Shown here: piece by piece, positions 1 to 64,000 of the stretch
How positions within the stretch are numbered: the first letter of the stretch is position 1
Layout of the letters: every line of letters starts with the position of its first letter
Position numbers and translations under genes: made by a program
Assembly: GCF_003293595.1 (NCBI RefSeq)
Contig: NZ_CP022162.1
Span: forward strand, 94,346-158,345
DNA: 64,000 nucleotides
From: Microbacterium sp. PM5
Lineage (GTDB): Bacteria > Actinomycetota > Actinomycetes > Actinomycetales > Microbacteriaceae
Direction of reading: 5' to 3'
The notes under the pieces: generated by a model
The model's input: only the letters and a program-made list of their open reading frames with translations
Databases searched by the model: none
Told to the model about the DNA's origin: nothing

Positions 1-10
1 GGGTGGGGGC

Positions 11-487
11 GTGGGCAGCCTCGCCGTCGTGATCACCGTCTCGGATCGGTCGGCTGCGGGTGCGCGTGCCGACACGGCGGGCCCGCTGGCCGTCACGGCG
101 CTGCGCGAGGCGGGGTGGGAATGCTCCGACGCCCGGGTCGTCGCCGACGGCGCCGACAGCGTCGAGACGGCGCTGCGCGCCGCGCTCGACGACGGCGCGC
201 GTCTCATCGTCACCACCGGGGGCACCGGTGTCGCCGCCCGCGATGAGACCCCCGAGGGCACCGATCGCGTCATCGAACGCACGATCGACGGCATCTCCGA
301 GGAGCTGCGCCGGCGCGGCGTCGCCGAGAAGCCGGCCGGCATGCTCTCCCGCGGTCGTGCCGGGGTCGCCGCGCGCGCCCTGATCGTCAACCTGCCCGGA
401 TCGCCCGCGGCGGTGGCCTCCGGGATGCCCGTCATCCTGTCGGTCGCCGCTCACGTGGTGCATCAGCTCGACGGAGGAGATCACTGA
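11..487 (+). CDS. mog: MogA/MoaB-family molybdopterin-binding protein
   Basis: 158 aa protein of the MogA/MoaB family, which binds molybdopterin and, in MogA-type members, adenylylates it before molybdate insertion by MoeA. The N-terminal AVVITVSDRSAAGARADTAG segment and the TTGGTGVAARDETPEGT motif (about residues 68-84) are the family signatures, and LPGSPAAVASGM near the C-terminus closes the fold. The GTG start at 11 follows a G-rich stretch; only ten bases precede it, so an upstream start cannot be excluded. Its stop overlaps the moaE start by one base (TGATG), so the two are translationally coupled. MogA and MoaB cannot be told apart from sequence alone. Confidence 0.88.
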   Translation: MGSLAVVITVSDRSAAGARADTAGPLAVTALREAGWECSDARVVADGADSVETALRAALDDGARLIVTTGGTGVAARDETPEGTDRVIERTIDGISEELRRRGVAEKPAGMLSRGRAGVAARALIVNLPGSPAAVASGMPVILSVAAHVVHQLDGGDH

Positions 488-915
488 TGACTGCCGTTCG
501 CATCGCCCGCATCACCGACGAACCGCTGGATGCCGCCGCGCACCTCGCCGCCGTCGACGACCCCCGCGCGGGGGCTGTCACGAGCTTCATCGGCACGGTC
601 CGCGATCACGACCCCGATGCCGACACGGCCGTCGTCGCGCTGGAATACTCCTCGCACCCGGATGCCGAGGCGACGCTGCACGACATCGCGCTGACCGCCA
701 TCGGCGACACGCGTGCGACCGTCGCTGTGAGCCATCGCGTCGGACGTGTAGAGGTCGGCGAAGCCGCCGTCGTCATCGCGGTGTCCACCCCTCACCGTGC
801 CGAGGCGTTCGAGGTGTGCCGCGCCATCATCGAGGCGATCAAGCGCGAACTGCCGGTGTGGAAGCGTCAGCTCACGGCCGACGGCGCCGCCGCCTGGAAG
901 GGCATCGGCGGCTGA
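487..915 (+). CDS. moaE: Molybdopterin synthase catalytic subunit MoaE
   Basis: 142 aa, the usual MoaE length. MoaE is the large subunit of molybdopterin synthase; it receives sulfur from the MoaD C-terminal thiocarboxylate and builds the dithiolene of molybdopterin. Visible family features are FIGTVRDHDP near residue 38, HRVGRVEVGEAAVVIAVSTPHRAEAF in the middle third and the catalytic lysine-containing tail IKRELPVWKRQ. It is coupled to the upstream mog gene by a one-base overlap. The moaD partner lies 3 bp away in convergent orientation, so the two subunits are not co-transcribed. Confidence 0.95.
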   Translation: MTAVRIARITDEPLDAAAHLAAVDDPRAGAVTSFIGTVRDHDPDADTAVVALEYSSHPDAEATLHDIALTAIGDTRATVAVSHRVGRVEVGEAAVVIAVSTPHRAEAFEVCRAIIEAIKRELPVWKRQLTADGAAAWKGIGG

Positions 916-918
916 GGC

Positions 919-1152
919 TCACCCGCCGGCGAACGGCGGGAGCACGTCGACCAGGGTGTCGTCGCCCAACACCGTCGACGTGTCGGTGCGTCGTCCATCG
1001 ACGAGCACGGCGCAGCGGGGAAGGATGCGTCCGAGCGCCGGGTACTCCCGCGCCCAGGCGGCGCGCAGGTCGTCGAGATCGGTCTCGGCTCGCACCTCCT
1101 CGGCACGCCCGGCGAACTCCGCGGCGGCGGCGAAGTATCGGACCCGCGGCAT
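919..1152 (-). CDS. moaD: Molybdopterin synthase sulfur-carrier subunit MoaD
   Basis: 77 aa ubiquitin-like beta-grasp protein. It ends in Phe-Ala-Gly-Gly, the C-terminal Gly-Gly that MoeB adenylylates and that is then thiocarboxylated. It starts PRVRYFAAAAEFAG and carries the NGR-like DGRRTDTSTVLGDDTLVDVLPPFAGG ending of MoaD (shown here in parts: DTLVDVLPPFAGG). The ATG at 1152 overlaps the moaC stop by one base, so it is the last gene of the leftward moeB-moeA-moaC-moaD operon. It converges on moaE with 3 bp between stops. Confidence 0.93.
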   Translation of the reverse strand: MPRVRYFAAAAEFAGRAEEVRAETDLDDLRAAWAREYPALGRILPRCAVLVDGRRTDTSTVLGDDTLVDVLPPFAGG

Positions 1153-1622
1153 CAGGACTCCCGCACCCAGTCGCCCGACTTGCCGCCGGTCTTCGCGAGG
1201 AGGCGGACGTTCTCGATGGACGTGCCCTTGTCCATGCCCTTGACCATGTCCACGATCGTGAGCGCGGCCACCGCTGCCGCCGTCAGTGCTTCCATCTCCA
1301 CCCCGGTGCGGTCGGCGGTGCGGACGGTCGCCGTGATCTCGACGCCGTCGTCCGTGATCGCAAGGCCGACGCTCGCGCCGTGGACGCCGATCACGTGGGC
1401 GAGCGGCAGCAGCTCGGGTGTGCGCTTGGCGGCCTGGATGCCGGCGATGCGCGCGACGGCCAGCACGTCGCCCTTGGGCACCGTTCCGTCGCGGAGCGCT
1501 GCGACGACGGCGGGAGCGCAGCGGACCACGGCGCCGGCTGTCGCGGCGCGCACCGTGGGCTGCTTCTCGGTCACATCGACCATGCGGGCGTGGCCGGCCT
1601 CGTCCAGGTGGGTGAAGCTCAT
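1152..1622 (-). CDS. moaC: Cyclic pyranopterin monophosphate synthase MoaC
   Basis: 156 aa. MoaC converts the 3',8-cyclo-GTP made by MoaA into cyclic pyranopterin monophosphate. The start is set at the ATG of [17 protein letters not shown], the canonical MoaC opening; in-frame sequence further upstream is low-complexity and lies inside moeA. Catalytic-region motifs [28 protein letters not shown] and DMVKGMDKG are intact. It overlaps the moeA stop by 4 bp (ATGA) and the moaD start by 1 bp. Confidence 0.95.
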
Positions 1623-2884
1623 GCGTCCCATCCTTCCAGCAGGTGGACCTGCACCGGGTCGCCCTCCCGCACCTCCGCGATGTCGGCCGCGACGACGGCG
1701 AGCGCGCGCGCGAGGCCCAACCCGCCGGCCAGGTGCGATCCCGACCCGCCCGCGGTCGCGGGGCGGACCGTCCACGTCGGCGCCGAGGTGTCGATGACCG
1801 CGGGCAGGTACTGCCGCCGTCCCTCGGGGGTCCGCCACGACGTGCCGGCCGGCAGGGTCAGACGCGCCCGCTCGACGGTGCGCCGCCCCTGCATCGTCAG
1901 CAGAGCGGGGCGGACGAACACCTCGAACGAGACCGCCGCGCTGACCGGATTTCCCGGCAGACCGAACAGCAGAGCGATGCCGGTCGGCGTCGGCAGGGTG
2001 CCGAATCCCTGCGGCTTGCCCGGTTGCATCGCAACGCGGGTGAAGGTCATCGCCGCGGCGAGCTCGGTGCGCACCACCTCGAATGCGCCGGCGCTGACGC
2101 CGCCGGAGAAGACGACCGCATCGACGGGTGCCGCCAGCAGTGCGGCCACCGCGTTGCGCAGAGCTTCGCCCTCATCGTCCACGACGACCTGAGCGACCAC
2201 CTCTGCGCCGGCCGCCGCGACGAGGCCGGCGAGCAGCACGCCGTTGGATTCGGGGATCTGCCCGCGTCGCAGCGGCGTTCCGGCCGGCGCCAGCTCGCTG
2301 CCCGTCGAAACGATGCCGACCCGCGGACGCGCCGAGACGACCGCGTGAGTACGGCCCGCGGCGGTTGCCGCGGCGATCTGGAGCGGTCCGAGCACGACGC
2401 CCGTCTCGAGCACCACATCGTCCGCGCGGAGGTCGTCGCCGGCGCGGCGGACGAATGCTCCCGCGGCGCGCGGCGCACGGCGCACGGTCGTGTTCCGAAG
2501 GGAGTCGGCGAGGCCGCCCTCGGTGTCTTCGAAGGGCACGATGGCGTCGGCATCCGAGGGCACCGGCGAACCCGTCATGATGCGCGCGGCCTCGCCGGGG
2601 GCCAGCGGGGGATCGTCGGACGTGCCGGCGGGAAGATCCGCCACGACGCGGAGGATGGCGGGATCCTCCGGACTCGCGTGAGCGACGTCCGCGAAGCGCA
2701 CGGCGAAGCCGTCCATGGCGGAGTTGTCGAAGACGGGGATGTCCAGAGCTGCGCGCACGGGCTCGCGCAGTGTCGCGCCGGTGGCCGCGGTCAAGGGGAG
2801 GCGCACGGCGGGCAGTGGGCGCACGGCGGCGAGCACGTCCGCGAGCTGCTCCTCGACGGTGCGCAACGGCGCGTGGGAGGTCAT
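1619..2884 (-). CDS. moeA: Molybdopterin molybdenumtransferase MoeA
   Basis: 421 aa, typical MoeA size. MoeA inserts molybdate into (adenylylated) molybdopterin. The ATG at 2884 gives [18 protein letters not shown], the normal N-terminus, and overlaps the moeB stop by 4 bp. Motifs in order: [12 protein letters not shown] (about residue 50), [36 protein letters not shown] and SNGVLLAGL in the MogA-like domain [21 protein letters not shown] and [18 protein letters not shown]. The last part is the C-terminal beta-barrel domain IV. All family signature residues appear present. Confidence 0.96.
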
Positions 2885-3999
2885 GCCTGCTGCCACGCGG
2901 CGAGACCGCCCACCAGGATGTCGGCGTCGACGCCGCGAGCGCGGAGCGCTTCGGCAGCGTGACGGGCGCGGATGCCGTGCGCGCAGATGACGACGACATG
3001 CTCGTCGTCGATCTGCGCCGGATCGTCCAGCAGGTCGCCGAGGGGGATCAGAACCGATCCGGCGACGACGCCGGTCTGCGTCTCCCACGGCTCGCGCACG
3101 TCCAGGAGGGTGGCCCCGGCCTCCTGCGCGGCGAGCATCTCGCTCGCCGTCAGTTCGCGGATCGGCGCAGGCGCCGCTTCTGCCGGGGCGACGCTCGGCG
3201 ACGGCGACGGCGATGGCGATGGCGAGGCGGGAGCGGACGCCCGCAGCGCCACCTCGGTCTGCGTGCCGCGCAACGCGTCGATCACGAGCACGCGGCCCAA
3301 CAGGGGCTCGCCGATGCCGACGATGAGTTTCACCGCCTCGATCGCGAGAATGCCGCCTACCTGAAGGCACAGGGCACCCAGCACGCCCACCTCGGCGCAG
3401 GTGGGTGGGGTGCCGGCGGCGTCGGCCGGGTGCAGGTCGGACAGCACGATCGGCTCCGTCCCCGCGGGAGGCGCGCTCCAGAACACCGTGGCCTGCGCAT
3501 GGAACTCCTGCAGCACGCCCCAGACGAGCGGGATGCCGAGACGCTCGCAGGCGGCGGCGACCGCTGCCCGGGTGTCGAACGTGTCGCTGCCGTCGACGAC
3601 GAGATCGGCGCCGTGGAGCAGATCTCCCGCATTCTCGGTCGTGAGGCGTTCGTTGACCGGGATGACGACCGTCTCGGGCGACAGGTCCGCAGCGACGCGC
3701 TGCGCCGACGCGGTCTTGCGGGCGCCGATGTCGACGTGTCGGTGCAGGAGTTGCCGCTGGAGGTTGCTGAGGTCGACGACGTCGTCGTCGATGACCGTGA
3801 GGGTGCCGATACCGGCGGCAGCGAGCGCCATCACGACGGGCGAGCCGAGGCCGCCGGCCCCGACGACGGCGACGTGCGCGGCCGCCAGCCGGCGCTGACC
3901 GAGATCGCCCACGCCGTTGAGCACGAGGTGGCGCTGAGTGCGGGCGCGCTCGGCGGGGGCGAGGGCGGGAACGGGGTCGACGAGAGGAGGCAGCGGCAC
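2881..3999 (-). CDS. moeB: MoeB/ThiF-type adenylyltransferase with C-terminal rhodanese domain
   Basis: 372 aa. It is expected to adenylylate the MoaD C-terminus and, through the rhodanese domain, pass on persulfide sulfur, an architecture like eukaryotic MOCS3. The E1-like domain (about 1-250) has VVGAGGLGSP, the DDDVVDLSNLQRQLLH nucleotide-binding segment, DTFDTR and the TCAEVGVLG cysteine. A Ser-Pro repeat linker follows (about 255-275), then a rhodanese domain with DVREPWE and the active-site loop CAHGIRARHA. The usual zinc-binding CxxC pairs of this family are not visible: where other members have Cys the sequence reads IVLSDLHPADA. First gene of the leftward Moco operon, divergent from the HTH-TOBE gene. 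Confidence 0.9.
   Translation of the reverse strand: MPLPPLVDPVPALAPAERARTQRHLVLNGVGDLGQRRLAAAHVAVVGAGGLGSPVVMALAAAGIGTLTVIDDDVVDLSNLQRQLLHRHVDIGARKTASAQRVAADLSPETVVIPVNERLTTENAGDLLHGADLVVDGSDTFDTRAAVAAACERLGIPLVWGVLQEFHAQATVFWSAPPAGTEPIVLSDLHPADAAGTPPTCAEVGVLGALCLQVGGILAIEAVKLIVGIGEPLLGRVLVIDALRGTQTEVALRASAPASPSPSPSPSPSVAPAEAAPAPIRELTASEMLAAQEAGATLLDVREPWETQTGVVAGSVLIPLGDLLDDPAQIDDEHVVVICAHGIRARHAAEALRARGVDADILVGGLAAWQQA
3197..3232. repeat. Short tandem repeat encoding a Ser-Pro linker in moeB
   Basis: A GGCGAC/GGCGAT hexamer is repeated about five times inside moeB. On the coding strand it specifies alternating Ser-Pro residues joining the E1-like and rhodanese domains. It is a coding low-complexity linker and may vary in copy number between strains. 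Confidence 0.6.
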
Positions 4000-4126
4000 G
4001 GAGCCAGCGTATCCGCCGTGTCTGCCCGCGGGGCCGGGGACCGAGAAGTCCTCCGCGGGGCAGAAAGCCGCAGTTGCGTCATCGCAGGCGCCCCTCTCGC
4101 CGCAGATGCGCGATATGGTCGGCGGT

Positions 4127-4522
4127 ATGCATTCTTATCGTGTCACCGAGGCCGCACGGCTGCTGGGCGTGAGCGACGACACCGTGCGCCGGTGGATCGA
4201 TCACGGCATCCTTCCGACGACGGGAGTCTCTCCGGTGGAGATCCCCGGTGACGCCCTCGCCGCACGAGCGGTCGAGCTCGCGCACGCCGCCGCGGACCCC
4301 GCGGATGTGCTCTCGAGCGCCCGCAACCGCTTCGTCGGACTGGTCACGCGCGTGCAGCAGGACGGCGTGATGGCACAGGTCGACATCCAGTCCGGCCCGC
4401 ACCGCGTCGTGTCGTTGATGTCCTCGGAAGCGGTGCGCGATCTGGGACTCGAACCCGGTGCGCTCGCCGTCGCGGTCATCAAAGCCACGACCGTCATCGT
4501 CGAGACCCCGAGGGAGCGGTGA
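4127..4522 (+). CDS. HTH and TOBE (molybdate-binding) domain regulator
   Basis: 131 aa. A MerR/excisionase-like helix-turn-helix occupies residues 1-50 (SYRVTEAARLLGVSDDTVRRWIDHG). A single TOBE/Mop domain follows (about 62-128: RNRFVGLVTRVQQDGVMAQVDIQ to VIKATTVIVETP). Mop domains bind molybdate or tungstate, so this is a likely molybdate-responsive regulator of the adjoining modABC genes, functionally like ModE but half its size. The start at 4127 gives the canonical HTH N-terminus; a TATGGT hexamer lies 7 nt upstream (4114-4119). The stop overlaps modA. Regulatory targets are inferred from position. Confidence 0.85.
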   Translation: MHSYRVTEAARLLGVSDDTVRRWIDHGILPTTGVSPVEIPGDALAARAVELAHAAADPADVLSSARNRFVGLVTRVQQDGVMAQVDIQSGPHRVVSLMSSEAVRDLGLEPGALAVAVIKATTVIVETPRER

Positions 4523-5331
4523 TGCGCACACGATCGCGATACGTCCTCGCGGTCCTCCTCGCCGGGGTCGTGGCGCTCGCCGGCTGCAGCGCGGCGGGGG
4601 GATCGGCGGATGCCGACCGCACCACCCCCGGGGCGGCGACGGCGTCGTCGGACGCGGTCTCCGGGGAGCTGACCGTCTTCGCCGCGGCATCATTGAAAGC
4701 GGCCTTCACCCGGCTCGCCGATCAGTTCCAGACGGCGCACCCGGGGGTGACGATCCGTCCGATCAGCTATGACGGATCGTCGACGTTGGCGACCCAGCTG
4801 ATCGAGGGGGCACCGGCCGACGTCTTCGCCTCTGCCGACGAGAAGAACATGCAGAAGGTCGTCGCCGCCGGACTCGCGTCCTCACCGCAGCCGTTCGCCA
4901 CGAACGTGCTCACCCTCATCGTCCCGTCGGGAAACCCCGCCGGCGTGCACGGGCTCGCCGACCTCGCCACGCCGGCGCTGCGGGTCGTCCTGTGCGCGGC
5001 CGAGGTGCCGTGCGGTGCGGCATCGCAGACGCTCCTGCAGAAGGCGGGCGTGACGGCATCCGTCGACAGCTACGAGCAGAACGTGACCGCCGTCCTCACG
5101 AAAGTGGCCAGCGGAGAGGCGGATGCCGGTCTCGTGTACGTGACCGACGCCGTGACGACGCCCGCCGTGCAGACGGTGGCGACGCCGGGCGCGGATGCCG
5201 TGGTCAACACATACCCGATCGTCGCCCTGGACGACGCGGCGAATCCCGCGGCGGCACGGGCCTTCGTGGGCTTCGTGCACTCCGATGCCGCGCGCGTCAC
5301 GCTCACCGACCTCGGCTTCGGTACGCCGTGA
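4522..5331 (+). CDS. modA: Molybdate ABC transporter substrate-binding lipoprotein ModA
   Basis: 269 aa extracytoplasmic molybdate-binding protein. The N-terminal lipoprotein signal ends in a lipobox with Leu-Ala-Gly-Cys (Cys about 22) followed by a Ser/Gly/Ala-rich tether. Family motifs TVFAAASLKAAF, SYDGSSTLATQLIEGAPADVFASAD and SGEADAGLVYVTDA are present. The ATG at 4522 is preferred because AGGGAG sits 5 nt upstream; a GTG at 4519 directly before it is an alternative. It is the first transporter gene after the TOBE regulator, with one-base overlap, and overlaps modB by GTGA. Confidence 0.95.
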   Translation: MRTRSRYVLAVLLAGVVALAGCSAAGGSADADRTTPGAATASSDAVSGELTVFAAASLKAAFTRLADQFQTAHPGVTIRPISYDGSSTLATQLIEGAPADVFASADEKNMQKVVAAGLASSPQPFATNVLTLIVPSGNPAGVHGLADLATPALRVVLCAAEVPCGAASQTLLQKAGVTASVDSYEQNVTAVLTKVASGEADAGLVYVTDAVTTPAVQTVATPGADAVVNTYPIVALDDAANPAAARAFVGFVHSDAARVTLTDLGFGTP

Positions 5332-6152
5332 CGGTCGCGACCGCCGGGCGGCGCGCGCAGCCGCGGGGATTCGTCCCGACCGTGCTGGCGGTGCCGGCGG
5401 TGCTGGGCCTCGCGGTGCTCGTGGTGCCGTTGACCGCGCTCGTCGGGCGTGTCGACGTCGCGACGTTCTGGGCCGACATCACCTCGCCGGCAGCGTTGTC
5501 GGCACTCGGGCTGTCGTTGGTGACGGGAGCGGTCGCGACCCTCGTCTGCATCGTTCTCGGCATCCCGCTGGCGCTGTGGATCGCGCGGTCGGGACCGCGG
5601 CTGGCGGGGGTGCTGCGGGCCGTGATCACCGTGCCGCTCGTGCTGCCGCCGATGGTGGGCGGGGTCGCGCTGCTGTTTCTGCTGGGACGCAACGGGTGGC
5701 TCGGGCAGGCGCTGGCGGTGATCGGCGTGCGGGTGCCGTTCACGACGGCGGCCGTGGTGATCGCCCAGACGTTCGTGGCGCTGCCGTTTCTCGTGCTGGC
5801 GCTCGAAGGGGCGCTCCGGGCGACCGGCACCGGCTACGAACGTGCCGCGGCGGCCCTCGGCGCGGGCCGGTGGCGCATCCTGTGGCGGATCACGCTGCCG
5901 CTGGCGGCGCCCGGCCTCATCGCGGGGGTGGTGCTGTGCTTCGCGCGCGCGATCGGCGAGTTCGGCGCGACGGCGCTGTTCGCCGGCAACGCACCGGGAG
6001 TGACCCAGACGATGCCGCTCGCGATCTACACGGCCTTCAACGGTGCGGGGGTCTCGCAGGGCACCGCCGTGGCGCTCTCGCTGCTGCTGCTGGTGACGGC
6101 GCTCGCGGTGCTGTTGGCCGTGCGGGCGTGGCGGCCGGGGGCGACGCGATGA
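5328..6152 (+). CDS. modB: Molybdate ABC transporter permease ModB
   Basis: 274 aa integral membrane protein with about six hydrophobic segments. The cytoplasmic EAA-type coupling loop, ERAAAALGAGRWRILWRITLP, sits near residues 175-195, followed by the GEFGATALFAGN segment typical of molybdate permeases. The GTG at 5328 is chosen because it overlaps the modA stop (GTGA) and gives a short basic N-terminus before the first helix. The stop overlaps modC by ATGA. Confidence 0.94.
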   Translation: MTVATAGRRAQPRGFVPTVLAVPAVLGLAVLVVPLTALVGRVDVATFWADITSPAALSALGLSLVTGAVATLVCIVLGIPLALWIARSGPRLAGVLRAVITVPLVLPPMVGGVALLFLLGRNGWLGQALAVIGVRVPFTTAAVVIAQTFVALPFLVLALEGALRATGTGYERAAAALGAGRWRILWRITLPLAAPGLIAGVVLCFARAIGEFGATALFAGNAPGVTQTMPLAIYTAFNGAGVSQGTAVALSLLLLVTALAVLLAVRAWRPGATR

Positions 6153-7231
6153 GCGGGGCGATGCTCGAGGCGCACGTCGTCGTGCGCCGGGAAGGCTTCG
6201 TCCTGGATGCCGAGATCTCGGCATCCGCGGGGGAGGTCGTCGCGGTGATGGGCCCGAGCGGTGCGGGGAAATCGACGCTCGTCTCGGTGATCGCGGGGCT
6301 GTCGCCGCTGAGCGATGGCGCCGTCCGGGTCGCCGGCGAGGTCGTCTCTTCGCCGCGCGCGCAGGTGACGCCGCAGCGCCGTGGCGTCGTGCTCCTGGGG
6401 CAGGAACCGCATCTGTTCCCGCACGTGAGTGCGCGCGACAACGTCGCCTTCGGGATGAGTGCGCCGGACGGTCGGGCACGGGCGGCCGCGCGCGTGGAGC
6501 GTCGCTCGCGTGCCGAGCGGGCGCTCGCCGAGGTGGGGCTCGCCGGGGTCGGCCATCGCCGCCCGGCCGAACTGTCGGGCGGTCAGCAGCAGCGGGTCGC
6601 GCTCGCCCGTGCGCTTGCGACCCTCCCGCGTGTGCTTCTGCTGGATGAGCCCTTCACGGCGCTCGATCCTGTCACGGTGGCCGATCTGCGTCGGATGCTC
6701 GCCGAGCGGCTACGCGCCGCCGGCACCACGGCGGTGTTCGTCACGCACGACGTGGTGGATGCCGTCGCGGTCGCGGATCGCCTCGTCGTGCTCGAAGCCG
6801 GGCGCGTGACGCAGTCCGGTGCGGTGCGTGAGGTCCTGACGACGCCGGCGACGGACTTCGTCGCGGCGCTCGCCGGCGTCAACCGGGCGGCCGGGCGGGT
6901 GGAGGACGGCGTGTGGGCGGCCGACCGGCTGCGTCTGCCCGCACCCTCGAGCGTCGAGGGCGACGCCGCGGCGCTCATCCCGATCGGTGCCGTGCGGCTC
7001 GATGCCGCGGATGCCGGCGTCGCGGGCCCGGGCTCGATCGATGGCGTCGCGACATGGTCGGCGCGCGTCGAACGCATCGAGGCAACGCCCTCGGGCGCGC
7101 GCGTGCACACGGCGTCGCCGGCGATCGTCTGTGAACTCACCGTGGCACAGATGCTGGCCGCGGCGATTGCGGAGGGCGACCGGGTGGTCCTGTCGGTGGA
7201 CACCGCCGACGTGCGGATCGTCGCCGCATGA
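6149..7231 (+). CDS. modC: Molybdate ABC transporter ATP-binding protein ModC
   Basis: 360 aa ATPase. Walker A is GPSGAGKST (about residue 34), Q-loop GQEPHLFPH, signature LSGGQQQRVALARALA, Walker B VLLLDEPF, H-loop VFVTHD. After about residue 250 a C-terminal TOBE/Mop domain follows (WSARVERIEATPSGARVH to VDTADVRIVAA), the regulatory molybdate-binding domain that allows trans-inhibition in characterised homologues. Coupled to modB by a 4-bp overlap; last gene of the mod operon. Confidence 0.95.
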   Translation: MSGAMLEAHVVVRREGFVLDAEISASAGEVVAVMGPSGAGKSTLVSVIAGLSPLSDGAVRVAGEVVSSPRAQVTPQRRGVVLLGQEPHLFPHVSARDNVAFGMSAPDGRARAAARVERRSRAERALAEVGLAGVGHRRPAELSGGQQQRVALARALATLPRVLLLDEPFTALDPVTVADLRRMLAERLRAAGTTAVFVTHDVVDAVAVADRLVVLEAGRVTQSGAVREVLTTPATDFVAALAGVNRAAGRVEDGVWAADRLRLPAPSSVEGDAAALIPIGAVRLDAADAGVAGPGSIDGVATWSARVERIEATPSGARVHTASPAIVCELTVAQMLAAAIAEGDRVVLSVDTADVRIVAA

Positions 7232-7255
7232 ATCGGCGCCGGCGGCGTGCTGGTG

Positions 7256-7771
7256 TCACGTCTCGGTGTCGATAGCGGTGTCGAGGTGTCGCAGGAAGTC
7301 GGCGTTTGCCCGCAGAGCCGGGCGATAGCGATCCAGTTCCGTCGCCGGCGCGTGCGCGGCGATGACGTCGAGCAACTCGGCGAAGGCGGCGTGGACCTGG
7401 CCGGCGGCATGTCGGCTGAGGGCCTGGAAGACGGCGAGGGAGATCGCGTCGGGAAACTCGCGGCGTGCGTCGGCGAACACCCGGAGGGAGTCGTCGAGCC
7501 GGTCGAGGTTGCGCAGCGTACTGGCGTACTGCAAGAGGCATCGGCGGCGGACGTCGCCGGTGAGGCCTGCTTCGAGCGCGCGTGGATACAGAGCCGCGGC
7601 CGCACTCTCGTCGCCGGCGGTGTCATATGCCCCCGCGAGCTCGTACAGAACGCGCGCGTGCTCGGGATGCCGCGCGTGGACCTCCTCGAGCGCCGCGACC
7701 GTCGGCGCCATGTCATCGCGATCTCGTGCCGCGAAGATGCGGTCCAACTCGTCGTCGAGGCTCTCACTCAT
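7256..7771 (-). CDS. Tetratricopeptide-repeat protein
   Basis: 171 aa, acidic, soluble, entirely helical in appearance. It resembles the short actinobacterial TPR protein family (TPR group 5 type): residues 20-120 contain repeats such as ARVLYELAGAYDTAGDESAAAALYPRALEAG and YASTLRNLDRLDDSLRVFADARREFPD (quoted in parts: YELAGAYDTAGDE, FADARREFPD). No catalytic motif. Convergent with modC (24 bp apart) and divergent from moaA. Role unknown; a protein-interaction function is inferred only from the fold. Confidence 0.8.
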   Translation of the reverse strand: MSESLDDELDRIFAARDRDDMAPTVAALEEVHARHPEHARVLYELAGAYDTAGDESAAAALYPRALEAGLTGDVRRRCLLQYASTLRNLDRLDDSLRVFADARREFPDAISLAVFQALSRHAAGQVHAAFAELLDVIAAHAPATELDRYRPALRANADFLRHLDTAIDTET

Positions 7772-7887
7772 CCACCGATCCTCTCAGAACGGTGGGGCGC
7801 GCCCGGCGAGCCGTGCGCGAGCGTGCGGCGATCCGTCTGCTCGGCGGGCGAAATCCGCCATTCGGCCTTCCCCCTCCATTCGCCGGG

Positions 7888-7893
7888 TAGCCT
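7888..7893 (+). promoter_or_regulatory. Putative leaderless -10 element of moaA (TAGCCT)
   Basis: TAGCCT, followed by exactly six bases (CGGACC) and the moaA ATG at 7900. It fits the actinobacterial TANNNT -10 consensus with transcription starting at or next to the start codon; no Shine-Dalgarno is visible. The same spacing recurs at many genes in this window. Confidence 0.55.
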
Positions 7894-7899
7894 CGGACC

Positions 7900-8958
7900 A
7901 TGCCCGCCGTCCCGCTCACCCTGCGTACGGGACGCGCCACGTCAGCGCTGCCGACGGCCCCCGGCGCGCCGCTCGTCGACCGTTTCGGCCGCGTGCACCG
8001 CGATGTGCGGATCTCGCTGACCGATCGCTGCTCCCTGCGCTGCACGTACTGCATGCCCGAGCAGGGCAACGAATGGCTCGCGCGCACGAGCATCCTCTCC
8101 ACGGACGAGATCGTGCGCGTCGCGCGCATCGCCGCGGCATCCGGGATCTCCACGTTCCGGCTCACGGGAGGCGAGCCGCTGCTGCGCGCCGACATCGTCG
8201 AGGTCGTGCGACGGCTCGCCGCGGTCGAAGGCCCCGACGGGCCGGTCGACATTGCCCTGACGACGAACGGCATCCGTCTCGGCGACGTACTGCCCGACCT
8301 CATCGACGTCGGTCTGCGCCGCCTCAACATCTCGATCGACACCCTCGACCGCGACCGCTTCCGCGACCTCACCCGCCGCGACCGCCTCGACGAGGTCGTG
8401 GCAGGCATCGCCGCGGCGTCCGCGTCGGGACTGCGCCCCCTCAAGCTCAACGCGGTCGCGATGCGCGGCATCAACGACGACGAACTCGTCGACCTCGTCG
8501 CCTTCGCGCTCGATCACGGCGCCGAGATGCGCTTCATCGAGCAGATGCCGCTGGATGCCGGGCACACGTGGGACCGCACACGCATGGTGACCCGCGAGGA
8601 GATCCTGGCAGCGCTCTCGACCCGGTGGCACCTCGAGCCCGTCCCCGGCCGCGGCGGCGCACCCGCGGAGCGCTTCCTGCTCGACGGCGGGCCGGCCTCC
8701 GTCGGCGTGATCGCCTCGGTGACGGCGCCGTTCTGCGGCGCCTGCGACCGCCTGCGGCTCACCGCCGACGGGCAGCTGCGCAACTGCCTGTTCTCCAACG
8801 ACGAGTACGACCTCATGCCGCTGCTGCGTGCGGGCGCCGACGACGTCGCGATCGACGCGCTGTTGCACGAGTGCATCGCCGGCAAGCTTCCGGGACATGC
8901 GATCGATGACCCGTCGTTCCTGCAGCCGGCGCGCGGGATGAACGCGATCGGCGGCTGA
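7900..8958 (+). CDS. moaA: GTP 3',8-cyclase MoaA (radical SAM)
   Basis: 352 aa. Catalyses the first step of Moco synthesis, radical SAM rearrangement of GTP to 3',8-cyclo-GTP. The N-terminal [4Fe-4S] motif CSLRCTYC (about residues 44-51), the TGGEPLLR SAM-binding segment, and the C-terminal second cluster motif CGACDRLRLTADGQLRNC are intact. It ends NAIGG; the conserved C-terminal Gly-Gly is needed for GTP turnover in studied MoaA proteins. It has its own probable leaderless promoter and is separated from the other moa genes by modABC and a TPR gene. Confidence 0.97.
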   Translation: MPAVPLTLRTGRATSALPTAPGAPLVDRFGRVHRDVRISLTDRCSLRCTYCMPEQGNEWLARTSILSTDEIVRVARIAAASGISTFRLTGGEPLLRADIVEVVRRLAAVEGPDGPVDIALTTNGIRLGDVLPDLIDVGLRRLNISIDTLDRDRFRDLTRRDRLDEVVAGIAAASASGLRPLKLNAVAMRGINDDELVDLVAFALDHGAEMRFIEQMPLDAGHTWDRTRMVTREEILAALSTRWHLEPVPGRGGAPAERFLLDGGPASVGVIASVTAPFCGACDRLRLTADGQLRNCLFSNDEYDLMPLLRAGADDVAIDALLHECIAGKLPGHAIDDPSFLQPARGMNAIGG

Positions 8959-8960
8959 AC

Positions 8961-10640
8961 TCAGTCTTCGATGCGCCCGCCGGTCAGCCGCACTGTGCGG
9001 TCGACGAGGCCGGCGGGAACGTCCACGTGCGAGATCAGCACGACGGCACGATCCGGACCGACCGCCCCGAGCAGGTCGGCCAGCAGCGCGTCGGACGCGT
9101 CGACGTCGACACCGGCGGTCGGCTCATCGAGCACGAGCACGGGGAAGCCGTGCAGCAGAGCCCGGGCCAGCGCGATGCGCTGGGCCTGCCCGCCCGACAC
9201 GAGCGCCCCGCGTTCGCCGACCCGCGCGTCCAGGCCGCCGCGCGCGCTCAGCCAGTCACCGAGGCCCACGCGGTGCAGCACCGCCTCCAGCTCGGCATCC
9301 GTCGCCGTGTCTCGCGCGAACAGGAGGTTCTGCCGGATGTCCTCGTCGAAGAGCATGGGCTGCTGTTCGCACAGACCCACCGTCTCGCGGACGCTGTCGG
9401 GGTCGAGGTCGTGCACATCGACCCCACCGATCGTGTACCGGCCGGCGCTCGTCTCCAAGAAGCGCACGAGGACGTGCGCCGCCGTGGTCTTGCCGGCGCC
9501 GCTGGAGCCCACGACCAGGATCCGCTCGCCCGGGGCGACCCTCAGATCCACCGCCTGCAGGGCGTCCTCAGCCGCTCCCGGCCAGCGCGCCGCGACGCCC
9601 TGCAGGACGAGGCCATCGCCGAGCGCGACGGCTTCGCGTGCGTGACCATCGTCATCGTGAGCGACCTCGAGCGGGATGTCCGCCGGCGTCTCGCCCGGCA
9701 GGGCTTCGGCGATCCGGGTGGCCGCGGCGCGTACCTGTCGCCATGATGACGCCGCCGCCGGAACCGCGGTGAAGACCTCGAACACGGCCATCGGCACGAG
9801 CACGGCCACGGCGAAGGCGGGGGCGGTGATCGTTCCGTCGCCGAGTGCGGGAACGGAGGCCAGGACGGCGACGACGGAGGCCGCGCCGGCCAGTACTGAC
9901 ACGACGGCGGTGGAGCCCGCCTGCGCCCCGGCTCGGCGGGTCACCGCCCGCCGCAGGGCATCGTCCGCCGCGGCGATGCGCCGCGCGCTCTGATCGTCGG
10001 CGCCGTACGCGGCGAGGACGTCCAGGCTTGCGAGGTGATCGAGCACGGCGTCGGCGAGACGGGCGCGCAAAGGCGCGATGGAACGCTCCGCGCGGGAGCC
10101 GGCGACCCATCCCCAGCCGACCGCCACGATGGCCGCCACGACGAGGCAGGCGAGGAGCGTGAGCGCCGCGGGCCACCAGACGATGCCGACGAGCACGACG
10201 GCGCCGAGGGCCACCGCCGTCGACGATACGAGAGGCAGCACGACGCGCAGCGGCAGGTTCTGCAGCTCGTCCACATCGTCGACGAGCGCTCCGAGCACCG
10301 AGCCGCGCCGGGTGCGGGTCAGCCCGTCCGGGGCGAGCGGAATGAGCCGGCGCACCAGATCGGTGCGGGTCACCGCGAGCTGGCGCAGGGCCGCATCGTG
10401 GCTCGCGAGTCGCTCCGTGTAGCGGAAGGCGGCCCGACTGAGTGCGAAGGCGCGCACGCCCACGACGGCTGCCGACAGGTACATCACCGGAGGCTGCTCA
10501 CTGGCACGGACGATCAGCCACGCGCTGCAGGCGAGCAGCGCGACCGCCGAGGCCTCCGAGAGGAAGCCCGCTGCGGCGCCCGGCCAGAATCGTCGCAACG
10601 AAGGCATCGCCCGGCGCAGTACGTCCGTCGTGGTGGTCAT
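8961..10640 (-). CDS. cydC: ABC exporter CydC (cytochrome bd assembly)
   Basis: 559 aa half-transporter with an N-terminal six-helix membrane domain and C-terminal ATPase: Walker A VVGSSGAGKTT, signature LVSGGQAQRIALARAL, Walker B VLVLDEPTAGVD, H-loop LISHVD. With CydD it forms the heterodimer needed to mature cytochrome bd (reported heme/thiol export activity in other bacteria). The ATG at 10640 (MTTTTDVLRRAMPSLRRF) overlaps the cydD stop by 4 bp; longer in-frame sequence lies within cydD. Last gene of the leftward cyd operon, ending 3 bp from moaA. Confidence 0.93.
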   Translation of the reverse strand: MTTTTDVLRRAMPSLRRFWPGAAAGFLSEASAVALLACSAWLIVRASEQPPVMYLSAAVVGVRAFALSRAAFRYTERLASHDAALRQLAVTRTDLVRRLIPLAPDGLTRTRRGSVLGALVDDVDELQNLPLRVVLPLVSSTAVALGAVVLVGIVWWPAALTLLACLVVAAIVAVGWGWVAGSRAERSIAPLRARLADAVLDHLASLDVLAAYGADDQSARRIAAADDALRRAVTRRAGAQAGSTAVVSVLAGAASVVAVLASVPALGDGTITAPAFAVAVLVPMAVFEVFTAVPAAASSWRQVRAAATRIAEALPGETPADIPLEVAHDDDGHAREAVALGDGLVLQGVAARWPGAAEDALQAVDLRVAPGERILVVGSSGAGKTTAAHVLVRFLETSAGRYTIGGVDVHDLDPDSVRETVGLCEQQPMLFDEDIRQNLLFARDTATDAELEAVLHRVGLGDWLSARGGLDARVGERGALVSGGQAQRIALARALLHGFPVLVLDEPTAGVDVDASDALLADLLGAVGPDRAVVLISHVDVPAGLVDRTVRLTGGRIED

Positions 10641-12304
10641 GCGCCGACCTCCGCCCGCGTCGCCGACAGCGTCACGACGCGGTCGGCGATCTCGCGCGCG
10701 CTGCGTCGGTGCGAGATCAGAAGCACCGTGGCGCCGTCGTCGGCGAGCCCGCGGATGCCGTGCCACAGGGCCGCCTCGGTCGCGGCATCCAGCGCCGAAC
10801 TCGGCTCGTCGAGGGCGATGACCGGCGCACGGCCGCGGAGGTGGCGGAACACGGCGCGCGCCACCGCCAGCCGCTGGGCCTGCCCGCCCGACACGCCGGC
10901 GCCCTGGACGCCGAGGTCCTGATCCGGATCGAGGGCGTCGGCCTGTGCGACGGCGAGGGCACGCCGCACCAGATCGCGGCGTGACGCGGCATCCGTCTCG
11001 TCGTCGCCGAGCGCGACGTTCTCGGCGATCGTGCCGCCGATCAGGCCCGGGTGCTGGCCCGCCCAGGCGAGCCACGTCGCGGGGGAGAGGGTGTCGACGG
11101 GCGTGTCGTTCAGTCGTGCGTCGCCGTCGAAGGCCACCGCGCCGCGCAACGCGGCGAACACGCTGGACTTGCCGGCGCCGCTCGGGCCCTCGATCAGTGT
11201 CACGGTGCCGGGCTCGGCCACGAGATCGACGGCGGGCAGGAGCAGATCGCCCCGCCGGACGCGCAGGCCGCGTAGCACGAGGCGCGCCGGACCGGATGCC
11301 GCGACTCCGCGCCGTGCGTGCGCCGATCCGGCGGCGCGCGCCTCATCGAGCACCGCGAAGACGTCCTCGGTCGCCGCGACGCCCTCTGCCGCGGCATGGA
11401 ACTGCACGCCCACCTGGCGAAGCGGAAGGTAGGCCTCAGGCGCCAGCAGCAGCACGAACAGGCCGACGGCCAGCGCCAGCGACCCGTCTACCAGCCGGAA
11501 GCCGATCGACACGGCCACGATCGCCACCGAGATCGACGCCAGCAGTTCGAGCGCGAATCCCGACAGGAACGACACGCGCAGCACCCGCATCGTCTCGACC
11601 CGGTATGTCTCGGTGACCTTCTCGATGGACCGGACGGCGCGGTGCTGACGCCCGAAGACCTTGAGTGTCGACAGGCCCTGGACCGTATCGGCGAAGCGGG
11701 CGGCCAGACGCCCCAGAGTGCGCCACTGCTTCTGCTGCACCGTTCGCGTCGCGAGGCCGATCAGCACCATGAACAACGGGATCAGGGGGAGGGTGAGCAG
11801 CACCGTGAGACCGGAGATCCAGTCCTGCCACCACATGACGGCGACCAGTACCGGGGTCGCGATGACGGTGAGCACGAGCTGTGGCAGATAGCGTCCGAAG
11901 TACGCGTCCAGCGCCTCCAGCCCGCGTCCGGCGGTCACGGCGAGCTGGGCGGAGTTGCGTCCGGCGAGCCATCCCGGACCCAGGATGCCGACGGCATCCA
12001 CGAGCTGCGCGCGCAGCTGCGCCTGCACGCGCGCGGCGGCGCGCGCCGAGAGGGCTTCGCGCGCCCAGAGCAGCAGCGCACGGACGACGATGACGGCGGC
12101 CAGCGCGGTCAGCAGTGCGATCAGCTCGGCCCACGGCATCCCGTCGATCGCGCGCGTGATCGCGCGCGTCAGCAGCCACGCGAACGCGACGACGACCGCG
12201 GTCTGGAGTGCGCCGATCACCGCGATCGCGGCGAAGAACGCCCGCGATGCCGACGCGTAGCGCACCAGTCGCGGGTCGACGGGCCGCACGCGTGTGTCTG
12301 CCAT
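10637..12304 (-). CDS. cydD: ABC exporter CydD (cytochrome bd assembly)
   Basis: 555 aa half-transporter. Six hydrophobic segments occupy about residues 15-310; the ATPase domain has Walker A IEGPSGAGKSS, signature GVSGGQAQRLAVARA, Walker B VIALDEPSSALD and LLISHR. The ATG at 12304 (MADTRVRPVDPRL) is preferred because AGGCAGG ends 8 nt upstream; an ATG at 12322 (MRQDRRMADT) is an alternative with a poorly spaced AAGG. It is separated from cydB by 119 bp holding a strong inverted repeat, and overlaps cydC by 4 bp. Confidence 0.92.
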   Translation of the reverse strand: MADTRVRPVDPRLVRYASASRAFFAAIAVIGALQTAVVVAFAWLLTRAITRAIDGMPWAELIALLTALAAVIVVRALLLWAREALSARAAARVQAQLRAQLVDAVGILGPGWLAGRNSAQLAVTAGRGLEALDAYFGRYLPQLVLTVIATPVLVAVMWWQDWISGLTVLLTLPLIPLFMVLIGLATRTVQQKQWRTLGRLAARFADTVQGLSTLKVFGRQHRAVRSIEKVTETYRVETMRVLRVSFLSGFALELLASISVAIVAVSIGFRLVDGSLALAVGLFVLLLAPEAYLPLRQVGVQFHAAAEGVAATEDVFAVLDEARAAGSAHARRGVAASGPARLVLRGLRVRRGDLLLPAVDLVAEPGTVTLIEGPSGAGKSSVFAALRGAVAFDGDARLNDTPVDTLSPATWLAWAGQHPGLIGGTIAENVALGDDETDAASRRDLVRRALAVAQADALDPDQDLGVQGAGVSGGQAQRLAVARAVFRHLRGRAPVIALDEPSSALDAATEAALWHGIRGLADDGATVLLISHRRSAREIADRVVTLSATRAEVGA

Positions 12305-12352
12305 CCTTCGATCCTGCCTCATCCTTCATCCCCCGCAAGCCGCCATCACACG

Positions 12353-12415
12353 GCCGAGCCGCCACGTTCCGGCCGGCCGAAGCATGTCGGCTCGAATAGA
12401 ACGTGGCGGCTCGGC
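12353..12415 (-). repeat. 17-bp inverted repeat between cydB and cydD
   Basis: Perfect 17-bp arms at 12353-12369 and 12399-12415 (left arm GCCGAGCCGCCACGTTC) separated by 29 bases. In the direction of cyd transcription it would form a very stable hairpin inside the operon, after cydB and before cydD. There is no following U-tract, so a classical intrinsic terminator is not evident. Partial termination, mRNA processing or protection of the cydAB message are possible. Confidence 0.8.
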
Positions 12416-12423
12416 GGTGAGTG

Positions 12424-13458
12424 TCAGTGGGCTGCGGTCAGCTCCGCCTTCTCGATCGTCGTGCGGGTGATCCGCTTGCGGAAGATCCAGTACGTCCACG
12501 CCTGGTAGGCGAGCACGAGCGGCAGGAAGATGAGCGCGGCCCACGACATGATCTGCAGCGTCATCGGCGTGCTGGACGCATTCGAGATGGTCAGGCTGAA
12601 GGCGTCATCGGTCGTCGACGGCATGACGTAGGGGAACAGTGCGAGCCACAGCGTCAGCACGGCGAACACGATCGTGACCGCTCCGGCCGCGAAGGCCTTG
12701 CCGTCCCGGTCGGCCATGTTGAACCACACCGACAGGAGCAGCGCGACGGCCGCGATCACACCGCAGGCGATGACCGCCCATAGCAGCGGGGCGCCGCGAC
12801 CGGCGGCGAGGAAGATCGTCCAGACCACGGTTCCGGCCGCGAAGATCACGGTCGGGATCGCGAGCTTCTTGCCGAGTGCTTGCGCGTCGTGGTGCACCTG
12901 ACCGTCGGTCTTCAGGCCCACGAAGTAGACGCCGTGCAGGAAGAACAGCAGCAGCGTCGTCACGCCGACCCAGAGCCCGTAGGGGTTCAGCAGCGTGAAC
13001 AGTGAGCCGGTGAAGTTCTTGTCGGCGTCGATCGGCACGCCCTGCACGATGTTCGCGACCGCGACGCCCCACAGCAGCGCGGGCACCGCGGAGCCGATCG
13101 TGATCATCCAGTCGAAACGGCGCTTCCATCGCAGGTCGTCGCGCTGGTGGCGGTACTCGAACGAGACGCCGCGCGCGATCAGCGCGAGCAGGATGAGCAG
13201 CAGGGGGAGATAGAAGCCGCTGAACAGCGTGGCGTACCACTCCGGGAAGGCCGCGAACAGGCAGGCGCCCGCGACGATGACCCAGGTCTCGTTGAGGTCC
13301 CAGATCGGTCCGATCGTGTTGATCACCTGGCGTCGCGACACCTCGTCCTTGCCGAGGAAGGGCAGCGACATGCCGACACCGAAGTCGAAGCCGTCGAGCA
13401 CGAAGTAGCCGACGAACAGCACTCCGACGATGAAGAACCAGAGGTAGGCGAGGTCCAT
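12424..13458 (-). CDS. cydB: Cytochrome bd quinol oxidase subunit II CydB
   Basis: 344 aa with eight to nine hydrophobic helices. Opens MDLAYLWFFIVGVLFVGYF and carries LDGFDFGVGMSLPFLGKDE and TIGPIWDLNETWVIVAGA, the latter a variant of the usual GPIWDGNEVW motif. CydB is the structural partner of heme-bearing CydA in the high-affinity terminal oxidase. It starts 8 bp after cydA; no small CydX-like ORF fits in that gap. Confidence 0.96.
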   Translation of the reverse strand: MDLAYLWFFIVGVLFVGYFVLDGFDFGVGMSLPFLGKDEVSRRQVINTIGPIWDLNETWVIVAGACLFAAFPEWYATLFSGFYLPLLLILLALIARGVSFEYRHQRDDLRWKRRFDWMITIGSAVPALLWGVAVANIVQGVPIDADKNFTGSLFTLLNPYGLWVGVTTLLLFFLHGVYFVGLKTDGQVHHDAQALGKKLAIPTVIFAAGTVVWTIFLAAGRGAPLLWAVIACGVIAAVALLLSVWFNMADRDGKAFAAGAVTIVFAVLTLWLALFPYVMPSTTDDAFSLTISNASSTPMTLQIMSWAALIFLPLVLAYQAWTYWIFRKRITRTTIEKAELTAAH

Positions 13459-13466
13459 GTCAGCTC

Positions 13467-14912
13467 CTAGTACACCGTGGACGGGGTCTGATCGACCGGG
13501 ACATCGGACGGGTCGGGGTCATCGGGTCCGGGCAGGGGCTGCGGACCCTCCTTGACCGTCTTGACGATGAGGCCGAACTCGACGACCGCGAGGATCGCGT
13601 AGATCGCGGTGAAGGCGATCAGCGAGATCAGGACGGTCCAGCCGGGCACGTTCGGCGAGACGCCGTCCTGCGTGAGCATGAGACCGAACACGATCCAGGG
13701 CTGACGTCCCATCTCGGTGAAGATCCAGCCGACGAGGATGCCGAGCAGGGCCAGCGGCGCCTGCCAGACGGCGAGCCGCCACATCCAGCCGGCGACCGGG
13801 CGCTTCGCGTTCTTGCGGGTGACCCAGAGGCCCGCCACCGCGATCGCGGTGGACAGCAGGCCGAAGCCCATCATCCAGCGGAAGGCCCAGTAGGTGACCC
13901 ACAGGACGGGCGCGAAGTTGCCGCCGACCTGATCGGCGAACTGCGGGAACATCTGCGTCGTGTACAGCTGGTTGAGGTCGTTGATGCCCTCGACGCAGCC
14001 GTTGAAGTCGTGGGTCGACAGGAACGCGAGCACGTACGGCACGCGCAGCGACCACACTTCACCGGTGCCGTCGGGGGTGCCGATCGAGAAGATCGAGAAG
14101 GAAGCATTGGCCCCGCACGCCGAGTTGAACATCGCCTCGGCGGCGGCCATCTTCATCGGCTGCGTCTGGACCATCACGAGTCCCAGCTGGTCGCCGGACA
14201 GGAACACCGCGACGAAACCGATGATCATCGCCCAGAGGCCGAACTTCAGCGCCGGGCGCAGCATCTCGATGTTCTGCTTGCGGGCGAGGTGCCAGGCGGA
14301 TGCCGCGATCACGACACCGGCGGAGAACATGATCGCCGCGGAGATGGTGTGCGGGAACTGCGTCAGTGCGACCGGGTTGGTCAGCACCTGCCAGAAGTCG
14401 GCCATTTCGGCGCGGTGACCCGCGGCCGACATCTGGTAGCCCTTCGGGTTCTGCATGAAGGCGTTGGCCGCGAGGATGAAGTACGCCGACAGCCAGGTGC
14501 CGACGACCGTCATCCAGATGGTGAGCAGGTGGATGCGCCGGGGGAGCTTGTTCCACCCGAAGATCCACAGACCGATGAACGTGGCCTCGAAGAAGAAGGC
14601 CATGAGGCCCTCGAAGGCGAGAGGGGCTCCGAAGACGTCGCCGACGAAGCGGGAGTAGCTCGACCAGTTCATGCCGAACTGGAACTCCTGCACGATGCCG
14701 GTGACGATGCCCATCGCGAAGTTGATCAGGAAGATCTTCCCGAAGAAGCGCGTCAGGTGCAGCCACTTCACGTCACCGGTGCGGTGCCACACCGTCTGGA
14801 AGATGGCGACGAACAGCGACATGCCGAGCGTGAGCGGCACGAAGATGAAGTGGTACAGGGTCGTGAGGCCGAACTGCCAGCGTGCCAGCAGTAGCGGGTC
14901 CAGGAAGTCCAT
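13467..14912 (-). CDS. cydA: Cytochrome bd quinol oxidase subunit I CydA
   Basis: 481 aa heme-binding subunit of the bd-type oxidase, which reduces O2 with menaquinol under low oxygen. Visible ligands and motifs: LARWQFGLTTLYHF (heme ligand His), the PHTISAAIMFSAGV helix (second heme His), and GRQPWIVFGLMLTQDGVSP. The quinol-binding Q-loop is short, as in actinobacterial enzymes. The ATG at 14912 is preferred over 14918 because GGAAGG lies 6 nt upstream of it. First structural gene of the leftward cydABDC operon; the SufR-like regulator lies 100 bp upstream on the same strand. Confidence 0.96.
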   Translation of the reverse strand: MDFLDPLLLARWQFGLTTLYHFIFVPLTLGMSLFVAIFQTVWHRTGDVKWLHLTRFFGKIFLINFAMGIVTGIVQEFQFGMNWSSYSRFVGDVFGAPLAFEGLMAFFFEATFIGLWIFGWNKLPRRIHLLTIWMTVVGTWLSAYFILAANAFMQNPKGYQMSAAGHRAEMADFWQVLTNPVALTQFPHTISAAIMFSAGVVIAASAWHLARKQNIEMLRPALKFGLWAMIIGFVAVFLSGDQLGLVMVQTQPMKMAAAEAMFNSACGANASFSIFSIGTPDGTGEVWSLRVPYVLAFLSTHDFNGCVEGINDLNQLYTTQMFPQFADQVGGNFAPVLWVTYWAFRWMMGFGLLSTAIAVAGLWVTRKNAKRPVAGWMWRLAVWQAPLALLGILVGWIFTEMGRQPWIVFGLMLTQDGVSPNVPGWTVLISLIAFTAIYAILAVVEFGLIVKTVKEGPQPLPGPDDPDPSDVPVDQTPSTVY

Positions 14913-14950
14913 CGTCATCCTTCCGAGGGCGGGAGTCTTCTTCGAGACTG

Positions 14951-14970
14951 AAGCTACACAGGGATTTCCC
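14951..14970 (-). promoter_or_regulatory. Putative cydA promoter region with GGGATTTCCC element
   Basis: On the minus strand TAGCTT (14956-14951) fits TANNNT. Immediately upstream is GGGATTTCCC (14961-14970), four-base inverted arms around a TT centre. This is where a repressor or activator of cydA could act. The -35 is not recognisable. Inference from position and symmetry only. Confidence 0.35.
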
Positions 14971-15012
14971 AGCCGCAGGCGCCCTGGGCCGTGAAAAAGA
15001 AAGGCGTTCTGA

Positions 15013-15636
15013 TCAGGCCGTGGCGCCGGCGAACATCAGCTGGACGACGCACTCGCGCGGGTCGCACGAGGGGCGCATGTCGTCAACGGCGAGCGGCCCA
15101 CCGGCGGCGCTGAGCACGCTCTGCATGAGCCCCAGGTGCACGCGGCAGAGCACTTCGCGATGCTCGGCCTGCGAAGACGCGTGTGCGCAGGGGGTGAGGT
15201 CGACCGTGAGCTCGCGCTCATCGACGAGGGGATCGAAGCCGGCGTCGATCAGGTCTTCCACGAGGGCGTCGACCTGGTGGAGGGCTTCGGTGTCCAGCTC
15301 GGGGGTGGCCCCCGGCAGCACGCGACGCATCAGATCGCCCCGCTCTGCGGCGGCGCGCACCTTGCGGCGCTGGATGGGGCTGGAGGCGAGGATGCCGTCG
15401 GCCGCACTGTAGAGGACTCGGGGGCGGCCGCGAGTGGTGCGGTGCTCCGCCGCCGACACGACGTAGCCCTCGTCGATCAGGCGCTGCAGATGCTCGCGCA
15501 CGGTGTTCGGGTGCAGGCCCGTCGCCTCGACGATCTCGGTGATCGTGCGACGCGGCTGCTCCTGGACGAGGTGCAGGATCTCGACACGTGAATAGCTGGA
15601 AATGGCGCTGTACCCAACCGGGCGACCTGTGGTCAT
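15013..15636 (-). CDS. SufR-like winged-helix regulator with four C-terminal cysteines
   Basis: 207 aa. An N-terminal winged helix (about 14-85; TITEIVEATGLHPNTVREHLQ is the recognition region) is followed by a domain with conserved cysteines: TPCAHAS, EVLCRVHLG, SCDPREC. This arrangement matches the COG2345/SufR family, in which such cysteines bind an Fe-S cluster. It lies directly upstream of cydA on the same strand, so oxygen- or Fe-S-dependent control of the bd oxidase is plausible. TAATGT lies 5 nt before the ATG with no Shine-Dalgarno, so the transcript may be leaderless. Ligand and target are inferred. Confidence 0.8.
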   Translation of the reverse strand: MTTGRPVGYSAISSYSRVEILHLVQEQPRRTITEIVEATGLHPNTVREHLQRLIDEGYVVSAAEHRTTRGRPRVLYSAADGILASSPIQRRKVRAAAERGDLMRRVLPGATPELDTEALHQVDALVEDLIDAGFDPLVDERELTVDLTPCAHASSQAEHREVLCRVHLGLMQSVLSAAGGPLAVDDMRPSCDPRECVVQLMFAGATA

Positions 15637-15641
15637 ACCTC

Positions 15642-15647
15642 ACATTA
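15642..15647 (-). promoter_or_regulatory. Putative -10 (TAATGT) of the SufR-like regulator gene
   Basis: Minus-strand TAATGT followed by GAGGT and the ATG at 15636. It sits in a locally AT-rich patch of an otherwise GC-rich region. The short spacing suggests a leaderless or nearly leaderless mRNA. Confidence 0.45.
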
Positions 15648-15671
15648 TTCACGGTGTCGCTCGTGTGCGCC

Positions 15672-15711
15672 ACCCCCGATCTGCAGGGGGTTTCTTCCGG
15701 CGGGGCGGAAG
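15672..15711 (+). other. Two adjacent short hairpins upstream of the lamin-tail gene
   Basis: ACCCCC/GGGGGT (15672-15677 with 15686-15691, 8-nt loop) is followed directly by CTTCCG/CGGAAG (15694-15699 with 15706-15711, 6-nt loop), separated by TT. They lie in the 5' region of the surface-protein gene and could form leader structure. No function can be assigned. Confidence 0.4.
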
Positions 15712-15861
15712 GCGGTCCGATGGGTGGAAACGCGGACGTCGGCATCCGTTCACCTGCCGTCGATGCGGCGTTCTCCCGCACCCGCAAGCGTCGGCAGAGT
15801 CGCCGTCGCGGCGGCCCCGCCGACCCTCTCATCGAGCGTTCGTCTCGAGTCTGGAGCCGAC

Positions 15862-18687
15862 TTGTCCTCCTCGTCTTCGCGTCTGCGCCTGATCGCGCTG
15901 CTGACCGCCGGACTCGCCTGTCTGTCAGTGGGCATCGCCGTCGCCCTCCCCGCTGCCGCCGTGCCGACGCCCGCGGGGGTCGTGATCAACGAGATCGAGT
16001 CCGACGACGGCAAGAACCCCGACTGGATCGAACTGGTCAACACCTCGAGCGCCCCGGTGGACATCTCCGGCTGGATCCTCAAGGACGACGACGACAGTCG
16101 CACCGATGCGGTTCCGGCGGGAACCACGCTCGCGCCCGGCGCCTTCTACGTGTTCACCGCCCTGGCGATGTCGTTCGGACTCGGCAAAGCAGATGCGGCA
16201 CGTCTGTTCCGTCCCGATGGCACAACACTCGTCGACTCGTACACGTGGACGGCTCACGCGACGGTGACCTACGGCCGGTGCCCGGACGGCGTCGGTGGGT
16301 TCTCGCAGACCACGACGGCGACGCGGGGCGCGTCCAATGCCTGCGGCGCGGCGACCCCGACTCCCACCCCGACCCCCTCGCCGACGAGCGCGGTGCCGCC
16401 GTCCGGCGCCGTGGTCGTGAACGAGGTCGAGTCCAACGGCGGTGACCCCGACGACTGGTTCGAGCTCTTCAACACGACGAACGCCGCGATCGATCTCACC
16501 GGCTTCGAGGTGCGCGATGACGGCGACGCCTCGGACCACCGCTATGACCTGCCGTCGGGCTCGATCCTGCCCGCGCGGGGCTTCCTGGTCGTGCAGAAGA
16601 GCGTCGGCTCCGCCCCCGGGTTCCCGTTCGGGCTCGGCAGTGCCGACAAGGTGCGCCTGTTCGCGCCGGATCGCACGACGCTCGTCGCCGAGGCGGCATG
16701 GGCGGCTCACGCTGCGACGACGCTCGGTCGCTGCCCCGACGGCACCGGCGAGCTGCGGGAGACGGCCGCGGCGACCAAGGGGGCGGCCAACGCGTGCGGT
16801 GTGCCCGTGGCGATCAACGAGGTCGAGTCCAACGGCGGCAGCCCCGATGACTGGATCGAGCTCGTCAACCGCTCCAACGCCGAGATCTCGGTCGCGGGCC
16901 TGGTCGTCACCGACTCCGAGATCACGAAGAACCGCTACACGATCCCGTCGGGCACGACGATTGCGGCCAAGGGCCACCTCGTCCTCGAGAAGGCGGCGTT
17001 CGGTTTCGGTCTGGGCGGGGCCGACGCGGTCCACCTCTTCGACAGCGACGGTGTCACCGAACTCGATGCGACATCGTGGACCGCACACGCCGCCACCACC
17101 TGGGGGCGCTGCCCCGACGCCACGGGCTCGTTCGGTGAGACCGTGGAATCCACCCCGGGCTCTGTGAACGCCTGCACCGCAGATGCACCCACCGCCGAGG
17201 TGTGGCCGGGCGGTGCGAGCGTGCGGGTGCTCGATGCCAAGAACGAGTACCCCGACGCGAACCTCAGCGGGCTCGATGTCGCGGACGGCGCACTGTGGGC
17301 GGTGGAGAACGGCCGCGGCCGGCTTCACCGCATCGTCCCGCAGGGCGATGGGTGGGTGCAGGCCGCGGGCTGGGCCGACGGCAAGGCGCTGCACTACCCG
17401 AACGGGTCGGGACGGGTGGATGCCGAGGCGGTCACCGCGGTCGGCGACGCCGTGTACGTGGGCAGCGAACGCGACAACGACAACAACAAGGTCAGCCGCC
17501 CCGCGGTGCTGCGCTATCAGCCCTCGACGTCGGCGAGCGAGCTCGTCGCGACGGCCGAGTGGAACCTCGCCGCCGATCTGCCGGGACTCGGAGCCAACGC
17601 GGGCATCGAGGGTCTGACCTGGATTTCGGACGCATGGCTGACCGCTCGCGGGTTCGTCGATGCGACGACGGGCGCCGCGTACGTCCCGACGCGCTACCCC
17701 GGCCACGGTGACGGTCTGTTCTTCGTCGGCGTCGAGGGGACGGCGGCGGTCTATGCCTATGCCCTGGCCGCCGACGGCGGATTCTCACGCATCGCCACGA
17801 TCCCCTCGCCGTTCCCGATCGTCGCGGAGGTGCAGTTCTCCGACGATCGCCTCTGGATCGTCTGCGACGACGCGTGCGACGGCCGCATCGCGACCTTCGA
17901 GATCACCCCGCCGTCTGCCGGCACGGCGGGCGGCACATTCCGCCAGACGCATCTGTACGCACGCCCGGCGCAGACCGCGAACGTCGCGAACGAAGGGTTC
18001 GCCATCGGTGATACTTGCGTCGACGGCGTCGCGGAGACCTTCTACGCCGACGATGCGCGTACCGACGGCTTCTCGCTGCGCAGCGGCACGATCGCCTGCA
18101 CCGCCGGCTCTTCCACGCCCACACCGCAGCCGACCCCGCAGCCGACCCCGACCGTCACACCGACATCCGCGCCCACGCCGCTGCCGTCGCCGACCCTCGC
18201 CCCGACCGCCGGCGCGACGACGCCCGTCCCTCCCGCCGCATCCGCGCTGACCGGTGCGAACCGGGGCGGGCTGAGTGGTCCGGCGTCCGCGCTGCCCGGC
18301 CAGACGGTCACGATCACCGTTCCGGCGGCGCTGCCCGGCCAGACGGTGGACATCTGGATGTTCTCGACCCCCGTCCACCTCGGTGCGGCGACCGTCACGG
18401 CGGCGCACACGGTGTCGGCGGCCCTGCCGCTGACGGCGTCGGCGGGTGTCCACCGCCTGGTCGTGACCGATGCCGCCGGAGCAGTACTCGGCTGGACGGA
18501 GATCACGGTGAGCGCATCCGCGCTGGCGAGCACGGGCTCCGACGCGCAGTCGCTTCCGACGCTCGTCACGTTCGCGCTGATCGCGCTGCTCGCGGGTCTC
18601 GGCGCGCTGCACAGGCGCAGCCGCCGGCGACGAGTCGGGGAGATCTCTCCCGCGGCGCTCAGCGATGGCCAAGGTGTGTCGCCCTAG
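15862..18687 (+). CDS. Cell-wall-anchored protein with three lamin-tail domains and LAxTG sorting signal
   Basis: About 941 aa from the TTG at 15862, chosen because GGAG lies 5 nt upstream and it begins a clean signal peptide (hydrophobic core to about residue 29, cleavage after Leu-Pro-Ala-Ala-Ala). A GTG at 15724 would add a non-signal-like 46 residues. Three lamin-tail repeats follow, each opening with INE(I/V)ES and PDW(I/F)EL and closing with TAHATVTYGRCPDG or a variant (roughly residues 40-165, 180-310, 315-445). Then come a beta-propeller-like region (about 450-690), a Thr/Pro-rich linker (about 750-790), an Ig-like segment, LASTG (about 888), a membrane helix and a basic tail. LAxTG fits class E sortase. 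Lamin-tail domains often accompany secreted nucleases or DNA-binding proteins; none is recognised here. Confidence 0.82.
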   Translation: MSSSSSRLRLIALLTAGLACLSVGIAVALPAAAVPTPAGVVINEIESDDGKNPDWIELVNTSSAPVDISGWILKDDDDSRTDAVPAGTTLAPGAFYVFTALAMSFGLGKADAARLFRPDGTTLVDSYTWTAHATVTYGRCPDGVGGFSQTTTATRGASNACGAATPTPTPTPSPTSAVPPSGAVVVNEVESNGGDPDDWFELFNTTNAAIDLTGFEVRDDGDASDHRYDLPSGSILPARGFLVVQKSVGSAPGFPFGLGSADKVRLFAPDRTTLVAEAAWAAHAATTLGRCPDGTGELRETAAATKGAANACGVPVAINEVESNGGSPDDWIELVNRSNAEISVAGLVVTDSEITKNRYTIPSGTTIAAKGHLVLEKAAFGFGLGGADAVHLFDSDGVTELDATSWTAHAATTWGRCPDATGSFGETVESTPGSVNACTADAPTAEVWPGGASVRVLDAKNEYPDANLSGLDVADGALWAVENGRGRLHRIVPQGDGWVQAAGWADGKALHYPNGSGRVDAEAVTAVGDAVYVGSERDNDNNKVSRPAVLRYQPSTSASELVATAEWNLAADLPGLGANAGIEGLTWISDAWLTARGFVDATTGAAYVPTRYPGHGDGLFFVGVEGTAAVYAYALAADGGFSRIATIPSPFPIVAEVQFSDDRLWIVCDDACDGRIATFEITPPSAGTAGGTFRQTHLYARPAQTANVANEGFAIGDTCVDGVAETFYADDARTDGFSLRSGTIACTAGSSTPTPQPTPQPTPTVTPTSAPTPLPSPTLAPTAGATTPVPPAASALTGANRGGLSGPASALPGQTVTITVPAALPGQTVDIWMFSTPVHLGAATVTAAHTVSAALPLTASAGVHRLVVTDAAGAVLGWTEITVSASALASTGSDAQSLPTLVTFALIALLAGLGALHRRSRRRRVGEISPAALSDGQGVSP
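18115..18235 (+). repeat. Thr/Pro/Gln low-complexity coding repeat
   Basis: Repeated CCGACCCCGCAG-type units encode a TPQPTPQPTPTVTPTSAP-like wall-spanning linker in the lamin-tail protein. Such linkers are common between the folded part and the sorting signal of Gram-positive surface proteins. Confidence 0.7.
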
Positions 18688-18690
18688 AGT
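18685..18690 (+). promoter_or_regulatory. Putative leaderless -10 (TAGAGT) overlapping a stop codon
   Basis: TAGAGT is followed by six bases and the ATG at 18697. Its first three bases are the TAG stop of the lamin-tail gene, so a translation stop doubles as part of a promoter. Confidence 0.5.
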
Positions 18691-18696
18691 CGGTGC

Positions 18697-20001
18697 ATGC
18701 AGATCTGGCAGTTGCCGATCATCGATGGCGCTGTCCCGATCATCGTCTACACGATCGCGGGAGCGTTCCTCCTGGTCGTGCTCGTGCGCCGCTGGAACAG
18801 GCGCAGCATCCTGTGGGCCGCGGGCGGCGCGATCGTCGGGGCCGGGCTCGGCGTGGCGCTCGTGCACATCGTCGACCGGATGCAGCTGTTCGGGACGGCG
18901 CCTCTGCCGGTCTTCGTCGTGCAGTGGGCCGCCGGCGCCCTGGCCGCCTCGGGAGGGGCCCTCGCCGCGATGGTCGGCGCGCGGTGGTGGCGGCGGATCG
19001 TTTCCGCCCTCGCCGTGGTGGCGTTCCTGCTCGCCGCGACGATCGGCATCAACGCCGGCTTCGGCCTGAACCCCACCTTGGCGACGCTGTTCGGCGTATC
19101 AGGCTACGACCGGCTCGATCTGCCCGATGTCGGGCCGACCTCCGGGGTTCCGACCGTTCCGCTGGCTCAATCCTTCGTGCCGCCTGCCGGGATGCCGGCC
19201 AAGGGGTCGCGCGGCACCCAGATCATCCCTGCGACGGCATCCGGGTTCGCGGCGCGCCCCGCGGGTCTCTATCTTCCCCCGGCGGCGCTCGTCGCCAACG
19301 CCCCGGCCCTCCCGTTGGTCATCATGATGATGGGCCATCCCGGAAACCCCGACCCGACCGCGATCAGTGACGTGCTCGACGAGTTCGCTGCGCGCAATCA
19401 CGGCCTGGCGCCGATCGTGATCGTCGCCGACCAGGTCGGATCCGCCAACGCCGACACTGCGTGCGCTGATTCCGCGGCGCTCGGTCGGGCGCGCACCTAT
19501 GTGACGCAGGACGTCGTCGCATGGGCCAAGACGCACCTGCACATCATCGACGACCCCGCCTTCTGGACCATCGCCGGATATTCCAACGGAGGAGGGTGTG
19601 CGATCTCGTTCGGGGCCGACTATCCGACGATGTGGAAGAACATCCTCGACATCTCGGGGGAGCCCTTTCCGGGATCAGAGCAGGTCGCCAACATCACCAA
19701 GACCGTGTACGGCGGCAGCGGCGCGGCGTTCGAGGCTTCCAAGCCCGTCAACATCCTGGCGGCTGCTCCGGCCGGGACGTATGCCGGGATGACCGCGGTG
19801 TTCACGGCGGGATCGGCCGACCCTGCCTACATGGCGCACGCCGACACCGTGGCGGAGGCCGCGCGAAAGGCGGGGATGACCGTCACCCGGTACGACATCC
19901 CGGGGGTCGGGCACACGGGAGACGCGTTGAAGCTCGGCCTGGTCGAGGGATTCACCGTGCTCTATCCCGTCCTCGGCCTCTCGGTCGGCACCAAGCTTTA
20001 G
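18697..20001 (+). CDS. Membrane-anchored alpha/beta-hydrolase (putative esterase)
   Basis: 434 aa. Four hydrophobic helices lie in the first ~120 residues. An alpha/beta-hydrolase domain presumably faces outside: LPLVIMMMGHPGNPDP (oxyanion region), nucleophile elbow AGYSNGGG (Ser about 296), and a late PGVGHTGD histidine (about 408). The fold resembles the putative esterase/mycolyltransferase-like group of actinobacteria; substrate unknown. It starts 10 bp after the lamin-tail gene, and the two may work together at the envelope, but only proximity supports that. Confidence 0.75.
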   Translation: MQIWQLPIIDGAVPIIVYTIAGAFLLVVLVRRWNRRSILWAAGGAIVGAGLGVALVHIVDRMQLFGTAPLPVFVVQWAAGALAASGGALAAMVGARWWRRIVSALAVVAFLLAATIGINAGFGLNPTLATLFGVSGYDRLDLPDVGPTSGVPTVPLAQSFVPPAGMPAKGSRGTQIIPATASGFAARPAGLYLPPAALVANAPALPLVIMMMGHPGNPDPTAISDVLDEFAARNHGLAPIVIVADQVGSANADTACADSAALGRARTYVTQDVVAWAKTHLHIIDDPAFWTIAGYSNGGGCAISFGADYPTMWKNILDISGEPFPGSEQVANITKTVYGGSGAAFEASKPVNILAAAPAGTYAGMTAVFTAGSADPAYMAHADTVAEAARKAGMTVTRYDIPGVGHTGDALKLGLVEGFTVLYPVLGLSVGTKL

Positions 20002-20207
20002 CGAGCTGTTGACTTCTTGTCAAGACTGACTTCCTCAAGATTTGCGCAAGATCCATGCGTTCCGAGTGGTCGGCACGCCCGTCCGAAGCGTTCCATTCAC
20101 TCGAATGTGGAGGTCAGCGCAAGATTGGCTGTATTCGCTGGGCGTGCGCGGCTCGGGGACGTAGCGTCGTGAGTACGCGATCCGGCGCCCGAAGCCGGAC
20201 AGCGACA

Positions 20208-20256
20208 CGATGAAGGCGATCGTCGGTCTGGGGGGATGCGACGGTCGCCTTCATCG
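20208..20256. terminator. 17-bp hairpin between convergent hydrolase genes
   Basis: Arms 20208-20224 (CGATGAAGGCGATCGTC) and 20240-20256 pair over 17 bp with one G-U wobble and a 15-nt loop. Genes converge on it from both sides (stops at 20001 and 20267), so it probably terminates in both directions. No U-tract follows, as is common in high-GC actinobacteria. The remaining 200 bases of this 265-bp gap (20002-20207) hold no recognisable gene. Confidence 0.75.
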
Positions 20257-20266
20257 TCCTGCCCGC

Positions 20267-21199
20267 TCAGCCGGATGCCGCTCGCCGGTGCGCGTCGAAG
20301 AACGACCACAGCTGCGCGGTGGCGTCCCATCCGCGGTACACCTGCTCGCCCTGCGGCGTGGATCCGCCGTCGGGCGAGGGCCATTCGTGGCCGTACCCGG
20401 CGATGCTGACCAGCTGCACCGCGCGGGAATCGGGGCAGGCCGCCGTCTCGGTGCGCAGCGGCGGTGCCGAGGTGGTGACGTCCTCGTCGCACGACGCCGC
20501 GCGCGCCCAGAGCGTGTGCACATCCTGCTGTGCGGTGGCGTCGATCCGGGCGGTGCCGACGGTGGACGCACCGCCCTCGTAGAGCACACGGGTGTCGTCC
20601 ACGCCGTGAACGGCGATCACCGAGATCGGGGCGGGAGCCGCGCATTCCAGCCCGACCGGCATCGTTCCCGACACGGGGCCGATCGCGGCGAACAGCGTCG
20701 TCTGGCACGCGAGTCGGTAGGCCATCATTGCGCCGTTGGACATGCCGGCGCCGAAGACGGCCCCGGTATCGATCGAAACCCGCTTCTGCACGTCGGTGAC
20801 GGCCGCAGCGATGAACGCCACGTCGTCGGTGCCGTCGCGGGCGGGCCGCCCGCAGCATCCCCCACCTGCGTTCCAGGCCCGCCCATCGCCGTCCGGGTAG
20901 AGGATGACGACGCCGTGCTCGTCGGCGATCCGGTCCCACCCGTACGACGCCTCGGCCTGCTGCGCCGACCCGTAGCCACCGTGCAGCATCACGACGAGTG
21001 CCGCCGGCGCGGAGAGGTGAGCGGGCACGTACAGCCGATACGACCGGTCGTGGCCGCCGACGGTGAGGCGATGCTCCGAGCTTCCGGGGGCGCTGACGCC
21101 GGCCGTGGAGAGCGCAGGCGGGTCGAACCGAGAGCCGGCGCACGCGGTGAGGCTCGCCATGATCGCGAGCAGTGCGATGACGGCGATCGCCCGGCGCAT
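20267..21199 (-). CDS. PHB-depolymerase-like esterase lipoprotein
   Basis: 310 aa alpha/beta-hydrolase of the polyhydroxybutyrate depolymerase/feruloyl esterase-like family (LpqC type). Lipoprotein signal with Leu-Thr-Ala-Cys (Cys about 20). Motifs: VVMLHGGYGSAQQ oxyanion loop, CCGRPARDGTDDVAFI, nucleophile GAGMSNGAMMAY (Ser about 157), a VHGVDDTRV Asp region, and GYGHEWPSPDGG with the His. Secreted and lipid-anchored; actual substrate unknown. Confidence 0.85.
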   Translation of the reverse strand: MRRAIAVIALLAIMASLTACAGSRFDPPALSTAGVSAPGSSEHRLTVGGHDRSYRLYVPAHLSAPAALVVMLHGGYGSAQQAEASYGWDRIADEHGVVILYPDGDGRAWNAGGGCCGRPARDGTDDVAFIAAAVTDVQKRVSIDTGAVFGAGMSNGAMMAYRLACQTTLFAAIGPVSGTMPVGLECAAPAPISVIAVHGVDDTRVLYEGGASTVGTARIDATAQQDVHTLWARAASCDEDVTTSAPPLRTETAACPDSRAVQLVSIAGYGHEWPSPDGGSTPQGEQVYRGWDATAQLWSFFDAHRRAASG

Positions 21200-21221
21200 C
21201 CGCGGCTGTCTTCCCGATGCC

Positions 21222-21866
21222 TCAGCGGCGGAACGTGAGGTGGGTCACGCCGCTTTCGGCTGCCTCGGCGCGCACCTCGTACCCGTTCTCCAGGCCGCGC
21301 AGGTCGTCCCAGAGGCGGATGCCGCGCCCCAGGATGATGGGCACGACAGCGACGTGCAGCTCGTCGACCAGGCCGGCATCGAGGAAGGAGCGCGCCGTCC
21401 TGGCGCCCCCGCCGATACGGATGTCACCCCCGGCGGCGACGGCGCGCGCCTGGGCGAGGGTATCCTCGGCTGACGCATCGATGAAGCGGAAGCTCGTGCC
21501 GTTGGCCATCTCGATGGACGGCCGCGGCGTGTGGGTGAGCACGAACACGGGCACGCGGAACGGCGGCTCGTCCCCCCACCATCCCCGCCAGTCGGGGTCG
21601 TCGCCGTGGTCGTGCAGGCCGAACATGCCCGCGCCCATGATCTCGGCGCCGAGGTCGGCGAAGTAGCGCTGCGCATACTCGTCGTCGACGCCGGTGGTCC
21701 CTGCGCCCGTGTCGTCGTGCAGCACGCGCTCCCGGAACGTTCGCGTCGCGGTGTAGTCGCGGGTCAGGCGCCCCCAATCGTCACCGAAAGGGTTCTCCGG
21801 GGTCTGATCGGTCGTCGTCGCGAATCCGTCGAGGGAGATGTTCAGGTCCAGGCGCACACGGCTCAT
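21222..21866 (-). CDS. Dihydrofolate reductase family protein (RibD C-terminal fold)
   Basis: 214 aa. Opens MSRVRLDLNISLDGF and carries GAGMFG and VFVLTHTPRPSI in the middle, then IRIGGGARTARSFLDAGLVDELHVAVVPI (in parts: GGGARTARSFLDAGL, LHVAVVPIILGRGI). This is the NAD(P)H-dependent RibD_C/DHFR-like superfamily of stand-alone reductases, generally uncharacterised and not the housekeeping DHFR. It ends 22 bp from the esterase lipoprotein start; same strand. Confidence 0.85.
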   Translation of the reverse strand: MSRVRLDLNISLDGFATTTDQTPENPFGDDWGRLTRDYTATRTFRERVLHDDTGAGTTGVDDEYAQRYFADLGAEIMGAGMFGLHDHGDDPDWRGWWGDEPPFRVPVFVLTHTPRPSIEMANGTSFRFIDASAEDTLAQARAVAAGGDIRIGGGARTARSFLDAGLVDELHVAVVPIILGRGIRLWDDLRGLENGYEVRAEAAESGVTHLTFRR

Positions 21867-21933
21867 GACGACCAGCGTCGGTCATCGTCAGCCTGCGCGC
21901 AAGGTCGCCCCGGCGCTCGCCCCGCGCGCATCG

Positions 21934-22004
21934 GATTCGGATCTGCGCACCGGATGCGGATGCCGCGGCATCCACGGTCCGCATCCGGTGCGCATCTCCG
22001 AATC
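21934..22004. terminator. 27-bp imperfect hairpin between DHFR-like and LLM genes
   Basis: Arms 21934-21960 and 21978-22004 pair over 27 bp with one two-base mismatch (arm includes CTGCGCACCGGATGCGGA) around a 17-nt loop. It lies 31 bp downstream of the LLM oxidoreductase stop and upstream of the DHFR-like start. It would terminate the LLM transcript; lack of a U-tract leaves mechanism open. Confidence 0.7.
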
Positions 22005-22034
22005 TGCGCGTGCGAAACCCCCGCGAGCGACGGG

Positions 22035-23066
22035 TCAGGCCGACGCGAGGGTGGACTGCCAGCCGAGGGCGGGCGCGACGTGCGTCGCGAACGACTCGAT
22101 GATGCGGAGGTTGAACTCCACGCCCAACTGGCTGGGGATGGTGAGCATCAGGGTGTCGGCGGACATGACCGCGGCATCCTGGAGCAGCTGCTCGACGAGC
22201 ACGTCGGGCGCGGCGGCATACGTCTTGCCGAACGTCGAGCGGAAGCCGTCGATGTAGCCGATGCCGTCGCCCTCCTGGCTGTGGCCGAAGTACAGCTCGT
22301 CCTCGGCGGTCGTGATCGGGAACACCGAGCGGCTCACCGAGACCCGCGGCGTGCCGGCGTGGCCCGCCTCGGCCCACGCGGCGCGGAAGCGGTCGATCTG
22401 CTCGGCCTGCAGAATATCGAACGGGCGTCCGTCGGCCTCGGTGACGAGGGTCGAGGACATCAGGTTCAGTCCCGTGCGTCCCGCCCACTCGGCCGTGTCG
22501 CGCGAGCCCGCGCCCCACCAGACGCGCGAGCGCAGACCCGGCGCGTGCGGCTCGATGCGCTGCAGTCCGTGACCGCCGCCGAAAGGCGAGTTGGCGTCGC
22601 GCTCGGCCAGGCCCTCGCCGTCGATCGCGCGCAGGAACAGGTCCATGTGCTCGCGGGCGAGGTCGGCGCCGCGCGGGTCGGATGCCGTGTAGCCGAACTT
22701 CTCGTAGCCGCGCACGACCGTCTCGGGTGACCCACGGCTGACGCCGAGAGCCAGCCGACCGTCGGAGATGAGGTCGACTGCGGCCGCCTCCTCGGCGAGG
22801 TACAGCGGGTTCTCGTAGCGCATGTCGATGACGCCGGTGCCGACCTCGATCCGCTTCGTCTTCGCGGCCATCGCCGCCAGTAGCGGCATCGGAGCTGCTT
22901 GCTGGCGGGCGAAGTGGTGCACCCGCACCGCGACACCGTTGACACCGAGATCGTCCATGCCCTGCGCGAGATCGATCGCCTGGTGCAGCATGTCGCCGGC
23001 GGTCAGCTCGCGACCGCCGCCGAGCGGGCCGTAGTGGCCGAACGAGAGAGTTCCGAAACGTTGCAT
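22035..23066 (-). CDS. LLM-class (luciferase-like) FMN-dependent oxidoreductase
   Basis: 343 aa TIM-barrel flavoprotein of the bacterial luciferase-like monooxygenase family. Features: GTLSFGHYGPLGGG N-terminus, VAVRVHHFARQ, RIEVGTGVIDMRYENPLYLAEEAAAVDL (in parts: IEVGTGVIDMR, YLAEEAAAVDLISDGR), LALGVSRGSPE, VWWGAGS. It probably uses reduced FMN or F420. Substrate not predictable. A short CCATTC/GAATGG inverted pair lies just upstream at 23095-23110. Confidence 0.87.
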   Translation of the reverse strand: MQRFGTLSFGHYGPLGGGRELTAGDMLHQAIDLAQGMDDLGVNGVAVRVHHFARQQAAPMPLLAAMAAKTKRIEVGTGVIDMRYENPLYLAEEAAAVDLISDGRLALGVSRGSPETVVRGYEKFGYTASDPRGADLAREHMDLFLRAIDGEGLAERDANSPFGGGHGLQRIEPHAPGLRSRVWWGAGSRDTAEWAGRTGLNLMSSTLVTEADGRPFDILQAEQIDRFRAAWAEAGHAGTPRVSVSRSVFPITTAEDELYFGHSQEGDGIGYIDGFRSTFGKTYAAAPDVLVEQLLQDAAVMSADTLMLTIPSQLGVEFNLRIIESFATHVAPALGWQSTLASA

Positions 23067-23094
23067 GATGATGACAACGCTACGCTTCCGATAT

Positions 23095-23110
23095 CCATTC
23101 CGCTGAATGG
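23095..23110 (-). promoter_or_regulatory. Short inverted repeat upstream of the LLM gene
   Basis: CCATTC-N4-GAATGG, six-base arms, 28 bp upstream of the LLM start, next to a TAGCGT hexamer on the minus strand. A possible operator; too short for confidence. Confidence 0.3.
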
Positions 23111-23111
23111 G

Positions 23112-23603
23112 TCAACGGCCGTCGCGGACGCTGCGCACGAAGGCCTCGACGTTCTCGCGCAGCGCGGCGATGCGCGTCGCGCGCGCGGCCTCGACGTCGA
23201 ACCCGATGTATGCCGACGCCGGGCGGCGTCGCACGTTCTCATTGCATTGGAAGCGGTCGCAGGCGAGCGTGCCGACTGTGTCGCCGCGCCGTCCGGCATC
23301 GCCGACGCGCTTGGCCGTGAACAGCAGCACGTCGTTGGGCAGATGGATGTCGTTGCACCACGAGCACTGCGCGCGACTCTTCGGTCGAGCGTCGGCCTGT
23401 CGCAGCAACAGCCCGGTCGGTTCCCCGTCGAGTTCGACGACGACGTAGCCCACCAGCGCGAGCTTGCGGTCGCGTGCGCCGTAGAACTGCAGCGCGTCCC
23501 AGGGTGTGTCGGAGACGCCGTTCGGGAGGGTGAGGCTGCGGCGCTCGGACTGGGTGACGTTGATGAGCGATGCGCGGATCTGCGCTTCGGTGAGTGCGTG
23601 CAT
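23112..23603 (-). CDS. FBP-domain (treble-clef zinc-finger) protein
   Basis: 163 aa. Matches the actinobacterial FBP_C family (named after elongation-factor G-binding/fibronectin-binding proteins): a CSWCNDIH zinc half-site (about residues 78-85) and a second pair around LACDRFQCNENVRRRP, together a four-Cys treble clef. EF-G-binding zinc fingers of this type in other bacteria act on ribosome-stalled EF-G (FusB-like), so a translation-associated role is possible but unproven. The ATG at 23603 is preferred; AAAGG lies upstream at a good distance. Confidence 0.82.
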   Translation of the reverse strand: MHALTEAQIRASLINVTQSERRSLTLPNGVSDTPWDALQFYGARDRKLALVGYVVVELDGEPTGLLLRQADARPKSRAQCSWCNDIHLPNDVLLFTAKRVGDAGRRGDTVGTLACDRFQCNENVRRRPASAYIGFDVEAARATRIAALRENVEAFVRSVRDGR

Positions 23604-23723
23604 GAGCATGCCTTTCGTGAGGTCGTAAGAGCGGATGCCCTGGCGGCATCCGTGAAGCGAGGTCGACGTTCGGCGCCGGGCGCGTCTGACACGCGGCTCA
23701 CGGCGCCGAGGCGGACTCACCTC

Positions 23724-23748
23724 TCATCGGCGAAGAGCTCGCCGATGA
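23724..23748. terminator. 10-bp perfect hairpin upstream of FBP gene
   Basis: TCATCGGCGA (23724-23733) and its exact complement (23739-23748) flank a 5-nt AGAGC loop. It lies 40 bp downstream of the stop of the small membrane-protein gene at 23788 and before the FBP gene, a likely terminator. The 184-bp gap holding it has no gene. Confidence 0.65.
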
Positions 23749-23787
23749 CCTCCCTCTGGCCCGCACGTCGGGGGCCGTTCCCGATAC

Positions 23788-24120
23788 TCACCCCTCCAGG
23801 CTACGCCTCTGGTCTGCGGTGGTGGCGCGCGGGGGTCGAAGGCCGGTCTCGATCACGATGCGACCGTCCGTGATCACGCCCGGGCCGTCACCGGGAATCG
23901 GGGCGGGGGCGGGAGTGATCTGCTCGGCTTCCCACACCGCCTGCGCCTCTGCCACGCTCGGACGCCAGACCTCGTCGAACCCGAAGGAGCCGCCGGACGG
24001 CCGAGAGACGGCCTCGCCTCGCCGGCGTCGGTGCGCCGTGTCCCACGCGTACCAGCAGAACCACAATGGTGCCGCGCTGAGGATCACCAGGAAGAACCAC
24101 ATCACGGCAGCCCCGATCAT
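23788..24120 (-). CDS. Small single-pass membrane protein, function unknown
   Basis: About 110 aa from the ATG at 24120. One N-terminal hydrophobic helix (IGAAVMWFFLVILSAAPLWF), a basic stop-transfer HRRRRGE, then a soluble Pro-rich tail (EAEQITPAPAPIPGDGPGV). No recognised domain. A start at MWFFLV (24102) is possible. Divergent from the aldo/keto reductase gene. Confidence 0.6.
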   Translation of the reverse strand: MIGAAVMWFFLVILSAAPLWFCWYAWDTAHRRRRGEAVSRPSGGSFGFDEVWRPSVAEAQAVWEAEQITPAPAPIPGDGPGVITDGRIVIETGLRPPRATTADQRRSLEG

Positions 24121-24176
24121 GACGTCAGCGTAAGACCCGGGGAACACCTCCGCCACGGCGGTGGTTGGATCGAGGT

Positions 24177-25127
24177 ATGACCCGCATCGCGCACACCGAC
24201 ATCGACGTCTTCCCCCTCGCCCTCGGCGGCAACGTGTTCGGCTGGACGGCCGACCGCGAGGAGTCCTTCCGGATCCTCGACGCATTCCACGCCGGCGGCG
24301 GCACCTTCATCGACACCGCCGACTCCTACAGCGCCTGGGCGCCGGGACACACCGGAGGCGAAAGCGAGACGATCATCGGCGCATGGCTCGCCGAGCGCGG
24401 CCACACCGACGTCACGGTGGCCACCAAGGTCAGCCAGCACCCGCAGTTCAAGGGCCTCGCGGCATCCACCGTCCGTGCCGCCGCCGAGGCTTCGCTGGAG
24501 CGGCTGGGCGTCGAGTCGATCGACCTGTACTACGCGCACTTCGACGACGCCGACACGCCCCTGGAGGAGACGGTCGCGGCCTTCGGCCAGCTCGTGTCCG
24601 ACGGTCTCGTCCGCTACACCGCCGTGTCGAACTACTCCGCCGACCGCATTCGCGAGTGGGTGCGCATCGCCCGCGAGCTGGGCGTCGCCGAACCCGTCGC
24701 CATCCAGCCCCACTACAACCTCGTGCACCGCGAGACCGAGAACGACATCGTGCCGGTCGCCGAGGAGTTCGGCCTGTCTCTGGTGCCGTACTTCTCGCTC
24801 GCGAAGGGCTTCCTGACGGGCAAGTACCGTTCCACGGATGCCGCCGCGCACGACACCCCCCGCGCGCAGGGAGCGGCCGTGTATGCCACCCCCCAGGGGC
24901 TTCAGATCATCCAGGTGCTCGAGCGGATCGGCGCCGCGCACGACGTGTCGATCGCCGCGACCGCCCTCGGCTGGCTGCGCGCGAAGCCGACCGTGGTCGC
25001 CCCGATCGCGTCGGCCTCGAAGCTGTCGCAGGTCGCCGACCTTCTCGACGGCGGCCGCGTCGAGCTGACGGCCGACGAGGTGGCCGAGCTCGACGAGGTC
25101 TCGGAGTGGACTCCGACCGACATGTGA
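24177..25127 (+). CDS. Aldo/keto reductase
   Basis: 316 aa NADPH-dependent TIM-barrel oxidoreductase. Catalytic tetrad is visible: Asp/Tyr in IDTADSYSAWAPG, Lys in VATKVSQ, His in LYYAHFDD. A C-terminal cofactor segment reads VVAPIASASKLSQV. Closest in style to the AKR families of general stress/aldehyde reductases. The ATG at 24177 (MTRIAHTDIDVFPLALGG) is preferred to the TTG at 24165. Confidence 0.9.
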   Translation: MTRIAHTDIDVFPLALGGNVFGWTADREESFRILDAFHAGGGTFIDTADSYSAWAPGHTGGESETIIGAWLAERGHTDVTVATKVSQHPQFKGLAASTVRAAAEASLERLGVESIDLYYAHFDDADTPLEETVAAFGQLVSDGLVRYTAVSNYSADRIREWVRIARELGVAEPVAIQPHYNLVHRETENDIVPVAEEFGLSLVPYFSLAKGFLTGKYRSTDAAAHDTPRAQGAAVYATPQGLQIIQVLERIGAAHDVSIAATALGWLRAKPTVVAPIASASKLSQVADLLDGGRVELTADEVAELDEVSEWTPTDM

Positions 25128-25135
25128 GCGCGCCG

Positions 25136-25141
25136 TAGGCT
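25136..25141 (+). promoter_or_regulatory. Putative leaderless -10 of trhO (TAGGCT)
   Basis: TAGGCT followed by six bases (CGAACG) and the GTG start at 25148; no ribosome-binding site is seen. Confidence 0.55.
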
Positions 25142-25147
25142 CGAACG

Positions 25148-25894
25148 GTGTCTGCCGCTCCTGCCGTGCTCAACGTGTCCGCTTACCTGTTCACCGCGCT
25201 CACGGATGCCGCGCAACTGCGCGGGCCGATGCGGGAGCGGGCGGTCGCTGCGGGGCTGAAGGGGACGATCATCCTCGCCGAGGAAGGGATCAATCTCTTC
25301 CTGGCGGGTGCGGCGGAGCCGTTGCGCGCCTACCTCGACGAGCTTCGCGCCGACCCTCGCTTCGCCCCGCTGCGGGCTACCGAGAGCTGGTCTTCCGCGC
25401 AGCCGTTTCGCAAGATGCTGGTGAAGCTCAAGCGGGAGATCATCCGGATGGACCGCCCGACGATCCGCCCGGCAGAGGGGCGCGCTCCGGCGGTCTCGCC
25501 GGAGACGCTGCGCCGCTGGCTCGATCAGGGGCACGACGACGCGGGCCGCGAGGTCGTCATGCTCGACACCCGCAACGCCTTCGAGGTCGACGACGGTGCC
25601 TTCGAAGGGGCCCTGGACTGGCGGCTGGAGCGTTTCACGCAGTTTCCGGATGCCGTCGCCGCACATCGTGGCGAGCTGCGCAACAAGACGGTCGTCAGCT
25701 ACTGCACCGGCGGCATCCGGTGCGAGAAGGCTGCGCTCGTCCTTCGCGAGGAGGGCGTCGAGGCCTGGCAGCTCGATGGCGGCATCCTGGGGTGGTTCGC
25801 TGCGCAGGGGCAGGCGCACTACCGCGGCGACTGCTTCGTGTTCGATGAGCGCGTCGCCGTCGACAGTGCACTCGCACCGGCCACGGCGGGCTGA
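25148..25894 (+). CDS. trhO: tRNA uridine-34 hydroxylase TrhO (YceA/UPF0176, rhodanese)
   Basis: 248 aa. TrhO catalyses oxygen-dependent 5-hydroxylation of the wobble uridine in some tRNAs. An N-terminal acylphosphatase-like domain carries GLKGTIILAEEGINLFLAG. A rhodanese domain follows with VMLDTRNAFEVDDGAFEGA and active-site loop YCTGGIRCEKAALVL, then DGGILGWF and a short C-terminal CFVFDERVAVD. Family length is 240-330. GTG start at 25148 with leaderless -10. Confidence 0.9.
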   Translation: MSAAPAVLNVSAYLFTALTDAAQLRGPMRERAVAAGLKGTIILAEEGINLFLAGAAEPLRAYLDELRADPRFAPLRATESWSSAQPFRKMLVKLKREIIRMDRPTIRPAEGRAPAVSPETLRRWLDQGHDDAGREVVMLDTRNAFEVDDGAFEGALDWRLERFTQFPDAVAAHRGELRNKTVVSYCTGGIRCEKAALVLREEGVEAWQLDGGILGWFAAQGQAHYRGDCFVFDERVAVDSALAPATAG

Positions 25895-25932
25895 GGGCGG
25901 CACGGGCAGCGGTGCGTGTCCGTGACGGCGAG

Positions 25933-25938
25933 TAGGCT
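25933..25938 (+). promoter_or_regulatory. Putative leaderless -10 (TAGGCT) of the AlkZ-like gene
   Basis: TAGGCT, six bases (CGCGGC), then the ATG at 25945. Same geometry as at trhO just upstream, so the two genes appear to have separate promoters. Confidence 0.55.
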
Positions 25939-25944
25939 CGCGGC

Positions 25945-27021
25945 ATGCATCACCTGAGTCGGGAGCAGGCGCGACGCATCGCCGTGCGCGCTCAGCTGCT
26001 CGACGCCGACCGCCCCGGAGATGTCGTCGAAGTCGGCGAACAGCTCGGGTCGATCAAGATCGATCCCACGGCCACGATCGCGCCCGCTGAGCAGACCATC
26101 CCGTTCACCCGGATCGGCTGGGGGTACGAACCCGGCCAGCTCACCAAGGCGGTCGAGGACGATCGGACGCTGTTCGAGTTCGACGGGCAGTTCCACGCGG
26201 CATCCCTGCGACCTGCACTGCTCGCAGGCATGCGTGCGCGGGTGTTCCGAGCGCAGGCGGCGGGCTGGTTGGAGGCGAATGCGCGTTTTCGCGCAGACGT
26301 TCTCGCGCGCCTGCGCGCCGACGGCCCGTTGCTGGCGGGCCAGATCGACGATACGAGCCAGGTCGCGCACAAGGACGAGGCCGGCTGGTACGGCTCGAAC
26401 CAGGTGCCGCGGATGCTCGACCTGCTGTCCTCCGTCGGCGAGGCGGCGGTCGTCGGCCGCGAGGGCCGCCAGCGCGTGTGGGACCTGGGTGAGCGGGTGT
26501 ACGCCGACGTGCCCGTGATCGATCCCGACGAGGCGGCGCGCGTGCTGCAAGAGCGCCGGCTGCAGGCCGCCGGCATCGCGCGGCAGAACTCGCGATGGAC
26601 GCCGGTGGGCACCGTGGGGGAGCCGGCAACGGTCGAGGGATCGTCATGGTCATGGCGGGTCGATCCGGCAGCACTCGCCGCGCTCGACGACGACGCCGGA
26701 GGTCGGGTGGCGATCCTCAATCCGTACGACGGCATGCTCTTCGACCGTCCACGGTTGACCGAGCTCTTCGAGTTCTCCTTCGTGCTCGAGCAGTTCAAGC
26801 CCAAGGCCCAACGTCGCTACGGATACTTCGCACACCCCATCCTCGTGGGTGATCGCTTCGTCGGTCTCCTGGATGCCGAGCTGGACAAGAAGAAGGAGAA
26901 CCTCGTGGTGACCGCCGTGCACGAGTTCATCGAGCTCGAACCCGAGGAGCGCGAGATGGTGGAGGCCGAGATCGGTGATCTGGCCGACTGGCTCAGTGTT
27001 CCCGTTCAACGGGCGCGGTGA
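25945..27021 (+). CDS. AlkZ/YcaQ-like winged-helix DNA glycosylase family protein
   Basis: 358 aa, HTH_42 family. Characterised members (Streptomyces AlkZ, E. coli YcaQ) unhook DNA interstrand crosslinks or excise bulky alkylpurines. The tandem winged-helix body is recognisable from SREQARRIAVRAQLLDA through RVAILNPYDGMLFDRPRL and RRYGYFAHPILVGDRFVGLLDAELDK (in parts). At the catalytic position, where AlkZ has QxQ and YcaQ has QxD, this protein reads Lys-Ile-Asp (LGSIKIDPTATIAP). So the acidic residue is kept but the Gln is replaced, which may mean altered or lost glycosylase activity. Followed 33 bp later by a QW-repeat gene. Confidence 0.82.
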   Translation: MHHLSREQARRIAVRAQLLDADRPGDVVEVGEQLGSIKIDPTATIAPAEQTIPFTRIGWGYEPGQLTKAVEDDRTLFEFDGQFHAASLRPALLAGMRARVFRAQAAGWLEANARFRADVLARLRADGPLLAGQIDDTSQVAHKDEAGWYGSNQVPRMLDLLSSVGEAAVVGREGRQRVWDLGERVYADVPVIDPDEAARVLQERRLQAAGIARQNSRWTPVGTVGEPATVEGSSWSWRVDPAALAALDDDAGGRVAILNPYDGMLFDRPRLTELFEFSFVLEQFKPKAQRRYGYFAHPILVGDRFVGLLDAELDKKKENLVVTAVHEFIELEPEEREMVEAEIGDLADWLSVPVQRAR

Positions 27022-27054
27022 GGCGCGCGGGTCTGGCGAGGGAGGGGTGTGCGC

Positions 27055-28020
27055 ATGATCGACGAGACGGTTCGGGACTGGCTGCTCGATTCGGACCCCA
27101 CGCTGCGATGGCAGGTCGAGCGCGACCTCCTGGACGAACCCGCCGAGGTGTGGCGCGCGACGCGCGCCCGAATCCCTCTCGAGGGCGACGGCGCGCGTCT
27201 GCTTTCGTATCAGGATCCCGACGGGCAGTGGGCGGGCGGCGCCTTCTTTCCGGACGGCTTCGATGTCGCCACCCAGGATGAGATTCCCGGTCAGCCGTAC
27301 ACCGCGACGACCTGGACACTGACGACCCTGCGCGAGTGGGGGATGGATGCCGCCGCGCTCGGCGACACGGCCGACCGGCTGGCCGTGAGCGCCCGTTGGG
27401 AGTACGACGATCTGCCCTATTGGGACGGTGAGGTCGATGTCTGCATCAACGCGATGACGCTGGCGAACGGGGCGTGGCTGGGTCGCGACATGTCGCCGCT
27501 CGCCGCGTGGTTTGACGCTCATCAGCTGCCGGACGGCGGCTGGAACTGCGAGTGGGTCGACGGGTCGGTGCGCTCATCGTTCCACTCGACGATCAATGCC
27601 GTGCGCGGCCTGCTCGCGTATGAGGAGCTGACCGGTGACAGCTCTGTGACGGCCTCGCGGCGACGAGGCGAGGAGTACCTGCTCGCCCGGCGTCTGCGCA
27701 CCCGCCTGTCGACCGGCGAACAGGTCGGACCCTGGACGGATCTGCTCGTGTATCCCTACCGAGCGCCGTTCAGTGCGCTGAAGGCCGCCGACCACGTCAC
27801 GGCGGCGGCCGTGCGCGACGGCATCCCGCTCGATCCGCGTGCCGCGGACACTCTCGAGATCGTGCGTGCCGGCTGTCAGAGCGACGGTCGCTGGCTACAG
27901 GGGTTTCACTTTCCCGGCGAGGTGTGGTTCCCCCTGGATGTCGAGGTCGGTGAGCCCTCCAGATGGGTGACGTTCCTCGCACTGCGCGCGCTGTCGCGGG
28001 CGGGAGCGGCGTCGGCCTGA
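27055..28020 (+). CDS. QW-motif alpha/alpha-toroid protein (squalene-cyclase-like repeats)
   Basis: 321 aa. Contains QxxDGxW-type motifs (QDPDGQW near residue 60, QLPDGGW near 158, a degenerate QSDGRW near 278), typical of the prenyltransferase/squalene-cyclase alpha-alpha barrel. The DxDD catalytic motif of class II cyclases is absent and the protein is half-length, so it is unlikely to cyclise squalene. The ATG at 27055 has GGAGGGG 7 nt upstream, better than the GTG at 27049. Function unknown; it may be co-transcribed with the AlkZ-like gene. Confidence 0.75.
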   Translation: MIDETVRDWLLDSDPTLRWQVERDLLDEPAEVWRATRARIPLEGDGARLLSYQDPDGQWAGGAFFPDGFDVATQDEIPGQPYTATTWTLTTLREWGMDAAALGDTADRLAVSARWEYDDLPYWDGEVDVCINAMTLANGAWLGRDMSPLAAWFDAHQLPDGGWNCEWVDGSVRSSFHSTINAVRGLLAYEELTGDSSVTASRRRGEEYLLARRLRTRLSTGEQVGPWTDLLVYPYRAPFSALKAADHVTAAAVRDGIPLDPRAADTLEIVRAGCQSDGRWLQGFHFPGEVWFPLDVEVGEPSRWVTFLALRALSRAGAASA

Positions 28021-28123
28021 GTGGGCCGTCACACGACGAAACGCGATTGGTCCTCGACCGCGCTCGACCGCGACGATGGGTCGGTCATCGACGCCCGATC
28101 CGTCGATGTCGACAGGAGGACCC

Positions 28124-29434
28124 GTGAGCAGGCGAGCATTCAGCACACGGCAGCTGCACGACCGGCCGCGGCGAGACCACGGCGCGATCGCGGCGGCCCG
28201 TGCGACACCGATCTATCTCACCGCCGGCTTCGAGTTCGGCGAGTACGACGACGCCGCCGCGCATTTCGGTCGGGGAGAGGGCTACGCCTACACGCGCATC
28301 GGCAATCCGACGATCGACGCGGTCGAGCACACCCTGGCCGCCCTGGAAGGCGGCTCGCAGGCACTGCTGCTGGCCAGCGGCCAGGCGGCGACGACGGTCG
28401 CTTTGCTTTCGCTGCTCGAAGCGGGGCAGCACATTGTGGCATCGACCCACATCTACGAGGGAACCCGCGGCCTGTTGCGCGAAAACCTGCCACGTTTGGG
28501 CGTGACGACCGATTTCGTCAGCGAGATCGACGACCTCTCCGCCTGGGAGGCCGCCATCCTCCCGACGACCCGTGCGCTGTTCGCAGAATCGATCTCCAAC
28601 GCGAGCAACCGACTCGTCGACATTCCGGCGCTTGCGGCGCTCGCGCATCGGCACGGGATCGTTCTGGTCATCGACAACACCTTCGCCACTCCGTACCTCG
28701 TCCGACCGCTCGAGCTCGGCGCCGACATCGTGGTCCACTCTGCGAGCAAGTTCCTCGCCGGCCACGGCAGCGTGCTCGGCGGCGCCATCGTCGACAGTGG
28801 CCGTATCGACGCCGCGACGATCGCGCAGACCTACCCGCATCTGGTGGCGCCGGGTCGGGGCGGCGCGCCGAGCATCTTCGAGCGGACGGGCGCAGACGCG
28901 CGCATCGCGTATGCCCGTGAGTCGGTTGCTCCGCGATTCGGCCCCACGCCCTCGCCGCTGAACGCGTTTCTGATCGGACAGGGCATCGAGACTCTCAGCT
29001 TGCGGGTCGAGCGCCAGAGCGCCAACGCGTGGGCACTCGCGCAATGGCTGGAAGCGCGCCCCGAAGTGGCCGCGGTCGACTACGTCGGTCTCGCTTCGCA
29101 TCGCGATCATCAACTCGCCCAGCGCGATCTCGCCGACGGGTTCGGATCCGTGTTCAGCTTCACACTCCACGGTGACGCCCAGACGGCGCGCCGGTTCGTC
29201 GAGGCCCTCGACGTCTTCACCCACATGACGCACCTCGGCGATGTGCGCTCGCTCGTGCTGCACCCGGCATCCACCTCCCACGCGGCGCTGACCGACGCCG
29301 AGCGCGCCGCGGTCGGCGTGCACCCCGGAACGCTGCGGGTCTCGATCGGCATCGAAGACGTCCACGACTTGATCGACGACCTCGCCCAGGCGTTGTCGGT
29401 CGCCAGCGACGTTCCCGTCGCGGTGCTCGCGTGA
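28124..29434 (+). CDS. metY: O-acetylhomoserine sulfhydrylase-type PLP enzyme (MetY family)
   Basis: 436 aa Cys/Met metabolism PLP enzyme. Features: ATPIYLTAGFEF, YAYTRIGNPTIDAVEHTLAALEGG, VIDNTFATPYLVRPLELGAD and the PLP lysine in VVHSASKFLAGHG. The length fits O-acetylhomoserine aminocarboxypropyltransferase (direct sulfide incorporation into homocysteine) rather than the shorter MetB. GTG start at 28124 with AGGAGGA 4-5 nt upstream. It overlaps the next gene, a flavin monooxygenase, by GTGA, so the pair is translationally coupled. Confidence 0.88.
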   Translation: MSRRAFSTRQLHDRPRRDHGAIAAARATPIYLTAGFEFGEYDDAAAHFGRGEGYAYTRIGNPTIDAVEHTLAALEGGSQALLLASGQAATTVALLSLLEAGQHIVASTHIYEGTRGLLRENLPRLGVTTDFVSEIDDLSAWEAAILPTTRALFAESISNASNRLVDIPALAALAHRHGIVLVIDNTFATPYLVRPLELGADIVVHSASKFLAGHGSVLGGAIVDSGRIDAATIAQTYPHLVAPGRGGAPSIFERTGADARIAYARESVAPRFGPTPSPLNAFLIGQGIETLSLRVERQSANAWALAQWLEARPEVAAVDYVGLASHRDHQLAQRDLADGFGSVFSFTLHGDAQTARRFVEALDVFTHMTHLGDVRSLVLHPASTSHAALTDAERAAVGVHPGTLRVSIGIEDVHDLIDDLAQALSVASDVPVAVLA

Positions 29435-30747
29435 GCCGGCTGCAGCACTTCGGCTGGTTCCTGGCGCGCGGGTTCGGGCCGCATGGCTGGGGGCATCCGT
29501 ACCTGGACTGGAACTGGGACTGGACGCGTCCCGATCTCTACCAGCAGTCCGCACGAGAGCTCGAACGTGCCGGCTTCGAGTTCGTGCTCATCGAGGACGC
29601 GCCCTCGCTCGGCTCGCCCGAGACCATCGACCTGCGCGTACGGCACGCCTTCGGCGGTCCGAAGCTCGACCCGCTGCTGCTGGCCCCGTACCTCTTCCAA
29701 GCGACGACCCGCCTGGGTGTGATCCCGACGGTCAACCCGGCCGCGTACCTTCCCTACACGGCCGCCCGCCAGTTCGCGACGCTGCAGCATCTCAGCGGCG
29801 ACCGGCTCGGATTGAACGTCGTGACCGACACCGGAAGCGCCCGCCACTTCGGTGGCGCTCCACAGCTGAGTCATGACGCGGCCTACGATCGCGCCGAGGA
29901 GTGGCTCGACGGCATCCGCGCCCTCTGGAACTCGTGGGGTGAGGGGTCGCTGGTGCGCGATGCGGCCACCGGCGTCTACGCCGACGGCACGAAACTGGAT
30001 CCGGTGCGACACCGCGGCGAGTACTTCGCTTTCGACGGCCCGCTCAATGCCGTGCCGTTCCGGCGCGGCGAACCCGTCATCGCCTCACCCGGAGGGTCGG
30101 GGCGTGGGCTCGGCTTCGCGGGCGCGAACTCCGACATCCAACTGGCGCTCGCGCCGCTGACGGAGCAGAGCGTGCGCGCCTACCGCGCGAAGATCCACGC
30201 CGCCGCCGCGGAGCGCGGGCGGGCGCCGTCCGACGTCAAGATCCTGTTCGCGCTGCAGCCGGTGATCGTCTCGTCGGCGGAGGAGGCGGACCGGGTCGTC
30301 GCCGCCTCCGCGCACCCCGACGACGCCGCTCTGCGTGTGATCGCCCAACGGCAGTCGAGCGACCTCGAGACCGACCTCACCGTCCTCGATCTGGATGCTC
30401 CGCTGCCGGAAGGCATTTTCGCTGAACACGTCTCGCAAGGATCCATCCGTCGGCTCATCGGCGACCGGGATGCCGCGACCGCGCCACTGCGGACCCACCT
30501 CACCGCGCTGTCACGGGCGGGTCGCATCTCGGACCGCACCGGCTTCGTGGGCACGGCGGAGGAGTTCGCCGATCTCGTCGAGGAACTCGGCGAGTGGGGC
30601 AACGACGGGGTGCTGCTGTGGGGCGACCTGCACCCCGTGACGATCCACCGCACGCTCGACGAGCTCGTACCGGTGCTGCGTCGCCGCGGCATCCTGCGCG
30701 ACGAGCTGTCGGACGGCGGCCTGCGCGCGAGCCTGCAGTCGTTCTGA
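29431..30747 (+). CDS. NtaA/DmoA-type FMN-dependent monooxygenase
   Basis: 438 aa luciferase-like monooxygenase of the NtaA/SnaA/DmoA group. Members oxidise sulfides, nitrilotriacetate or dibenzothiophene derivatives with FMNH2. Motifs include FGWFLARGFGPHGWG, FEFVLIEDAPSLG, TVNPAAYLPYTAARQFATL and GLNVVTDTGSA. Coupling to metY by a 4-bp overlap suggests that it releases sulfur from organic sulfur compounds for homocysteine synthesis; this is inference from context. It ends before a complex inverted repeat. Confidence 0.83.
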   Translation: MSRLQHFGWFLARGFGPHGWGHPYLDWNWDWTRPDLYQQSARELERAGFEFVLIEDAPSLGSPETIDLRVRHAFGGPKLDPLLLAPYLFQATTRLGVIPTVNPAAYLPYTAARQFATLQHLSGDRLGLNVVTDTGSARHFGGAPQLSHDAAYDRAEEWLDGIRALWNSWGEGSLVRDAATGVYADGTKLDPVRHRGEYFAFDGPLNAVPFRRGEPVIASPGGSGRGLGFAGANSDIQLALAPLTEQSVRAYRAKIHAAAAERGRAPSDVKILFALQPVIVSSAEEADRVVAASAHPDDAALRVIAQRQSSDLETDLTVLDLDAPLPEGIFAEHVSQGSIRRLIGDRDAATAPLRTHLTALSRAGRISDRTGFVGTAEEFADLVEELGEWGNDGVLLWGDLHPVTIHRTLDELVPVLRRRGILRDELSDGGLRASLQSF

Positions 30748-30767
30748 CGCCGCGACCGAGGGCGCGG

Positions 30768-30871
30768 CGTTTCGACGCGCTGCGCTCGCTCAACGACCGG
30801 GGGGTTTGTAGCCCGGTCGTTGAGCGAGGAGCGCAGCGACGAGTCGAAACGCAGACGAGTCGAAACGCAGA
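30768..30871. repeat. Interspersed hairpin repeat plus 16-bp tandem duplication
   Basis: Imperfect arms 30768-30800 (CGTTTCGAC, CGCTGCGCTC, GCTCAACGACCGG blocks) and 30813-30851 fold back with small bulges around GGGGTTTGTAGC. Immediately after, ACGAGTCGAAACGCAG occurs twice in tandem (30839-30854, 30855-30870). Genes converge from both sides, so it can serve as a bidirectional terminator. Elements containing TCGTTGAGCGAGGAGCGCAGCGAC-like sequence are, to my knowledge, dispersed in Microbacterium-type genomes (REP-like); copy number cannot be tested here. Confidence 0.8.
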
Positions 30872-30891
30872 CGAGCGAAGCGGGGGCGAGG

Positions 30892-31821
30892 TCAGCCCAG
30901 GCCGTTGGACTTCAGCCAGGCGGCGGCGATGTCCTTCGTGGACTTCTGGTCGACCTTGGACTCGACGTTCAGCGCGACGAGGCCCTCGGGGGTGAGCTTC
31001 GCGTCCACCGCGTTGATGACGTCCGCCGCGTCGGCCGGGAACGAGCTTCCCACGAGCGGCACGACGTGCGACGCGAGGAACAGACCCTTCGGGTCTTCCA
31101 GCGTCACGAGGTTCTTCGTCTTGATGCTCGGGTCGGCGCTGTACACGTCGGCCAGCTGGATGCCGCCGGCGACGAGCTCGTCGACGGTCGTGTCGGCCGT
31201 GGCGCTGAAAGTCACCGTGACGCCGTACTTGTCCTTCAGTCCGGTCGGACCGTAGGGGCGCTGTTCGAGCTCGGGCGCGCCGCCGAGGACGAGGTTCGGC
31301 ACGTTCGCCAGGTCAGCGATGCTCTTGAGGTTGTGCTGCGCTGCGAAGGCCGCCGTCACGTTGTAGGAGTCCTGGTCGGTCGCCGACGCCTGGTCGAGCA
31401 CGCTCAGTCCTTCGGGCAGTGCCTTCTTGAGGGCCGCGTACACGTCCTCGGTGGTCGTGGCGGTGGTGCTCTTGTCGAAGTACTGCAGAAGGTTTCCGGT
31501 GTACTCCGGGGTCAGCGAGATCGTGCCGTTCTGCAGTGACGGCACGATCGCGTCGCGCTGTCCGATGTTGAACTTGCGGTCCACCGTGAAGCCGGCGCCT
31601 TCGAGCGCCTGAGCGTAGATCTCGGCGATGATCTCGTTCGAGTAGTAGGCCTGCGAGCCGATGGTGATCGTCTCGGACGAGCCGGTCGCGCCGCCGGTGG
31701 CGGCCGGCTGCTCGAGGGAGCCGCTGGAGCCGCAGCCGGTGAGGGCGAGGGCGGTGACGGTGAGCGCCGTGGCCGCCAGGGCCAGGCGCGCTCCTACGCG
31801 GGAGGTGCGCAGTGCGGACAT
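30892..31821 (-). CDS. opuCC: Glycine betaine/choline-type ABC transporter substrate-binding lipoprotein
   Basis: 309 aa. Lipoprotein signal with Leu-Thr-Gly-Cys (Cys about 30) and Gly/Ser tether, then the OpuAC/OsmF-type solute-binding domain: ITIGSQAYYSNEIIAEIYAQ, LTPEYTGNLLQY, QLADVYSADPSIK, ASHVVPLVG. Binds quaternary amine compatible solutes in relatives; the exact ligand is not predictable. Last gene of the leftward four-gene importer operon, 36 bp after the permease. Confidence 0.88.
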   Translation of the reverse strand: MSALRTSRVGARLALAATALTVTALALTGCGSSGSLEQPAATGGATGSSETITIGSQAYYSNEIIAEIYAQALEGAGFTVDRKFNIGQRDAIVPSLQNGTISLTPEYTGNLLQYFDKSTTATTTEDVYAALKKALPEGLSVLDQASATDQDSYNVTAAFAAQHNLKSIADLANVPNLVLGGAPELEQRPYGPTGLKDKYGVTVTFSATADTTVDELVAGGIQLADVYSADPSIKTKNLVTLEDPKGLFLASHVVPLVGSSFPADAADVINAVDAKLTPEGLVALNVESKVDQKSTKDIAAAWLKSNGLG

Positions 31822-31857
31822 GAGGGGTGCCTTTCGTTGGGTGCTGTGAGGAGGGAG

Positions 31858-32571
31858 TCAGGATGCCGTGGCGGGCCGGTTCGCCGGCCGTGCACGCGCG
31901 GCGCGACCGGCGACGCCGCGCGGCACGACGATGCGCTGCAGCAGCGCGAAGATTCCGTCGATGACGAGTGCCAGGGCGACGACGAGGAGGGAGGCGCCGA
32001 GGATCTGGGCGGTGTCGCGCAGCTGGATGCCCTGGATGATGTAGAAGCCCAGGCCGCCGAGACCGACATAGGTGGCGATCGTCACGGTGGCGACGACCTG
32101 CAGGGTCGCGGAACGGACGCCGCCGATCAGCAGTGGCAGGCCGAGCGGCACCTCGACCTTCCAGAGGATCTGGCGGCCGGTCATGCCGACCGCGCGCGCC
32201 GCGGAGATCGTGGACCGGTCGATCGCCTCGAAGCCGGCGTAGGCGCCGGCGAGGATGGAGGGAATCGCGAGGATGACGAAGGCCACGACGGCGGCCTGGC
32301 TCTTGTAGACGACGCCGACCAGCAGATACAGCAGCACGACCAGACCGAGCGTGGGGATGGCCCGCGCCGCCCCGGAGAGGGCGACCGCGAATTCCCGTCC
32401 GCGGCCGGTGTGGCCGATCGCCCAACCGGCGGGGATGGCGATGAGCGCTGCGACGAGAACCGAGCCGAAGGTGAACGCCAGGTGCTGAGCGATCGCCTCG
32501 GGCAGCGGGAGCGAGCCGGTGAGGCGGTCGGGGGAGAAGATCCACGCGAAGGCGTCGGCGAAGAGGTTCAT
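31858..32571 (-). CDS. opuCD: Compatible-solute ABC transporter permease (OpuCD-like)
   Basis: 237 aa with five to six membrane helices. The EAA-like coupling loop is AARAVGMTGRQILWKVEVPLGLPLLIGG (in parts: AVGMTGRQILWKVEVPLG), followed by TIATYVGLGGLGFYIIQG. The ATG at 32571 (MNLFADAFAWIFSP) overlaps the upstream permease stop by 4 bp. Pairs with the other permease as a heterodimer. Confidence 0.88.
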   Translation of the reverse strand: MNLFADAFAWIFSPDRLTGSLPLPEAIAQHLAFTFGSVLVAALIAIPAGWAIGHTGRGREFAVALSGAARAIPTLGLVVLLYLLVGVVYKSQAAVVAFVILAIPSILAGAYAGFEAIDRSTISAARAVGMTGRQILWKVEVPLGLPLLIGGVRSATLQVVATVTIATYVGLGGLGFYIIQGIQLRDTAQILGASLLVVALALVIDGIFALLQRIVVPRGVAGRAARARPANRPATAS

Positions 32572-33260
32572 GCCGCCCCCTCGGCCGCAAAGCGGCGCAG
32601 GGCACGTCGCTCGGCGCGACTGCCGTCGCGGCGAGGCACCCACGGCATGAGCAGGCGTCCCGCGAGAACGAGCAGCAGATCGAAGAGGAGCGCGATCAGC
32701 ACCACGATCACCACGCCCGCGAGCACTTCGGGGATGATCCGCCGTTGCAGGCCGTTGGTGAACAGGTAGCCGAGGTTCTCCACGCCGATGAGGATGCCGA
32801 CCGTCGCCAGCGCGATCGTGGACGTGGCCGTCACGCGAAGCCCCGCGAGCAGCACCGGACCGGCCAGCGGGAGGTCGACGGTCCAGAAACGTCGCCAGGG
32901 CCCGTAGCCGACCGCGATGGCGGCGTCGCGGGTCGCGGCGTCGACCGCGTCGAGGCCGTCGGCGACCGACCGTGTCATGATCGCGACGCCGTAGACCGTC
33001 AGCGCGATGATGAGGTTGTTCTCCGACAGGTAGGGGATGCCGAAGACCGCCCAGAGCAGCGCGAAGAGCCCCAGGGAGGGGATCGTGTACAGCAGGCCGA
33101 TCGTGGTGAGAACCGACCCCCGCAGAGCCGTGTAGCGCCAGGCGACCCAGCCGAGGGGAAGCGCGATGACGAAGGCCGCGACGATCGCGATCGCGCTCTG
33201 GCGCAGATGCGCGAGGGTCAGCCCGCCGATCAGATCGAGGTTGTTGACGACCCAGTTCAT
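32568..33260 (-). CDS. opuCB: Compatible-solute ABC transporter permease (OpuCB-like)
   Basis: 230 aa, five to six helices. Coupling loop: RDAAIAVGYGPWRRFWTVDLPLAGPVLLAG (in parts: AVGYGPWRRFWTVDLPLAG). Opens with MNWVVNNLDLIGGLTLAHLRQS. Overlaps the ATPase gene upstream and the second permease downstream by 4 bp each, so all are coupled. Confidence 0.88.
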   Translation of the reverse strand: MNWVVNNLDLIGGLTLAHLRQSAIAIVAAFVIALPLGWVAWRYTALRGSVLTTIGLLYTIPSLGLFALLWAVFGIPYLSENNLIIALTVYGVAIMTRSVADGLDAVDAATRDAAIAVGYGPWRRFWTVDLPLAGPVLLAGLRVTATSTIALATVGILIGVENLGYLFTNGLQRRIIPEVLAGVVIVVLIALLFDLLLVLAGRLLMPWVPRRDGSRAERRALRRFAAEGAA

Positions 33261-34081
33261 GGCGCTCCGTCGACCAGCACGCCCTGCGCGCGACCCGCGG
33301 CATCCACGAGCACGGTGCCGTGCGCGGTCTTCTTCGCGGTGAGGGCGCGTGAGCCCCGCTCGACGCCGACGAATTCGGCGACGAACTCGCTGGCAGGCGC
33401 GGCGATGATCTCGTCGGGGGTGCCGACCTGGGCGATGTGGGCGCCCTTTTCGAGGATGACGACCTGGTCGCCCAGCAGGAAGGCCTCGTCGATGTCGTGG
33501 GTGACGAAGACGACCGTCTTGTCGAGGTCGCGCTGCAGGCGGATGGTCTCGGCCTGCAGTTCCTTGCGGACGATCGGGTCGACGGCGCCGAACGGCTCGT
33601 CCATCAGCAGGATGTTGGGGTCGGCGGCGAGGCCGCGCGCGACGCCGACGCGTTGCTGCTGTCCGCCGGAGAGCTGACGGGGGTAGCGATCGGCCAGAGA
33701 CCGATCGAGACCGACGATGTCCAGCAGCTCGAGGGCGCGCGCTCGAGCCTGCTTCTTCGGAGTGCCGTTCAGGACCGGAACCGTGGCGACGTTGTCGACG
33801 ACGCTGAAGTGGGGGAGCAGTCCTGCGTTCTGCAGCACGTAGCCGATGCCACGGCGCAGCTGCACGGGGTTGCGGTCGCGGATGGGTTCTCCGTCGATCG
33901 TGATCTCGCCACTGGTCGGCTCGATGAGGCGGTTGATCATCCGCAGCAGTGTCGTCTTGCCGCAGCCCGAGGAGCCCACGAACACGGTGGTCTTGTGCGC
34001 GGGCAGGACGAGGCTGAAGTCGTCCACAGCGGCGGTGCCGTCAGCGAAGCGCTTCGTGACGGAGCGGAACTCGATCGCCAT
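33257..34081 (-). CDS. opuCA: Compatible-solute ABC transporter ATP-binding protein (OpuCA-like)
   Basis: 274 aa ATPase. Walker A FVGSSGCGKTT, Q-loop VLQNAGLLPH, signature LSGGQQQRVGVARGLA, Walker B ILLMDEPFGAVDP, VFVTHDIDEA. It lacks the C-terminal CBS pair of many OpuCA proteins; it ends about 30 residues after GVERGSRALTAKK, so CBS-based osmosensing is probably missing. The ATG at 34081 has GGAGG upstream. First gene of the operon, divergent from a flavoprotein gene. Confidence 0.88.
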   Translation of the reverse strand: MAIEFRSVTKRFADGTAAVDDFSLVLPAHKTTVFVGSSGCGKTTLLRMINRLIEPTSGEITIDGEPIRDRNPVQLRRGIGYVLQNAGLLPHFSVVDNVATVPVLNGTPKKQARARALELLDIVGLDRSLADRYPRQLSGGQQQRVGVARGLAADPNILLMDEPFGAVDPIVRKELQAETIRLQRDLDKTVVFVTHDIDEAFLLGDQVVILEKGAHIAQVGTPDEIIAAPASEFVAEFVGVERGSRALTAKKTAHGTVLVDAAGRAQGVLVDGAP

Positions 34082-34175
34082 ACGTCCTCCGGGGTCGGAT
34101 GATCCACCCAACCACATCCCTCCGACACCGTGACAGGGGCTGGAATCTGGCGTCACAGTCGGGTATGCGTGAGGG

Positions 34176-35603
34176 ATGGAATCCGCAGAGTACGACCTCA
34201 TCGTGATCGGTGCCGGGCCCGTGGGCGAGAACGTCGCCGACCGTGCCGTGCAGGGAGGGCTGACGGTGGCGATCGTCGAGTCCGAGCTCGTCGGGGGCGA
34301 ATGCAGCTACTGGGCGTGCATGCCGTCGAAGGTGCTGCTGCGCGCCGGCGCCGCCCGCGCCGACGCCGCCGATGCCCCCGGCGCCCTGGCAGCCGCCCCG
34401 TCCGGGCCCGTCGACGTCGCGGCGGTGCTTCGCCGGCGCGACGAGATCGTGCACGACTGGAACGATTCCGGACAGGTCGAGTGGCTCGACGGTGCCGGCA
34501 TCGCCCTCGTCCGTGGCCACGGGCGTCTGAGCGCCCCGCGGGAGGTCACGGTGCGCCAGGAGGGGACGGATGCCGTCGTGCTGCGCGCCCGGCACGCCGT
34601 CGCCGTCTGCACCGGATCGGCGGCGTTGCTGCCGGACATCGCCGGGCTCGCCGATTGCGCACCGTGGACCTCGCGCGAAGCGACGGGCGCACATCGGGTG
34701 CCCGACTCTCTCGTCATTCTCGGCGGCGGAGTCGTGGCGTGCGAGATGGCGACCGCGTACGCCTCCTTCGGCTGCCACGTCACCGTGCTCGCCCGTTCCG
34801 GCCTTCTGGGGGGGATGGAGCCGTTCGCCGGCGAAGCGGTGGCGACAGCCCTGCGCGCGGCGGACGTCGAGGTGCGCACCGGCGCCGAGGTCCAGGCGGT
34901 ATCGCGGGATGCCGCGACCGGCGCGGTCACGGTGACGCTGGCCGACGGCGAGATCACGGCATCCGAGATCCTCGTCGCGACGGGGCGCGTGCCTCGGACG
35001 GGGGACGTGGGCCTGGAGACGGCAGGGCTCACGCCCGGCTCGTGGCTGGATGTCGACGACACGATGCGGGTTCGCGGCAGCGACTGGCTGTACGCCGTCG
35101 GCGACGTCAACCACCGGGCACTGCTGACCCATCAGGGCAAGTACCAGGCGCGGGCGGCCGGTGACGTCATCGCGGCCCGCGCCGGCGGCCGCGCCGTCGA
35201 CGACCAGGAGTGGGGCACCCACGTCGCGACGGCGGACCACGTCGCCGTCCCGCAGGTCGTGTTCACCTCGCCCGAGGTCGCCGCCGTCGGCCGGACGGCC
35301 GCGCAGGCGCAGAAGGAAGGGCTCGCCGTCCGGGTCGTGGACTACGACCTCGCGAACATCGCGGGGGCGAGCACGCGCTCCGCCGACTATCACGGGCACG
35401 CGCGGGCGGTCATCGACACCCATCGGGGCGTGCTGGTGGGAGCGACCCTCGTCGGTGCGGATACGGCAGAGCTTCTGCAGGCGGCGACGATCGCGATCGT
35501 CGGCGAGGTTCCGCTCGCGCGGCTGTGGCACGCCGTGCCGGCCTACCCCACCCTGAGTGAGGTGTGGCTGCGGTGGCTCGAGGCGATCGGGCGCCCGGAG
35601 TGA
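34176..35603 (+). CDS. FAD-dependent pyridine nucleotide-disulfide oxidoreductase
   Basis: 475 aa, class I disulfide reductase family (lipoamide dehydrogenase/mercuric reductase-like). FAD-binding IVIGAGPVGENVAD, redox-active pair in GGECSYWACMPSK, NAD-binding VILGGGVVACEMATAYASFG, DVNHRALLTHQGKYQAR, and a dimerisation domain with HAVPAYPTLSEVW carrying the His of the His-Glu pair. No heavy-metal-associated domain or C-terminal Cys pair, so mercuric reductase is unlikely. Substrate unknown. Confidence 0.87.
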   Translation: MESAEYDLIVIGAGPVGENVADRAVQGGLTVAIVESELVGGECSYWACMPSKVLLRAGAARADAADAPGALAAAPSGPVDVAAVLRRRDEIVHDWNDSGQVEWLDGAGIALVRGHGRLSAPREVTVRQEGTDAVVLRARHAVAVCTGSAALLPDIAGLADCAPWTSREATGAHRVPDSLVILGGGVVACEMATAYASFGCHVTVLARSGLLGGMEPFAGEAVATALRAADVEVRTGAEVQAVSRDAATGAVTVTLADGEITASEILVATGRVPRTGDVGLETAGLTPGSWLDVDDTMRVRGSDWLYAVGDVNHRALLTHQGKYQARAAGDVIAARAGGRAVDDQEWGTHVATADHVAVPQVVFTSPEVAAVGRTAAQAQKEGLAVRVVDYDLANIAGASTRSADYHGHARAVIDTHRGVLVGATLVGADTAELLQAATIAIVGEVPLARLWHAVPAYPTLSEVWLRWLEAIGRPE

Positions 35604-35633
35604 GCGCCGCGCCGACCGCCTCGAGCCGTCGAT

Positions 35634-36494
35634 TCAGCCCGCCAGCGCGGCGCGGAACGTGTCGACGACGGGAGTCGTCGGGCGGCCGATGAGGCGCGAC
35701 AGCGTGCCGTCGGTGTCGGCGAGGACGCCACCGCGGATGCCGTCCTCCATGCTCGCCACGAACTCGGCGGTTCCGGCGTCGAGTCCCGATCCCTGCAGCG
35801 CGGCGACGAAGTCGTCGCGCGAAACCGGCACGTAGGCGACCTCTCGCCCGAGGGCCTCGGCGGCGGCGGCGGCGAGGTCGGCGTAGCCGAGGCTCGCATC
35901 GCCCGCGAGCTCGTAGACCTCACCGATGTGTCCGTCTTCCAGGAGCACCACCGCGGCGGCTTCGGCATAGTCGGCGCGGGCCGCGGGGGCGACCCGGCCG
36001 TCGGCGACCGAGGCTGCGATGACGCCGGACTCGGCGGCGCGCTGCACGTCGCCGACGTAGTTCTCGGTGTACCAGTCGTTGCGCAGGATCACGGTGGGCA
36101 GCCCGCTCGCGGACAGGGCGTGCTCCGTGGCCTTGTGCTCGGCACCCAGCGGCCAGTCGAAGCTCGTGGCCTTCGACACGCTCGTGTAGACGAACTTCGC
36201 AACGCCGGCGGCGACGGCTGCGTCGATGACGTTCTTGTGGCCGGCATAGCGGCGGCCCGCCTCCGAGCCCGAGACCAGCAGCACGGTGTCGACGCCGTCG
36301 AGCGCCGCCGCGATCGTCGCGGGGTCGTTGTAGTCGAGGTGCACGGTGCGCACGCCGCGCGCGGCGAGGTCATCGATCGCGGAGAGGGTGCGCGCGCCGG
36401 CGACGATGTCGGATGCCGTGGCGCCGCGAGACAGCAGTGCGTCGATGACGAGGCGGCCGAGGTGCCCGCTGGCACCGGTGACGAGGATGGTCAT
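35634..36494 (-). CDS. NmrA/QorB-like NAD(P)-binding oxidoreductase
   Basis: 286 aa atypical SDR. Starts MTILVTGASGHLGRLVIDALL (Rossmann GxxGxxG), then LVSGSEAGRRYAGHKNVIDAA, FVYTSVSK, and WYTENYVGD, as in QorB NADPH:quinone reductases. The ATG at 36494 has GGGAGG-type sequence upstream. Divergent from an HxlR regulator with 95 bp between, the classical arrangement in which the HxlR protein controls the reductase in response to electrophiles. Confidence 0.86.
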   Translation of the reverse strand: MTILVTGASGHLGRLVIDALLSRGATASDIVAGARTLSAIDDLAARGVRTVHLDYNDPATIAAALDGVDTVLLVSGSEAGRRYAGHKNVIDAAVAAGVAKFVYTSVSKATSFDWPLGAEHKATEHALSASGLPTVILRNDWYTENYVGDVQRAAESGVIAASVADGRVAPAARADYAEAAAVVLLEDGHIGEVYELAGDASLGYADLAAAAAEALGREVAYVPVSRDDFVAALQGSGLDAGTAEFVASMEDGIRGGVLADTDGTLSRLIGRPTTPVVDTFRAALAG

Positions 36495-36561
36495 GGGAGG
36501 TCCTTTCCTTGGGGTCCGAGGAGAAGAACCCTGCGGGGCCTTCGATGCATTCCGTCGATCG

Positions 36562-36589
36562 GGTACCCACTTTTTGGTAAGGTACCCAC
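36562..36589. promoter_or_regulatory. HxlR-type operator: two GGTACCCAC boxes over a leaderless promoter
   Basis: GGTACCCAC occurs at 36562-36570 and 36581-36589 with a 19-bp period (about two helix turns) and a GGTA between. TAAGGT (36578-36583) followed by six bases and the hxlR ATG at 36590 fits the leaderless -10 seen elsewhere, so the second box overlaps the core promoter. Autoregulation and control of the divergent reductase gene are inferred. Confidence 0.6.
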
Positions 36590-36952
36590 ATGGCGGTAAG
36601 TCTCGCGGAAATCCGGACACAGCACGACCAGGTCTTCACCGAGAACTGCCCCACGCGCACCGTGCTCGACCACGTGATGAGCAAGTGGGGCATTCTCGTG
36701 CTGCTGGCGCTCAGCGAGGGCACGGCCCGGTGGGGTCAACTGCGGCGAGCGGTCGACGGCATCAGCGAGAAGATGCTCGCGTCGACGCTGCGCACCCTCG
36801 AGGCCGACGGCCTGGTCGTGCGTACCGCCTACCCCGAGGTGCCGCCGCGCGTCGAGTATGCGCTCACCGCCCGCGGCGACGAGCTCATGCAGCGAGTGCT
36901 CCCGCTGATGGGCTGGATCGCCGACAACGCGGACGAGATCGTCGCGCGCTGA
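36590..36952 (+). CDS. HxlR-family transcriptional regulator
   Basis: 120 aa winged-helix (DUF24) regulator. FTENCPTRTVLDHVMSKWGILVLLALSEG includes the N-terminal Cys (about residue 20) that senses electrophiles/oxidants in HypR- and QorR-type relatives. RWGQLRRAVDGISEKMLASTLRTLE is the recognition region and PPRVEYALTARG the wing (quoted in parts). Divergent from the QorB-like gene; likely leaderless. Confidence 0.9.
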   Translation: MAVSLAEIRTQHDQVFTENCPTRTVLDHVMSKWGILVLLALSEGTARWGQLRRAVDGISEKMLASTLRTLEADGLVVRTAYPEVPPRVEYALTARGDELMQRVLPLMGWIADNADEIVAR

Positions 36953-36961
36953 CGGCGTGTC

Positions 36962-37597
36962 TCAGCGGGTCGCTCGGGCCAGGTTCGCGCGGAGCTCGTC
37001 GGCGTCCTGACGGACGACGTAGGCGGGCTGGTCGCGCTCGACCCGCCAACTCTCGGCGACCGAGCCGATGTCGACGGTGTCGAAGCCGAACTCGTCGTAG
37101 ACGGCGGTCGCGAGGGCCGCGGCATCCGCGTGGTCGCTCGCGATCGCGAGCGCGCGACGACCGGGGGTGCCGGCCGGGGCGCCGTCGGTGAGGATGGCGG
37201 CGGCGGGGATGTGGTTGAACGCCTTCACGACGCGCGCGTCGGCGAGGTGGTCCTGAACCATCTGCGTCGTGGTCGTCTCCTTGGCCTCGAGTGCGTCGAT
37301 GCGCCCGTCGCGCTCCCAGTAGTAGTTGTTCGTGTCGAGCACGACCTTGCCGGCCAACGGCGCGGCCGGAATGTCGGCGATCGCCTTCAAGGGAACGGTG
37401 ACGATCGCCCAGTCCGCGGCTTCCGCTGCTTCGGCGGGCGTCGCCGCGCGCGCGTTCGCGCCCAAGCGGGCCACCAGCCCTTCGAGCGTCTCAGGTCCTC
37501 GCGAGTTGCTGATGACGACGTCATACCCACGTCCGACGAGGCCCTCCGCGAGCGCGCTGCCGATGTGTCCTGCTCCGATGATTCCCACAGTGGTCAT
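36962..37597 (-). CDS. NADPH-dependent F420 reductase-like (Fno family) oxidoreductase
   Basis: 211 aa Rossmann protein of the F420_oxidored family: MTTVGIIGAGHIGSALAEGL, NSRGPETLEGLVARLG, WAIVTVPLKAI, VVLDTNNYYWERDG, VVKAFNHIPAAAI. Members either transfer hydride between NADPH and F420 or act as general NAD(P)-binding oxidoreductases; the sequence does not decide. The ATG at 37597 gives the canonical start. It ends 9 bp from the HxlR stop, convergent. Confidence 0.83.
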   Translation of the reverse strand: MTTVGIIGAGHIGSALAEGLVGRGYDVVISNSRGPETLEGLVARLGANARAATPAEAAEAADWAIVTVPLKAIADIPAAPLAGKVVLDTNNYYWERDGRIDALEAKETTTTQMVQDHLADARVVKAFNHIPAAAILTDGAPAGTPGRRALAIASDHADAAALATAVYDEFGFDTVDIGSVAESWRVERDQPAYVVRQDADELRANLARATR

Positions 37598-37698
37598 GCG
37601 GGTTCCAACACCGGCCGCGCCCCCGCATTCCCACGAGGCTGCTGAGAAGACCGTGTCAAGAGGTGGTGCCCGCGGCATCCGGTGGTCAGGCTGGAGAC

Positions 37699-38481
37699 AT
37701 GACAGATGCCTCCCTCGCCGCCCGCGCTCAGCGCCTGCGCGACCTGTACGCCGCCCCCGAGATCCTCCGCGTCGCCAACGTGTGGGACGTGGTCTCCGCG
37801 AAAGCCGTCCTCGCGCTGCCCGAGACGCGCGCCCTGGCGACCGCGGGGCACTCCATCGCCGCATCCTTCGGCTACGAGGATGGGACGATTCCGCTGGAGA
37901 CGACGCTCGACATGATCGGGCGCATCGTCGCCGTCGCCGGTGAGATTCCGGTCAGTGCCGATCTCGACGACGGGTACGACGACCCCGCCGACACGATCCG
38001 CCGCGCGATCGCGGTCGGCGTCGTCGGTGCGAACATGGAGGATCGCCTGCGCCCGTTCGACGAGTCCGTCGCTCGGGTCGCGGCCGCCGTCGCCGCCGCG
38101 GATGCCGAGGGCGTCCCGTTCGCGCTCAACGCCCGCACCGACGCGGTCGTCCGCGGAGGCGAGCGCCCGCTGGCCGATTCGATCGACGACGCCATCGCAC
38201 GCGGACGGGCCTTCCTCGATGCCGGCGCGACCTCGGTGTTCGTCCCGGGGGTGCTCGATGCCGAAGCGACCGCGCAGCTCGTCGCGGGCATCGGTGAGCG
38301 GTCGGTGAGTGTGATCGGCCTTCCCGGTGCCCTCGCCGCGGGGGAATACGAGCGGCTCGGCGTCGCCCGCATCTCGTACGGTCCGCTGACGCAGCGGGTC
38401 GCGCTGACCGCGTTCCAGGACGTCACCCGCAGCCTCTACGCCGACGGTGTGATCCCCGCGGGCACCCGCGCGCTCAACTGA
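37699..38481 (+). CDS. Isocitrate lyase/PEP mutase-family protein
   Basis: 260 aa TIM-barrel protein. Features: RVANVWDVVSAKAV, AGHSIAASFGYEDGT, PVSADLDDGYDD (metal-binding DxDxGxG-like), ANMEDR, FALNARTDAVVRGG, FVPGVLDAE. The KKCGH catalytic loop of isocitrate lyase is absent, so it is one of the PEP mutase-like/C-C bond lyase subgroup with unknown substrate. ATG at 37699 is preferred over the in-frame GTG at 37663. Confidence 0.83.
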   Translation: MTDASLAARAQRLRDLYAAPEILRVANVWDVVSAKAVLALPETRALATAGHSIAASFGYEDGTIPLETTLDMIGRIVAVAGEIPVSADLDDGYDDPADTIRRAIAVGVVGANMEDRLRPFDESVARVAAAVAAADAEGVPFALNARTDAVVRGGERPLADSIDDAIARGRAFLDAGATSVFVPGVLDAEATAQLVAGIGERSVSVIGLPGALAAGEYERLGVARISYGPLTQRVALTAFQDVTRSLYADGVIPAGTRALN

Positions 38482-38511
38482 CCCACCGCGCGACAGGAGG
38501 AGGATGGAGGC

Positions 38512-38892
38512 ATGTCACGATCCGCCTCCGTCCTCCTCTTCTTCGCCCTCGACGCGGCGCTGGTCGTCACCTTCGCGGCCGTGGGCCGCGCCAGCCACGA
38601 TTCCGACGTGTGGACGGGGCTCGCCATCACGGCGTGGCCGTTTCTGGCGGCTCTCGTGCTCGGGTGGCTGATTGCGCAGGCGTGGCGGGCGCCGCGCGCG
38701 CTCGCTCGCACCGGGCTGCCGGTGTGGGCGATGACGCTCGCGGGCGGCATGCTGCTGCGCGTCGTGTCGGGCCAGGGCATCGCCGTGTCGTTCGTGATCG
38801 TCGCGGGCATCGTGCTCGCCGTCTTCCTGCTGGGGTGGCGGCTGATCGCGCTGATCGTTCAGCGCGCGGCGGCACGACGCCGCGCGGCATGA
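38512..38892 (+). CDS. DUF3054 membrane protein
   Basis: 126 aa, four predicted membrane helices. SVLLFFALDAALVVTFAAVGRASHD and WPFLAALVLGWLIAQAWRAP and a GMLLRVVSGQG segment match the actinobacterial DUF3054 family (quoted in part). GGAGGAGG-type ribosome-binding sequence precedes the ATG. No function is known for the family. Confidence 0.8.
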   Translation: MSRSASVLLFFALDAALVVTFAAVGRASHDSDVWTGLAITAWPFLAALVLGWLIAQAWRAPRALARTGLPVWAMTLAGGMLLRVVSGQGIAVSFVIVAGIVLAVFLLGWRLIALIVQRAAARRRAA

Positions 38893-38907
38893 GCCCGGAC
38901 CCCGAAC

Positions 38908-38913
38908 TACGCT
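38908..38913 (+). promoter_or_regulatory. Putative -10 (TACGCT) of the M18 aminopeptidase gene
   Basis: TACGCT, six bases (GAGGAG), ATG at 38920. The spacer itself resembles a Shine-Dalgarno but would abut the start codon, so leaderless initiation fits better. Confidence 0.45.
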
Positions 38914-38919
38914 GAGGAG

Positions 38920-40200
38920 ATGCCCGCTTCCGCTGCCGCCCGCGCCCACGCCGACGATCTCGCCGATTTCGTCGCCGCGTCTCCTTCGAGCTTCCACGCG
39001 GCTGCGGAAGTCGCGCGACGGCTGGAGGATGCCGGATTCACCTCCCTCGTCGAGGCAGAGGCGTGGTCGCTCGCTGCGGGCGGGCGGTACGTCGTCGTGC
39101 GCGACGGCGCCGTCATCGCCTGGGTGGTGCCGCGTGCGGCCGATGCGCGCACCGGCATCCACGTCTTCGGCGCCCACAGCGACTCCCCGGCGCTGAAGCT
39201 CAAGCCGAAGCCGACCACCGGGCGCTTCGGCTGGCTGCAGGCGGGAGTCGAGATCTACGGCGGCCCGCTGCTGAACTCCTGGCTCGATCGCGAGCTGCGC
39301 CTCGCCGGCCGTCTGGTACTCGATGACGGCTCCGCCGTGTTGACCGCAACCGGGCCGTTGCTGCGTCTGCCGCAGCTCGCGATCCACCTCGACCGTGAGG
39401 CCAACGACCACCTCGCTCTGAACAAGCAGACCCAGACCCAGCCCGTCTGGGGGCTCGGCGACGCCGCGTCGGCCGACCTGCTCGGTGAGCTCGCGGCCGC
39501 CGCCGGCATCGACGCCGCACGCATTCGTGGCTACGACATCGTGACCGCCGACGCCGCGCGCGGCGCTGTCTTCGGCAAGGAGGACGTCTTCTTCGCCAGC
39601 GGCCGTCTCGATGACCTCGCGTCGGTGCACGCCGGTGTCACCGCCCTCGTCGCCGCGCCGTCCGACACCGCGCACATCCCGATGCTCGCGGTCTTCGACC
39701 ACGAGGAAGTCGGCTCGGCGACGCGCTCCGGCGCCGCCGGCCCGTTCCTGTCGGACGTGATCGAGCGGGTGCAGCGCGGACTCGGGGCCGATCGCGACGA
39801 GCAGCTGCGGGCACTCGCGGCATCCTGGTGTGTCTCCAGCGATGTCGGCCACTCCGTGCACCCGAACTACCCCGAAAAGCACGACCCCATCGTCCAGCCC
39901 GTTCTCGGCAGCGGTCCGATCCTGAAGATCAACGCGAATCAGCGCTACGCGACGGATGCCGCCGGTGCGGCCGCGTGGCACGGCTGGTGCGACGCCGCGG
40001 GCGTCGTCTCGCAGGAGTTCGTCTCGAACAACGCCGTGCCCTGCGGGTCGACGATCGGGCCGATCACGGCGACGCGACTCGGCATCCGCACCGTCGACGT
40101 CGGCATTCCCATCCTCTCGATGCACTCCGCCCGCGAGCTCGCCGGCACGGCCGACCTGTTCGCCCTCAGCCGCGCGGCAGAAGCGTTCTTCTCCGCCTGA
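38920..40200 (+). CDS. M18-family metalloaminopeptidase (aspartyl aminopeptidase-like)
   Basis: 426 aa cytosolic zinc aminopeptidase. Metal ligands and catalytic residues: His/Asp in FGAHSDSPALKLKP, catalytic Glu pair in FDHEEVGS, SSDVGHSVHPNYPEKHD, and a late ILSMHSARELAGTAD His. Length fits the family (420-460). Hydrolyses N-terminal residues, often acidic, from peptides. Likely has its own leaderless promoter. Confidence 0.93.
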   Translation: MPASAAARAHADDLADFVAASPSSFHAAAEVARRLEDAGFTSLVEAEAWSLAAGGRYVVVRDGAVIAWVVPRAADARTGIHVFGAHSDSPALKLKPKPTTGRFGWLQAGVEIYGGPLLNSWLDRELRLAGRLVLDDGSAVLTATGPLLRLPQLAIHLDREANDHLALNKQTQTQPVWGLGDAASADLLGELAAAAGIDAARIRGYDIVTADAARGAVFGKEDVFFASGRLDDLASVHAGVTALVAAPSDTAHIPMLAVFDHEEVGSATRSGAAGPFLSDVIERVQRGLGADRDEQLRALAASWCVSSDVGHSVHPNYPEKHDPIVQPVLGSGPILKINANQRYATDAAGAAAWHGWCDAAGVVSQEFVSNNAVPCGSTIGPITATRLGIRTVDVGIPILSMHSARELAGTADLFALSRAAEAFFSA

Positions 40201-40212
40201 GCGCCGCCGACC

Positions 40213-41448
40213 TCAGCAGCGGCGGTGCGCCGCCGACGTCGCCACCAGGTTGACGAGGGCGAAGAGGGCGCCTGCGCCGAACAGCAGGGGGTACCCGATC
40301 ACAGGGCTCAGCGAGGCGAGTACGGCCGGAACGAAGAAGCCGAGGTAGCTGAGGGAGTAGTAGACGGCGGTCAGACCGGCCAGATCGTCGGGGCCGGCGA
40401 TCCGTTGCACTTCCTGCAAGCCGGTGACCAGCAGAAAGCCGTAGGCCGTGCCCAGAGCTGCCGCGGCGATGATCGCGACGGCCAGTGACATGCTCAGCGC
40501 CGCCGCTGCCGCGAGGGCCAGCCCGATCGCCGTTGCCGCGAAGGACGCGATGATCGTCCGCGCGCTGCCGGCCCGATCGATGCGCCGCACGAGGCTCTGG
40601 GCTGCCACACCGCATCCGAGCGCGATGAGACACAGCAGACCCGCGAACCCGACTTCGAAGCCGGGCACCTGGGCGGAGAAGAGCACGGGCAGGATCGCAT
40701 AGGCGCTCGCCGCCGTGCCGAACACCCACGGGGCGAGTGGGGCGACGACGAACACGAACCGGCGGTGAGTCGCCGCCGGGATGCGGAGGTCGTCGCGCAG
40801 TCGACCGGGGTGCGCGCTGCGCGTGCGCGTCTCGGGGGCCGACCACATGAGCGCGAGAGCGAGCGCGCACAGCAGGACGTTGACGAGATACGGCAGCACT
40901 TCCGGAGCCGTCCCCGATTGCGCGATGGCGGCTGCCACCGCGGCTCCCAGGGCGAACCCGACCGTCAGCACGAGCGCCGCGCGGCGCGCACCGGCGCCGG
41001 CGTCGGCGTCGGCGTCGAACGGAGCTGCCGAGAGCTCTTTGATCCAGGCCGTGCCCACGGCCATCACGAGACCGAGCGCGAGGCCCGAGAAGACCCGGCC
41101 GGTGAAGAGTTGCGCGGCCGATCCGCCGCCGGCGGCGAGAACGGCGGAGCCGGTGAGTGCGAGGACGGGCGCGGGCAAGGCGAGGGCCCGGCGGCCGAAC
41201 CGATCCGAGAGGGGGCCGCCGATGAGCAGGGCCGGCACGATGCCGAGGACATACGCGCCGAGGAGGAGGTTCACGGTCAGAGCGCTGAGGTGCTGCTCCA
41301 GCCGGTAGGTGACCAGCAGGGGAGTGAACTCATTGCCGCCCCATGCCACGGCGAACACCGCGGCGCTCACGCGCAGCCAGGGCGCCACGCGTGCACGGCG
41401 TCTGGCCCCTGCGACCGGAATCGGCAGGGAGGAGGTGGCGACTGACAT
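40213..41448 (-). CDS. MFS transporter (12-TM)
   Basis: 411 aa major facilitator with 12 hydrophobic segments. The motif-A loop GGPLSDRFGRRALALPAP lies between helices 2 and 3. An acidic Ala/Asp-rich central loop (FDADADAGAGARR) follows helix 6. Substrate unknown; drug or metabolite export is typical. Convergent with the aminopeptidase gene (12 bp) and divergent from a second MFS gene across a 267-bp spacer. Confidence 0.85.
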   Translation of the reverse strand: MSVATSSLPIPVAGARRRARVAPWLRVSAAVFAVAWGGNEFTPLLVTYRLEQHLSALTVNLLLGAYVLGIVPALLIGGPLSDRFGRRALALPAPVLALTGSAVLAAGGGSAAQLFTGRVFSGLALGLVMAVGTAWIKELSAAPFDADADAGAGARRAALVLTVGFALGAAVAAAIAQSGTAPEVLPYLVNVLLCALALALMWSAPETRTRSAHPGRLRDDLRIPAATHRRFVFVVAPLAPWVFGTAASAYAILPVLFSAQVPGFEVGFAGLLCLIALGCGVAAQSLVRRIDRAGSARTIIASFAATAIGLALAAAAALSMSLAVAIIAAAALGTAYGFLLVTGLQEVQRIAGPDDLAGLTAVYYSLSYLGFFVPAVLASLSPVIGYPLLFGAGALFALVNLVATSAAHRRC

Positions 41449-41529
41449 GCGCGGGTGCCCATCTGTGAGGAGGCGGCACCGTTGTCGCTGGCGGTCGGGG
41501 ACCGTTCGATGCTACTCCGATTTCGCCGT

Positions 41530-41542
41530 GTGGTCAGACCAC
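41530..41542. promoter_or_regulatory. FadR/GntR-type palindrome GTGGTCAGACCAC
   Basis: A perfect odd palindrome in the spacer between two divergent MFS genes. The core TGGTCAGACCA matches the TNGTNNNACNA consensus of FadR-subfamily GntR repressors. No GntR gene is present within the window, so a regulator encoded elsewhere is implied. Confidence 0.55.
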
Positions 41543-41560
41543 CGGAGATATCCATCCGGT

Positions 41561-41572
41561 ACACTCGAGTGT
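41561..41572. promoter_or_regulatory. 12-bp perfect palindrome ACACTCGAGTGT
   Basis: A second symmetric site 18 bp from the GntR-like site in the same divergent spacer. It overlaps a TACACT hexamer (41560-41565) that could be a -10 for the rightward MFS gene. The rest of the 41449-41715 spacer shows no gene. Confidence 0.5.
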
Positions 41573-41715
41573 CGTGCTCCTTCGCGGAGCGCGAAGTGCA
41601 TCTACCTGCTCCACCCAGCCATCCGACCGCGACGTCGCGGACGGCACCCGGCCCCGGATTCGTTCGGAGGGCAAGGCGGCACGTGAACAACGAGCCCATG
41701 TCCCGGAGGAACCCC

Positions 41716-43026
41716 GTGCACCACCCCTCGACCGCCAGCGGTCGTTCATCGCTGATCGCGCACACCGGATGGGCGTACTGGCCGATCGCGTTCGTTGCAC
41801 GTCTGCCCTTCGCGATGATGACCGTCGGCGTGCTCATGCTCGTCGTCCACGCGACCGATTCGGTCGGCTTCGGCGGGCTCACCTCGGCCGCCGTCGGCAT
41901 CGGCGTCGTCATCGCGGGCCCCATCATGGGCGATCTCGTGGACAGACACGGACAGCGGCGCGTGCTCGTCCCGGTGGGGCTCGCCAACGGCATCCTGCTC
42001 GCGCTGTTCCCGCTGGTGGCGACGGCGGAGGCGCCCCCGGGCGTGATCCTTGCGGCGGCTCTGGCGATCGGGCTGACCGGACCGCAGGCGGCGGCCATGT
42101 CGCGCAGCCGGCTGCTGGCCATCGTCGCCGCGCGCATCGCTCCCGAGCGGCGCACGAAGACGACCTCGCGGCTGATGTCGTACGAGTCGGCTGCCGACGA
42201 GACGGCCTTCGTCATCGGCCCGTTCCTGGTCGGCATCCTCGCAGCCCTCATCGCACCGTGGGCTCCGATCGCGGTGGCCGCAGCGCTCAGCTTCGGCTTC
42301 GTGCTCGCGTTCGCGCTGCACCCCACCGCGCGCCTGCTGCAGAGTCGCGCCGACACCGCGGCGGAGCGCGCCGCCTTCCGCGCGGTGCTGACGCCCTCGA
42401 TGCTCGTGCTGGTGGCGGCGACGTTCGGGGTGGGAATGTTCTTCGGCGCGGCGCTGACGTCACTGACGGCCTTCGCGCGGGCTGCGGGCGACGAGGCGCA
42501 GGCGGGCCTGCTCTACGGGCTCATGGGCATCGGCTCCGCGGTGCTGGCCCTCGGCGTCGTGCTGCTGCCCGCGCGCTTCGCCCTGCGCCACCGTTGGCTC
42601 GCCTTCGCGGGAGTGCTGACGGCGGCATCCGTCGGGTATGCGACCTCGTCGAGCCTCGGCATGGTCGCCGGCTGGCTGCTCGTCATGGGGCTCGGCGTCG
42701 GGCCGACGCTGGTGACGCTGTTCTCGCTCGCCGGTGAGCGCGCCCCGCGCGGACGATCGGCGACGACCATGACGCTGCTCAGCTCCGCCCTCACGCTCGC
42801 GCAGGCGCTCGCCGCGGCGGCCACCGGCTGGATCGCCGAAGAGTTTTCGCTGAGCGTCGCGATGGTCGTGCCCGCCCTGGCCGCGGCGATCGTCCTGTCG
42901 CTGGGTGTCGTGAACGTCGCGATCGCACGCCGAGGCCGCACCGCCCCCGCCCGTCCGGCCGCAGATGTCGCTGTGGACGAGGCATGGCGGCGCGACGGGA
43001 CGGACGAGCGCGCCCGCGCGCGCTAA
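41716..43026 (+). CDS. MFS transporter
   Basis: 436 aa from the GTG at 41716, which has GGAGGA 5 nt upstream. ATG 41698 and GTG 41683 are in-frame alternatives with weaker spacing. Twelve hydrophobic segments; motif-A region IMGDLVDRHGQRRVLVPVGL after helix 2. The long hydrophilic loop (ALHPTARLLQSRADTAAERAAF) sits mid-protein. C-terminal tail is charged. Uncharacterised efflux-type MFS. Confidence 0.82.
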   Translation: MHHPSTASGRSSLIAHTGWAYWPIAFVARLPFAMMTVGVLMLVVHATDSVGFGGLTSAAVGIGVVIAGPIMGDLVDRHGQRRVLVPVGLANGILLALFPLVATAEAPPGVILAAALAIGLTGPQAAAMSRSRLLAIVAARIAPERRTKTTSRLMSYESAADETAFVIGPFLVGILAALIAPWAPIAVAAALSFGFVLAFALHPTARLLQSRADTAAERAAFRAVLTPSMLVLVAATFGVGMFFGAALTSLTAFARAAGDEAQAGLLYGLMGIGSAVLALGVVLLPARFALRHRWLAFAGVLTAASVGYATSSSLGMVAGWLLVMGLGVGPTLVTLFSLAGERAPRGRSATTMTLLSSALTLAQALAAAATGWIAEEFSLSVAMVVPALAAAIVLSLGVVNVAIARRGRTAPARPAADVAVDEAWRRDGTDERARAR

Positions 43027-43088
43027 CACCGCCCGACGGCACTGTCAATCCACCTGCGCGGCGGCGCCCGGTCGCCGAGACTGCCGGA

Positions 43089-43985
43089 ATGACCCGCGAC
43101 CAGTACACGTTCACCGACCCGGCCGCCCTCTACGCCGACATCGAGCCGCAGAAGCAGCGGATGCCGGAACCCGGCCTCGAGGCCGAACTGACGCCCCGTC
43201 CGGATCTCGGCGAGGACACCTACCGCGGAACCGGGCGTCTGCGCGGCCGCCGCGCCCTCATCACCGGCGGCGACTCGGGCATCGGTGCCGCCACCGCGAT
43301 CGCGTTCGCGCGCGAAGGCGCCGACGTCGCGATCTCCTATCTGCCCGAAGAGGAGGAGGACGCGCAGCGCATCGCCGGGCTCATCCGCGACGCCGGCGTC
43401 ACGGCGCTCACCTTTCCGGGGGATCTGAAGGATGCCGCCTACTGCCGCGACCTGGTCGAGAAGACCGTCGACGGCCTCGGCGGACTCGACATCCTCGTCA
43501 ACAACGGGGGCAAGCAGATCTTCAACGAAGATCTCGAGACCCTGAGCGACGAGCAGTTCGACGACACGTTCAAGACCAACGTGTACGCGATGTTCTGGAT
43601 CACCAAGGCCGCCCTCGCGCACCTCGAACCGGGCTCGTCGATCATCAACACGACCTCCATCCAGGCGTACAAGCCCTCTGATGTGCTCGTCGACTACGCG
43701 TCGACGAAGGCCACGATCAATGCGTTCACGAAGGCGCTCGCCCAACAGGTCGCGCCGCGCGGCATCCGCGTCAACGCGGTCGCGCCCGGGCCGATCTGGA
43801 CGGCGCTGCAGCCCACCGACGGCCAGCCGCAGGACAAGCTCGACAGCTTCGGCGAGGACACCGCACTCGGGCGAATGGGCCAGCCCGCCGAACTCGCCCC
43901 CGCCTACGTGTTCCTCGCATCGGCCGAGTCCAGCTATGTCATCGGCGAAACGCTGAACGTCAACGGCGGCATCCCCTCGCCCTGA
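43089..43985 (+). CDS. SDR-family oxidoreductase (YghA/YhdF glucose dehydrogenase-like)
   Basis: 298 aa short-chain dehydrogenase with the ~50-residue N-terminal extension of the YghA group (MPEPGLEAELTPRPDLGEDTYRG; in part). Cofactor motif ITGGDSGIGAATA, DILVNNGG, catalytic Ser in INTTSIQAY, YASTK (Tyr-x-x-x-Lys), and PGPIWT. Often stress-linked; substrate unknown. Starts at ATG 43089. Confidence 0.9.
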   Translation: MTRDQYTFTDPAALYADIEPQKQRMPEPGLEAELTPRPDLGEDTYRGTGRLRGRRALITGGDSGIGAATAIAFAREGADVAISYLPEEEEDAQRIAGLIRDAGVTALTFPGDLKDAAYCRDLVEKTVDGLGGLDILVNNGGKQIFNEDLETLSDEQFDDTFKTNVYAMFWITKAALAHLEPGSSIINTTSIQAYKPSDVLVDYASTKATINAFTKALAQQVAPRGIRVNAVAPGPIWTALQPTDGQPQDKLDSFGEDTALGRMGQPAELAPAYVFLASAESSYVIGETLNVNGGIPSP

Positions 43986-44021
43986 CCCCTGCACTCCTGT
44001 CGGGTCGCGGTCATGCAGGGG
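43986..44021 (+). terminator. Hairpin directly after the YghA-like gene
   Basis: CCCCTGCA (43986-43993) pairs exactly with TGCAGGGG (44014-44021) across a 20-nt loop, beginning right after the stop codon. An alternative fold uses CCTGTCGGG with CCCGGCAGG. Probable factor-independent or assisted terminator; the next gene has its own promoter at 44053. Confidence 0.6.
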
Positions 44022-44052
44022 GCGGCCCGGCAGGACCCTCTGTCGGCGGACG

Positions 44053-44058
44053 TAGACT
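44053..44058 (+). promoter_or_regulatory. Putative leaderless -10 (TAGACT)
   Basis: TAGACT, six bases (CGCCGC), then the ATG at 44065 of the second SDR gene. Confidence 0.5.
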
Positions 44059-44064
44059 CGCCGC

Positions 44065-44913
44065 ATGACCCCTCCCGGCATGAACGAGAACGACCCCCGC
44101 ACGATCGTGATCACGGGAGCCAGCAGCGGCATCGGTGCCGCCGCGGCCCGACAGCTCGCCCTGGCCGGGCAGCGGGTGGTGGTCGTCGGGCGCGACCCGC
44201 GGCGGACCCGGCAGGTGGCCGAGGGGATCGGCATGCCGTTCCACGTCGCCGACTTCGCCGTCCTCGCGCAGGTGCGCGCGCTCGCCGATGAACTGCGGGC
44301 GAGCTATCCGCGCATCGACGTGCTCGCGAACAACGCGGGCGGCATCTTCGGCGATCGCACCGTCACGGTCGACGGATTCGAGGCGACCTTCCAGACGAAC
44401 CATCTGGCGGCGTTCCTGCTCACCAATCTGCTGCGCGATCGCCTCGTCGACGCGGGAGCCGCGGTCATCCAGACCTCGAGCGTCGCCGCGCGACGTTTCT
44501 CGCGCTTCGACATCGACGACCTCAACGCCGAGCGGCGATATTCTGCGAGCTCGGCATACGGCAACGCGAAGCTCGCGAACATCCTGTTCACGAAGGAGAT
44601 CGAGCGGCGCTGGGGCGACGACGGCGTGGCGGCGGCCGCATTCCACCCGGGCGTGATCGGCAGCAGCTTCGCGGCCACGGCCAAGGGTCCGTGGCGCTTC
44701 ATGTACACCAATCCCGTGACGAGCCGGCTGCTGACCTCGACCGATGTCGGCGGGGCGCGGCTGGCCTGGCTCGCGCTGGGCAAGCCGGGTCTGGACTGGG
44801 AGCACGGCGGCTACTACGTCGCCAACCGCCGGGCGCGCACCTCGCCGGTTGCCGCCGATCCGGTCATCGCCGCGCGCCTGTGGGAGCGCAGCGCGGAGAT
44901 GGTCGGCCTCTGA
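44065..44913 (+). CDS. SDR-family oxidoreductase (retinol dehydrogenase-like)
   Basis: 282 aa. ITGASSGIGAAAARQL (cofactor site), ANNAGGIFG, TSSVAARRF (catalytic Ser region), AYGNAKLANILF (Tyr-x-x-x-Lys). The HPGVIGSSFAATAKGPWRF segment and length match the retinol dehydrogenase/WWOX-like SDR group common in actinobacteria. Substrate unknown. Confidence 0.88.
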   Translation: MTPPGMNENDPRTIVITGASSGIGAAAARQLALAGQRVVVVGRDPRRTRQVAEGIGMPFHVADFAVLAQVRALADELRASYPRIDVLANNAGGIFGDRTVTVDGFEATFQTNHLAAFLLTNLLRDRLVDAGAAVIQTSSVAARRFSRFDIDDLNAERRYSASSAYGNAKLANILFTKEIERRWGDDGVAAAAFHPGVIGSSFAATAKGPWRFMYTNPVTSRLLTSTDVGGARLAWLALGKPGLDWEHGGYYVANRRARTSPVAADPVIAARLWERSAEMVGL

Positions 44914-44982
44914 GGCGGTTCATCCGTCCGCTCTCGTCGTCATCGGGCGGCGGATGCGGCGAGGCGGGACGGACGACGGGCG

Positions 44983-46017
44983 TCAGTCGATGAAGCGCAC
45001 CCAGTTGGCGCCGTTGCCGGTCTCGGCGCGCTGGAGCAGCTCGAGGCGCTCGCCGTCCACGGCGTACAGCGACACCGACGTCGACTTCTCGCCGGCGGCC
45101 ACGAGGTAGCGACCGTCGGCGCTCGTGGCGAAGCCGCGGGGCTGCTGCTCGGTGACGGTGAAGGTCGCGGCATCCGAGAGGCTGCCGTCGGCGGCCACCG
45201 GAACCGCGGCGAGCGTGCTCTCGGTGCGCTCCGACGCCCACAGCACGCGGCCGTCCGCGCCGGCGTGCAGGTCGGCGCCCCAGATGAAGTGGTGGGCGAG
45301 GGGATCGGCGCCGAACTCGCTGTGGCCGAGACCCTTCGAACGGTCGAAGGCGGATGCCGCGCCCACCAGCTCCAGCGTGCTGGTCGCCGTATCGCGGGCG
45401 TAATGCAGCACCTCGCCGGAGAACTCGGTCATGACGTAGACGGCATCCTGCGCGTCGTTCACCAGCAGATGGCGCGGTCCGCTGCCGGCGGGAGCCGCCA
45501 CGGTCGCGGGTTCCAGCGGGACGAGGGCGAGCTCGTCGGCGATCGCGTACTGGGCGACGAGGTCGGCGCCGAGCGAGACGAAGTAGGCGAACCGGCCGTC
45601 AGCGCTCGGCAGCACCGAGTGCAGGTTGGGGTAGGAGATCGTCGATACCGGCTCGCCGACGACGCCGTCGACGATGGGGGAGAGGATGCCGTAGCCACCG
45701 CCGTAGCTCGCGCCGAGAAGGGCCGTGCCGTCGCGCGTGAGCGCGAGGTAGTTCATGCCGCCGGCGGGGAGATCGCGGCGCGACAGCGGAGTGAGGATGC
45801 CGCTCGTACGGTCGAGCGAGAGGGTGACGATGCCGGCAGGATCCCCCTTGACCGCCGCGTAGACGAGGTCGCGCGCGGCATCCACGGCGAAGGTGGAGCA
45901 TCCCGTCAGCCCCTCGGTCACGGCGAGGCGCTCGAGGGTGCCGTCGGCGAGGCGGAAGGTGGTCAGGGAGCCGTCTGCGGCGTTGGCGACGAGAACGAGA
46001 GCGGTCGTGGCGGTCAT
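44983..46017 (-). CDS. Lactonase-family seven-bladed beta-propeller protein
   Basis: 344 aa, YbhE/6-phosphogluconolactonase-like family. Repeating blade motifs: DGSLTTFRLADG, DLVYAAVKGD, YPNLHSVLPSADGRFAYF, GSGPRHLLVNDAQDAVYV, LWASERTESTLAAV, QQPRGFATSADGRYLVAAGE (each quoted in part). Cytoplasmic; may hydrolyse 6-phosphogluconolactone or an unknown lactone. Its ATG at 46017 faces the next gene across a 36-bp mirror-symmetric promoter. Confidence 0.87.
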   Translation of the reverse strand: MTATTALVLVANAADGSLTTFRLADGTLERLAVTEGLTGCSTFAVDAARDLVYAAVKGDPAGIVTLSLDRTSGILTPLSRRDLPAGGMNYLALTRDGTALLGASYGGGYGILSPIVDGVVGEPVSTISYPNLHSVLPSADGRFAYFVSLGADLVAQYAIADELALVPLEPATVAAPAGSGPRHLLVNDAQDAVYVMTEFSGEVLHYARDTATSTLELVGAASAFDRSKGLGHSEFGADPLAHHFIWGADLHAGADGRVLWASERTESTLAAVPVAADGSLSDAATFTVTEQQPRGFATSADGRYLVAAGEKSTSVSLYAVDGERLELLQRAETGNGANWVRFID

Positions 46018-46053
46018 GGTTCCAGCGTAGGCGGCCGCGCGTAGGCTGGAACC
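46018..46053. promoter_or_regulatory. Mirror-image divergent leaderless promoter
   Basis: The whole 36-bp spacer between two divergent ATGs is an imperfect palindrome. On the plus strand TAGGCT-GGAACC-ATG, on the minus strand TACGCT-GGAACC-ATG, with a GGCGGCCGCGCG centre. Each -10 lies exactly six bases from its start codon, and the cores are so close that both cannot easily be occupied at once. Confidence 0.7.
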
Positions 46054-46701
46054 ATGGCACGCATCCTGATCATCGGCGGGCACGGCAAGGTCGCGCTGCA
46101 GGCCGAGCCGCTGCTGGTTCGGGCCGGACACGACGTGAGGGCGGTGATCCGCAATGCGGATCACGCCGACGATGTGGCGGCTGCCGGGGCACATCCCGAG
46201 GTGGCCGACGTCGCGGGTCTCGACATCGCGCAGCTGACCGACCTCGTCCGCGGCTCCGACGTCGTGATCTGGTCGGCGGGCGCCGGCGGCGGTGACGCGG
46301 CCCGCACCTACGCCGTCGACCGTGACGCCGCGATCCGCACGATCGATGCCGCCGTGGCGGCGGGCGTCGACCGGTTCATCATGGTGTCCTATTTCGGTGC
46401 TGGAGCAGACCATGGCGTCGACCCCGACAACGGCTTCTTCGCCTACGCCGAGGCGAAGGCCGCTGCCGATGATCATCTGCGCGCGAGCGGCGTCGACTTC
46501 ACGATCCTGGCGCCGTCCAGCCTGACCGACGACGCAGCCACCGGTCTGATCGAGACGGATGCCGAGTCGGGCACCTCGGTGTCGCGCGCCGACGTCGCCG
46601 CGGTGCTCGCGGCCGCGGTCGACGAGCCGGCGACGCGAGGGCGCACCGTGAGCTTCAACACCGGCTCGACGCCGATCGCCGCCGCGCTGGCGGCCGCTTG
46701 A
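46054..46701 (+). CDS. NAD(P)H-binding atypical SDR protein
   Basis: 215 aa. RILIIGGHGKVALQAEPLL (Rossmann glycines), AVIRNADHADDV, VVIWSAGAGGG, DRFIMVSYFGAG, AEAKAAADDHLRASG. It belongs to the NAD(P)H-binding NmrA/YwnB-like family seen in actinobacteria. No clear catalytic Tyr-x-x-x-Lys. Function unknown; shares the mirror promoter with the lactonase gene. Confidence 0.85.
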   Translation: MARILIIGGHGKVALQAEPLLVRAGHDVRAVIRNADHADDVAAAGAHPEVADVAGLDIAQLTDLVRGSDVVIWSAGAGGGDAARTYAVDRDAAIRTIDAAVAAGVDRFIMVSYFGAGADHGVDPDNGFFAYAEAKAAADDHLRASGVDFTILAPSSLTDDAATGLIETDAESGTSVSRADVAAVLAAAVDEPATRGRTVSFNTGSTPIAAALAAA

Positions 46702-46726
46702 CGCGCGGCGTGACGGCGCACGCCCC

Positions 46727-46732
46727 TACGCT
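46727..46732 (+). promoter_or_regulatory. Putative leaderless -10 (TACGCT) of the 59-aa gene
   Basis: TACGCT followed by six bases (GGACGC) and the ATG at 46739; this promoter geometry supports the reality of a very short gene. Confidence 0.5.
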
Positions 46733-46738
46733 GGACGC

Positions 46739-46918
46739 ATGAGCAGGAGCACTCTCTGGAGCGTCGTCGGCGTGATCGTGGCGATCGCGATCGCCTGGGT
46801 GATCGTCAACGTGATCTTCAGCGTGCTGTGGTTCGTGGCCAAGCTCGTCGTGGTGCTGGTCGTCGCGGTGATCGTCTTCTTCGTGCTGCGCCGGATGTTC
46901 TCCCGCGGCGACGAGTGA
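46739..46918 (+). CDS. 59-aa two-helix membrane protein
   Basis: Short ORF translated from the ATG at 46739: polar MSRSTLW, two hydrophobic stretches (VVGVIVAIAIAWVIVNVIF and LVVVLVVAVIVFFVL), and a basic tail RRMFSRGDE. A leaderless -10 precedes it and codon use matches the neighbours. Small hydrophobic proteins of this shape are common in actinobacteria; no function known. Confidence 0.72.
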   Translation: MSRSTLWSVVGVIVAIAIAWVIVNVIFSVLWFVAKLVVVLVVAVIVFFVLRRMFSRGDE

Positions 46919-46988
46919 GCTCGTGCGCCCCTGCTAGCGTCGAAGGGCGCGGCCCGGGCGGGTGCGCGCGGATGCCGAGGGAGGCAAC

Positions 46989-47543
46989 GTGACGGACCGC
47001 ACCAGCTGGATCCTCGTGGACGGCGAGAACATCGATGCCACGCTCGGCGGATCGATCCTCGGCCGTCGCCCGCAGCCTGACGAGCGTCCCCGGTGGGATC
47101 GCCTCCTGGGCTTCCTCGAGGAGCGCTGGCAGCAGCCGGTGCGCGGCCTCTTCTTCCTGAATGCGTCGACGCATCTGCCGATGCCATTCGTGCAGGCGCT
47201 GCTGGCGCTGGGCTACACTCCGGTGCCGCTGTCGGGCCCCGCCGACGCGAAGGTCGTCGACCTCGCCATCCAGCGGACGCTGCGGGCGCTGGAGGACCGC
47301 AGCGGCGACGTCGTTCTCGTCAGCCACGACCGTGACTTCGTCGATGACCTCGCAGCACTCGTCGACGACGACCGACGTGTCGGGCTGATCGGATTCCACG
47401 AGTTCCGCAGCAGCGAGTTCGCCGCCGTCCCGGGTATCGAGTTCTTCGATCTCGAATACGACGTGCATGCTTTCGACGCCCAGCTGCCGCGCGTGCGCGT
47501 GATCCCCATCGAAGAGTTCGACCCGCTCCAGTTCCTCGGCTGA
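46989..47543 (+). CDS. NYN-domain (PIN-like) putative RNase
   Basis: 184 aa. SWILVDGENIDATLGGSI carries the NYN acidic/Asn motif; GLFFLNAS, PADAKVVDLAIQRTL and GDVVLVSHDRDFVDDL supply the other acidic residues of the PIN-like metal site. The family is thought to process RNA. GTG at 46989 with GGGAGG 4 nt upstream. The C-terminus EEFDPLQFLG is family-like. Confidence 0.85.
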   Translation: MTDRTSWILVDGENIDATLGGSILGRRPQPDERPRWDRLLGFLEERWQQPVRGLFFLNASTHLPMPFVQALLALGYTPVPLSGPADAKVVDLAIQRTLRALEDRSGDVVLVSHDRDFVDDLAALVDDDRRVGLIGFHEFRSSEFAAVPGIEFFDLEYDVHAFDAQLPRVRVIPIEEFDPLQFLG

Positions 47544-47572
47544 GCGCGCAAGAACTCACGGCGCGAACATAG

Positions 47573-47592
47573 GTGAACGATATATCGTTCAC
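47573..47592. promoter_or_regulatory. 20-bp perfect palindromic operator upstream of padR
   Basis: GTGAACGATATATCGTTCAC reads the same on both strands and is AT-rich compared with its surroundings. It lies 37 bp before the PadR start at 47629, the expected position for an autoregulatory PadR site. Confidence 0.7.
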
Positions 47593-47628
47593 TATCGCCG
47601 AATGATCGGCGCGATTTCGGGAGGCATC

Positions 47629-48201
47629 ATGAACGGTTCATTCTCCGGTCCGAGCTTCGGCGGACGCGGGTTCGGCTCCGGGTCCTTCGCGGCCGGTTCG
47701 GCGGGCATGTGGGAGGCGATGGAGAATCTCCGCGCGTCCTTCGAGCAGCGCACCGGCCCCCGCATGGGACGAGGTGACGTGCGCGCGGCGGTGCTGGCCC
47801 TGCTGTCCGAGCAGCCGATGCACGGCTACCAGATCATCCAGGAGATCGAACAGCGCAGCGACGGCGCGTGGAAGCCCAGCGCCGGCTCGGTGTACCCGAC
47901 GCTGCAGATGCTGGCCGACGAGGGCCTGATCGTCGCCGAGGAGGCGAACGGCCGAAAGACGTATGCGCTCACCGACGCCGGTCGCGCCGAGGCAGAAGCC
48001 TCCGCGGACCGTCCGGCGCCCTGGGAGACACCGGGTCAGCGCGACGGCGGCCGCATGAGCGCGCTGCCGAAGGCCGGCTTCGCGCTCGCGCAGGCGGTCG
48101 GGCAGGTGGGGCGCACCGGCACGCCGGAGCAGGTGCAGAGCGCCGTCGAGCTCCTCGACGAGGCCCGTCGCCGCGTGTACGCGCTGCTCGCACAGGGCTG
48201 A
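47629..48201 (+). CDS. PadR-family transcriptional regulator
   Basis: 190 aa from the ATG at 47629 (GGGAGG 4 nt upstream; ATG 47602 is an alternative). A Gly/Ser/Phe-rich N-terminal tail (GSFSGPSFGGRGFGSGSF) precedes the winged helix: RGDVRAAVLALLSEQPMHGYQIIQEIEQRS, AGSVYPTLQMLADEGLI, GRKTYALTDAG (in parts). The C-terminal helices mediate dimerisation. It sits 6 bp upstream of a UbiB-like kinase gene, probably one operon. The glycine-rich tail is unusual for PadR. Confidence 0.88.
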   Translation: MNGSFSGPSFGGRGFGSGSFAAGSAGMWEAMENLRASFEQRTGPRMGRGDVRAAVLALLSEQPMHGYQIIQEIEQRSDGAWKPSAGSVYPTLQMLADEGLIVAEEANGRKTYALTDAGRAEAEASADRPAPWETPGQRDGGRMSALPKAGFALAQAVGQVGRTGTPEQVQSAVELLDEARRRVYALLAQG

Positions 48202-48207
48202 TCGGCG

Positions 48208-49893
48208 GTGCAGTCCGGCTCACGCGCGCGGTACCGGCGCATCCTCCGCTTCGCCGCACTGTCGCTGGCGCAGACCTGGTGGTACGACCTGTTCCTGCCG
48301 CGCGTGGGCCTCGCGCGCCTCGCCGCGCGCTCGCGCAGCGCGCGGATGCAGCGCATCGCCCGCCGCTTCCACGCGCTCGCCGTCGACCTCGGCGGTCTCA
48401 TGATCAAGGTCGGCCAGTTCATGTCGTCGCGCCTGGACGTGCTGCCGCCGGAGATCACGAAAGAACTCGAGGGGCTGCAGGACGAGGTGCCGCCCGTGCC
48501 CTTCGCCGATATCCGCGCCGCAGCGGAGGCGCAGCTCGGGATGCCGCTGGAGCGCGCGTATGCCTGGTTCGACGAGACTCCGGTGGCCGCGGCATCCCTG
48601 GGGCAGGCGCACCGCGCCCGACTGACGCCGGCAGATGCGACGCTGAGCGGATTCGGCGCCGTCGTCGTGAAGGTGCAGCGCCCGGGGATCGACGAGATCG
48701 TCGACGTCGACCTGGCGGCGCTGCGCCGAGTCGCAGGGTGGCTGAGTCGCGTGCGACTGGTCTCGGACCGCGTCGATGCGCCCGCGCTGACCGAGGAGTT
48801 CGCGGCGACGTCGCGCGAGGAGATCGACTACCTGCACGAGGCGCAGAACGCGGAGCGATTCGCCGCGGACGTGGCGGATGATCCCGCCGTCGCCGTGCCG
48901 AAGGTCGTCTGGGAGCGCTCGACGCGCAAGGTTCTGACGCTGCAGGATGTGACGGCGATCAAGATCTCCGACGTCGCGGGTCTGCGCGCGGCCGGCATCG
49001 ATCCCGTGGAGGTGGCCGAGGCCTTCGCGACGACCATGTTCACGCAGCTGTTCCGCACGGGTTTCTTCCACGCCGATCCGCACCCGGGCAACGTCTTCGT
49101 GACGCCCCGCCCAGCCGGCGCGGATGCCGCGGCGCCGGCGTGGACACTGACCTTCATCGACTTCGGCATGATGGGCACCGTCGACGACCGGCTGCGCTCA
49201 GGGCTTCGTACCGTGCTGCTGGCCGTCGCGGCTCGCGACAGCAAGAGACTGGTGCAGGGCATTCTCGATGTCGGCGCGCTCTTGCCCGGCGCCGACACCC
49301 GTGAGCTCGAGCGTGCCTACGCGAAACTGTTCGCCCGCTTCGGCGGCATGGGATTCGCGCAACTGCGCGAGGTCGATCCCCGCGAGTTTCGCGACTTCGC
49401 GGAGGAGTTCGGCGATGTCGTGCGGAGCCTGCCGTTCCAGCTGCCGGAGAACTTCCTGCTGATCGTGCGCGCCATCTCGCTAACCTCGGGCGTCTGCAGC
49501 ACGCTGGAGCCCGAGTACAACATCTGGGAGAGCATCGAGCCGTTCGCCGGTCAGGTGCTGCGTGATGAGGGCGGCAACGTCGTGAAGGACGCGCTCGCGC
49601 AGGTCGCGGAGGTCGCCACGACCGCGTGGCGTCTGCCCGGACGCCTCGACGGGCTCATCACGGGTTTCGAGGAGGGCACGGTGTCGGTCGACATGTCGCG
49701 CCTCGAACGCCGACTCGATCGCCTGGAGCGGATCGCTCAGCGTGGCCTTGCTGCGGTGGTCTTCGGCATCCTGCTCATCGGCGGCATCCTGCTGCGGGTG
49801 ACCGACGAGGTCTTCGGTGTCGCGATGATGATCGCGTCACTCGTCCCGCTCGTCGTCAGCCTCCTGCCGCGCGGTCGGCGCCGGCGCCGCTAG
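48208..49893 (+). CDS. ABC1/UbiB/AarF-family kinase-like protein
   Basis: 561 aa membrane-associated atypical kinase. LMIKVGQFMSSRLDVLPPEI (KxGQ motif), AAASLGQAHRA (Ala-rich nucleotide loop), VVVKVQRPGI (Lys), FFHADPHPGNVF and FIDFGMMG (DFG-like). Two C-terminal hydrophobic helices (about 510-555) follow. UbiB proteins support isoprenoid quinone or lipid metabolism as ATPases; here menaquinone is likely. GTG start at 48208. Stops overlap with the next gene within a shared CTAG. Confidence 0.9.
   Translation: MQSGSRARYRRILRFAALSLAQTWWYDLFLPRVGLARLAARSRSARMQRIARRFHALAVDLGGLMIKVGQFMSSRLDVLPPEITKELEGLQDEVPPVPFADIRAAAEAQLGMPLERAYAWFDETPVAAASLGQAHRARLTPADATLSGFGAVVVKVQRPGIDEIVDVDLAALRRVAGWLSRVRLVSDRVDAPALTEEFAATSREEIDYLHEAQNAERFAADVADDPAVAVPKVVWERSTRKVLTLQDVTAIKISDVAGLRAAGIDPVEVAEAFATTMFTQLFRTGFFHADPHPGNVFVTPRPAGADAAAPAWTLTFIDFGMMGTVDDRLRSGLRTVLLAVAARDSKRLVQGILDVGALLPGADTRELERAYAKLFARFGGMGFAQLREVDPREFRDFAEEFGDVVRSLPFQLPENFLLIVRAISLTSGVCSTLEPEYNIWESIEPFAGQVLRDEGGNVVKDALAQVAEVATTAWRLPGRLDGLITGFEEGTVSVDMSRLERRLDRLERIAQRGLAAVVFGILLIGGILLRVTDEVFGVAMMIASLVPLVVSLLPRGRRRRR
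49890..49893. other. CTAG shared by two convergent TAG stop codons
   Basis: The plus-strand UbiB-like gene stops with TAG at 49891-49893. The minus-strand ATP-grasp gene stops with TAG read from 49892-49890. The palindrome CTAG serves both, leaving no room for a terminator between these convergent genes. Confidence 0.9.
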
Positions 49894-50798
49894 GACGCTC
49901 CGCCTCGCGCCGCCGTGAGAAGCGCATCGACGACGGCATCGGTGACGTGTGGCGCGACGTGCAGGTTGAGGGCGGGCTCGACGAGCTCGACCTCCAGCAG
50001 CGCCAGGCCGTAGGCCCGCGAGCGCACGGTGTCGACGCGGGCGTAGAGGGGGAGCGGACCGCCGGTGACGGCCTGCACCGCCCGCACGACGGCGGTGGCG
50101 AAGGCGATCTCGTCGTCGTAGGCGGGTACCTGTTCGGGATGTTCCTCGTAGACGCCGCCGATGAGTCCGCCGCCCACTTCGAGCAGGGCGCCCTTGGAGA
50201 TGGCGTGCGTGAATCGTCCGTCGACGAGGTAGAGGGCCTTCTCCCACCCGCGGGACAGTTCGGGCACCTCGGGCTGGATCATCGCGGTGTCGCCGGCCTC
50301 GATGATCCGTGTCGCCAGGTCGAGGGCCCGCTCGTCGGCGGCGTCGAAAAGGCCGGTGTCGCGCGCCCCCGCCGACACCGCCGGCTTCACGACGACGCGG
50401 TCGTGCGCGGCCAGCGCCGCGCGGACGTCGTCGACGCTGTCCGCGTACGTGGTGGGTACCACGCGGATGCCGGCGCCCTCGAGGTCGGCGAGGTAGTGCT
50501 TGTCGAGGTTCCAGCGCATCGTCGCCGGGGCGTTGACGACGCGGGTGGATGCCGCCGCGCGCTCGAGCCAGGCCTGGAACTCATCGGGACGCTCGGGGTA
50601 ATCCCACGGGGAGCGGATCGCGAGCAGGTCGAAGGCGGCGAGATCGACGGTGTCGTCGTGCCAGACGACGGCCTCGGCCGCCGCGCCGCGAGCGCGGAGT
50701 GCATCCAGGAGCACCGGGGTGTCGTGGTCGGGGTCTTCGTCGGAGTAGAAGGCGGCGTCGGTGACGACGATGCCGATCCGTGATGCAGGCGAGGTCAC
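49890..50798 (-). CDS. ATP-grasp family protein
   Basis: 302 aa from the GTG at 50798. RIGIVVTDAAFYSDEDPDHDT opening, LLAIRSPWDYPERPDEFQAW, VVKPAVSAGARDTGLF (ATP-binding Lys/loop), EVPELSRGWEKALYLVDG, and RVDTVRSRAYGLALLEVELVEP with the metal-binding Glu residues (quoted in parts). It resembles the glutathione synthetase-like/RimK-like ATP-grasp group of actinobacteria; substrate unknown. In-frame sequence upstream of 50798 is not protein-like. Confidence 0.82.
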   Translation of the reverse strand: MTSPASRIGIVVTDAAFYSDEDPDHDTPVLLDALRARGAAAEAVVWHDDTVDLAAFDLLAIRSPWDYPERPDEFQAWLERAAASTRVVNAPATMRWNLDKHYLADLEGAGIRVVPTTYADSVDDVRAALAAHDRVVVKPAVSAGARDTGLFDAADERALDLATRIIEAGDTAMIQPEVPELSRGWEKALYLVDGRFTHAISKGALLEVGGGLIGGVYEEHPEQVPAYDDEIAFATAVVRAVQAVTGGPLPLYARVDTVRSRAYGLALLEVELVEPALNLHVAPHVTDAVVDALLTAARGGAS

Positions 50799-50879
50799 GA
50801 GAGACCACCCTACCGAGGGCGTTCTCCTTGACCGGGCCCCTCCCGGGCGGCAGGCTGGCGGGAAGACCACGGAGGTGTC

Positions 50880-51329
50880 ATGGCAGCTACGGCCGTTCCC
50901 CTCGTCGAGAGCAGTACGCTCCCCGGCGTCATTCTCGTCGAGCGCGTGCGTCGACTCGTCCTGCTGTCGGTGCTGCTCGCGTGCGGCTACGGCATGTTCG
51001 TGCGCGGTCAGAAGCAGTCGTGCATCGGGCAGGCCTCGGGACCTGGCGCGTGCGCGGAACTCGTTCTGAGTCCGAGCCCTCTGGTCTTCGTCGCGGCCGC
51101 CGTCATCGTGCTGCTCTCGCTCAAGCGTGTTGTTCATCACGCGGCATCCGATGACGATGCGCGGCGGATTCTCGGGCGCGCGGCCACCGGTGTCGTCGTG
51201 CTCTTCGTCGTCGCGACGGTCGTGTCGCTGACGTGGCTCGCCCTGGTGCCGGTGCCGGACCCCGGCGAGCCGTACGCGATCGCTTTCCCGTTCCCCTTCG
51301 CGTCCGGCGAGTTGCGTATGACCCCGTAG
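50880..51329 (+). CDS. Membrane protein of unknown function (3 TM)
   Basis: 149 aa; hydrophobic segments at about 28-42, 65-80 and 100-120. The first loop contains two cysteines (KQSCIGQASGPGACAE) likely outside the membrane. CGGAGG precedes the ATG at 50880. Not recognised. The following NUDIX gene starts 27 bp later with its own -10. Confidence 0.7.
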   Translation: MAATAVPLVESSTLPGVILVERVRRLVLLSVLLACGYGMFVRGQKQSCIGQASGPGACAELVLSPSPLVFVAAAVIVLLSLKRVVHHAASDDDARRILGRAATGVVVLFVVATVVSLTWLALVPVPDPGEPYAIAFPFPFASGELRMTP

Positions 51330-51343
51330 CGACCGACGCGTCG

Positions 51344-51349
51344 TAGCCT
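51344..51349 (+). promoter_or_regulatory. Putative leaderless -10 (TAGCCT) of the NUDIX gene
   Basis: TAGCCT, six bases (GAACGG), GTG start at 51356. Confidence 0.5.
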
Positions 51350-51355
51350 GAACGG

Positions 51356-52060
51356 GTGCCCTCCGACTCCACCGCTTCCGCCGCCGGGGCACGCGCCGAG
51401 TTGGCCGCTGTGGCTCGCGATGGCCGGGACTGGGGAGTGCCACGGCAGAGACTGCCTGCAGCGGTCTCGCCACGCGCCGCCGCCGTGCTGATCCTGTTCG
51501 GCGTGCTCGATGCCGTGCCGAGTGCGCGCGCGGCGCAGGATGCTGCGGTCTCGCGCGATCTCGACGTCCTGCTGCTCGAACGGGCGACCACGCTTCGTGC
51601 TCACCCGGGGCAGGTCGCCTTTCCTGGAGGACGGCTCGATCCCGGCGACTCCGGACCGATCGCCGCCGCACTGCGCGAAGCCGAGGAGGAGACGGGGGTC
51701 GATCCGGCCGGCGTCGAGGTGCTGGGCGCACTGCCGCCGGTGCCGTTGGATTTCTCCGGGCACCTCGTCACGCCCGTGTTGGGGTGGTGGCGGCATCCGT
51801 CGCCCGTGCGTGTCGTCGACGATGCGGAGTCCGCCGCCGTGTTCCGCGCACCGGTGGCCGACCTGCTTGACCCGAGCAACCGCGGGGTGACGGTGATCGA
51901 GCGCGAAGGGCAGACGTGGCGCGGGCCCGCCTTCGAGGTGCAGGGTCATCTCGTCTGGGGTTTCACCGCGATGGTGATCGACGCGCTGTTCGACCGGCTC
52001 GGCTGGACCGAGCCGTGGGACCTGGGCGCCCAGACCCGGCGCATACCGCTGCCGATCTAG
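51356..52060 (+). CDS. NUDIX hydrolase (CoA pyrophosphatase-like)
   Basis: 234 aa. NUDIX box FPGGRLDPGDSGPIAAALREAEEETGV (in parts: PGGRLDPGD, ALREAEEETGV), preceded by LRAHPGQVAFPGG, the UPF0035-like motif of CoA pyrophosphatases (NudL/YeaB). Hydrolyses CoA or related nucleoside diphosphate derivatives. GTG start at 51356. A small CGGGTCC/GGACCCG hairpin lies 31 bp after the stop. Confidence 0.87.
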   Translation: MPSDSTASAAGARAELAAVARDGRDWGVPRQRLPAAVSPRAAAVLILFGVLDAVPSARAAQDAAVSRDLDVLLLERATTLRAHPGQVAFPGGRLDPGDSGPIAAALREAEEETGVDPAGVEVLGALPPVPLDFSGHLVTPVLGWWRHPSPVRVVDDAESAAVFRAPVADLLDPSNRGVTVIEREGQTWRGPAFEVQGHLVWGFTAMVIDALFDRLGWTEPWDLGAQTRRIPLPI

Positions 52061-52090
52061 GCTGCCGGGCGCCCTGTGCCCGCGGCGGCG

Positions 52091-52111
52091 CGGGTCCGAA
52101 ACGGGGACCCG
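52091..52111 (+). terminator. Short hairpin after the NUDIX gene
   Basis: CGGGTCC (52091-52097) and GGACCCG (52105-52111) with a 7-nt loop, 31 bp after the stop. Modest stability; probable terminator. The rest of the 208-bp gap to 52268 shows no gene. Confidence 0.5.
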
Positions 52112-52268
52112 ATCTGCGGTGTGCGCGACGTCGTGAGCACCGTTTGCGACCCCGCGTTCCGTGTGGCTGCTGGGCGTTTCGCCAGCACGCCCGATGAACA
52201 TGCTCGGTCCGTGGAGTTGGCGCGGACCGGCGTGTGACGATCGGCGAGCACGATCGGAGAAGGAACAC

Positions 52269-52985
52269 ATGGACGAACGTCGGCAGGCGCGCGACGCACT
52301 CTCGCGACGGACCCTCCTGACCGCGGGTGTGGGGTCTGCGGCGGCGCTGGCGCTCTCGGCGTGCTCCGCGGTGGCGACGGGCGCTCCGCCGACGACCGTC
52401 CACGCGGCGTCGGCATCCCCTTCTGCGAACGACGCGCCGCTGATCATGCTCATCCGGCATGCGGAGAAACCGGCGGCATCCGGGGTGCCGTACGGTGTGG
52501 AGCCCGACGGCTCGCAGGATGCCGAGTCGCTCACCGTCGCCGGATGGCAGCGTGCTGGTGCGCTCGTGGGACTGCTCGACCCGCGCACGTCGCAGGGCCC
52601 GGTGCCCGTGCGTGCGAGTCTCGGGCGCCCGACGCGCCTCATCGCGGCCGATCCGGAGAAGGGGAGCAAACGCCCCGCGCAGACGGTGACCCCGTTGGCC
52701 GCGCGGCTGGGGCTCACTCTGGAGACGACGTGGAAGAAGGACGACACGGCCGCGCTTGCCGCGGCGCTGCGTACGACGACGGGGTGCACGCTCGTCGCCT
52801 GGGAGCACGAGCTGATCCCCGACATCCTGAGCCACCTCGGATCGATCGACCCGCCCCCGCCCGCCGCGTGGCCGGGGGATCGATTCGACCTGGTGTGGTG
52901 CCTCAGCCCCGCGGATGCCGGGGCGTGGCGATTCACGCAGGTGCCGCAGCTGCTGCTCGCCGGGGACCTTCTCGCGACCGCGTGA
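52269..52985 (+). CDS. Tat-exported histidine-phosphatase-like lipoprotein
   Basis: 238 aa. The N-terminus has a twin-arginine-type motif (SRRTLLTAG) and a lipobox Leu-Ser-Ala-Cys (Cys about 32). The mature domain opens LIMLIRHAEKPA, the RHxEK signature of the histidine phosphatase superfamily, with a later CTLVAWEHELIPDIL supplying the second His. Start at ATG 52269 with AGAAGGA upstream. Surface phosphatase of unknown substrate; Tat export suggests it folds in the cytoplasm. Confidence 0.82.
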   Translation: MDERRQARDALSRRTLLTAGVGSAAALALSACSAVATGAPPTTVHAASASPSANDAPLIMLIRHAEKPAASGVPYGVEPDGSQDAESLTVAGWQRAGALVGLLDPRTSQGPVPVRASLGRPTRLIAADPEKGSKRPAQTVTPLAARLGLTLETTWKKDDTAALAAALRTTTGCTLVAWEHELIPDILSHLGSIDPPPPAAWPGDRFDLVWCLSPADAGAWRFTQVPQLLLAGDLLATA

Positions 52986-53011
52986 GCGACAACGGCCGTC
53001 GCGGCGGCTGA

Positions 53012-53017
53012 TAGGAT
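53012..53017 (+). promoter_or_regulatory. Putative -10 (TAGGAT) of tRNA-Ser
   Basis: TAGGAT lies 7 nt before the first base of the mature tRNA; GACAAC (52988-52993) is a possible -35 at 18-bp spacing. Transcription would begin almost at the mature 5' end. Confidence 0.5.
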
Positions 53018-53024
53018 CGTCGAC

Positions 53025-53113
53025 GGAAGTGTGTCCGAGCGGCCTAAGGAGCATGGCTGGAATCCATGTAGGCGGGGTAACTCGCCTCGCAGGTTCAAAT
53101 CCTGTCACTTCCG
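53025..53113 (+). tRNA. tRNA-Ser (anticodon GGA)
   Basis: 89-nt class II tRNA. Acceptor stem GGAAGTG (53025-53031) pairs with CACTTCC (53106-53112), G discriminator at 53113. Anticodon stem CATGG/CCATG with loop CTGGAAT gives anticodon GGA, reading UCC/UCU serine codons. A long variable arm and T-loop GGTTCAAATCC are present. CCA is not encoded. It is followed by a hairpin and the arsenic locus. Confidence 0.95.
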
Positions 53114-53119
53114 CTCAGT

Positions 53120-53159
53120 CGAGAACCCCGTCCACGCGAAAGCCTGGGCGGGCTTCTCG
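53120..53159. terminator. Hairpin between tRNA-Ser and the GNAT gene
   Basis: Arms 53120-53133 (CGAGAACCCCGTCC) and 53146-53159 pair over 14 bp with two imperfect positions and a 12-nt loop. It lies between the tRNA (plus) and the convergent GNAT gene (minus), so it likely terminates both. Confidence 0.65.
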
Positions 53160-53161
53160 CG

Positions 53162-53677
53162 TTACGGCGCTGCGTCGGGGCGGCGACGTTCGACCAGGAT
53201 CGTGTCGCGCCACTGACCCGCCCACGGTCCGTAGGTCATGAGCGCGATGCGCTCCCGGTGACCGACGCGGCGGAACCCCGCTCGCTCGTGAAGGGCGAGG
53301 CTCGCATGGTTGTCCGGGAAGATGCTCGACTGCACGGTCCATACCCCGGCGGCATCCACCGCCTCGACGAAAGCGGCAAGCAGCGCCCGTCCCATACCGC
53401 CCCCGCGAACGCGGGCGGCGACGTACACCGAGTGTTCGACGACGCCGCGGTACACCTCGCGGGTGGAGACGGCCGACGCGGCGACCCAGCCGGTGACGCC
53501 GCCGTCGGCGTCGACGGCGACCAACCGGCCGACGCCGAGCTTGCCGGTGTCGAAGGCCTCCCACGCGGGCGGCTCAGCCTCGAAGCTGGCGTTTCCCGTG
53601 GCGAGGCCTTCGCGATAGATCGCCTCGACCTCCGGCCAATCTTCGGGCCGCATCGCGCGGATCGCGACCGCCTTCAC
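53162..53677 (-). CDS. arsN: PAT-like GNAT N-acetyltransferase (candidate ArsN)
   Basis: 171 aa GNAT of the phosphinothricin acetyltransferase type: IRAMRPEDWPEVEAIYREGL, TGNASFEAEPP, VEHSVYVAARVRGGGMGRALL (acetyl-CoA loop RxxGxG), SIFPDNHASLALHERAGF, GPWAGQWRDTILVERR (parts). ArsN enzymes, PAT homologues located in ars operons, detoxify the organoarsenical antibiotic arsinothricin. Here the gene overlaps arsR by 4 bp on the same strand, so it is arsR-co-transcribed. The family (PAT-like GNAT) is clear. The arsN role is inferred from that linkage. Confidence 0.75.
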   Translation of the reverse strand: MKAVAIRAMRPEDWPEVEAIYREGLATGNASFEAEPPAWEAFDTGKLGVGRLVAVDADGGVTGWVAASAVSTREVYRGVVEHSVYVAARVRGGGMGRALLAAFVEAVDAAGVWTVQSSIFPDNHASLALHERAGFRRVGHRERIALMTYGPWAGQWRDTILVERRRPDAAP

Positions 53678-54021
53678 GGGCGGAGCGCGTTCGCGGCCTG
53701 GTCGAGGGCATCGGTGACGACGCGGAAGTACGCCCAGCGCCCACGCTGCTCACGCGTGGCGAGCCCGGCATCCACGAGAAGCTTCATGTGGTGGGACACG
53801 GTCGGCTGGGACAGGCCGACCGGTGCGGTGAGGTCGCAGATGCAGGCTTCACCGCCCGGCGATGCGGCGATCAGCGACAGCAGGCGCACCCGCGTGGGGT
53901 CGCCAAGCGCCTTGAAGGTGCGGGCGAGCATCTCTGCATCGTCCGTCGTCAGTGCATTCGCGGGCGCGGTCGAGCGGCACCCGTCGGCGGTGTTCGTCAG
54001 GAGGGGCAGCAGCGTCGGCAT
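53674..54021 (-). CDS. arsR: ArsR-family arsenic-responsive repressor
   Basis: 115 aa from ATG 54021 (GTG 54036 is an alternative). Winged-helix repressor: ARTFKALGDPTRVRLLSLIA, then GEACICDLT with the CxC metal pair at the start of the recognition helix, then VGLSQPTVSHHMKLLVDAGL. E. coli ArsR has a third Cys (CVCDLC); here it is Thr, but an N-terminal Cys (ADGCRS) could act as third ligand, as in other lineages. Divergent from the flavoprotein gene across two ArsR-type operators; overlaps the GNAT gene by 4 bp. Confidence 0.92.
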   Translation of the reverse strand: MPTLLPLLTNTADGCRSTAPANALTTDDAEMLARTFKALGDPTRVRLLSLIAASPGGEACICDLTAPVGLSQPTVSHHMKLLVDAGLATREQRGRWAYFRVVTDALDQAANALRP

Positions 54022-54041
54022 CTTTCGATTGTGCACCTCGT

Positions 54042-54093
54042 ATTGACATCTGTCGATGCATGCCGGAATCTTGACCCATCGACAGATGTCGAT
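54042..54093. promoter_or_regulatory. Twin ArsR operators
   Basis: ATTGACATCTGTCGATG (54042-54058) and CATCGACAGATGTCGAT (54077-54093) are inverted copies, each an ATYGACA-N2-TGTCGAT palindrome, 19 bp apart in the arsR/flavoprotein spacer. Symmetric placement fits coordinate repression of both transcripts. Confidence 0.8.
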
Positions 54094-54109
54094 ACGAAGG
54101 AGGACTCCG

Positions 54110-55432
54110 GTGGATGACGCACTGCCCGTCGTCGTGATCGGCGCCGGCCCCCAGGGGCTCGCCGCCGCCGCTCACCTGATCGAACGCCGGATGCCGGTCG
54201 TCGTGCTCGAAGCGGGAGACACTCCGGCCGCTGCGGTGGCCGAGTGGGGCCATGTGCGCCTGTTCTCCGACTGGTCCGAGCTCGTCGATGCCGCCAGCGC
54301 TCGCCTCCTTGACGCGACGGGCTGGACACCGCCGCCGAGCGGCTACCCCACCGGCGCGCAGTGGATCGGTCGCTATCTCGCACCGCTGGCCGACGCACTC
54401 GGCGATCGTGTTCGTTACGGCGCGCGCGTCGTCGGCGTCTCGCGGTCGGGACGCGACCGCCTCGTCGATGCCGGTCGCGGCGATCAGCCCTTCACGGTGC
54501 ACGTCCGACCGACCGGCGGCGACGACTACCGCCTCGCGGCACGCGCCGTCATCGACGCCTCCGGTACGTGGGAGACCCCCAACCCCGCGGGTGCGGACGG
54601 TCTGCCGGCTCTCGGCGAGCGCGCGGCGGCCGACCGGCTCAGCTACCGCATCCCTGATTTCCGAGATCGCTCCGGGTTCGAGGGCAGACACACCGTCGTC
54701 GTCGGTTCCGGGCATTCCGCCCTCACCGCGGTCTTGGCCCTGGCACGATTGGCGCGCCGCGACCCGTCCACGACGGTGACCTGGGCGCTGCGTCGTGCGA
54801 GCGCGCGGAAGGCGTTCGGCGGGGGTGAAGCAGACGAGCTGCCCGCGCGCGGAGCCCTCGGCATCCGGGCGAAGGAGTTCGTGGATGCCGGTCTCGTCTC
54901 GCTCGTGACGGGGTTCCGCGTGGAACGCGTCACGGATGCCGGTGATGGCGTGGTCCTCGTGGCGGAGGACGGTCGTCACCTCGCTGCCGACAGGGCCGTC
55001 GTGCTCACCGGGTTCCGCCCCGACTTGTCGTTCCTGTCGGCGCTGCGTCTGGAGCTCGACTCCACCTTGCAGGCTCCCGTTCGCATCGCCGCCGAGGTTG
55101 ACCCGAACGTGCACTCGTGCGGCTCGGTCGCCGCCACCGGCGCCGCCGACCTCGCCCACCCCGAACCGGGTTTCTTCATCGTCGGCGCGAAGTCGTACGG
55201 CCGCGCGCCGACCTTTCTCGCGCTCACCGGGTACGAGCAGGTGCGCAGCGTCGTGGCCGAAGTGGCGGGCGATCACGAGGCCGCACGGCGTGTCGAGCTG
55301 GTCTTGCCCGATACTGGCGTGTGCGGCGGTGCCGGGCTCTTCGACGCCTCGGGCGCTTCGCGTGGCGGCGCCTGCTGCGCACCGCCGCCTCAGCCCGTCT
55401 CGATCATCCCGACCGCGCCCGCCCTCTCCTGA
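54110..55432 (+). CDS. ArsO-like FAD/NAD(P)-dependent flavoprotein
   Basis: 440 aa. GTG at 54110 with AAGGAGG 6 nt upstream. FAD site VVVIGAGPQGLAAAAHLIE; NADPH site VVVGSGHSALTAVL; AVVLTGFRPDLSFL; and FFIVGAKSYGRAPTFLALTGYEQV, typical of flavin-containing monooxygenase-like proteins found in actinobacterial ars operons (ArsO type). The C-terminus has a Cys cluster (VCGGAGLF and GACCAPPP) that could bind arsenic. The reaction is not established for this family. First gene of the arsC operon. Confidence 0.8.
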   Translation: MDDALPVVVIGAGPQGLAAAAHLIERRMPVVVLEAGDTPAAAVAEWGHVRLFSDWSELVDAASARLLDATGWTPPPSGYPTGAQWIGRYLAPLADALGDRVRYGARVVGVSRSGRDRLVDAGRGDQPFTVHVRPTGGDDYRLAARAVIDASGTWETPNPAGADGLPALGERAAADRLSYRIPDFRDRSGFEGRHTVVVGSGHSALTAVLALARLARRDPSTTVTWALRRASARKAFGGGEADELPARGALGIRAKEFVDAGLVSLVTGFRVERVTDAGDGVVLVAEDGRHLAADRAVVLTGFRPDLSFLSALRLELDSTLQAPVRIAAEVDPNVHSCGSVAATGAADLAHPEPGFFIVGAKSYGRAPTFLALTGYEQVRSVVAEVAGDHEAARRVELVLPDTGVCGGAGLFDASGASRGGACCAPPPQPVSIIPTAPALS

Positions 55433-55451
55433 CACCCGAACGAGGAATGCC

Positions 55452-55856
55452 ATGACCGACTCCACCAAGCCCGCCGTCCTCTTCGTCTGCGTGCACAACG
55501 CCGGCCGCTCTCAGATGGCCGCCGGATACCTCCGTGCGCTCGCCGGCGACCGCATCGATGTGTTCTCGGCCGGCAGCGAGCCGGGCAACGCGGTCAACCC
55601 GGCAGCCGTGGCCGTGATGGCCGAAGAAGGCATCGACCTGTCCTCGGCCACCCCGCAGATTCTGACCACGGACGCCGTGCGCAAGGCCGACGTCGTCATC
55701 ACGATGGGATGCGGGGATGCATGCCCCATCTTCCCCGGAAAGCGCTACGAGGATTGGCAGCTGACCGACCCGGCGGGCCAGCCCGTCGAGGTCGTCCGCG
55801 GGGTGCGTGACGACATCAAGGGCCGGGTGCAGGAACTCATCGCCAGCCTGAGCTGA
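55452..55856 (+). CDS. arsC: Arsenate reductase ArsC (LMW phosphatase fold)
   Basis: 134 aa. Phosphatase loop VLFVCVHNAGRSQMAAGYL (Cys-x5-Arg-Ser), further cysteines in ITMGCGDACPIFPG, and KRYEDWQLTDPAGQPV supply the redox relay region. Reduces arsenate to arsenite with thioredoxin or, in actinobacteria, mycothiol. It follows the flavoprotein gene by 19 bp. No Acr3 or ArsB efflux gene is adjacent; the next gene is a dicarboxylate symporter. Confidence 0.92.
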   Translation: MTDSTKPAVLFVCVHNAGRSQMAAGYLRALAGDRIDVFSAGSEPGNAVNPAAVAVMAEEGIDLSSATPQILTTDAVRKADVVITMGCGDACPIFPGKRYEDWQLTDPAGQPVEVVRGVRDDIKGRVQELIASLS

Positions 55857-55960
55857 CCGGCTGCGGCTCGAGGGGGCGGGAAACGAATCCCGACCGCCGG
55901 GAATGCGCCGGTCATCGCCGCCGTTGGAGTGACGGGCGGTCCGCGTTCGCGTCTCACCCG

Positions 55961-56013
55961 CGTCATCGTGCGTCATCGTGACTCGCGAGTGCACCGGCCG
56001 CGACGTAACGTCG
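55961..56013 (+). promoter_or_regulatory. Symmetric promoter region of the symporter gene
   Basis: In order: CGTCATCGTG twice in exact tandem (55961-55970, 55971-55980), palindrome ACTCGCGAGT (55981-55990), and odd palindrome CGACGTAACGTCG (56001-56013) which overlaps a TAACGT -10 candidate (56006-56011). These suggest regulated expression; the regulator is unknown. The 210-bp gap 55857-56066 holds no gene. Confidence 0.55.
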
Positions 56014-56066
56014 ACACCCTGCGAAGTTCCACCCGGCATCCGCCGAAACAGGAGATATCCCCCCTC

Positions 56067-57476
56067 ATGAGTTCCACCAGCACCACCGCGCCCGCCGCGC
56101 GTCCGCCCAAGCCGAAGAAGCCGTTCTACCGCTCGTTCGGCTTCCAGATCACGGTCGCGCTGATCGCCGGCATCCTGCTCGGCATCCTCGCCCTGAACCT
56201 CGGTCCGGATGCCGCGGGCAACCCCAACGGCCTGTCCGCGACCCTGTCGACCATCGGTTCGTCCTACGTGACGCTGCTGAAGGCTGCCGTCGTCCCGCTC
56301 ATCTTCCTCGCGGTCGTCGCCAGCATCACGCAGCTGCGCAACGTGACCAACGCCGCGCGGCTGGCGGGTCAGACCCTGCTGTGGTTCGGGATCACGGCGC
56401 TCATCGCCGTCACCATCGGCATCGTCCTGGGCATCACGATCCAGCCCGGTAACCGCGTCGCCCACGACCAGCTCACGACCGGCGCCCCCTACACGGTCGG
56501 CACGTGGTGGAACTTCCTCAAGGGCCTCATTCCGCAGAACGTCCTGGGTCTGACCGTCTCGAGCTCCGCAAGCGACTCCGGTGCGATCACCTCGACGGTC
56601 GGATTCAACGTGCTCCAGGTCATCGTGGTCTCGGTCGCCGTCGGCATCGCCGCGCTCAAGGTCGGCAAGCGTGCCGAGCCGTTCGTCGCGTTCACGCAGT
56701 CGTCGCTGAAGATCGTGCAGCGAGTGCTCTGGTGGATCATCCGCATCGCGCCCCTCGGCACGCTCGGCCTCATCGCCTCGGCGGTCGTGCAGTACGGCAC
56801 CGACAAGCTGCTCACGCTGGTCTGGTTCGTCGTGGCCGTCTACGTCGGACTCGTGCTCGTGCTGTTCGTCGTCTACCCGATCCTCGTCAAGAGCCACGGC
56901 CTGTCGATCAAGCAGTACTTCTCCGGCGTCTGGCCGGCCGTGCAGCTCGGGTTCGTCTCGCGCTCCTCGATCGGCACACTCCCGCTGACCCAGCGCGTGA
57001 CCGAGCGCAACCTCGGCGTGCCGCGCGAGTACGCGTCGTTCGCGGTGCCGCTGGGCGCTACGACCAAGATGGACGGCTGCGCCGCGATCTACCCGGCGAT
57101 CGCCGCGATCTTCGTCGCCCAGTTCTTCGGCATCGAGCTGAACATCGTGTCGTACCTGCTGATCGCGCTCGTCTCGGTCGTGGGCTCGGCGGCCACGGCC
57201 GGCACCACCGGCGCGACGGTCATGCTCACGCTGACCCTCTCCACCCTCGGCCTGCCGCTGGAGGGTGTCGGTCTGCTCCTCGCGATCGACCCGATCCTCG
57301 ACATGGGCCGCACCGCGGTCAACGTCGCAGGCCAGGCCCTGGTGCCCACGATCGTCGCGAAGCGCGAGGGCATCCTCGACCGCGAGCTGTACGACGCGCC
57401 GCGCGACGGCGAGCCGTTCGCCGACGACTCGGCCGACGACGCCGACGAGCAGGCCCCGGCACTCGCGCGCAGCTGA
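56067..57476 (+). CDS. Dicarboxylate/amino acid:cation symporter (DAACS family)
   Basis: 469 aa, GltP/DctA fold. Helices from about 28. HP1 SRSSIGTLPLTQR (serine-rich motif), helix 7 GATTKMDGCAAIYPAI (variant of NMDGT), HP2 SAATAGTTGATVM and helix 8 DPILDMGRTAVNVAGQ. Takes up glutamate, aspartate or C4-dicarboxylates with H+ or Na+. ATG at 56067; AGGAG lies upstream at wide spacing. Acidic tail after about 435. Confidence 0.92.
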   Translation: MSSTSTTAPAARPPKPKKPFYRSFGFQITVALIAGILLGILALNLGPDAAGNPNGLSATLSTIGSSYVTLLKAAVVPLIFLAVVASITQLRNVTNAARLAGQTLLWFGITALIAVTIGIVLGITIQPGNRVAHDQLTTGAPYTVGTWWNFLKGLIPQNVLGLTVSSSASDSGAITSTVGFNVLQVIVVSVAVGIAALKVGKRAEPFVAFTQSSLKIVQRVLWWIIRIAPLGTLGLIASAVVQYGTDKLLTLVWFVVAVYVGLVLVLFVVYPILVKSHGLSIKQYFSGVWPAVQLGFVSRSSIGTLPLTQRVTERNLGVPREYASFAVPLGATTKMDGCAAIYPAIAAIFVAQFFGIELNIVSYLLIALVSVVGSAATAGTTGATVMLTLTLSTLGLPLEGVGLLLAIDPILDMGRTAVNVAGQALVPTIVAKREGILDRELYDAPRDGEPFADDSADDADEQAPALARS

Positions 57477-57481
57477 TGACT

Positions 57482-57519
57482 GATCGCGACGCGCCGGTTC
57501 AGGCCGGCGCGTCGCGATC
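57482..57519. terminator. 16-bp perfect hairpin between symporter and transglutaminase genes
   Basis: GATCGCGACGCGCCGG (57482-57497) and its exact complement (57504-57519) flank a 6-nt TTCAGG loop. It begins 5 bp after the symporter stop and extends into the last six codons of the convergent transglutaminase gene. Bidirectional terminator, partly coding. Confidence 0.85.
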
Positions 57520-59745
57520 GGCCAGGCCGGAGCCCGGCCGCACGACGAGCGACCACGGCAGCGCCACGACGCGCGCGCGCCGCGCTGCGGGCAGTGCCGC
57601 CAGCATGGCCGATCGGATGCCGACAGCGGCGCTCATCGCGGCGGTATCCGGGCCCGCGCCGGCCGCGTCCGCCGCGTAGTTCGCCCGCTCGACGGCGGCC
57701 ACGAGCTGAGACATCGGCGTCGCGGGGGCACCCCCGGCGCTGACGAGGAAGGCGCCGAAGGCGCGTGGCGAGCGCGACGACGGCACCGGCAACCCCGCGT
57801 CGATCGCGGTGTCCTGCACGAGGCGCCACGCGGCGGTCACCGTTCCGCGCCGGCGCAGCATGAGCCGCCGCACCGCCCCCGCCACCCCCGGCAGCGCGGC
57901 GACCACGATGACGGCGCCGAGGATGCTCAGCAGCGGACGCAGATCGATCAGCGTCGGGCCCGAGCCTGCGGCATCCGTCTGCGCGCCCTGCTGCGGATCG
58001 TTCACGTCGGCCGTCGGAGCGGTCGTCGGAGCGGTCGTCGCCTCCGGAGTGGCCGAGGTCGTCGGCGGCGTGGTCGCGGTCGAGGCGGCGCTGTCGAACC
58101 GCGTCTCGGTGCCGAGGCCTTTGGTCGGCTCGAACGGGACCCATCCGATGCCGCGGAAGTACACCTCGGGCCACGCGTGCAGTTGGCGCCCCGTCACATC
58201 GATGACGCGCTGGCCGTCGATGACCTGGCCCGTGAACGAGCCGGGAAGGAACCCGACCACGATCCGCGTCGGCATGCCGAGGCTGCGAGCCATGAGGGCG
58301 AAGGCGCCCGCGAAGTGCACGCAGTATCCGGTCTTGGCTTGGAGGAAGGCGGCCACGGCGTCGACGCCCTGTCCGTCGAAGCCGTCCTGCACCGGCGCGT
58401 CGAGCGAGTACGTGAACTCCGGACCGCGGAACCAGTCCTGCAGAGCGATGAGCTTGTCGTAGTCGGTGGCGGCCTGCGCGGTGACCTGGCGAGCGAGGCG
58501 CGCGATGATCGGCGGGCTGCCTGCCGGGATGGAGTCCACGTCGATGCGCAGACCCGCACCTCCTGCCGACGAGGCGCGGATCTGCTCGAGCGTCGGCTGG
58601 GCGATGTCGGAGACGACCGTGTACTGCTGTCCCTGCGTCGCTCCGGCCGCGCCGGCGACGGTGCGGTTGTACGGGGCGAACTGCCACGCCCCGGTCAATC
58701 CGTCGACCTCGGTGGCCGGGTAGGGGACGGGCGCGTACGCCGACGCGAGGTTCTTGATCGCGACGGTCGTGCGGGTCTGTACGACGGCGATGTCCGCCGA
58801 GAGCTCGACGGGCTCGAGCGGCGCTGCGCTCAGATCGACCGTGCTCGTGCGATCGGGCTGCCACACCGTGCCATCGAACAGCGACAGCGTCGCCACGCGC
58901 AGGTAGGGCACGCTGGTGCCGTCGGTGCGCAGGGTGAGCACCGTCGCGCCGTCCTGGCGCCGCAGGTCTTTGCCGAGATCCAGCGACGGATCGATCATCG
59001 TGGAGGTCCCGAACCCCGCCGCGGGAACCGACGCTTGCAGCGTGGGTCCGACCGCGAGCGCCGCGATGATCGCGACGGCGCCGATCGAGGTGGCGACGGC
59101 CGCGACGCCGCCGGCGCGCGCGGTGACGGCGCGTGGGGACGCGGCGGCGCTGGGTGTCTCGCGGGTGCGGGTCTCGGCGCGGATGAGCAGCAGCACGGAT
59201 GCCGCGAGCAGGACGAACGCCACGACGTCCACCCCGGCCGGTACGGCGATGGCCGGGATGAGCCAGACGGCGACCAGGGCGACGCTGGCCAGCAGCGGCA
59301 TCCGTGCGGTGACGACGACGTGATCGAGGGCGACGGTCAAGAGCCCCAGCGATGCGACGATGAGGAACACCAACGGCTGCGTCGGCGTCAGGGGAGCGAC
59401 GCCGTCCGCGATGAATGTGGATGCCGCAGCGATCGTGCGGGGCAGCGCCTCGACGAGCCCGCCGGTCGGGATCACGCCCAGGAGGGCGTTCGCCGGGAAG
59501 AAGACAGCGGTGACCGCCCCGGTCCACACGGCGAGCTCGACGAGCGTGACGACGATCACCGGCAGACGCAGGCGGCGCAGCCCGTAACCGAGGGCGAGCA
59601 GTGCGAACGGAAGGGCGATCGCGCCCCACAGCCATGAGCCGCTCTGCACGACGCGGGTCAGGGGGACGAGCGTGCTGAGGATGCCGAGCCACAGCGCCAC
59701 CGCGAGGCGCAGCTCTCCGCGGCGGCGGCGCTCACGAGGCGGCAT
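57499..59745 (-). CDS. TgpA-like membrane transglutaminase
   Basis: 748 aa. About six N-terminal membrane helices (to residue ~240), a DUF3488-type extracytoplasmic region, then the transglutaminase core: KTGYCVHFAGAFALMARSLG (catalytic Cys), DVTGRQLHAWPEVYF (His), and WVPFEPTKG (Asp-equivalent region). A Thr/Ala-rich linker, one more helix and a cytoplasmic C-terminal region follow. Homologues with moxR and DUF58 genes form a widespread but little understood operon. The ATG at 59745 overlaps the DUF58 gene by 14 bp. Confidence 0.9.
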   Translation of the reverse strand: MPPRERRRRGELRLAVALWLGILSTLVPLTRVVQSGSWLWGAIALPFALLALGYGLRRLRLPVIVVTLVELAVWTGAVTAVFFPANALLGVIPTGGLVEALPRTIAAASTFIADGVAPLTPTQPLVFLIVASLGLLTVALDHVVVTARMPLLASVALVAVWLIPAIAVPAGVDVVAFVLLAASVLLLIRAETRTRETPSAAASPRAVTARAGGVAAVATSIGAVAIIAALAVGPTLQASVPAAGFGTSTMIDPSLDLGKDLRRQDGATVLTLRTDGTSVPYLRVATLSLFDGTVWQPDRTSTVDLSAAPLEPVELSADIAVVQTRTTVAIKNLASAYAPVPYPATEVDGLTGAWQFAPYNRTVAGAAGATQGQQYTVVSDIAQPTLEQIRASSAGGAGLRIDVDSIPAGSPPIIARLARQVTAQAATDYDKLIALQDWFRGPEFTYSLDAPVQDGFDGQGVDAVAAFLQAKTGYCVHFAGAFALMARSLGMPTRIVVGFLPGSFTGQVIDGQRVIDVTGRQLHAWPEVYFRGIGWVPFEPTKGLGTETRFDSAASTATTPPTTSATPEATTAPTTAPTADVNDPQQGAQTDAAGSGPTLIDLRPLLSILGAVIVVAALPGVAGAVRRLMLRRRGTVTAAWRLVQDTAIDAGLPVPSSRSPRAFGAFLVSAGGAPATPMSQLVAAVERANYAADAAGAGPDTAAMSAAVGIRSAMLAALPAARRARVVALPWSLVVRPGSGLADRDAPA

Positions 59746-61021
59746 GGTGCACGCTCCGCGTCTCGCGTGACGCCAGCGCGTCGCTCCAGGCGGCGGCGAC
59801 GTCGCCGCCCGCGGTCAGCGCGCCGACGCGCCAGCCGGTGTCCACGGCGGCGGCCAGCGCCTCGCGTGACTCTGATACGGGAAGAAGGATCGGCATGGTG
59901 CTGTGGTGCGGCACGGGGGCGAGCGCGACGACGTCCGCGGTCGTGAGGCCACCGGTCACGACGATCACGGGACCGGCCGCGATTCCCGTGAACAATCGGG
60001 CGAGCGCCTCGAGGGGAAGATCGCGCCGTGCGGTGATCGTGGCGAGGGCGACGGCGAGATGCTCGACGCCCGCCGTGTCGCCCCCCTCGATCGGATCGCA
60101 CAGCACGGCGCCGTCGGCGTCGATCACGGTGACGAGGTAGCCTTCGCGCACCAATCGCGCCGTCGTCGAGACGCAGGCGGAGACCGCCGTCTCGAAGGCG
60201 GGGTCGGCCCCCGCGGCACGCCCCGCGGCCGGCGACCAGCGTGCCGCGCCGCGATCGAGCACGACGACGGCTTCGGGGGTCGTCTCCTGCTCCTCCTGAC
60301 GCACCATCAGCTCGTCGCGATGAGCGCTGGCACGCCAGTGGATGCGTCGCATCGAGTCGCCGGGTGCATACGTGCGCGGGATCAGGTTGTCGGCGCCCTG
60401 ACCCATCCGATCCGTCACGCTGCGGGTGCTGCCCCCGGCGTCGCCGGGGAGGTCGTGCAGCTCGTCGAGATCGACGATCTCGGGCACGATCACCAGCGGC
60501 GAGGTGTCGCCGACCGTCCGGCGTCGCCGTGTGAAGCCGAACGGATCGGTCGTCACGAGCGCCAAGGGCCCCACGCGGCGAAGTCCACGGCGTTCGGCGC
60601 GCACGGCGTAGTCGACCTCGACCTGCGACGGGCCGGCGATCGCCGACCCGGTCGGCGGCAGCACGCCGTCCGGCGCGGCGCCGGCCGTGGATGCCGCGAC
60701 CACGCCGTCGGGCACGGCGTCGCGCCACCGCGCCTCGCTGGTGGGCAGAGAGGAACGGATCTCGACGGTGAGGCGTACCCGCACCTCGCTGCCGGCGGCG
60801 GCGACGTCGGGGGAGAAGGCGCGGGTCACCCGCGCGGAGCTCGGGAGCAGGTACAGGGTGGCGGCGCTGACGACCACGGCTGCCGCCAACAGTGCGCCCA
60901 CGTAGGCGAGCTCCGCGATGCCGAAGCGCTGGGCCAGCACGCCGCACGCCGCGGCGAGCACCAGTGCGCCCAGGCCGCGCAGGGTCAGCGGCAGGCGAGA
61001 CAGCAGGGGCCAGCGGGGCAT
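59732..61021 (-). CDS. DUF58-domain membrane protein
   Basis: 429 aa from ATG 61021 (MPRWPLLSRLPLTLRGLG). Two N-terminal helices are followed by a beta-rich region (VRLTVEIRSSLPTSEARW) and the DUF58 motif region RTYAPGDSMRRIHWRASAHRDELMVRQEE (in parts: YAPGDSMRRIHWRASAHR). A VWA-like C-terminal part starts at AVVVLDRGA. Member of the MoxR/DUF58/transglutaminase module. It begins 13 bp after moxR. Confidence 0.9.
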   Translation of the reverse strand: MPRWPLLSRLPLTLRGLGALVLAAACGVLAQRFGIAELAYVGALLAAAVVVSAATLYLLPSSARVTRAFSPDVAAAGSEVRVRLTVEIRSSLPTSEARWRDAVPDGVVAASTAGAAPDGVLPPTGSAIAGPSQVEVDYAVRAERRGLRRVGPLALVTTDPFGFTRRRRTVGDTSPLVIVPEIVDLDELHDLPGDAGGSTRSVTDRMGQGADNLIPRTYAPGDSMRRIHWRASAHRDELMVRQEEQETTPEAVVVLDRGAARWSPAAGRAAGADPAFETAVSACVSTTARLVREGYLVTVIDADGAVLCDPIEGGDTAGVEHLAVALATITARRDLPLEALARLFTGIAAGPVIVVTGGLTTADVVALAPVPHHSTMPILLPVSESREALAAAVDTGWRVGALTAGGDVAAAWSDALASRETRSVHHAAS

Positions 61022-61034
61022 CGGGCGCTCTCGA

Positions 61035-62015
61035 TCAGCGGGTCGCGAGCGGCACGCGCACCGCGCCGACGATCGCGCGCAGCACGGCGCCGATCGTCTC
61101 CGTGCTGGAGCGGCCTCGAGCCGACGCGGTGCCACGCGACGCGATCAGTCGATGAGCGAACACCGGCTCGACGAGCGCCGCCACGTCATCCGGAATGACG
61201 AACTCGCGTCCGTCCAGAGCCGCGCGCACCTTGGCGGCCCGCACGAGCTGCAAGGTCGCACGGGGGCTCGCCCCGAGGCGCAGGTCGGGGTGCTCGCGTG
61301 TCGCCCGCGACAGCCCGACGGCGTACTCTTCGACGGCGGGGGAGACGTGCACACCGCGCACCCAGGCGATGAGGTCCCTGACGTCGCCGGCGCCGAGCAC
61401 GGGAGTGAGCGCGTCGAGAGGGTTGATGCGCTCGCGCTGACGCAGCATCAGGACTTCGCTCTCGGCATCCGGGTAGCCCATGGAGATGCGCATCATGAAG
61501 CGGTCGCGCTGCGCCTCGGGCAGGGCATACGTGCCCTCCATCTCGAGCGGGTTCTGCGTCGCGACGACGAGGAACGGGTCGGCGAGCGGGTGGCTGGTGC
61601 CGTCAACGGTGACCTGATGCTCCTCCATCGCCTCCAGAAGAGCCGACTGCGTCTTCGGTGAGGCCCGGTTGATCTCGTCGGCGATGACGATCTGAGCGAA
61701 GACGGCACCCGGCTTGAATTCGAACTCGCGATCGACGGGGTTGTAGACACTCACCCCCGTCACGTCGCCGGGGAGAAGGTCGGGCGTGAACTGGATGCGA
61801 CGCACGCTCGCGTCGACGGATGCCGCGAGCGCCCGCGCCAGCATCGTCTTACCGACCCCGGGCACATCCTCGATGAGGAGGTGTCCTTCGGCGAGGAGGC
61901 AGACGAGCGCGGCGCGCACGGCATCCGGTTTGCCGTCGATGACGCGCGTGATCGAGGATTCGATGGCCTCGGCCGCGCGAGCGAACGATTCGGCGGTGAG
62001 CGGGTGGTCGGGCAT
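61035..62015 (-). CDS. moxR: MoxR-family AAA+ ATPase
   Basis: 326 aa. Walker A LIEDVPGVGKTMLARALA, Walker B IVIADEINRASPKTQSALLEAMEE (in part), sensor FLVVATQNPLEMEGTYALPEAQRDRF (in part), and a C-terminal lid with LRLGASPRATLQLVRAAK. MoxR ATPases act as chaperones that activate VWA/DUF58-type partners. First gene of the three-gene operon; divergent from the SRP RNA. Confidence 0.94.
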   Translation of the reverse strand: MPDHPLTAESFARAAEAIESSITRVIDGKPDAVRAALVCLLAEGHLLIEDVPGVGKTMLARALAASVDASVRRIQFTPDLLPGDVTGVSVYNPVDREFEFKPGAVFAQIVIADEINRASPKTQSALLEAMEEHQVTVDGTSHPLADPFLVVATQNPLEMEGTYALPEAQRDRFMMRISMGYPDAESEVLMLRQRERINPLDALTPVLGAGDVRDLIAWVRGVHVSPAVEEYAVGLSRATREHPDLRLGASPRATLQLVRAAKVRAALDGREFVIPDDVAALVEPVFAHRLIASRGTASARGRSSTETIGAVLRAIVGAVRVPLATR

Positions 62016-62087
62016 GCGTCTCCCTGTCTCAGCGGCGGTGCTTGCTCGATGCTAACCCGGCTGGCGAGGGGGGAGCCCGTCGTCGGG

Positions 62088-62093
62088 TAAACT
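62088..62093 (+). promoter_or_regulatory. Putative -10 (TAAACT) of the SRP RNA gene
   Basis: TAAACT lies 7-10 nt before the first paired bases of the SRP RNA. No clear -35. Confidence 0.5.
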
Positions 62094-62097
62094 CGCA

Positions 62098-62191
62098 TAC
62101 AGCTCTCCGCGAGGCGGCACCCAGGCCAACTCCCCCAGGACGGAAACGTAGCAAGGGTAACCAGGCTCTGCCGGGTTCGCGGAGAGTCTTT
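62098..62191 (+). ncRNA. ffs: Small bacterial SRP RNA (4.5S)
   Basis: About 94 nt. The closing helix CTCTCCGCGA (62103-62112) pairs with TCGCGGAGAG (62177-62186). The apical region carries the signature CCCAGGACGGAAACGTAGCAAGG, i.e. GGAA tetraloop flanked by the AGGAC and AGCA internal-loop strands that bind Ffh (quoted in part). A pyrimidine run TCTTTCTTTT follows, an intrinsic terminator. Exact ends are approximate by a few bases. The 178 bp after it (62197-62374) contain no recognised feature. Confidence 0.93.
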
Positions 62192-62196
62192 CTTTT
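62186..62196 (+). terminator. U-rich terminator tail of SRP RNA
   Basis: GTCTTTCTTTT directly follows the closing stem of the SRP RNA, giving a stem plus U-tract, a classical intrinsic terminator and rare in this GC-rich window. Confidence 0.75.
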
Positions 62197-62374
62197 GCCC
62201 GGGGCACGGCAGCGGCGTGGTTGTCCCATCGACGCGCGGGGGCGCTTCCAGCGATCTCGGCTGTGGGTGAAATGGCGCGTGGTTCGGGACGTCGTCTTCG
62301 GACTACCTTGCTGTTGTGCGATCGGTGATGTGCTCGAAGCCGATGAATGCGGACCTCCGAGAAGGATGCCGAAC

Positions 62375-62854
62375 ATGACCTACGACGCGTCGCACCACAT
62401 CGGCGCCTGCGTAGGCCTGTACTTCGTGTCGGCGATTCTCGGCTTCACCCTCGTCTTCGCGATCAGGCCCACCGCTTCGGCGAACTGGTTTCGCACCCTG
62501 ATGGAGAACGGCAATGTCCTCACTTCGATGACGAAGAGCAGGGACAACGCGATCCAGCGCATGACTCCGGGAACCGTGCAGATTCAGGGGGTGATCGGCG
62601 CCGTCCTGTGCGCCATCATCGGCATCAACATCGGATCGCTTGCGGTGGAAACGGCCAGAGATGGCGCATTGGCCTTCATCGGGGCGATTGTCATCTTCGC
62701 CGCGGGTCTGTGCCTGGCATTCGGCGTCGCGTTCTCGCTGTCGCCGCGCCCTCCGCGATCCTCTCGCCGTGCACCGACACGCATCGTGCTGCTGCTGTCG
62801 AGCGCCGCAGCAGTCCTCGCCCTCGCGGGCGCGACTTTCGTGGTTTGCGTGTGA
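62375..62854 (+). CDS. Membrane protein of unknown function (4 TM)
   Basis: 159 aa. ATG 62375 with GAAGG 9 nt upstream (ATG 62366 is an alternative). Helices at about 10-28, 68-85, 92-112 and 130-155; two conserved-looking cytoplasmic stretches, FRTLMENGNVLTSMTKSRDN and SPRPPRSSRRAPTR. Base composition is slightly less GC-biased than neighbours. Not recognised. Confidence 0.65.
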   Translation: MTYDASHHIGACVGLYFVSAILGFTLVFAIRPTASANWFRTLMENGNVLTSMTKSRDNAIQRMTPGTVQIQGVIGAVLCAIIGINIGSLAVETARDGALAFIGAIVIFAAGLCLAFGVAFSLSPRPPRSSRRAPTRIVLLLSSAAAVLALAGATFVVCV

Positions 62855-62926
62855 GGCGCGCGATGCTTCCGTCCCGCCGGAAGGTTTTCTCCGGCAGATC
62901 CCTGCCGGGCCGCAGCGCCCCCCACC

Positions 62927-62932
62927 TAGGCT
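62927..62932 (+). promoter_or_regulatory. Putative -10 (TAGGCT) of pta
   Basis: TAGGCT followed by seven bases (GGAACCC) and the GTG start at 62940; near-leaderless geometry like other genes here. Confidence 0.45.
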
Positions 62933-62939
62933 GGAACCC

Positions 62940-64000
62940 GTGGCGCAGAGCATCTACATCACCTCCACCGAGGGGCTGTCCGGCAAATCGACCATCGTCC
63001 TCGGAGTGCTCGACGCACTGACCCGTTCCACTCCCCGTGTGGGCGTGTTCCGGGCCATCGCCCGTTCGATCGACGAACGCGACTACGTGCTCGAGATGCT
63101 CCTCGATCACATCGGCGTCGACCTCGACTACGAGGAGGCCGTGGGCGTCACCTACGACGACGTGCGACGAGACCCGGATGCCGCGCTCTCGCGCATCGTC
63201 GAGCGGTTCAAGGCCGTCGAGGCGAAGTGCGACGCGGTCGTCGTGGTCGGCAGTGACTTCACGGACGTCGGCTCGACCAGCGAGCTCGGCTACAACGCCC
63301 GCATCGCGGCGAACCTCGGCGCTCCCGTGCTGGTCGTGCTCAACGGTCGGGCAGACCAGGGCGACCGCCTCGGGGTGAGCGTTCCGCGCACGCCGCAGCA
63401 GCTGGCGCAGCTCACCGAACTCGCCCTCACCGACATCACGCACCAGCGCGCCGAGCTGTTCGCGGTCATCACCAACCGCGCCGACCCCGCGCACCTCGAC
63501 GAGATCAACGCGGCGATCGGCGACGTCGTGCGCGGCGTGCCCGCGGTCGACGGCAATCGTGAGGCCGAGGTCGCGGTGTGGTCCATCCCCGAAGACGTGT
63601 TCCTCGTCGCCCCGGCCGTCCGCGACATCATGCTCGCCCTCGGCGGCACGCTTCTTCGTGGTGACGAGGCGCTGCTCGTGCGCGAAGTGCTGGACGTGGT
63701 CGTCGCGGGTATGTCGCTCAACAACATCCTCCCGCGCCTCACCGAGGGTGCCATCGTCATCGTGCCGGCCGATCGCACCGAGGTGCTGCTCGGACTGCTG
63801 CTGGCGAACTCGTCGGGCACCTTCCCCTCGATCGCGGGCATCATCCTCAACGGTCCGTTCCCGCTGCCACCGGCCGTGCAGGACCTCATGGTGGGCCTGG
63901 ACTCGCCGCTTCCGATCATCCAGACCGACCTGGACACGTACGACACCGCCGTCCGGGTCATGAGCACCCGCGGCCGCCTCGCCGCCGGCTCGCAGCGCCG
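62940..64000 (+). CDS. pta: Phosphate acetyltransferase Pta, N-terminal part (cut by window end)
   Basis: GTG start at 62940, open to the window end (about 353 residues visible). The N-terminal dethiobiotin-synthetase-like P-loop domain, SIYITSTEGLSGKSTIVLGV, and VVVVGSDFTDVGSTSELGYNARIAANLGAPVLVVLNG (parts) are followed by a DRTGG-type domain (about 215-330: MSLNNILPRLTEGAIVIVPADRTEVLLG, in part). This is the long, three-domain Pta that interconverts acetyl-CoA and acetyl phosphate; the catalytic PTA_PTB domain lies beyond the window. An ackA gene would be expected next. Confidence 0.9.
   Translation, partial: MAQSIYITSTEGLSGKSTIVLGVLDALTRSTPRVGVFRAIARSIDERDYVLEMLLDHIGVDLDYEEAVGVTYDDVRRDPDAALSRIVERFKAVEAKCDAVVVVGSDFTDVGSTSELGYNARIAANLGAPVLVVLNGRADQGDRLGVSVPRTPQQLAQLTELALTDITHQRAELFAVITNRADPAHLDEINAAIGDVVRGVPAVDGNREAEVAVWSIPEDVFLVAPAVRDIMLALGGTLLRGDEALLVREVLDVVVAGMSLNNILPRLTEGAIVIVPADRTEVLLGLLLANSSGTFPSIAGIILNGPFPLPPAVQDLMVGLDSPLPIIQTDLDTYDTAVRVMSTRGRLAAGSQR

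What the first reader, a model, noticed from the sequence alone, without database searches (positions are those of the whole stretch)
53025..55856. Compact ars locus with a PAT-like acetyltransferase, no efflux pump, beside a tRNA gene
arsR and a phosphinothricin-acetyltransferase-like GNAT overlap by 4 bp on one strand. An ArsO-like flavoprotein and arsC lie on the other, with twin ArsR operators between. PAT-like GNATs in ars operons (ArsN) are known to acetylate the organoarsenical antibiotic arsinothricin. No Acr3/ArsB is adjacent although ArsC makes arsenite. The block starts 49 bp after tRNA-Ser, a common integration site. Together this suggests a small module specialised for an organoarsenical rather than simple arsenate efflux.
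Basis: partly seen in the sequence, partly recalled or inferred. Interest (0 to 1): 0.72.

Follow-up and report, generated by a model that had tools for sequence, protein, structure and literature searches.

The report
Compact arsenic-response gene block beside tRNA
A four-gene block run by an arsenic sensor, with no efflux pump beside it, pairs an arsenate reductase with an unnamed flavin enzyme and an acetyltransferase related to one that disarms an arsenic-containing antibiotic; related sets occur in other bacteria, and what the flavin enzyme and acetyltransferase act on is not known.

Summary
The block is real: tRNA-Ser, GNAT, arsR (4-bp overlap), twin palindromic operators, flavoprotein, arsC. 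Relatives with the same tRNA but no block show an insertion (about 53117-56027). The complete genome has no Acr3; ArsB-, ArsP- and aquaporin-family genes exist, but outside any ars context.

Two names change. The flavoprotein is not ArsO (54.6 bits, cut-off 425; the FR-008 plasmid carries both). It belongs to an unnamed cysteine-tailed family: of 80 named loci, 72 have an arsR and 61 an ArsK-like MFS gene within the fetched flanks. The GNAT belongs to a sister clade of ArsN1a; where ArsN1 has Arg75, which contacts arsinothricin and gates the site, all 31 clade members have serine.

In the genus 64 of 72 GNAT orthologues lie within 2.5 kb of the flavoprotein and 69 of 72 in ars loci. All 61 ArsRs compared keep Cys60 and Cys62; none has the methylarsenite-type C-terminal pair.

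Best reading: an As(III)/Sb(III)-induced module in which ArsC reduces arsenate, the flavoprotein oxidises a trivalent arsenical or antimonite (inferred), and the GNAT blocks an arsenical amino acid, perhaps not arsinothricin (inferred). New variant of a known kind.

The parts
53025..53114 (+). tRNA-Ser (GGA), insertion site of the block
   Evidence: ARAGORN; relatives with the identical tRNA and no ars block after it
53162..53677 (-). GNAT acetyltransferase, sister clade of ArsN1a; Ser71 and Arg73 stand where PpArsN1 has Arg75 and Arg77 (mapped through 9igk and an annotated ArsN1a, not by a direct alignment to PpArsN1)
   Evidence: NCBIfam ArsN1a 116.9 bits, cut-off 170; alignment to 9igk; tree and residues; model pLDDT 93.8; Foldseek TM 0.85 to PpArsN 5jtf
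53674..54021 (-). ArsR repressor; Cys15, Cys60, Cys62
   Evidence: NCBIfam HTH_metalloreg 91.7 bits, cut-off 55; conservation in 61 ArsRs
54042..54057 (+). ArsR operator 1 (ATTGACATCTGTCGAT), inferred
   Evidence: exact match; pattern conserved in relatives
54078..54093 (+). ArsR operator 2 (ATCGACAGATGTCGAT), inferred
   Evidence: exact match; pattern conserved in relatives
54110..55432 (+). flavoprotein of an unnamed ars-linked family; Cys337, Cys405, Cys422 and Cys423 invariant in alignments of actinobacterial members
   Evidence: Pyr_redox_2/3; alignments A1 and A3; not ArsO
55452..55856 (+). ArsC, LMW-PTP-type arsenate reductase: C13-x5-R19, Cys87, Cys91
   Evidence: LMWPc 77.1 bits; 136 bits to PDB 3t38 arsenate reductase; below the NCBIfam ArsC equivalog cut-offs, best 105.2 against 157.6
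53117..56027 (.). inserted block
   Evidence: homology to sites without the block stops at 53114-53116 and resumes at 56028-56049

Best explanation
An ArsR-controlled arsenic/antimony response module without its own pump, carried as a small insertion at tRNA-Ser. SHOWN from sequence: the insertion, the gene order, two palindromes between divergent transcripts, the families, and purifying selection. INFERRED: ArsR dimers on the twin operators shut both transcripts; As(III) or Sb(III) bound by Cys15, Cys60 and Cys62 releases them. ArsC reduces As(V) to As(III). The flavoprotein, with FAD, NAD(P)H and a C-terminal cysteine trap, binds a trivalent pnictogen species (methylarsenite or another organoarsenical, or antimonite) and oxidises it to the less toxic pentavalent form. 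The GNAT N-acetylates an arsenical or phosphinothricin-like amino acid that it holds differently from PpArsN1. As(III) may leave through the chromosomal glycerol channel or another carrier; this is the weakest step.
For: Operator pattern in 59 of 60 loci, about 270 times denser than elsewhere in those loci. GNAT-flavoprotein adjacency: 64 of 72 in the genus; 21 of 40 in a class-wide sample with the own genome left out, 20 of the 21 on opposite strands. Genome co-occurrence in that sample: 23 both, 6 GNAT only, 13 flavoprotein only, 105 neither (p 1e-12, not corrected for kinship). ArsR-GNAT fusion protein in a Rhodococcus plasmid beside the flavoprotein and an MFS gene. In 80 named flavoprotein loci an arsR match in 72 and an MFS match in 61. 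Three to 13 cysteines from TGVC to the end in 78 of 80; the motif was not found in 2. First and second codon positions far better kept than third. ArsV, reported to oxidise methylarsenite, with ArsW, ArsP or ArsK exporting the product (PMC10080717, passages), parallels the flavoprotein-MFS pair.
Against: No ArsV sequence could be compared. I found no assay of this flavoprotein family in the papers searched. If it oxidised As(III) it would undo ArsC, so its substrate must differ or the two act at different times. GNAT was matched in only 4 of 80 mostly proteobacterial flavoprotein loci, so the two are not obligate partners. The window has no MFS gene. The exit route for As(III) is not identified, and G080 with the same block has Acr3 elsewhere. 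The flavoprotein model is poor at 302-342 and 401-440.
Confidence: 0.55

Rival explanations
1. One reading: a module specialised for arsinothricin, the GNAT being ArsN1 and the flavoprotein ArsO.
For: ArsN1a is the best NCBIfam hit. The clade is sister to an annotated ArsN1a; the joint clade has support 0.979. Fold matches PpArsN at TM 0.85. arsN1 sits in ars operons and its product acetylates arsinothricin (PMC6465285, passages).
Against: Below the ArsN1a cut-off in 13 of 13 clade members scanned. Ser at the Arg75 position in 31 of 31, and a 5-residue insertion near the C-terminus in the Micrococcales members. The fold fits phosphinothricin acetyltransferases as well. The flavoprotein is not ArsO. 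ArsR has inorganic-type cysteines.
Confidence: 0.25
2. A worn-down ordinary inorganic arsenic operon: the pump was lost or lies elsewhere, ArsC plus leakage through a glycerol channel suffices, and GNAT and flavoprotein are auxiliary passengers.
For: Of 60 loci, 12 have Acr3 and 24 an aquaporin gene near. Close relatives with the block or its parts have Acr3 elsewhere in the genome, among them G080 and G035. ArsC is strongly conserved. A glycerol-channel gene is present.
Against: 24 of 60 loci have neither carrier within the fetched flank. Selection keeps all four genes. GNAT and Acr3 tend not to share a genome: 13 of 69 GNAT genomes have Acr3, 37 of 80 others (not corrected for kinship).
Confidence: 0.25
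3. The flavoprotein is a disulfide reductase that recycles the thiol used by ArsC.
For: Second NCBIfam hit is YpdA bacillithiol disulfide reductase, 45.6 bits against cut-off 339.9. Foldseek hits include YpdA and thioredoxin reductases. It lies upstream of arsC on the same strand here.
Against: No CxxC among the invariant cysteines C337, C405, C422, C423. ArsC queries matched in only 36 and 29 of 80 named loci, the MFS queries in 61. Several relatives have separate thioredoxin-reductase or CoA-disulfide-reductase-like genes nearby. The motif LTGFRPD resembles that of flavin monooxygenases (recalled).
Confidence: 0.15

Closest known systems
ArsN1 (PpArsN1; NCBIfam NF040503, NF040504), arsinothricin N-acetyltransferase
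   Same: GNAT of the PAT/ArsN fold in ars loci; Arg77 and Tyr80 equivalents kept (Arg73, Tyr76)
   Different: below both family cut-offs; Ser at the Arg75 position; insertion near the C-terminus
ArsO of Streptomyces FR-008 (NCBIfam NF040505)
   Same: two-dinucleotide-binding flavoprotein in ars loci
   Different: 54.6 bits against cut-off 425; FR-008 carries both as separate genes; cysteine tail
ArsV with ArsW/ArsK (methylarsenite oxidase plus MFS pump)
   Same: flavin enzyme linked to arsR and, in 61 of 80 named loci, an ArsK-like MFS match
   Different: no MFS gene in the window; ArsV sequence not available here, membership untested
ars clusters of Pseudarthrobacter sp. AG30 (PMC6256500, passages)
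   Same: arsR, arsC genes, FAD oxidoreductase and ArsN-like acetyltransferase
   Different: that strain also has an aquaglyceroporin-like channel and five arsenate reductase genes; the window block has no channel
PDB 9igk, P. syringae phosphinothricin acetyltransferase PSPTO_3321
   Same: top hit of the GNAT among solved structures by sequence and by fold
   Different: Arg at the position that is Ser here

Membership tests
ArsN1 family A | score above NCBIfam NF040503 cut-off (170) | tested here: not met
   116.9 bits; 12 further clade members 117.5-144.4; annotated ArsN1a from Pseudomonas 231.5
ArsN1 | Arg75/Ala76/Arg77 that contact arsinothricin and gate the site (PMC6465285) | tested here: not met
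   Ser71-Thr72-Arg73; Ser in 31 of 31 clade members, Arg-Ala-Arg in the annotated ArsN1a; HMMER alignment to 9igk. Mapping is indirect: PpArsN1 itself was not shown aligned
ArsN1 | encoded in ars operons | tested here: met
   64 of 72 beside the flavoprotein, 5 more beside other ars genes, 3 with none found
ArsN1 | acetylates arsinothricin | not testable with these tools
   needs an enzyme assay
ArsO | score above NCBIfam NF040505 cut-off (425) | tested here: not met
   54.6 bits; FR-008 ArsO 554.1
ArsV | sequence similarity to published ArsV | not testable with these tools
   the paper is not held and no sequence named ArsV was met
LMW-PTP arsenate reductase (ArsC) | CX5R loop and redox cysteines | tested here: met
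   C13-x5-R19, C87, C91; PDB 3t38 at 7e-39
LMW-PTP arsenate reductase (ArsC) | NCBIfam equivalog cut-off | tested here: not met
   best 105.2 bits against 157.6 (TIGR02689)
ArsR/SmtB arsenic repressor | winged helix and As(III)-type cysteines | tested here: met
   Cys60 and Cys62 in 61 of 61, Cys15 in 60 of 61; the second N-terminal Cys of 57 of 61 is Arg16 here
methylarsenite-selective ArsR | C-terminal Cys pair | tested here: not met
   no Cys after position 85 in 61 of 61
ars operon with pump | Acr3 in the genome | tested here: not met
   no SBF or Acr3 match
ars operon with pump | ArsB | tested here: inconclusive
   one protein far away passes Pfam's ArsB cut-off (74.1 bits, cut-off 22.2) but fits CitMHS better and misses three NCBIfam ArsB cut-offs: 110-131 bits against 415, 457 and 760
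tRNA-borne insertion | block absent at the same tRNA in relatives | tested here: met
tRNA-borne integrative element | integrase and att repeat | tested here: not met
   the four genes fill the block; best match to the last 20 tRNA bases in 53115-60000 is 13 of 20

The most novel reading that the evidence does not exclude
The serine-type GNAT clade is a new ArsN subfamily that disarms an undescribed arsenic-containing natural product other than arsinothricin, working with a cysteine-tailed flavin oxidase of trivalent organoarsenicals; actinobacteria would then be under pressure from an arsenical antibiotic not yet known.
Probability: 0.2. Interest if true: 0.75.

Novelty: new variant of a known kind. 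Interest (0 to 1): 0.42.

Why it matters
It ties an unnamed flavoprotein family and a distinct acetyltransferase clade to one arsenic sensor, with a natural fusion of sensor and acetyltransferase. That gives two defined proteins to assay for resistance to arsenical antibiotics or antimonite, and corrects a likely misannotation as ArsO. The gene combination itself was already noted by annotation in Pseudarthrobacter AG30 (PMC6256500); what this adds is the residue change, the linkage counts, the operator conservation and the pump-less insertion.

Tried and rejected
Selenocysteine in the flavoprotein: many relatives showed 'one TGA inside'. In the 20 loci then fetched, where a stop showed it was the terminator after the cysteine tail. 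Rejected.

Recent transfer of arsC alone: its protein is 94-99% identical in G080, G035, G009 and G055, but third codon positions are about as diverged as in the neighbours.

ArsP as the missing exporter: the protein passes Pfam's ArsP_1 cut-off (196.9 bits, cut-off 32.3) but lies in what I read as a zinc-uptake cluster (my reading of the open frames) and misses both NCBIfam exporter models that it hits. Aquaporin: the one match lies in what I read as a glycerol operon. ArsK: one match of 19 bits, cut-off 400; its surroundings were not looked at.

The transporter gene downstream (named by my reading, no family search) as part of the module: it is present where the block is absent.

Founding member of the flavoprotein family: I recall an Sb(III) oxidase called ArsO from Ensifer adhaerens ST2. 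Searches did not find that paper and no sequence could be compared. An Ensifer adhaerens E-60 plasmid carries the flavoprotein with arsR, a GNAT and arsK.

What was left out of counts: one search drops partial and weak matches (flavoprotein pieces under about 250 residues and weak paralogues; GNAT pieces in G047, G072, G081, G009 and G137; GNAT paralogues of 43% identity or less). Hence 121 flavoprotein genomes where tallied 125. Acr3 counts 50 genomes because a fragmentary hit in G091 was kept; 49 pass the cut-off. The lists were cut at their weak end. The 60 loci are 60 of 136 matches, chosen by me and not at random. The tree has 46 sequences of my choice, three of them partial (L173, L191, L238). 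Against my reading of Ser71: the four core paralogues in that tree also have Ser there, with Lys in place of Arg73.
Full report
What is there. The window lies in a 3.16-Mb one-contig genome, 99.99% complete. A tRNA-Ser(GGA) at 53025-53114 is followed after 47 bp by a GNAT gene and arsR on the minus strand, overlapping by 4 bp, then by a flavoprotein gene and arsC on the plus strand. Between the divergent starts lie two 16-bp palindromes, ATTGACATCTGTCGAT and ATCGACAGATGTCGAT. They are the only exact sites of that pattern in the genome; with up to two mismatches there are six, against three for the reversed control pattern.

Is it more than chance? I fetched 60 loci out of 136 flavoprotein matches in 149 genomes of the genus. 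In all 60 the flavoprotein gene is divergent from an arsR. The operator pattern, up to two mismatches, occurs in 59 of 60 of these regions: 84 sites in 11,962 bases, against 19 in 741,932 bases elsewhere in the same loci. Against ten relatives the four genes keep mostly 80-100% identity at first and second codon positions and 47-67% at third positions, with 74-83% at third positions in the closest relative G080. Three short ArsC pieces (103-171 bases, L103, L068, L104) depart from this, with 70-84% at first and second and 66-84% at third positions. All four genes thus look to be under selection.

An insertion at the tRNA. Thirty genomes with the identical tRNA-Ser were compared over 1.5 kb on each side. 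Three carry the block beside it (the window genome, G080, G035). In seven the window's downstream transporter gene is there, in sixteen the transglutaminase-like gene, in four neither; both gene names are my reading. Against G081, G138, G134 and G046 homology stops at 53114-53116 and resumes at 56028-56049; G046 has about 650 bases of other DNA in between. Two more (G048, G146) have the transporter gene after about 900 bases of other DNA. The four genes fill the block, leaving no room for an integrase, and no copy of the tRNA end was found up to 60000. Ars clusters with related genes also lie beside tRNA-Ser genes in L045, L054 and L070; 47 of the 60 loci or more show no tRNA-Ser at all, so this is a recurrent but not a general position.

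The missing pump. No SBF-family or Acr3 match is in the genome. One protein beside a gene that I read as thrS passes Pfam's ArsB cut-off (74.1 bits, cut-off 22.2), fits CitMHS better (124.4) and misses the NCBIfam ArsB cut-offs (110-131 bits against 415, 457 and 760); it may still carry arsenite. ArsK gives one match of 19 bits, cut-off 400. The ArsP_1-family protein passes Pfam's cut-off but lies in what I read as a zinc-uptake cluster, and the one aquaporin lies in what I read as a glycerol operon. No exact operator site lies at any of them. In the 60 loci, 24 have an aquaporin match near, 12 have Acr3 and 24 neither within the fetched flank. Pumps may lie elsewhere: G080, the closest relative with the same block, has two Acr3 genes at other places, and G035 has Acr3 too. 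In the genus 42 of 121 flavoprotein genomes have Acr3 and 79 do not.

The flavoprotein. It is not ArsO by NCBIfam's standard: 54.6 bits, cut-off 425. The Streptomyces FR-008 plasmid carries a protein annotated ArsO at 554.1 bits and, as a separate gene, a relative of the window protein at 51.9 bits. The arsO name goes back to FR-008 (Wang 2006, as cited in PMC6514093, passages). Members were found in Actinomycetes, Proteobacteria, Bacillota and MAGs of other phyla. Invariant in the alignments of actinobacterial members are the glycine-rich dinucleotide motifs, Cys337 and a C-terminal TGVC...CC tail. In 78 of 80 named loci the tail has 3 to 13 cysteines; in 2 the motif was not found. The model (mean pLDDT 72.2) resembles two-dinucleotide-binding flavoproteins in general, both monooxygenases and disulfide reductases, with low TM scores, so it does not settle the activity. 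A review reports that ArsV oxidises methylarsenite and that ArsW, ArsP or ArsK exports the product (PMC10080717, passages). That is the closest described activity that I found; membership is untested because no ArsV sequence was available.

The GNAT. Its best family is ArsN1a, but at 116.9 bits against a cut-off of 170. Twelve other clade members score 117.5 to 144.4, an annotated Pseudomonas ArsN1a 231.5. In PpArsN1, Arg75, Ala76 and Arg77 of the other chain contact arsinothricin through atoms O1 and OT, which I take to be its carboxylate, and Arg75 and Arg77 appear to gate the site (PMC6465285, passages). The aligned residues here are Ser71, Thr72 and Arg73. The mapping runs through 9igk and the annotated ArsN1a, because the direct alignment to PpArsN1 was not shown. 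Ser is present in 31 of 31 clade members, including Rhodococcus, Streptomyces, Micromonospora and Hymenobacter proteins. The 31-member clade has support 0.756 and its union with two ArsN1a-like proteins 0.979. The core paralogue of the genus falls outside; it too has Ser at this position, but Lys for Arg73. The model (pLDDT 93.8) fits PAT, MAT-like and ArsN structures alike.

Linkage. In the genus, 64 of 72 GNAT orthologues lie within 2.5 kb of the flavoprotein, 50 in the same direction and 14 opposed. Five of the other eight lie beside other ars genes; three (L249-L251) show none by these queries. In 147 genomes of the class, the own genome left out, 21 of 40 GNAT matches are adjacent and 20 of these opposed; 19 are not adjacent. 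In a Rhodococcus pyridinivorans plasmid ArsR and GNAT are one protein. GNAT genomes of the genus carry Acr3 less often (13 of 69) than others (37 of 80), p 5e-4 without correction for kinship.

What the sensor says. All 61 ArsRs compared keep Cys60 and Cys62, and 60 of 61 keep Cys15; 57 of 61 have a second cysteine at 16, which is Arg in the window. None has a cysteine after position 85, whereas the methylarsenite signature is reported as a pair at 101-102 (PMC6514093, passages). The likely inducer is therefore As(III) or Sb(III), the former being ArsC's product. This speaks against a module that ignores inorganic arsenic.

Judgement. The best account is an As(III)/Sb(III)-induced module that joins arsenate reduction with oxidation of a trivalent species and acetylation of an amino-acid-like toxin. 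The last two activities are inferred. Prior print: a genome announcement of Pseudarthrobacter AG30 lists arsR, arsC genes, an FAD oxidoreductase, an ArsN-like protein and an aquaporin-like channel in its ars clusters (PMC6256500, passages). Searches for the combined set and for an ArsR-GNAT fusion showed no closer description; most subscription papers are not in that library.

Noticed in passing
L253 3078-3636 (also L070), genome G009: A second copy of the module whose GNAT lacks roughly residues 38-133, while the first copy (L060) is intact.
   Followed up: partly
window 52161-52985: A 274-residue open frame with no NCBIfam match lies between the NUDIX-like gene and tRNA-Ser; the search of tRNA-side loci matched it only in the window genome itself.
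   Followed up: partly
L043 6426-7100, L059 9013-9687 and others: ArsR-ArsC fusion protein divergent from an aquaporin, CoA-disulfide-reductase-like flavoprotein and arsC set in several loci of the genus.
   Followed up: partly
G000:C1:1926072-1926935 (L149 5561-6571): ArsP_1-family permease beside a Fur-like regulator and an ABC metal-uptake set (my reading), so perhaps a zinc protein rather than an arsenic exporter.
   Followed up: partly
L110 5983-7398, L111 5983-7377, L114 5974-7440: Proteobacterial relatives of the flavoprotein end in a longer tail with more cysteines than the window protein.
   Followed up: partly
window 56067-57476: A gene that reads as a dicarboxylate/glutamate-type transporter lies next to the block and is present where the block is absent, so it is not part of the insertion.
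   Followed up: yes
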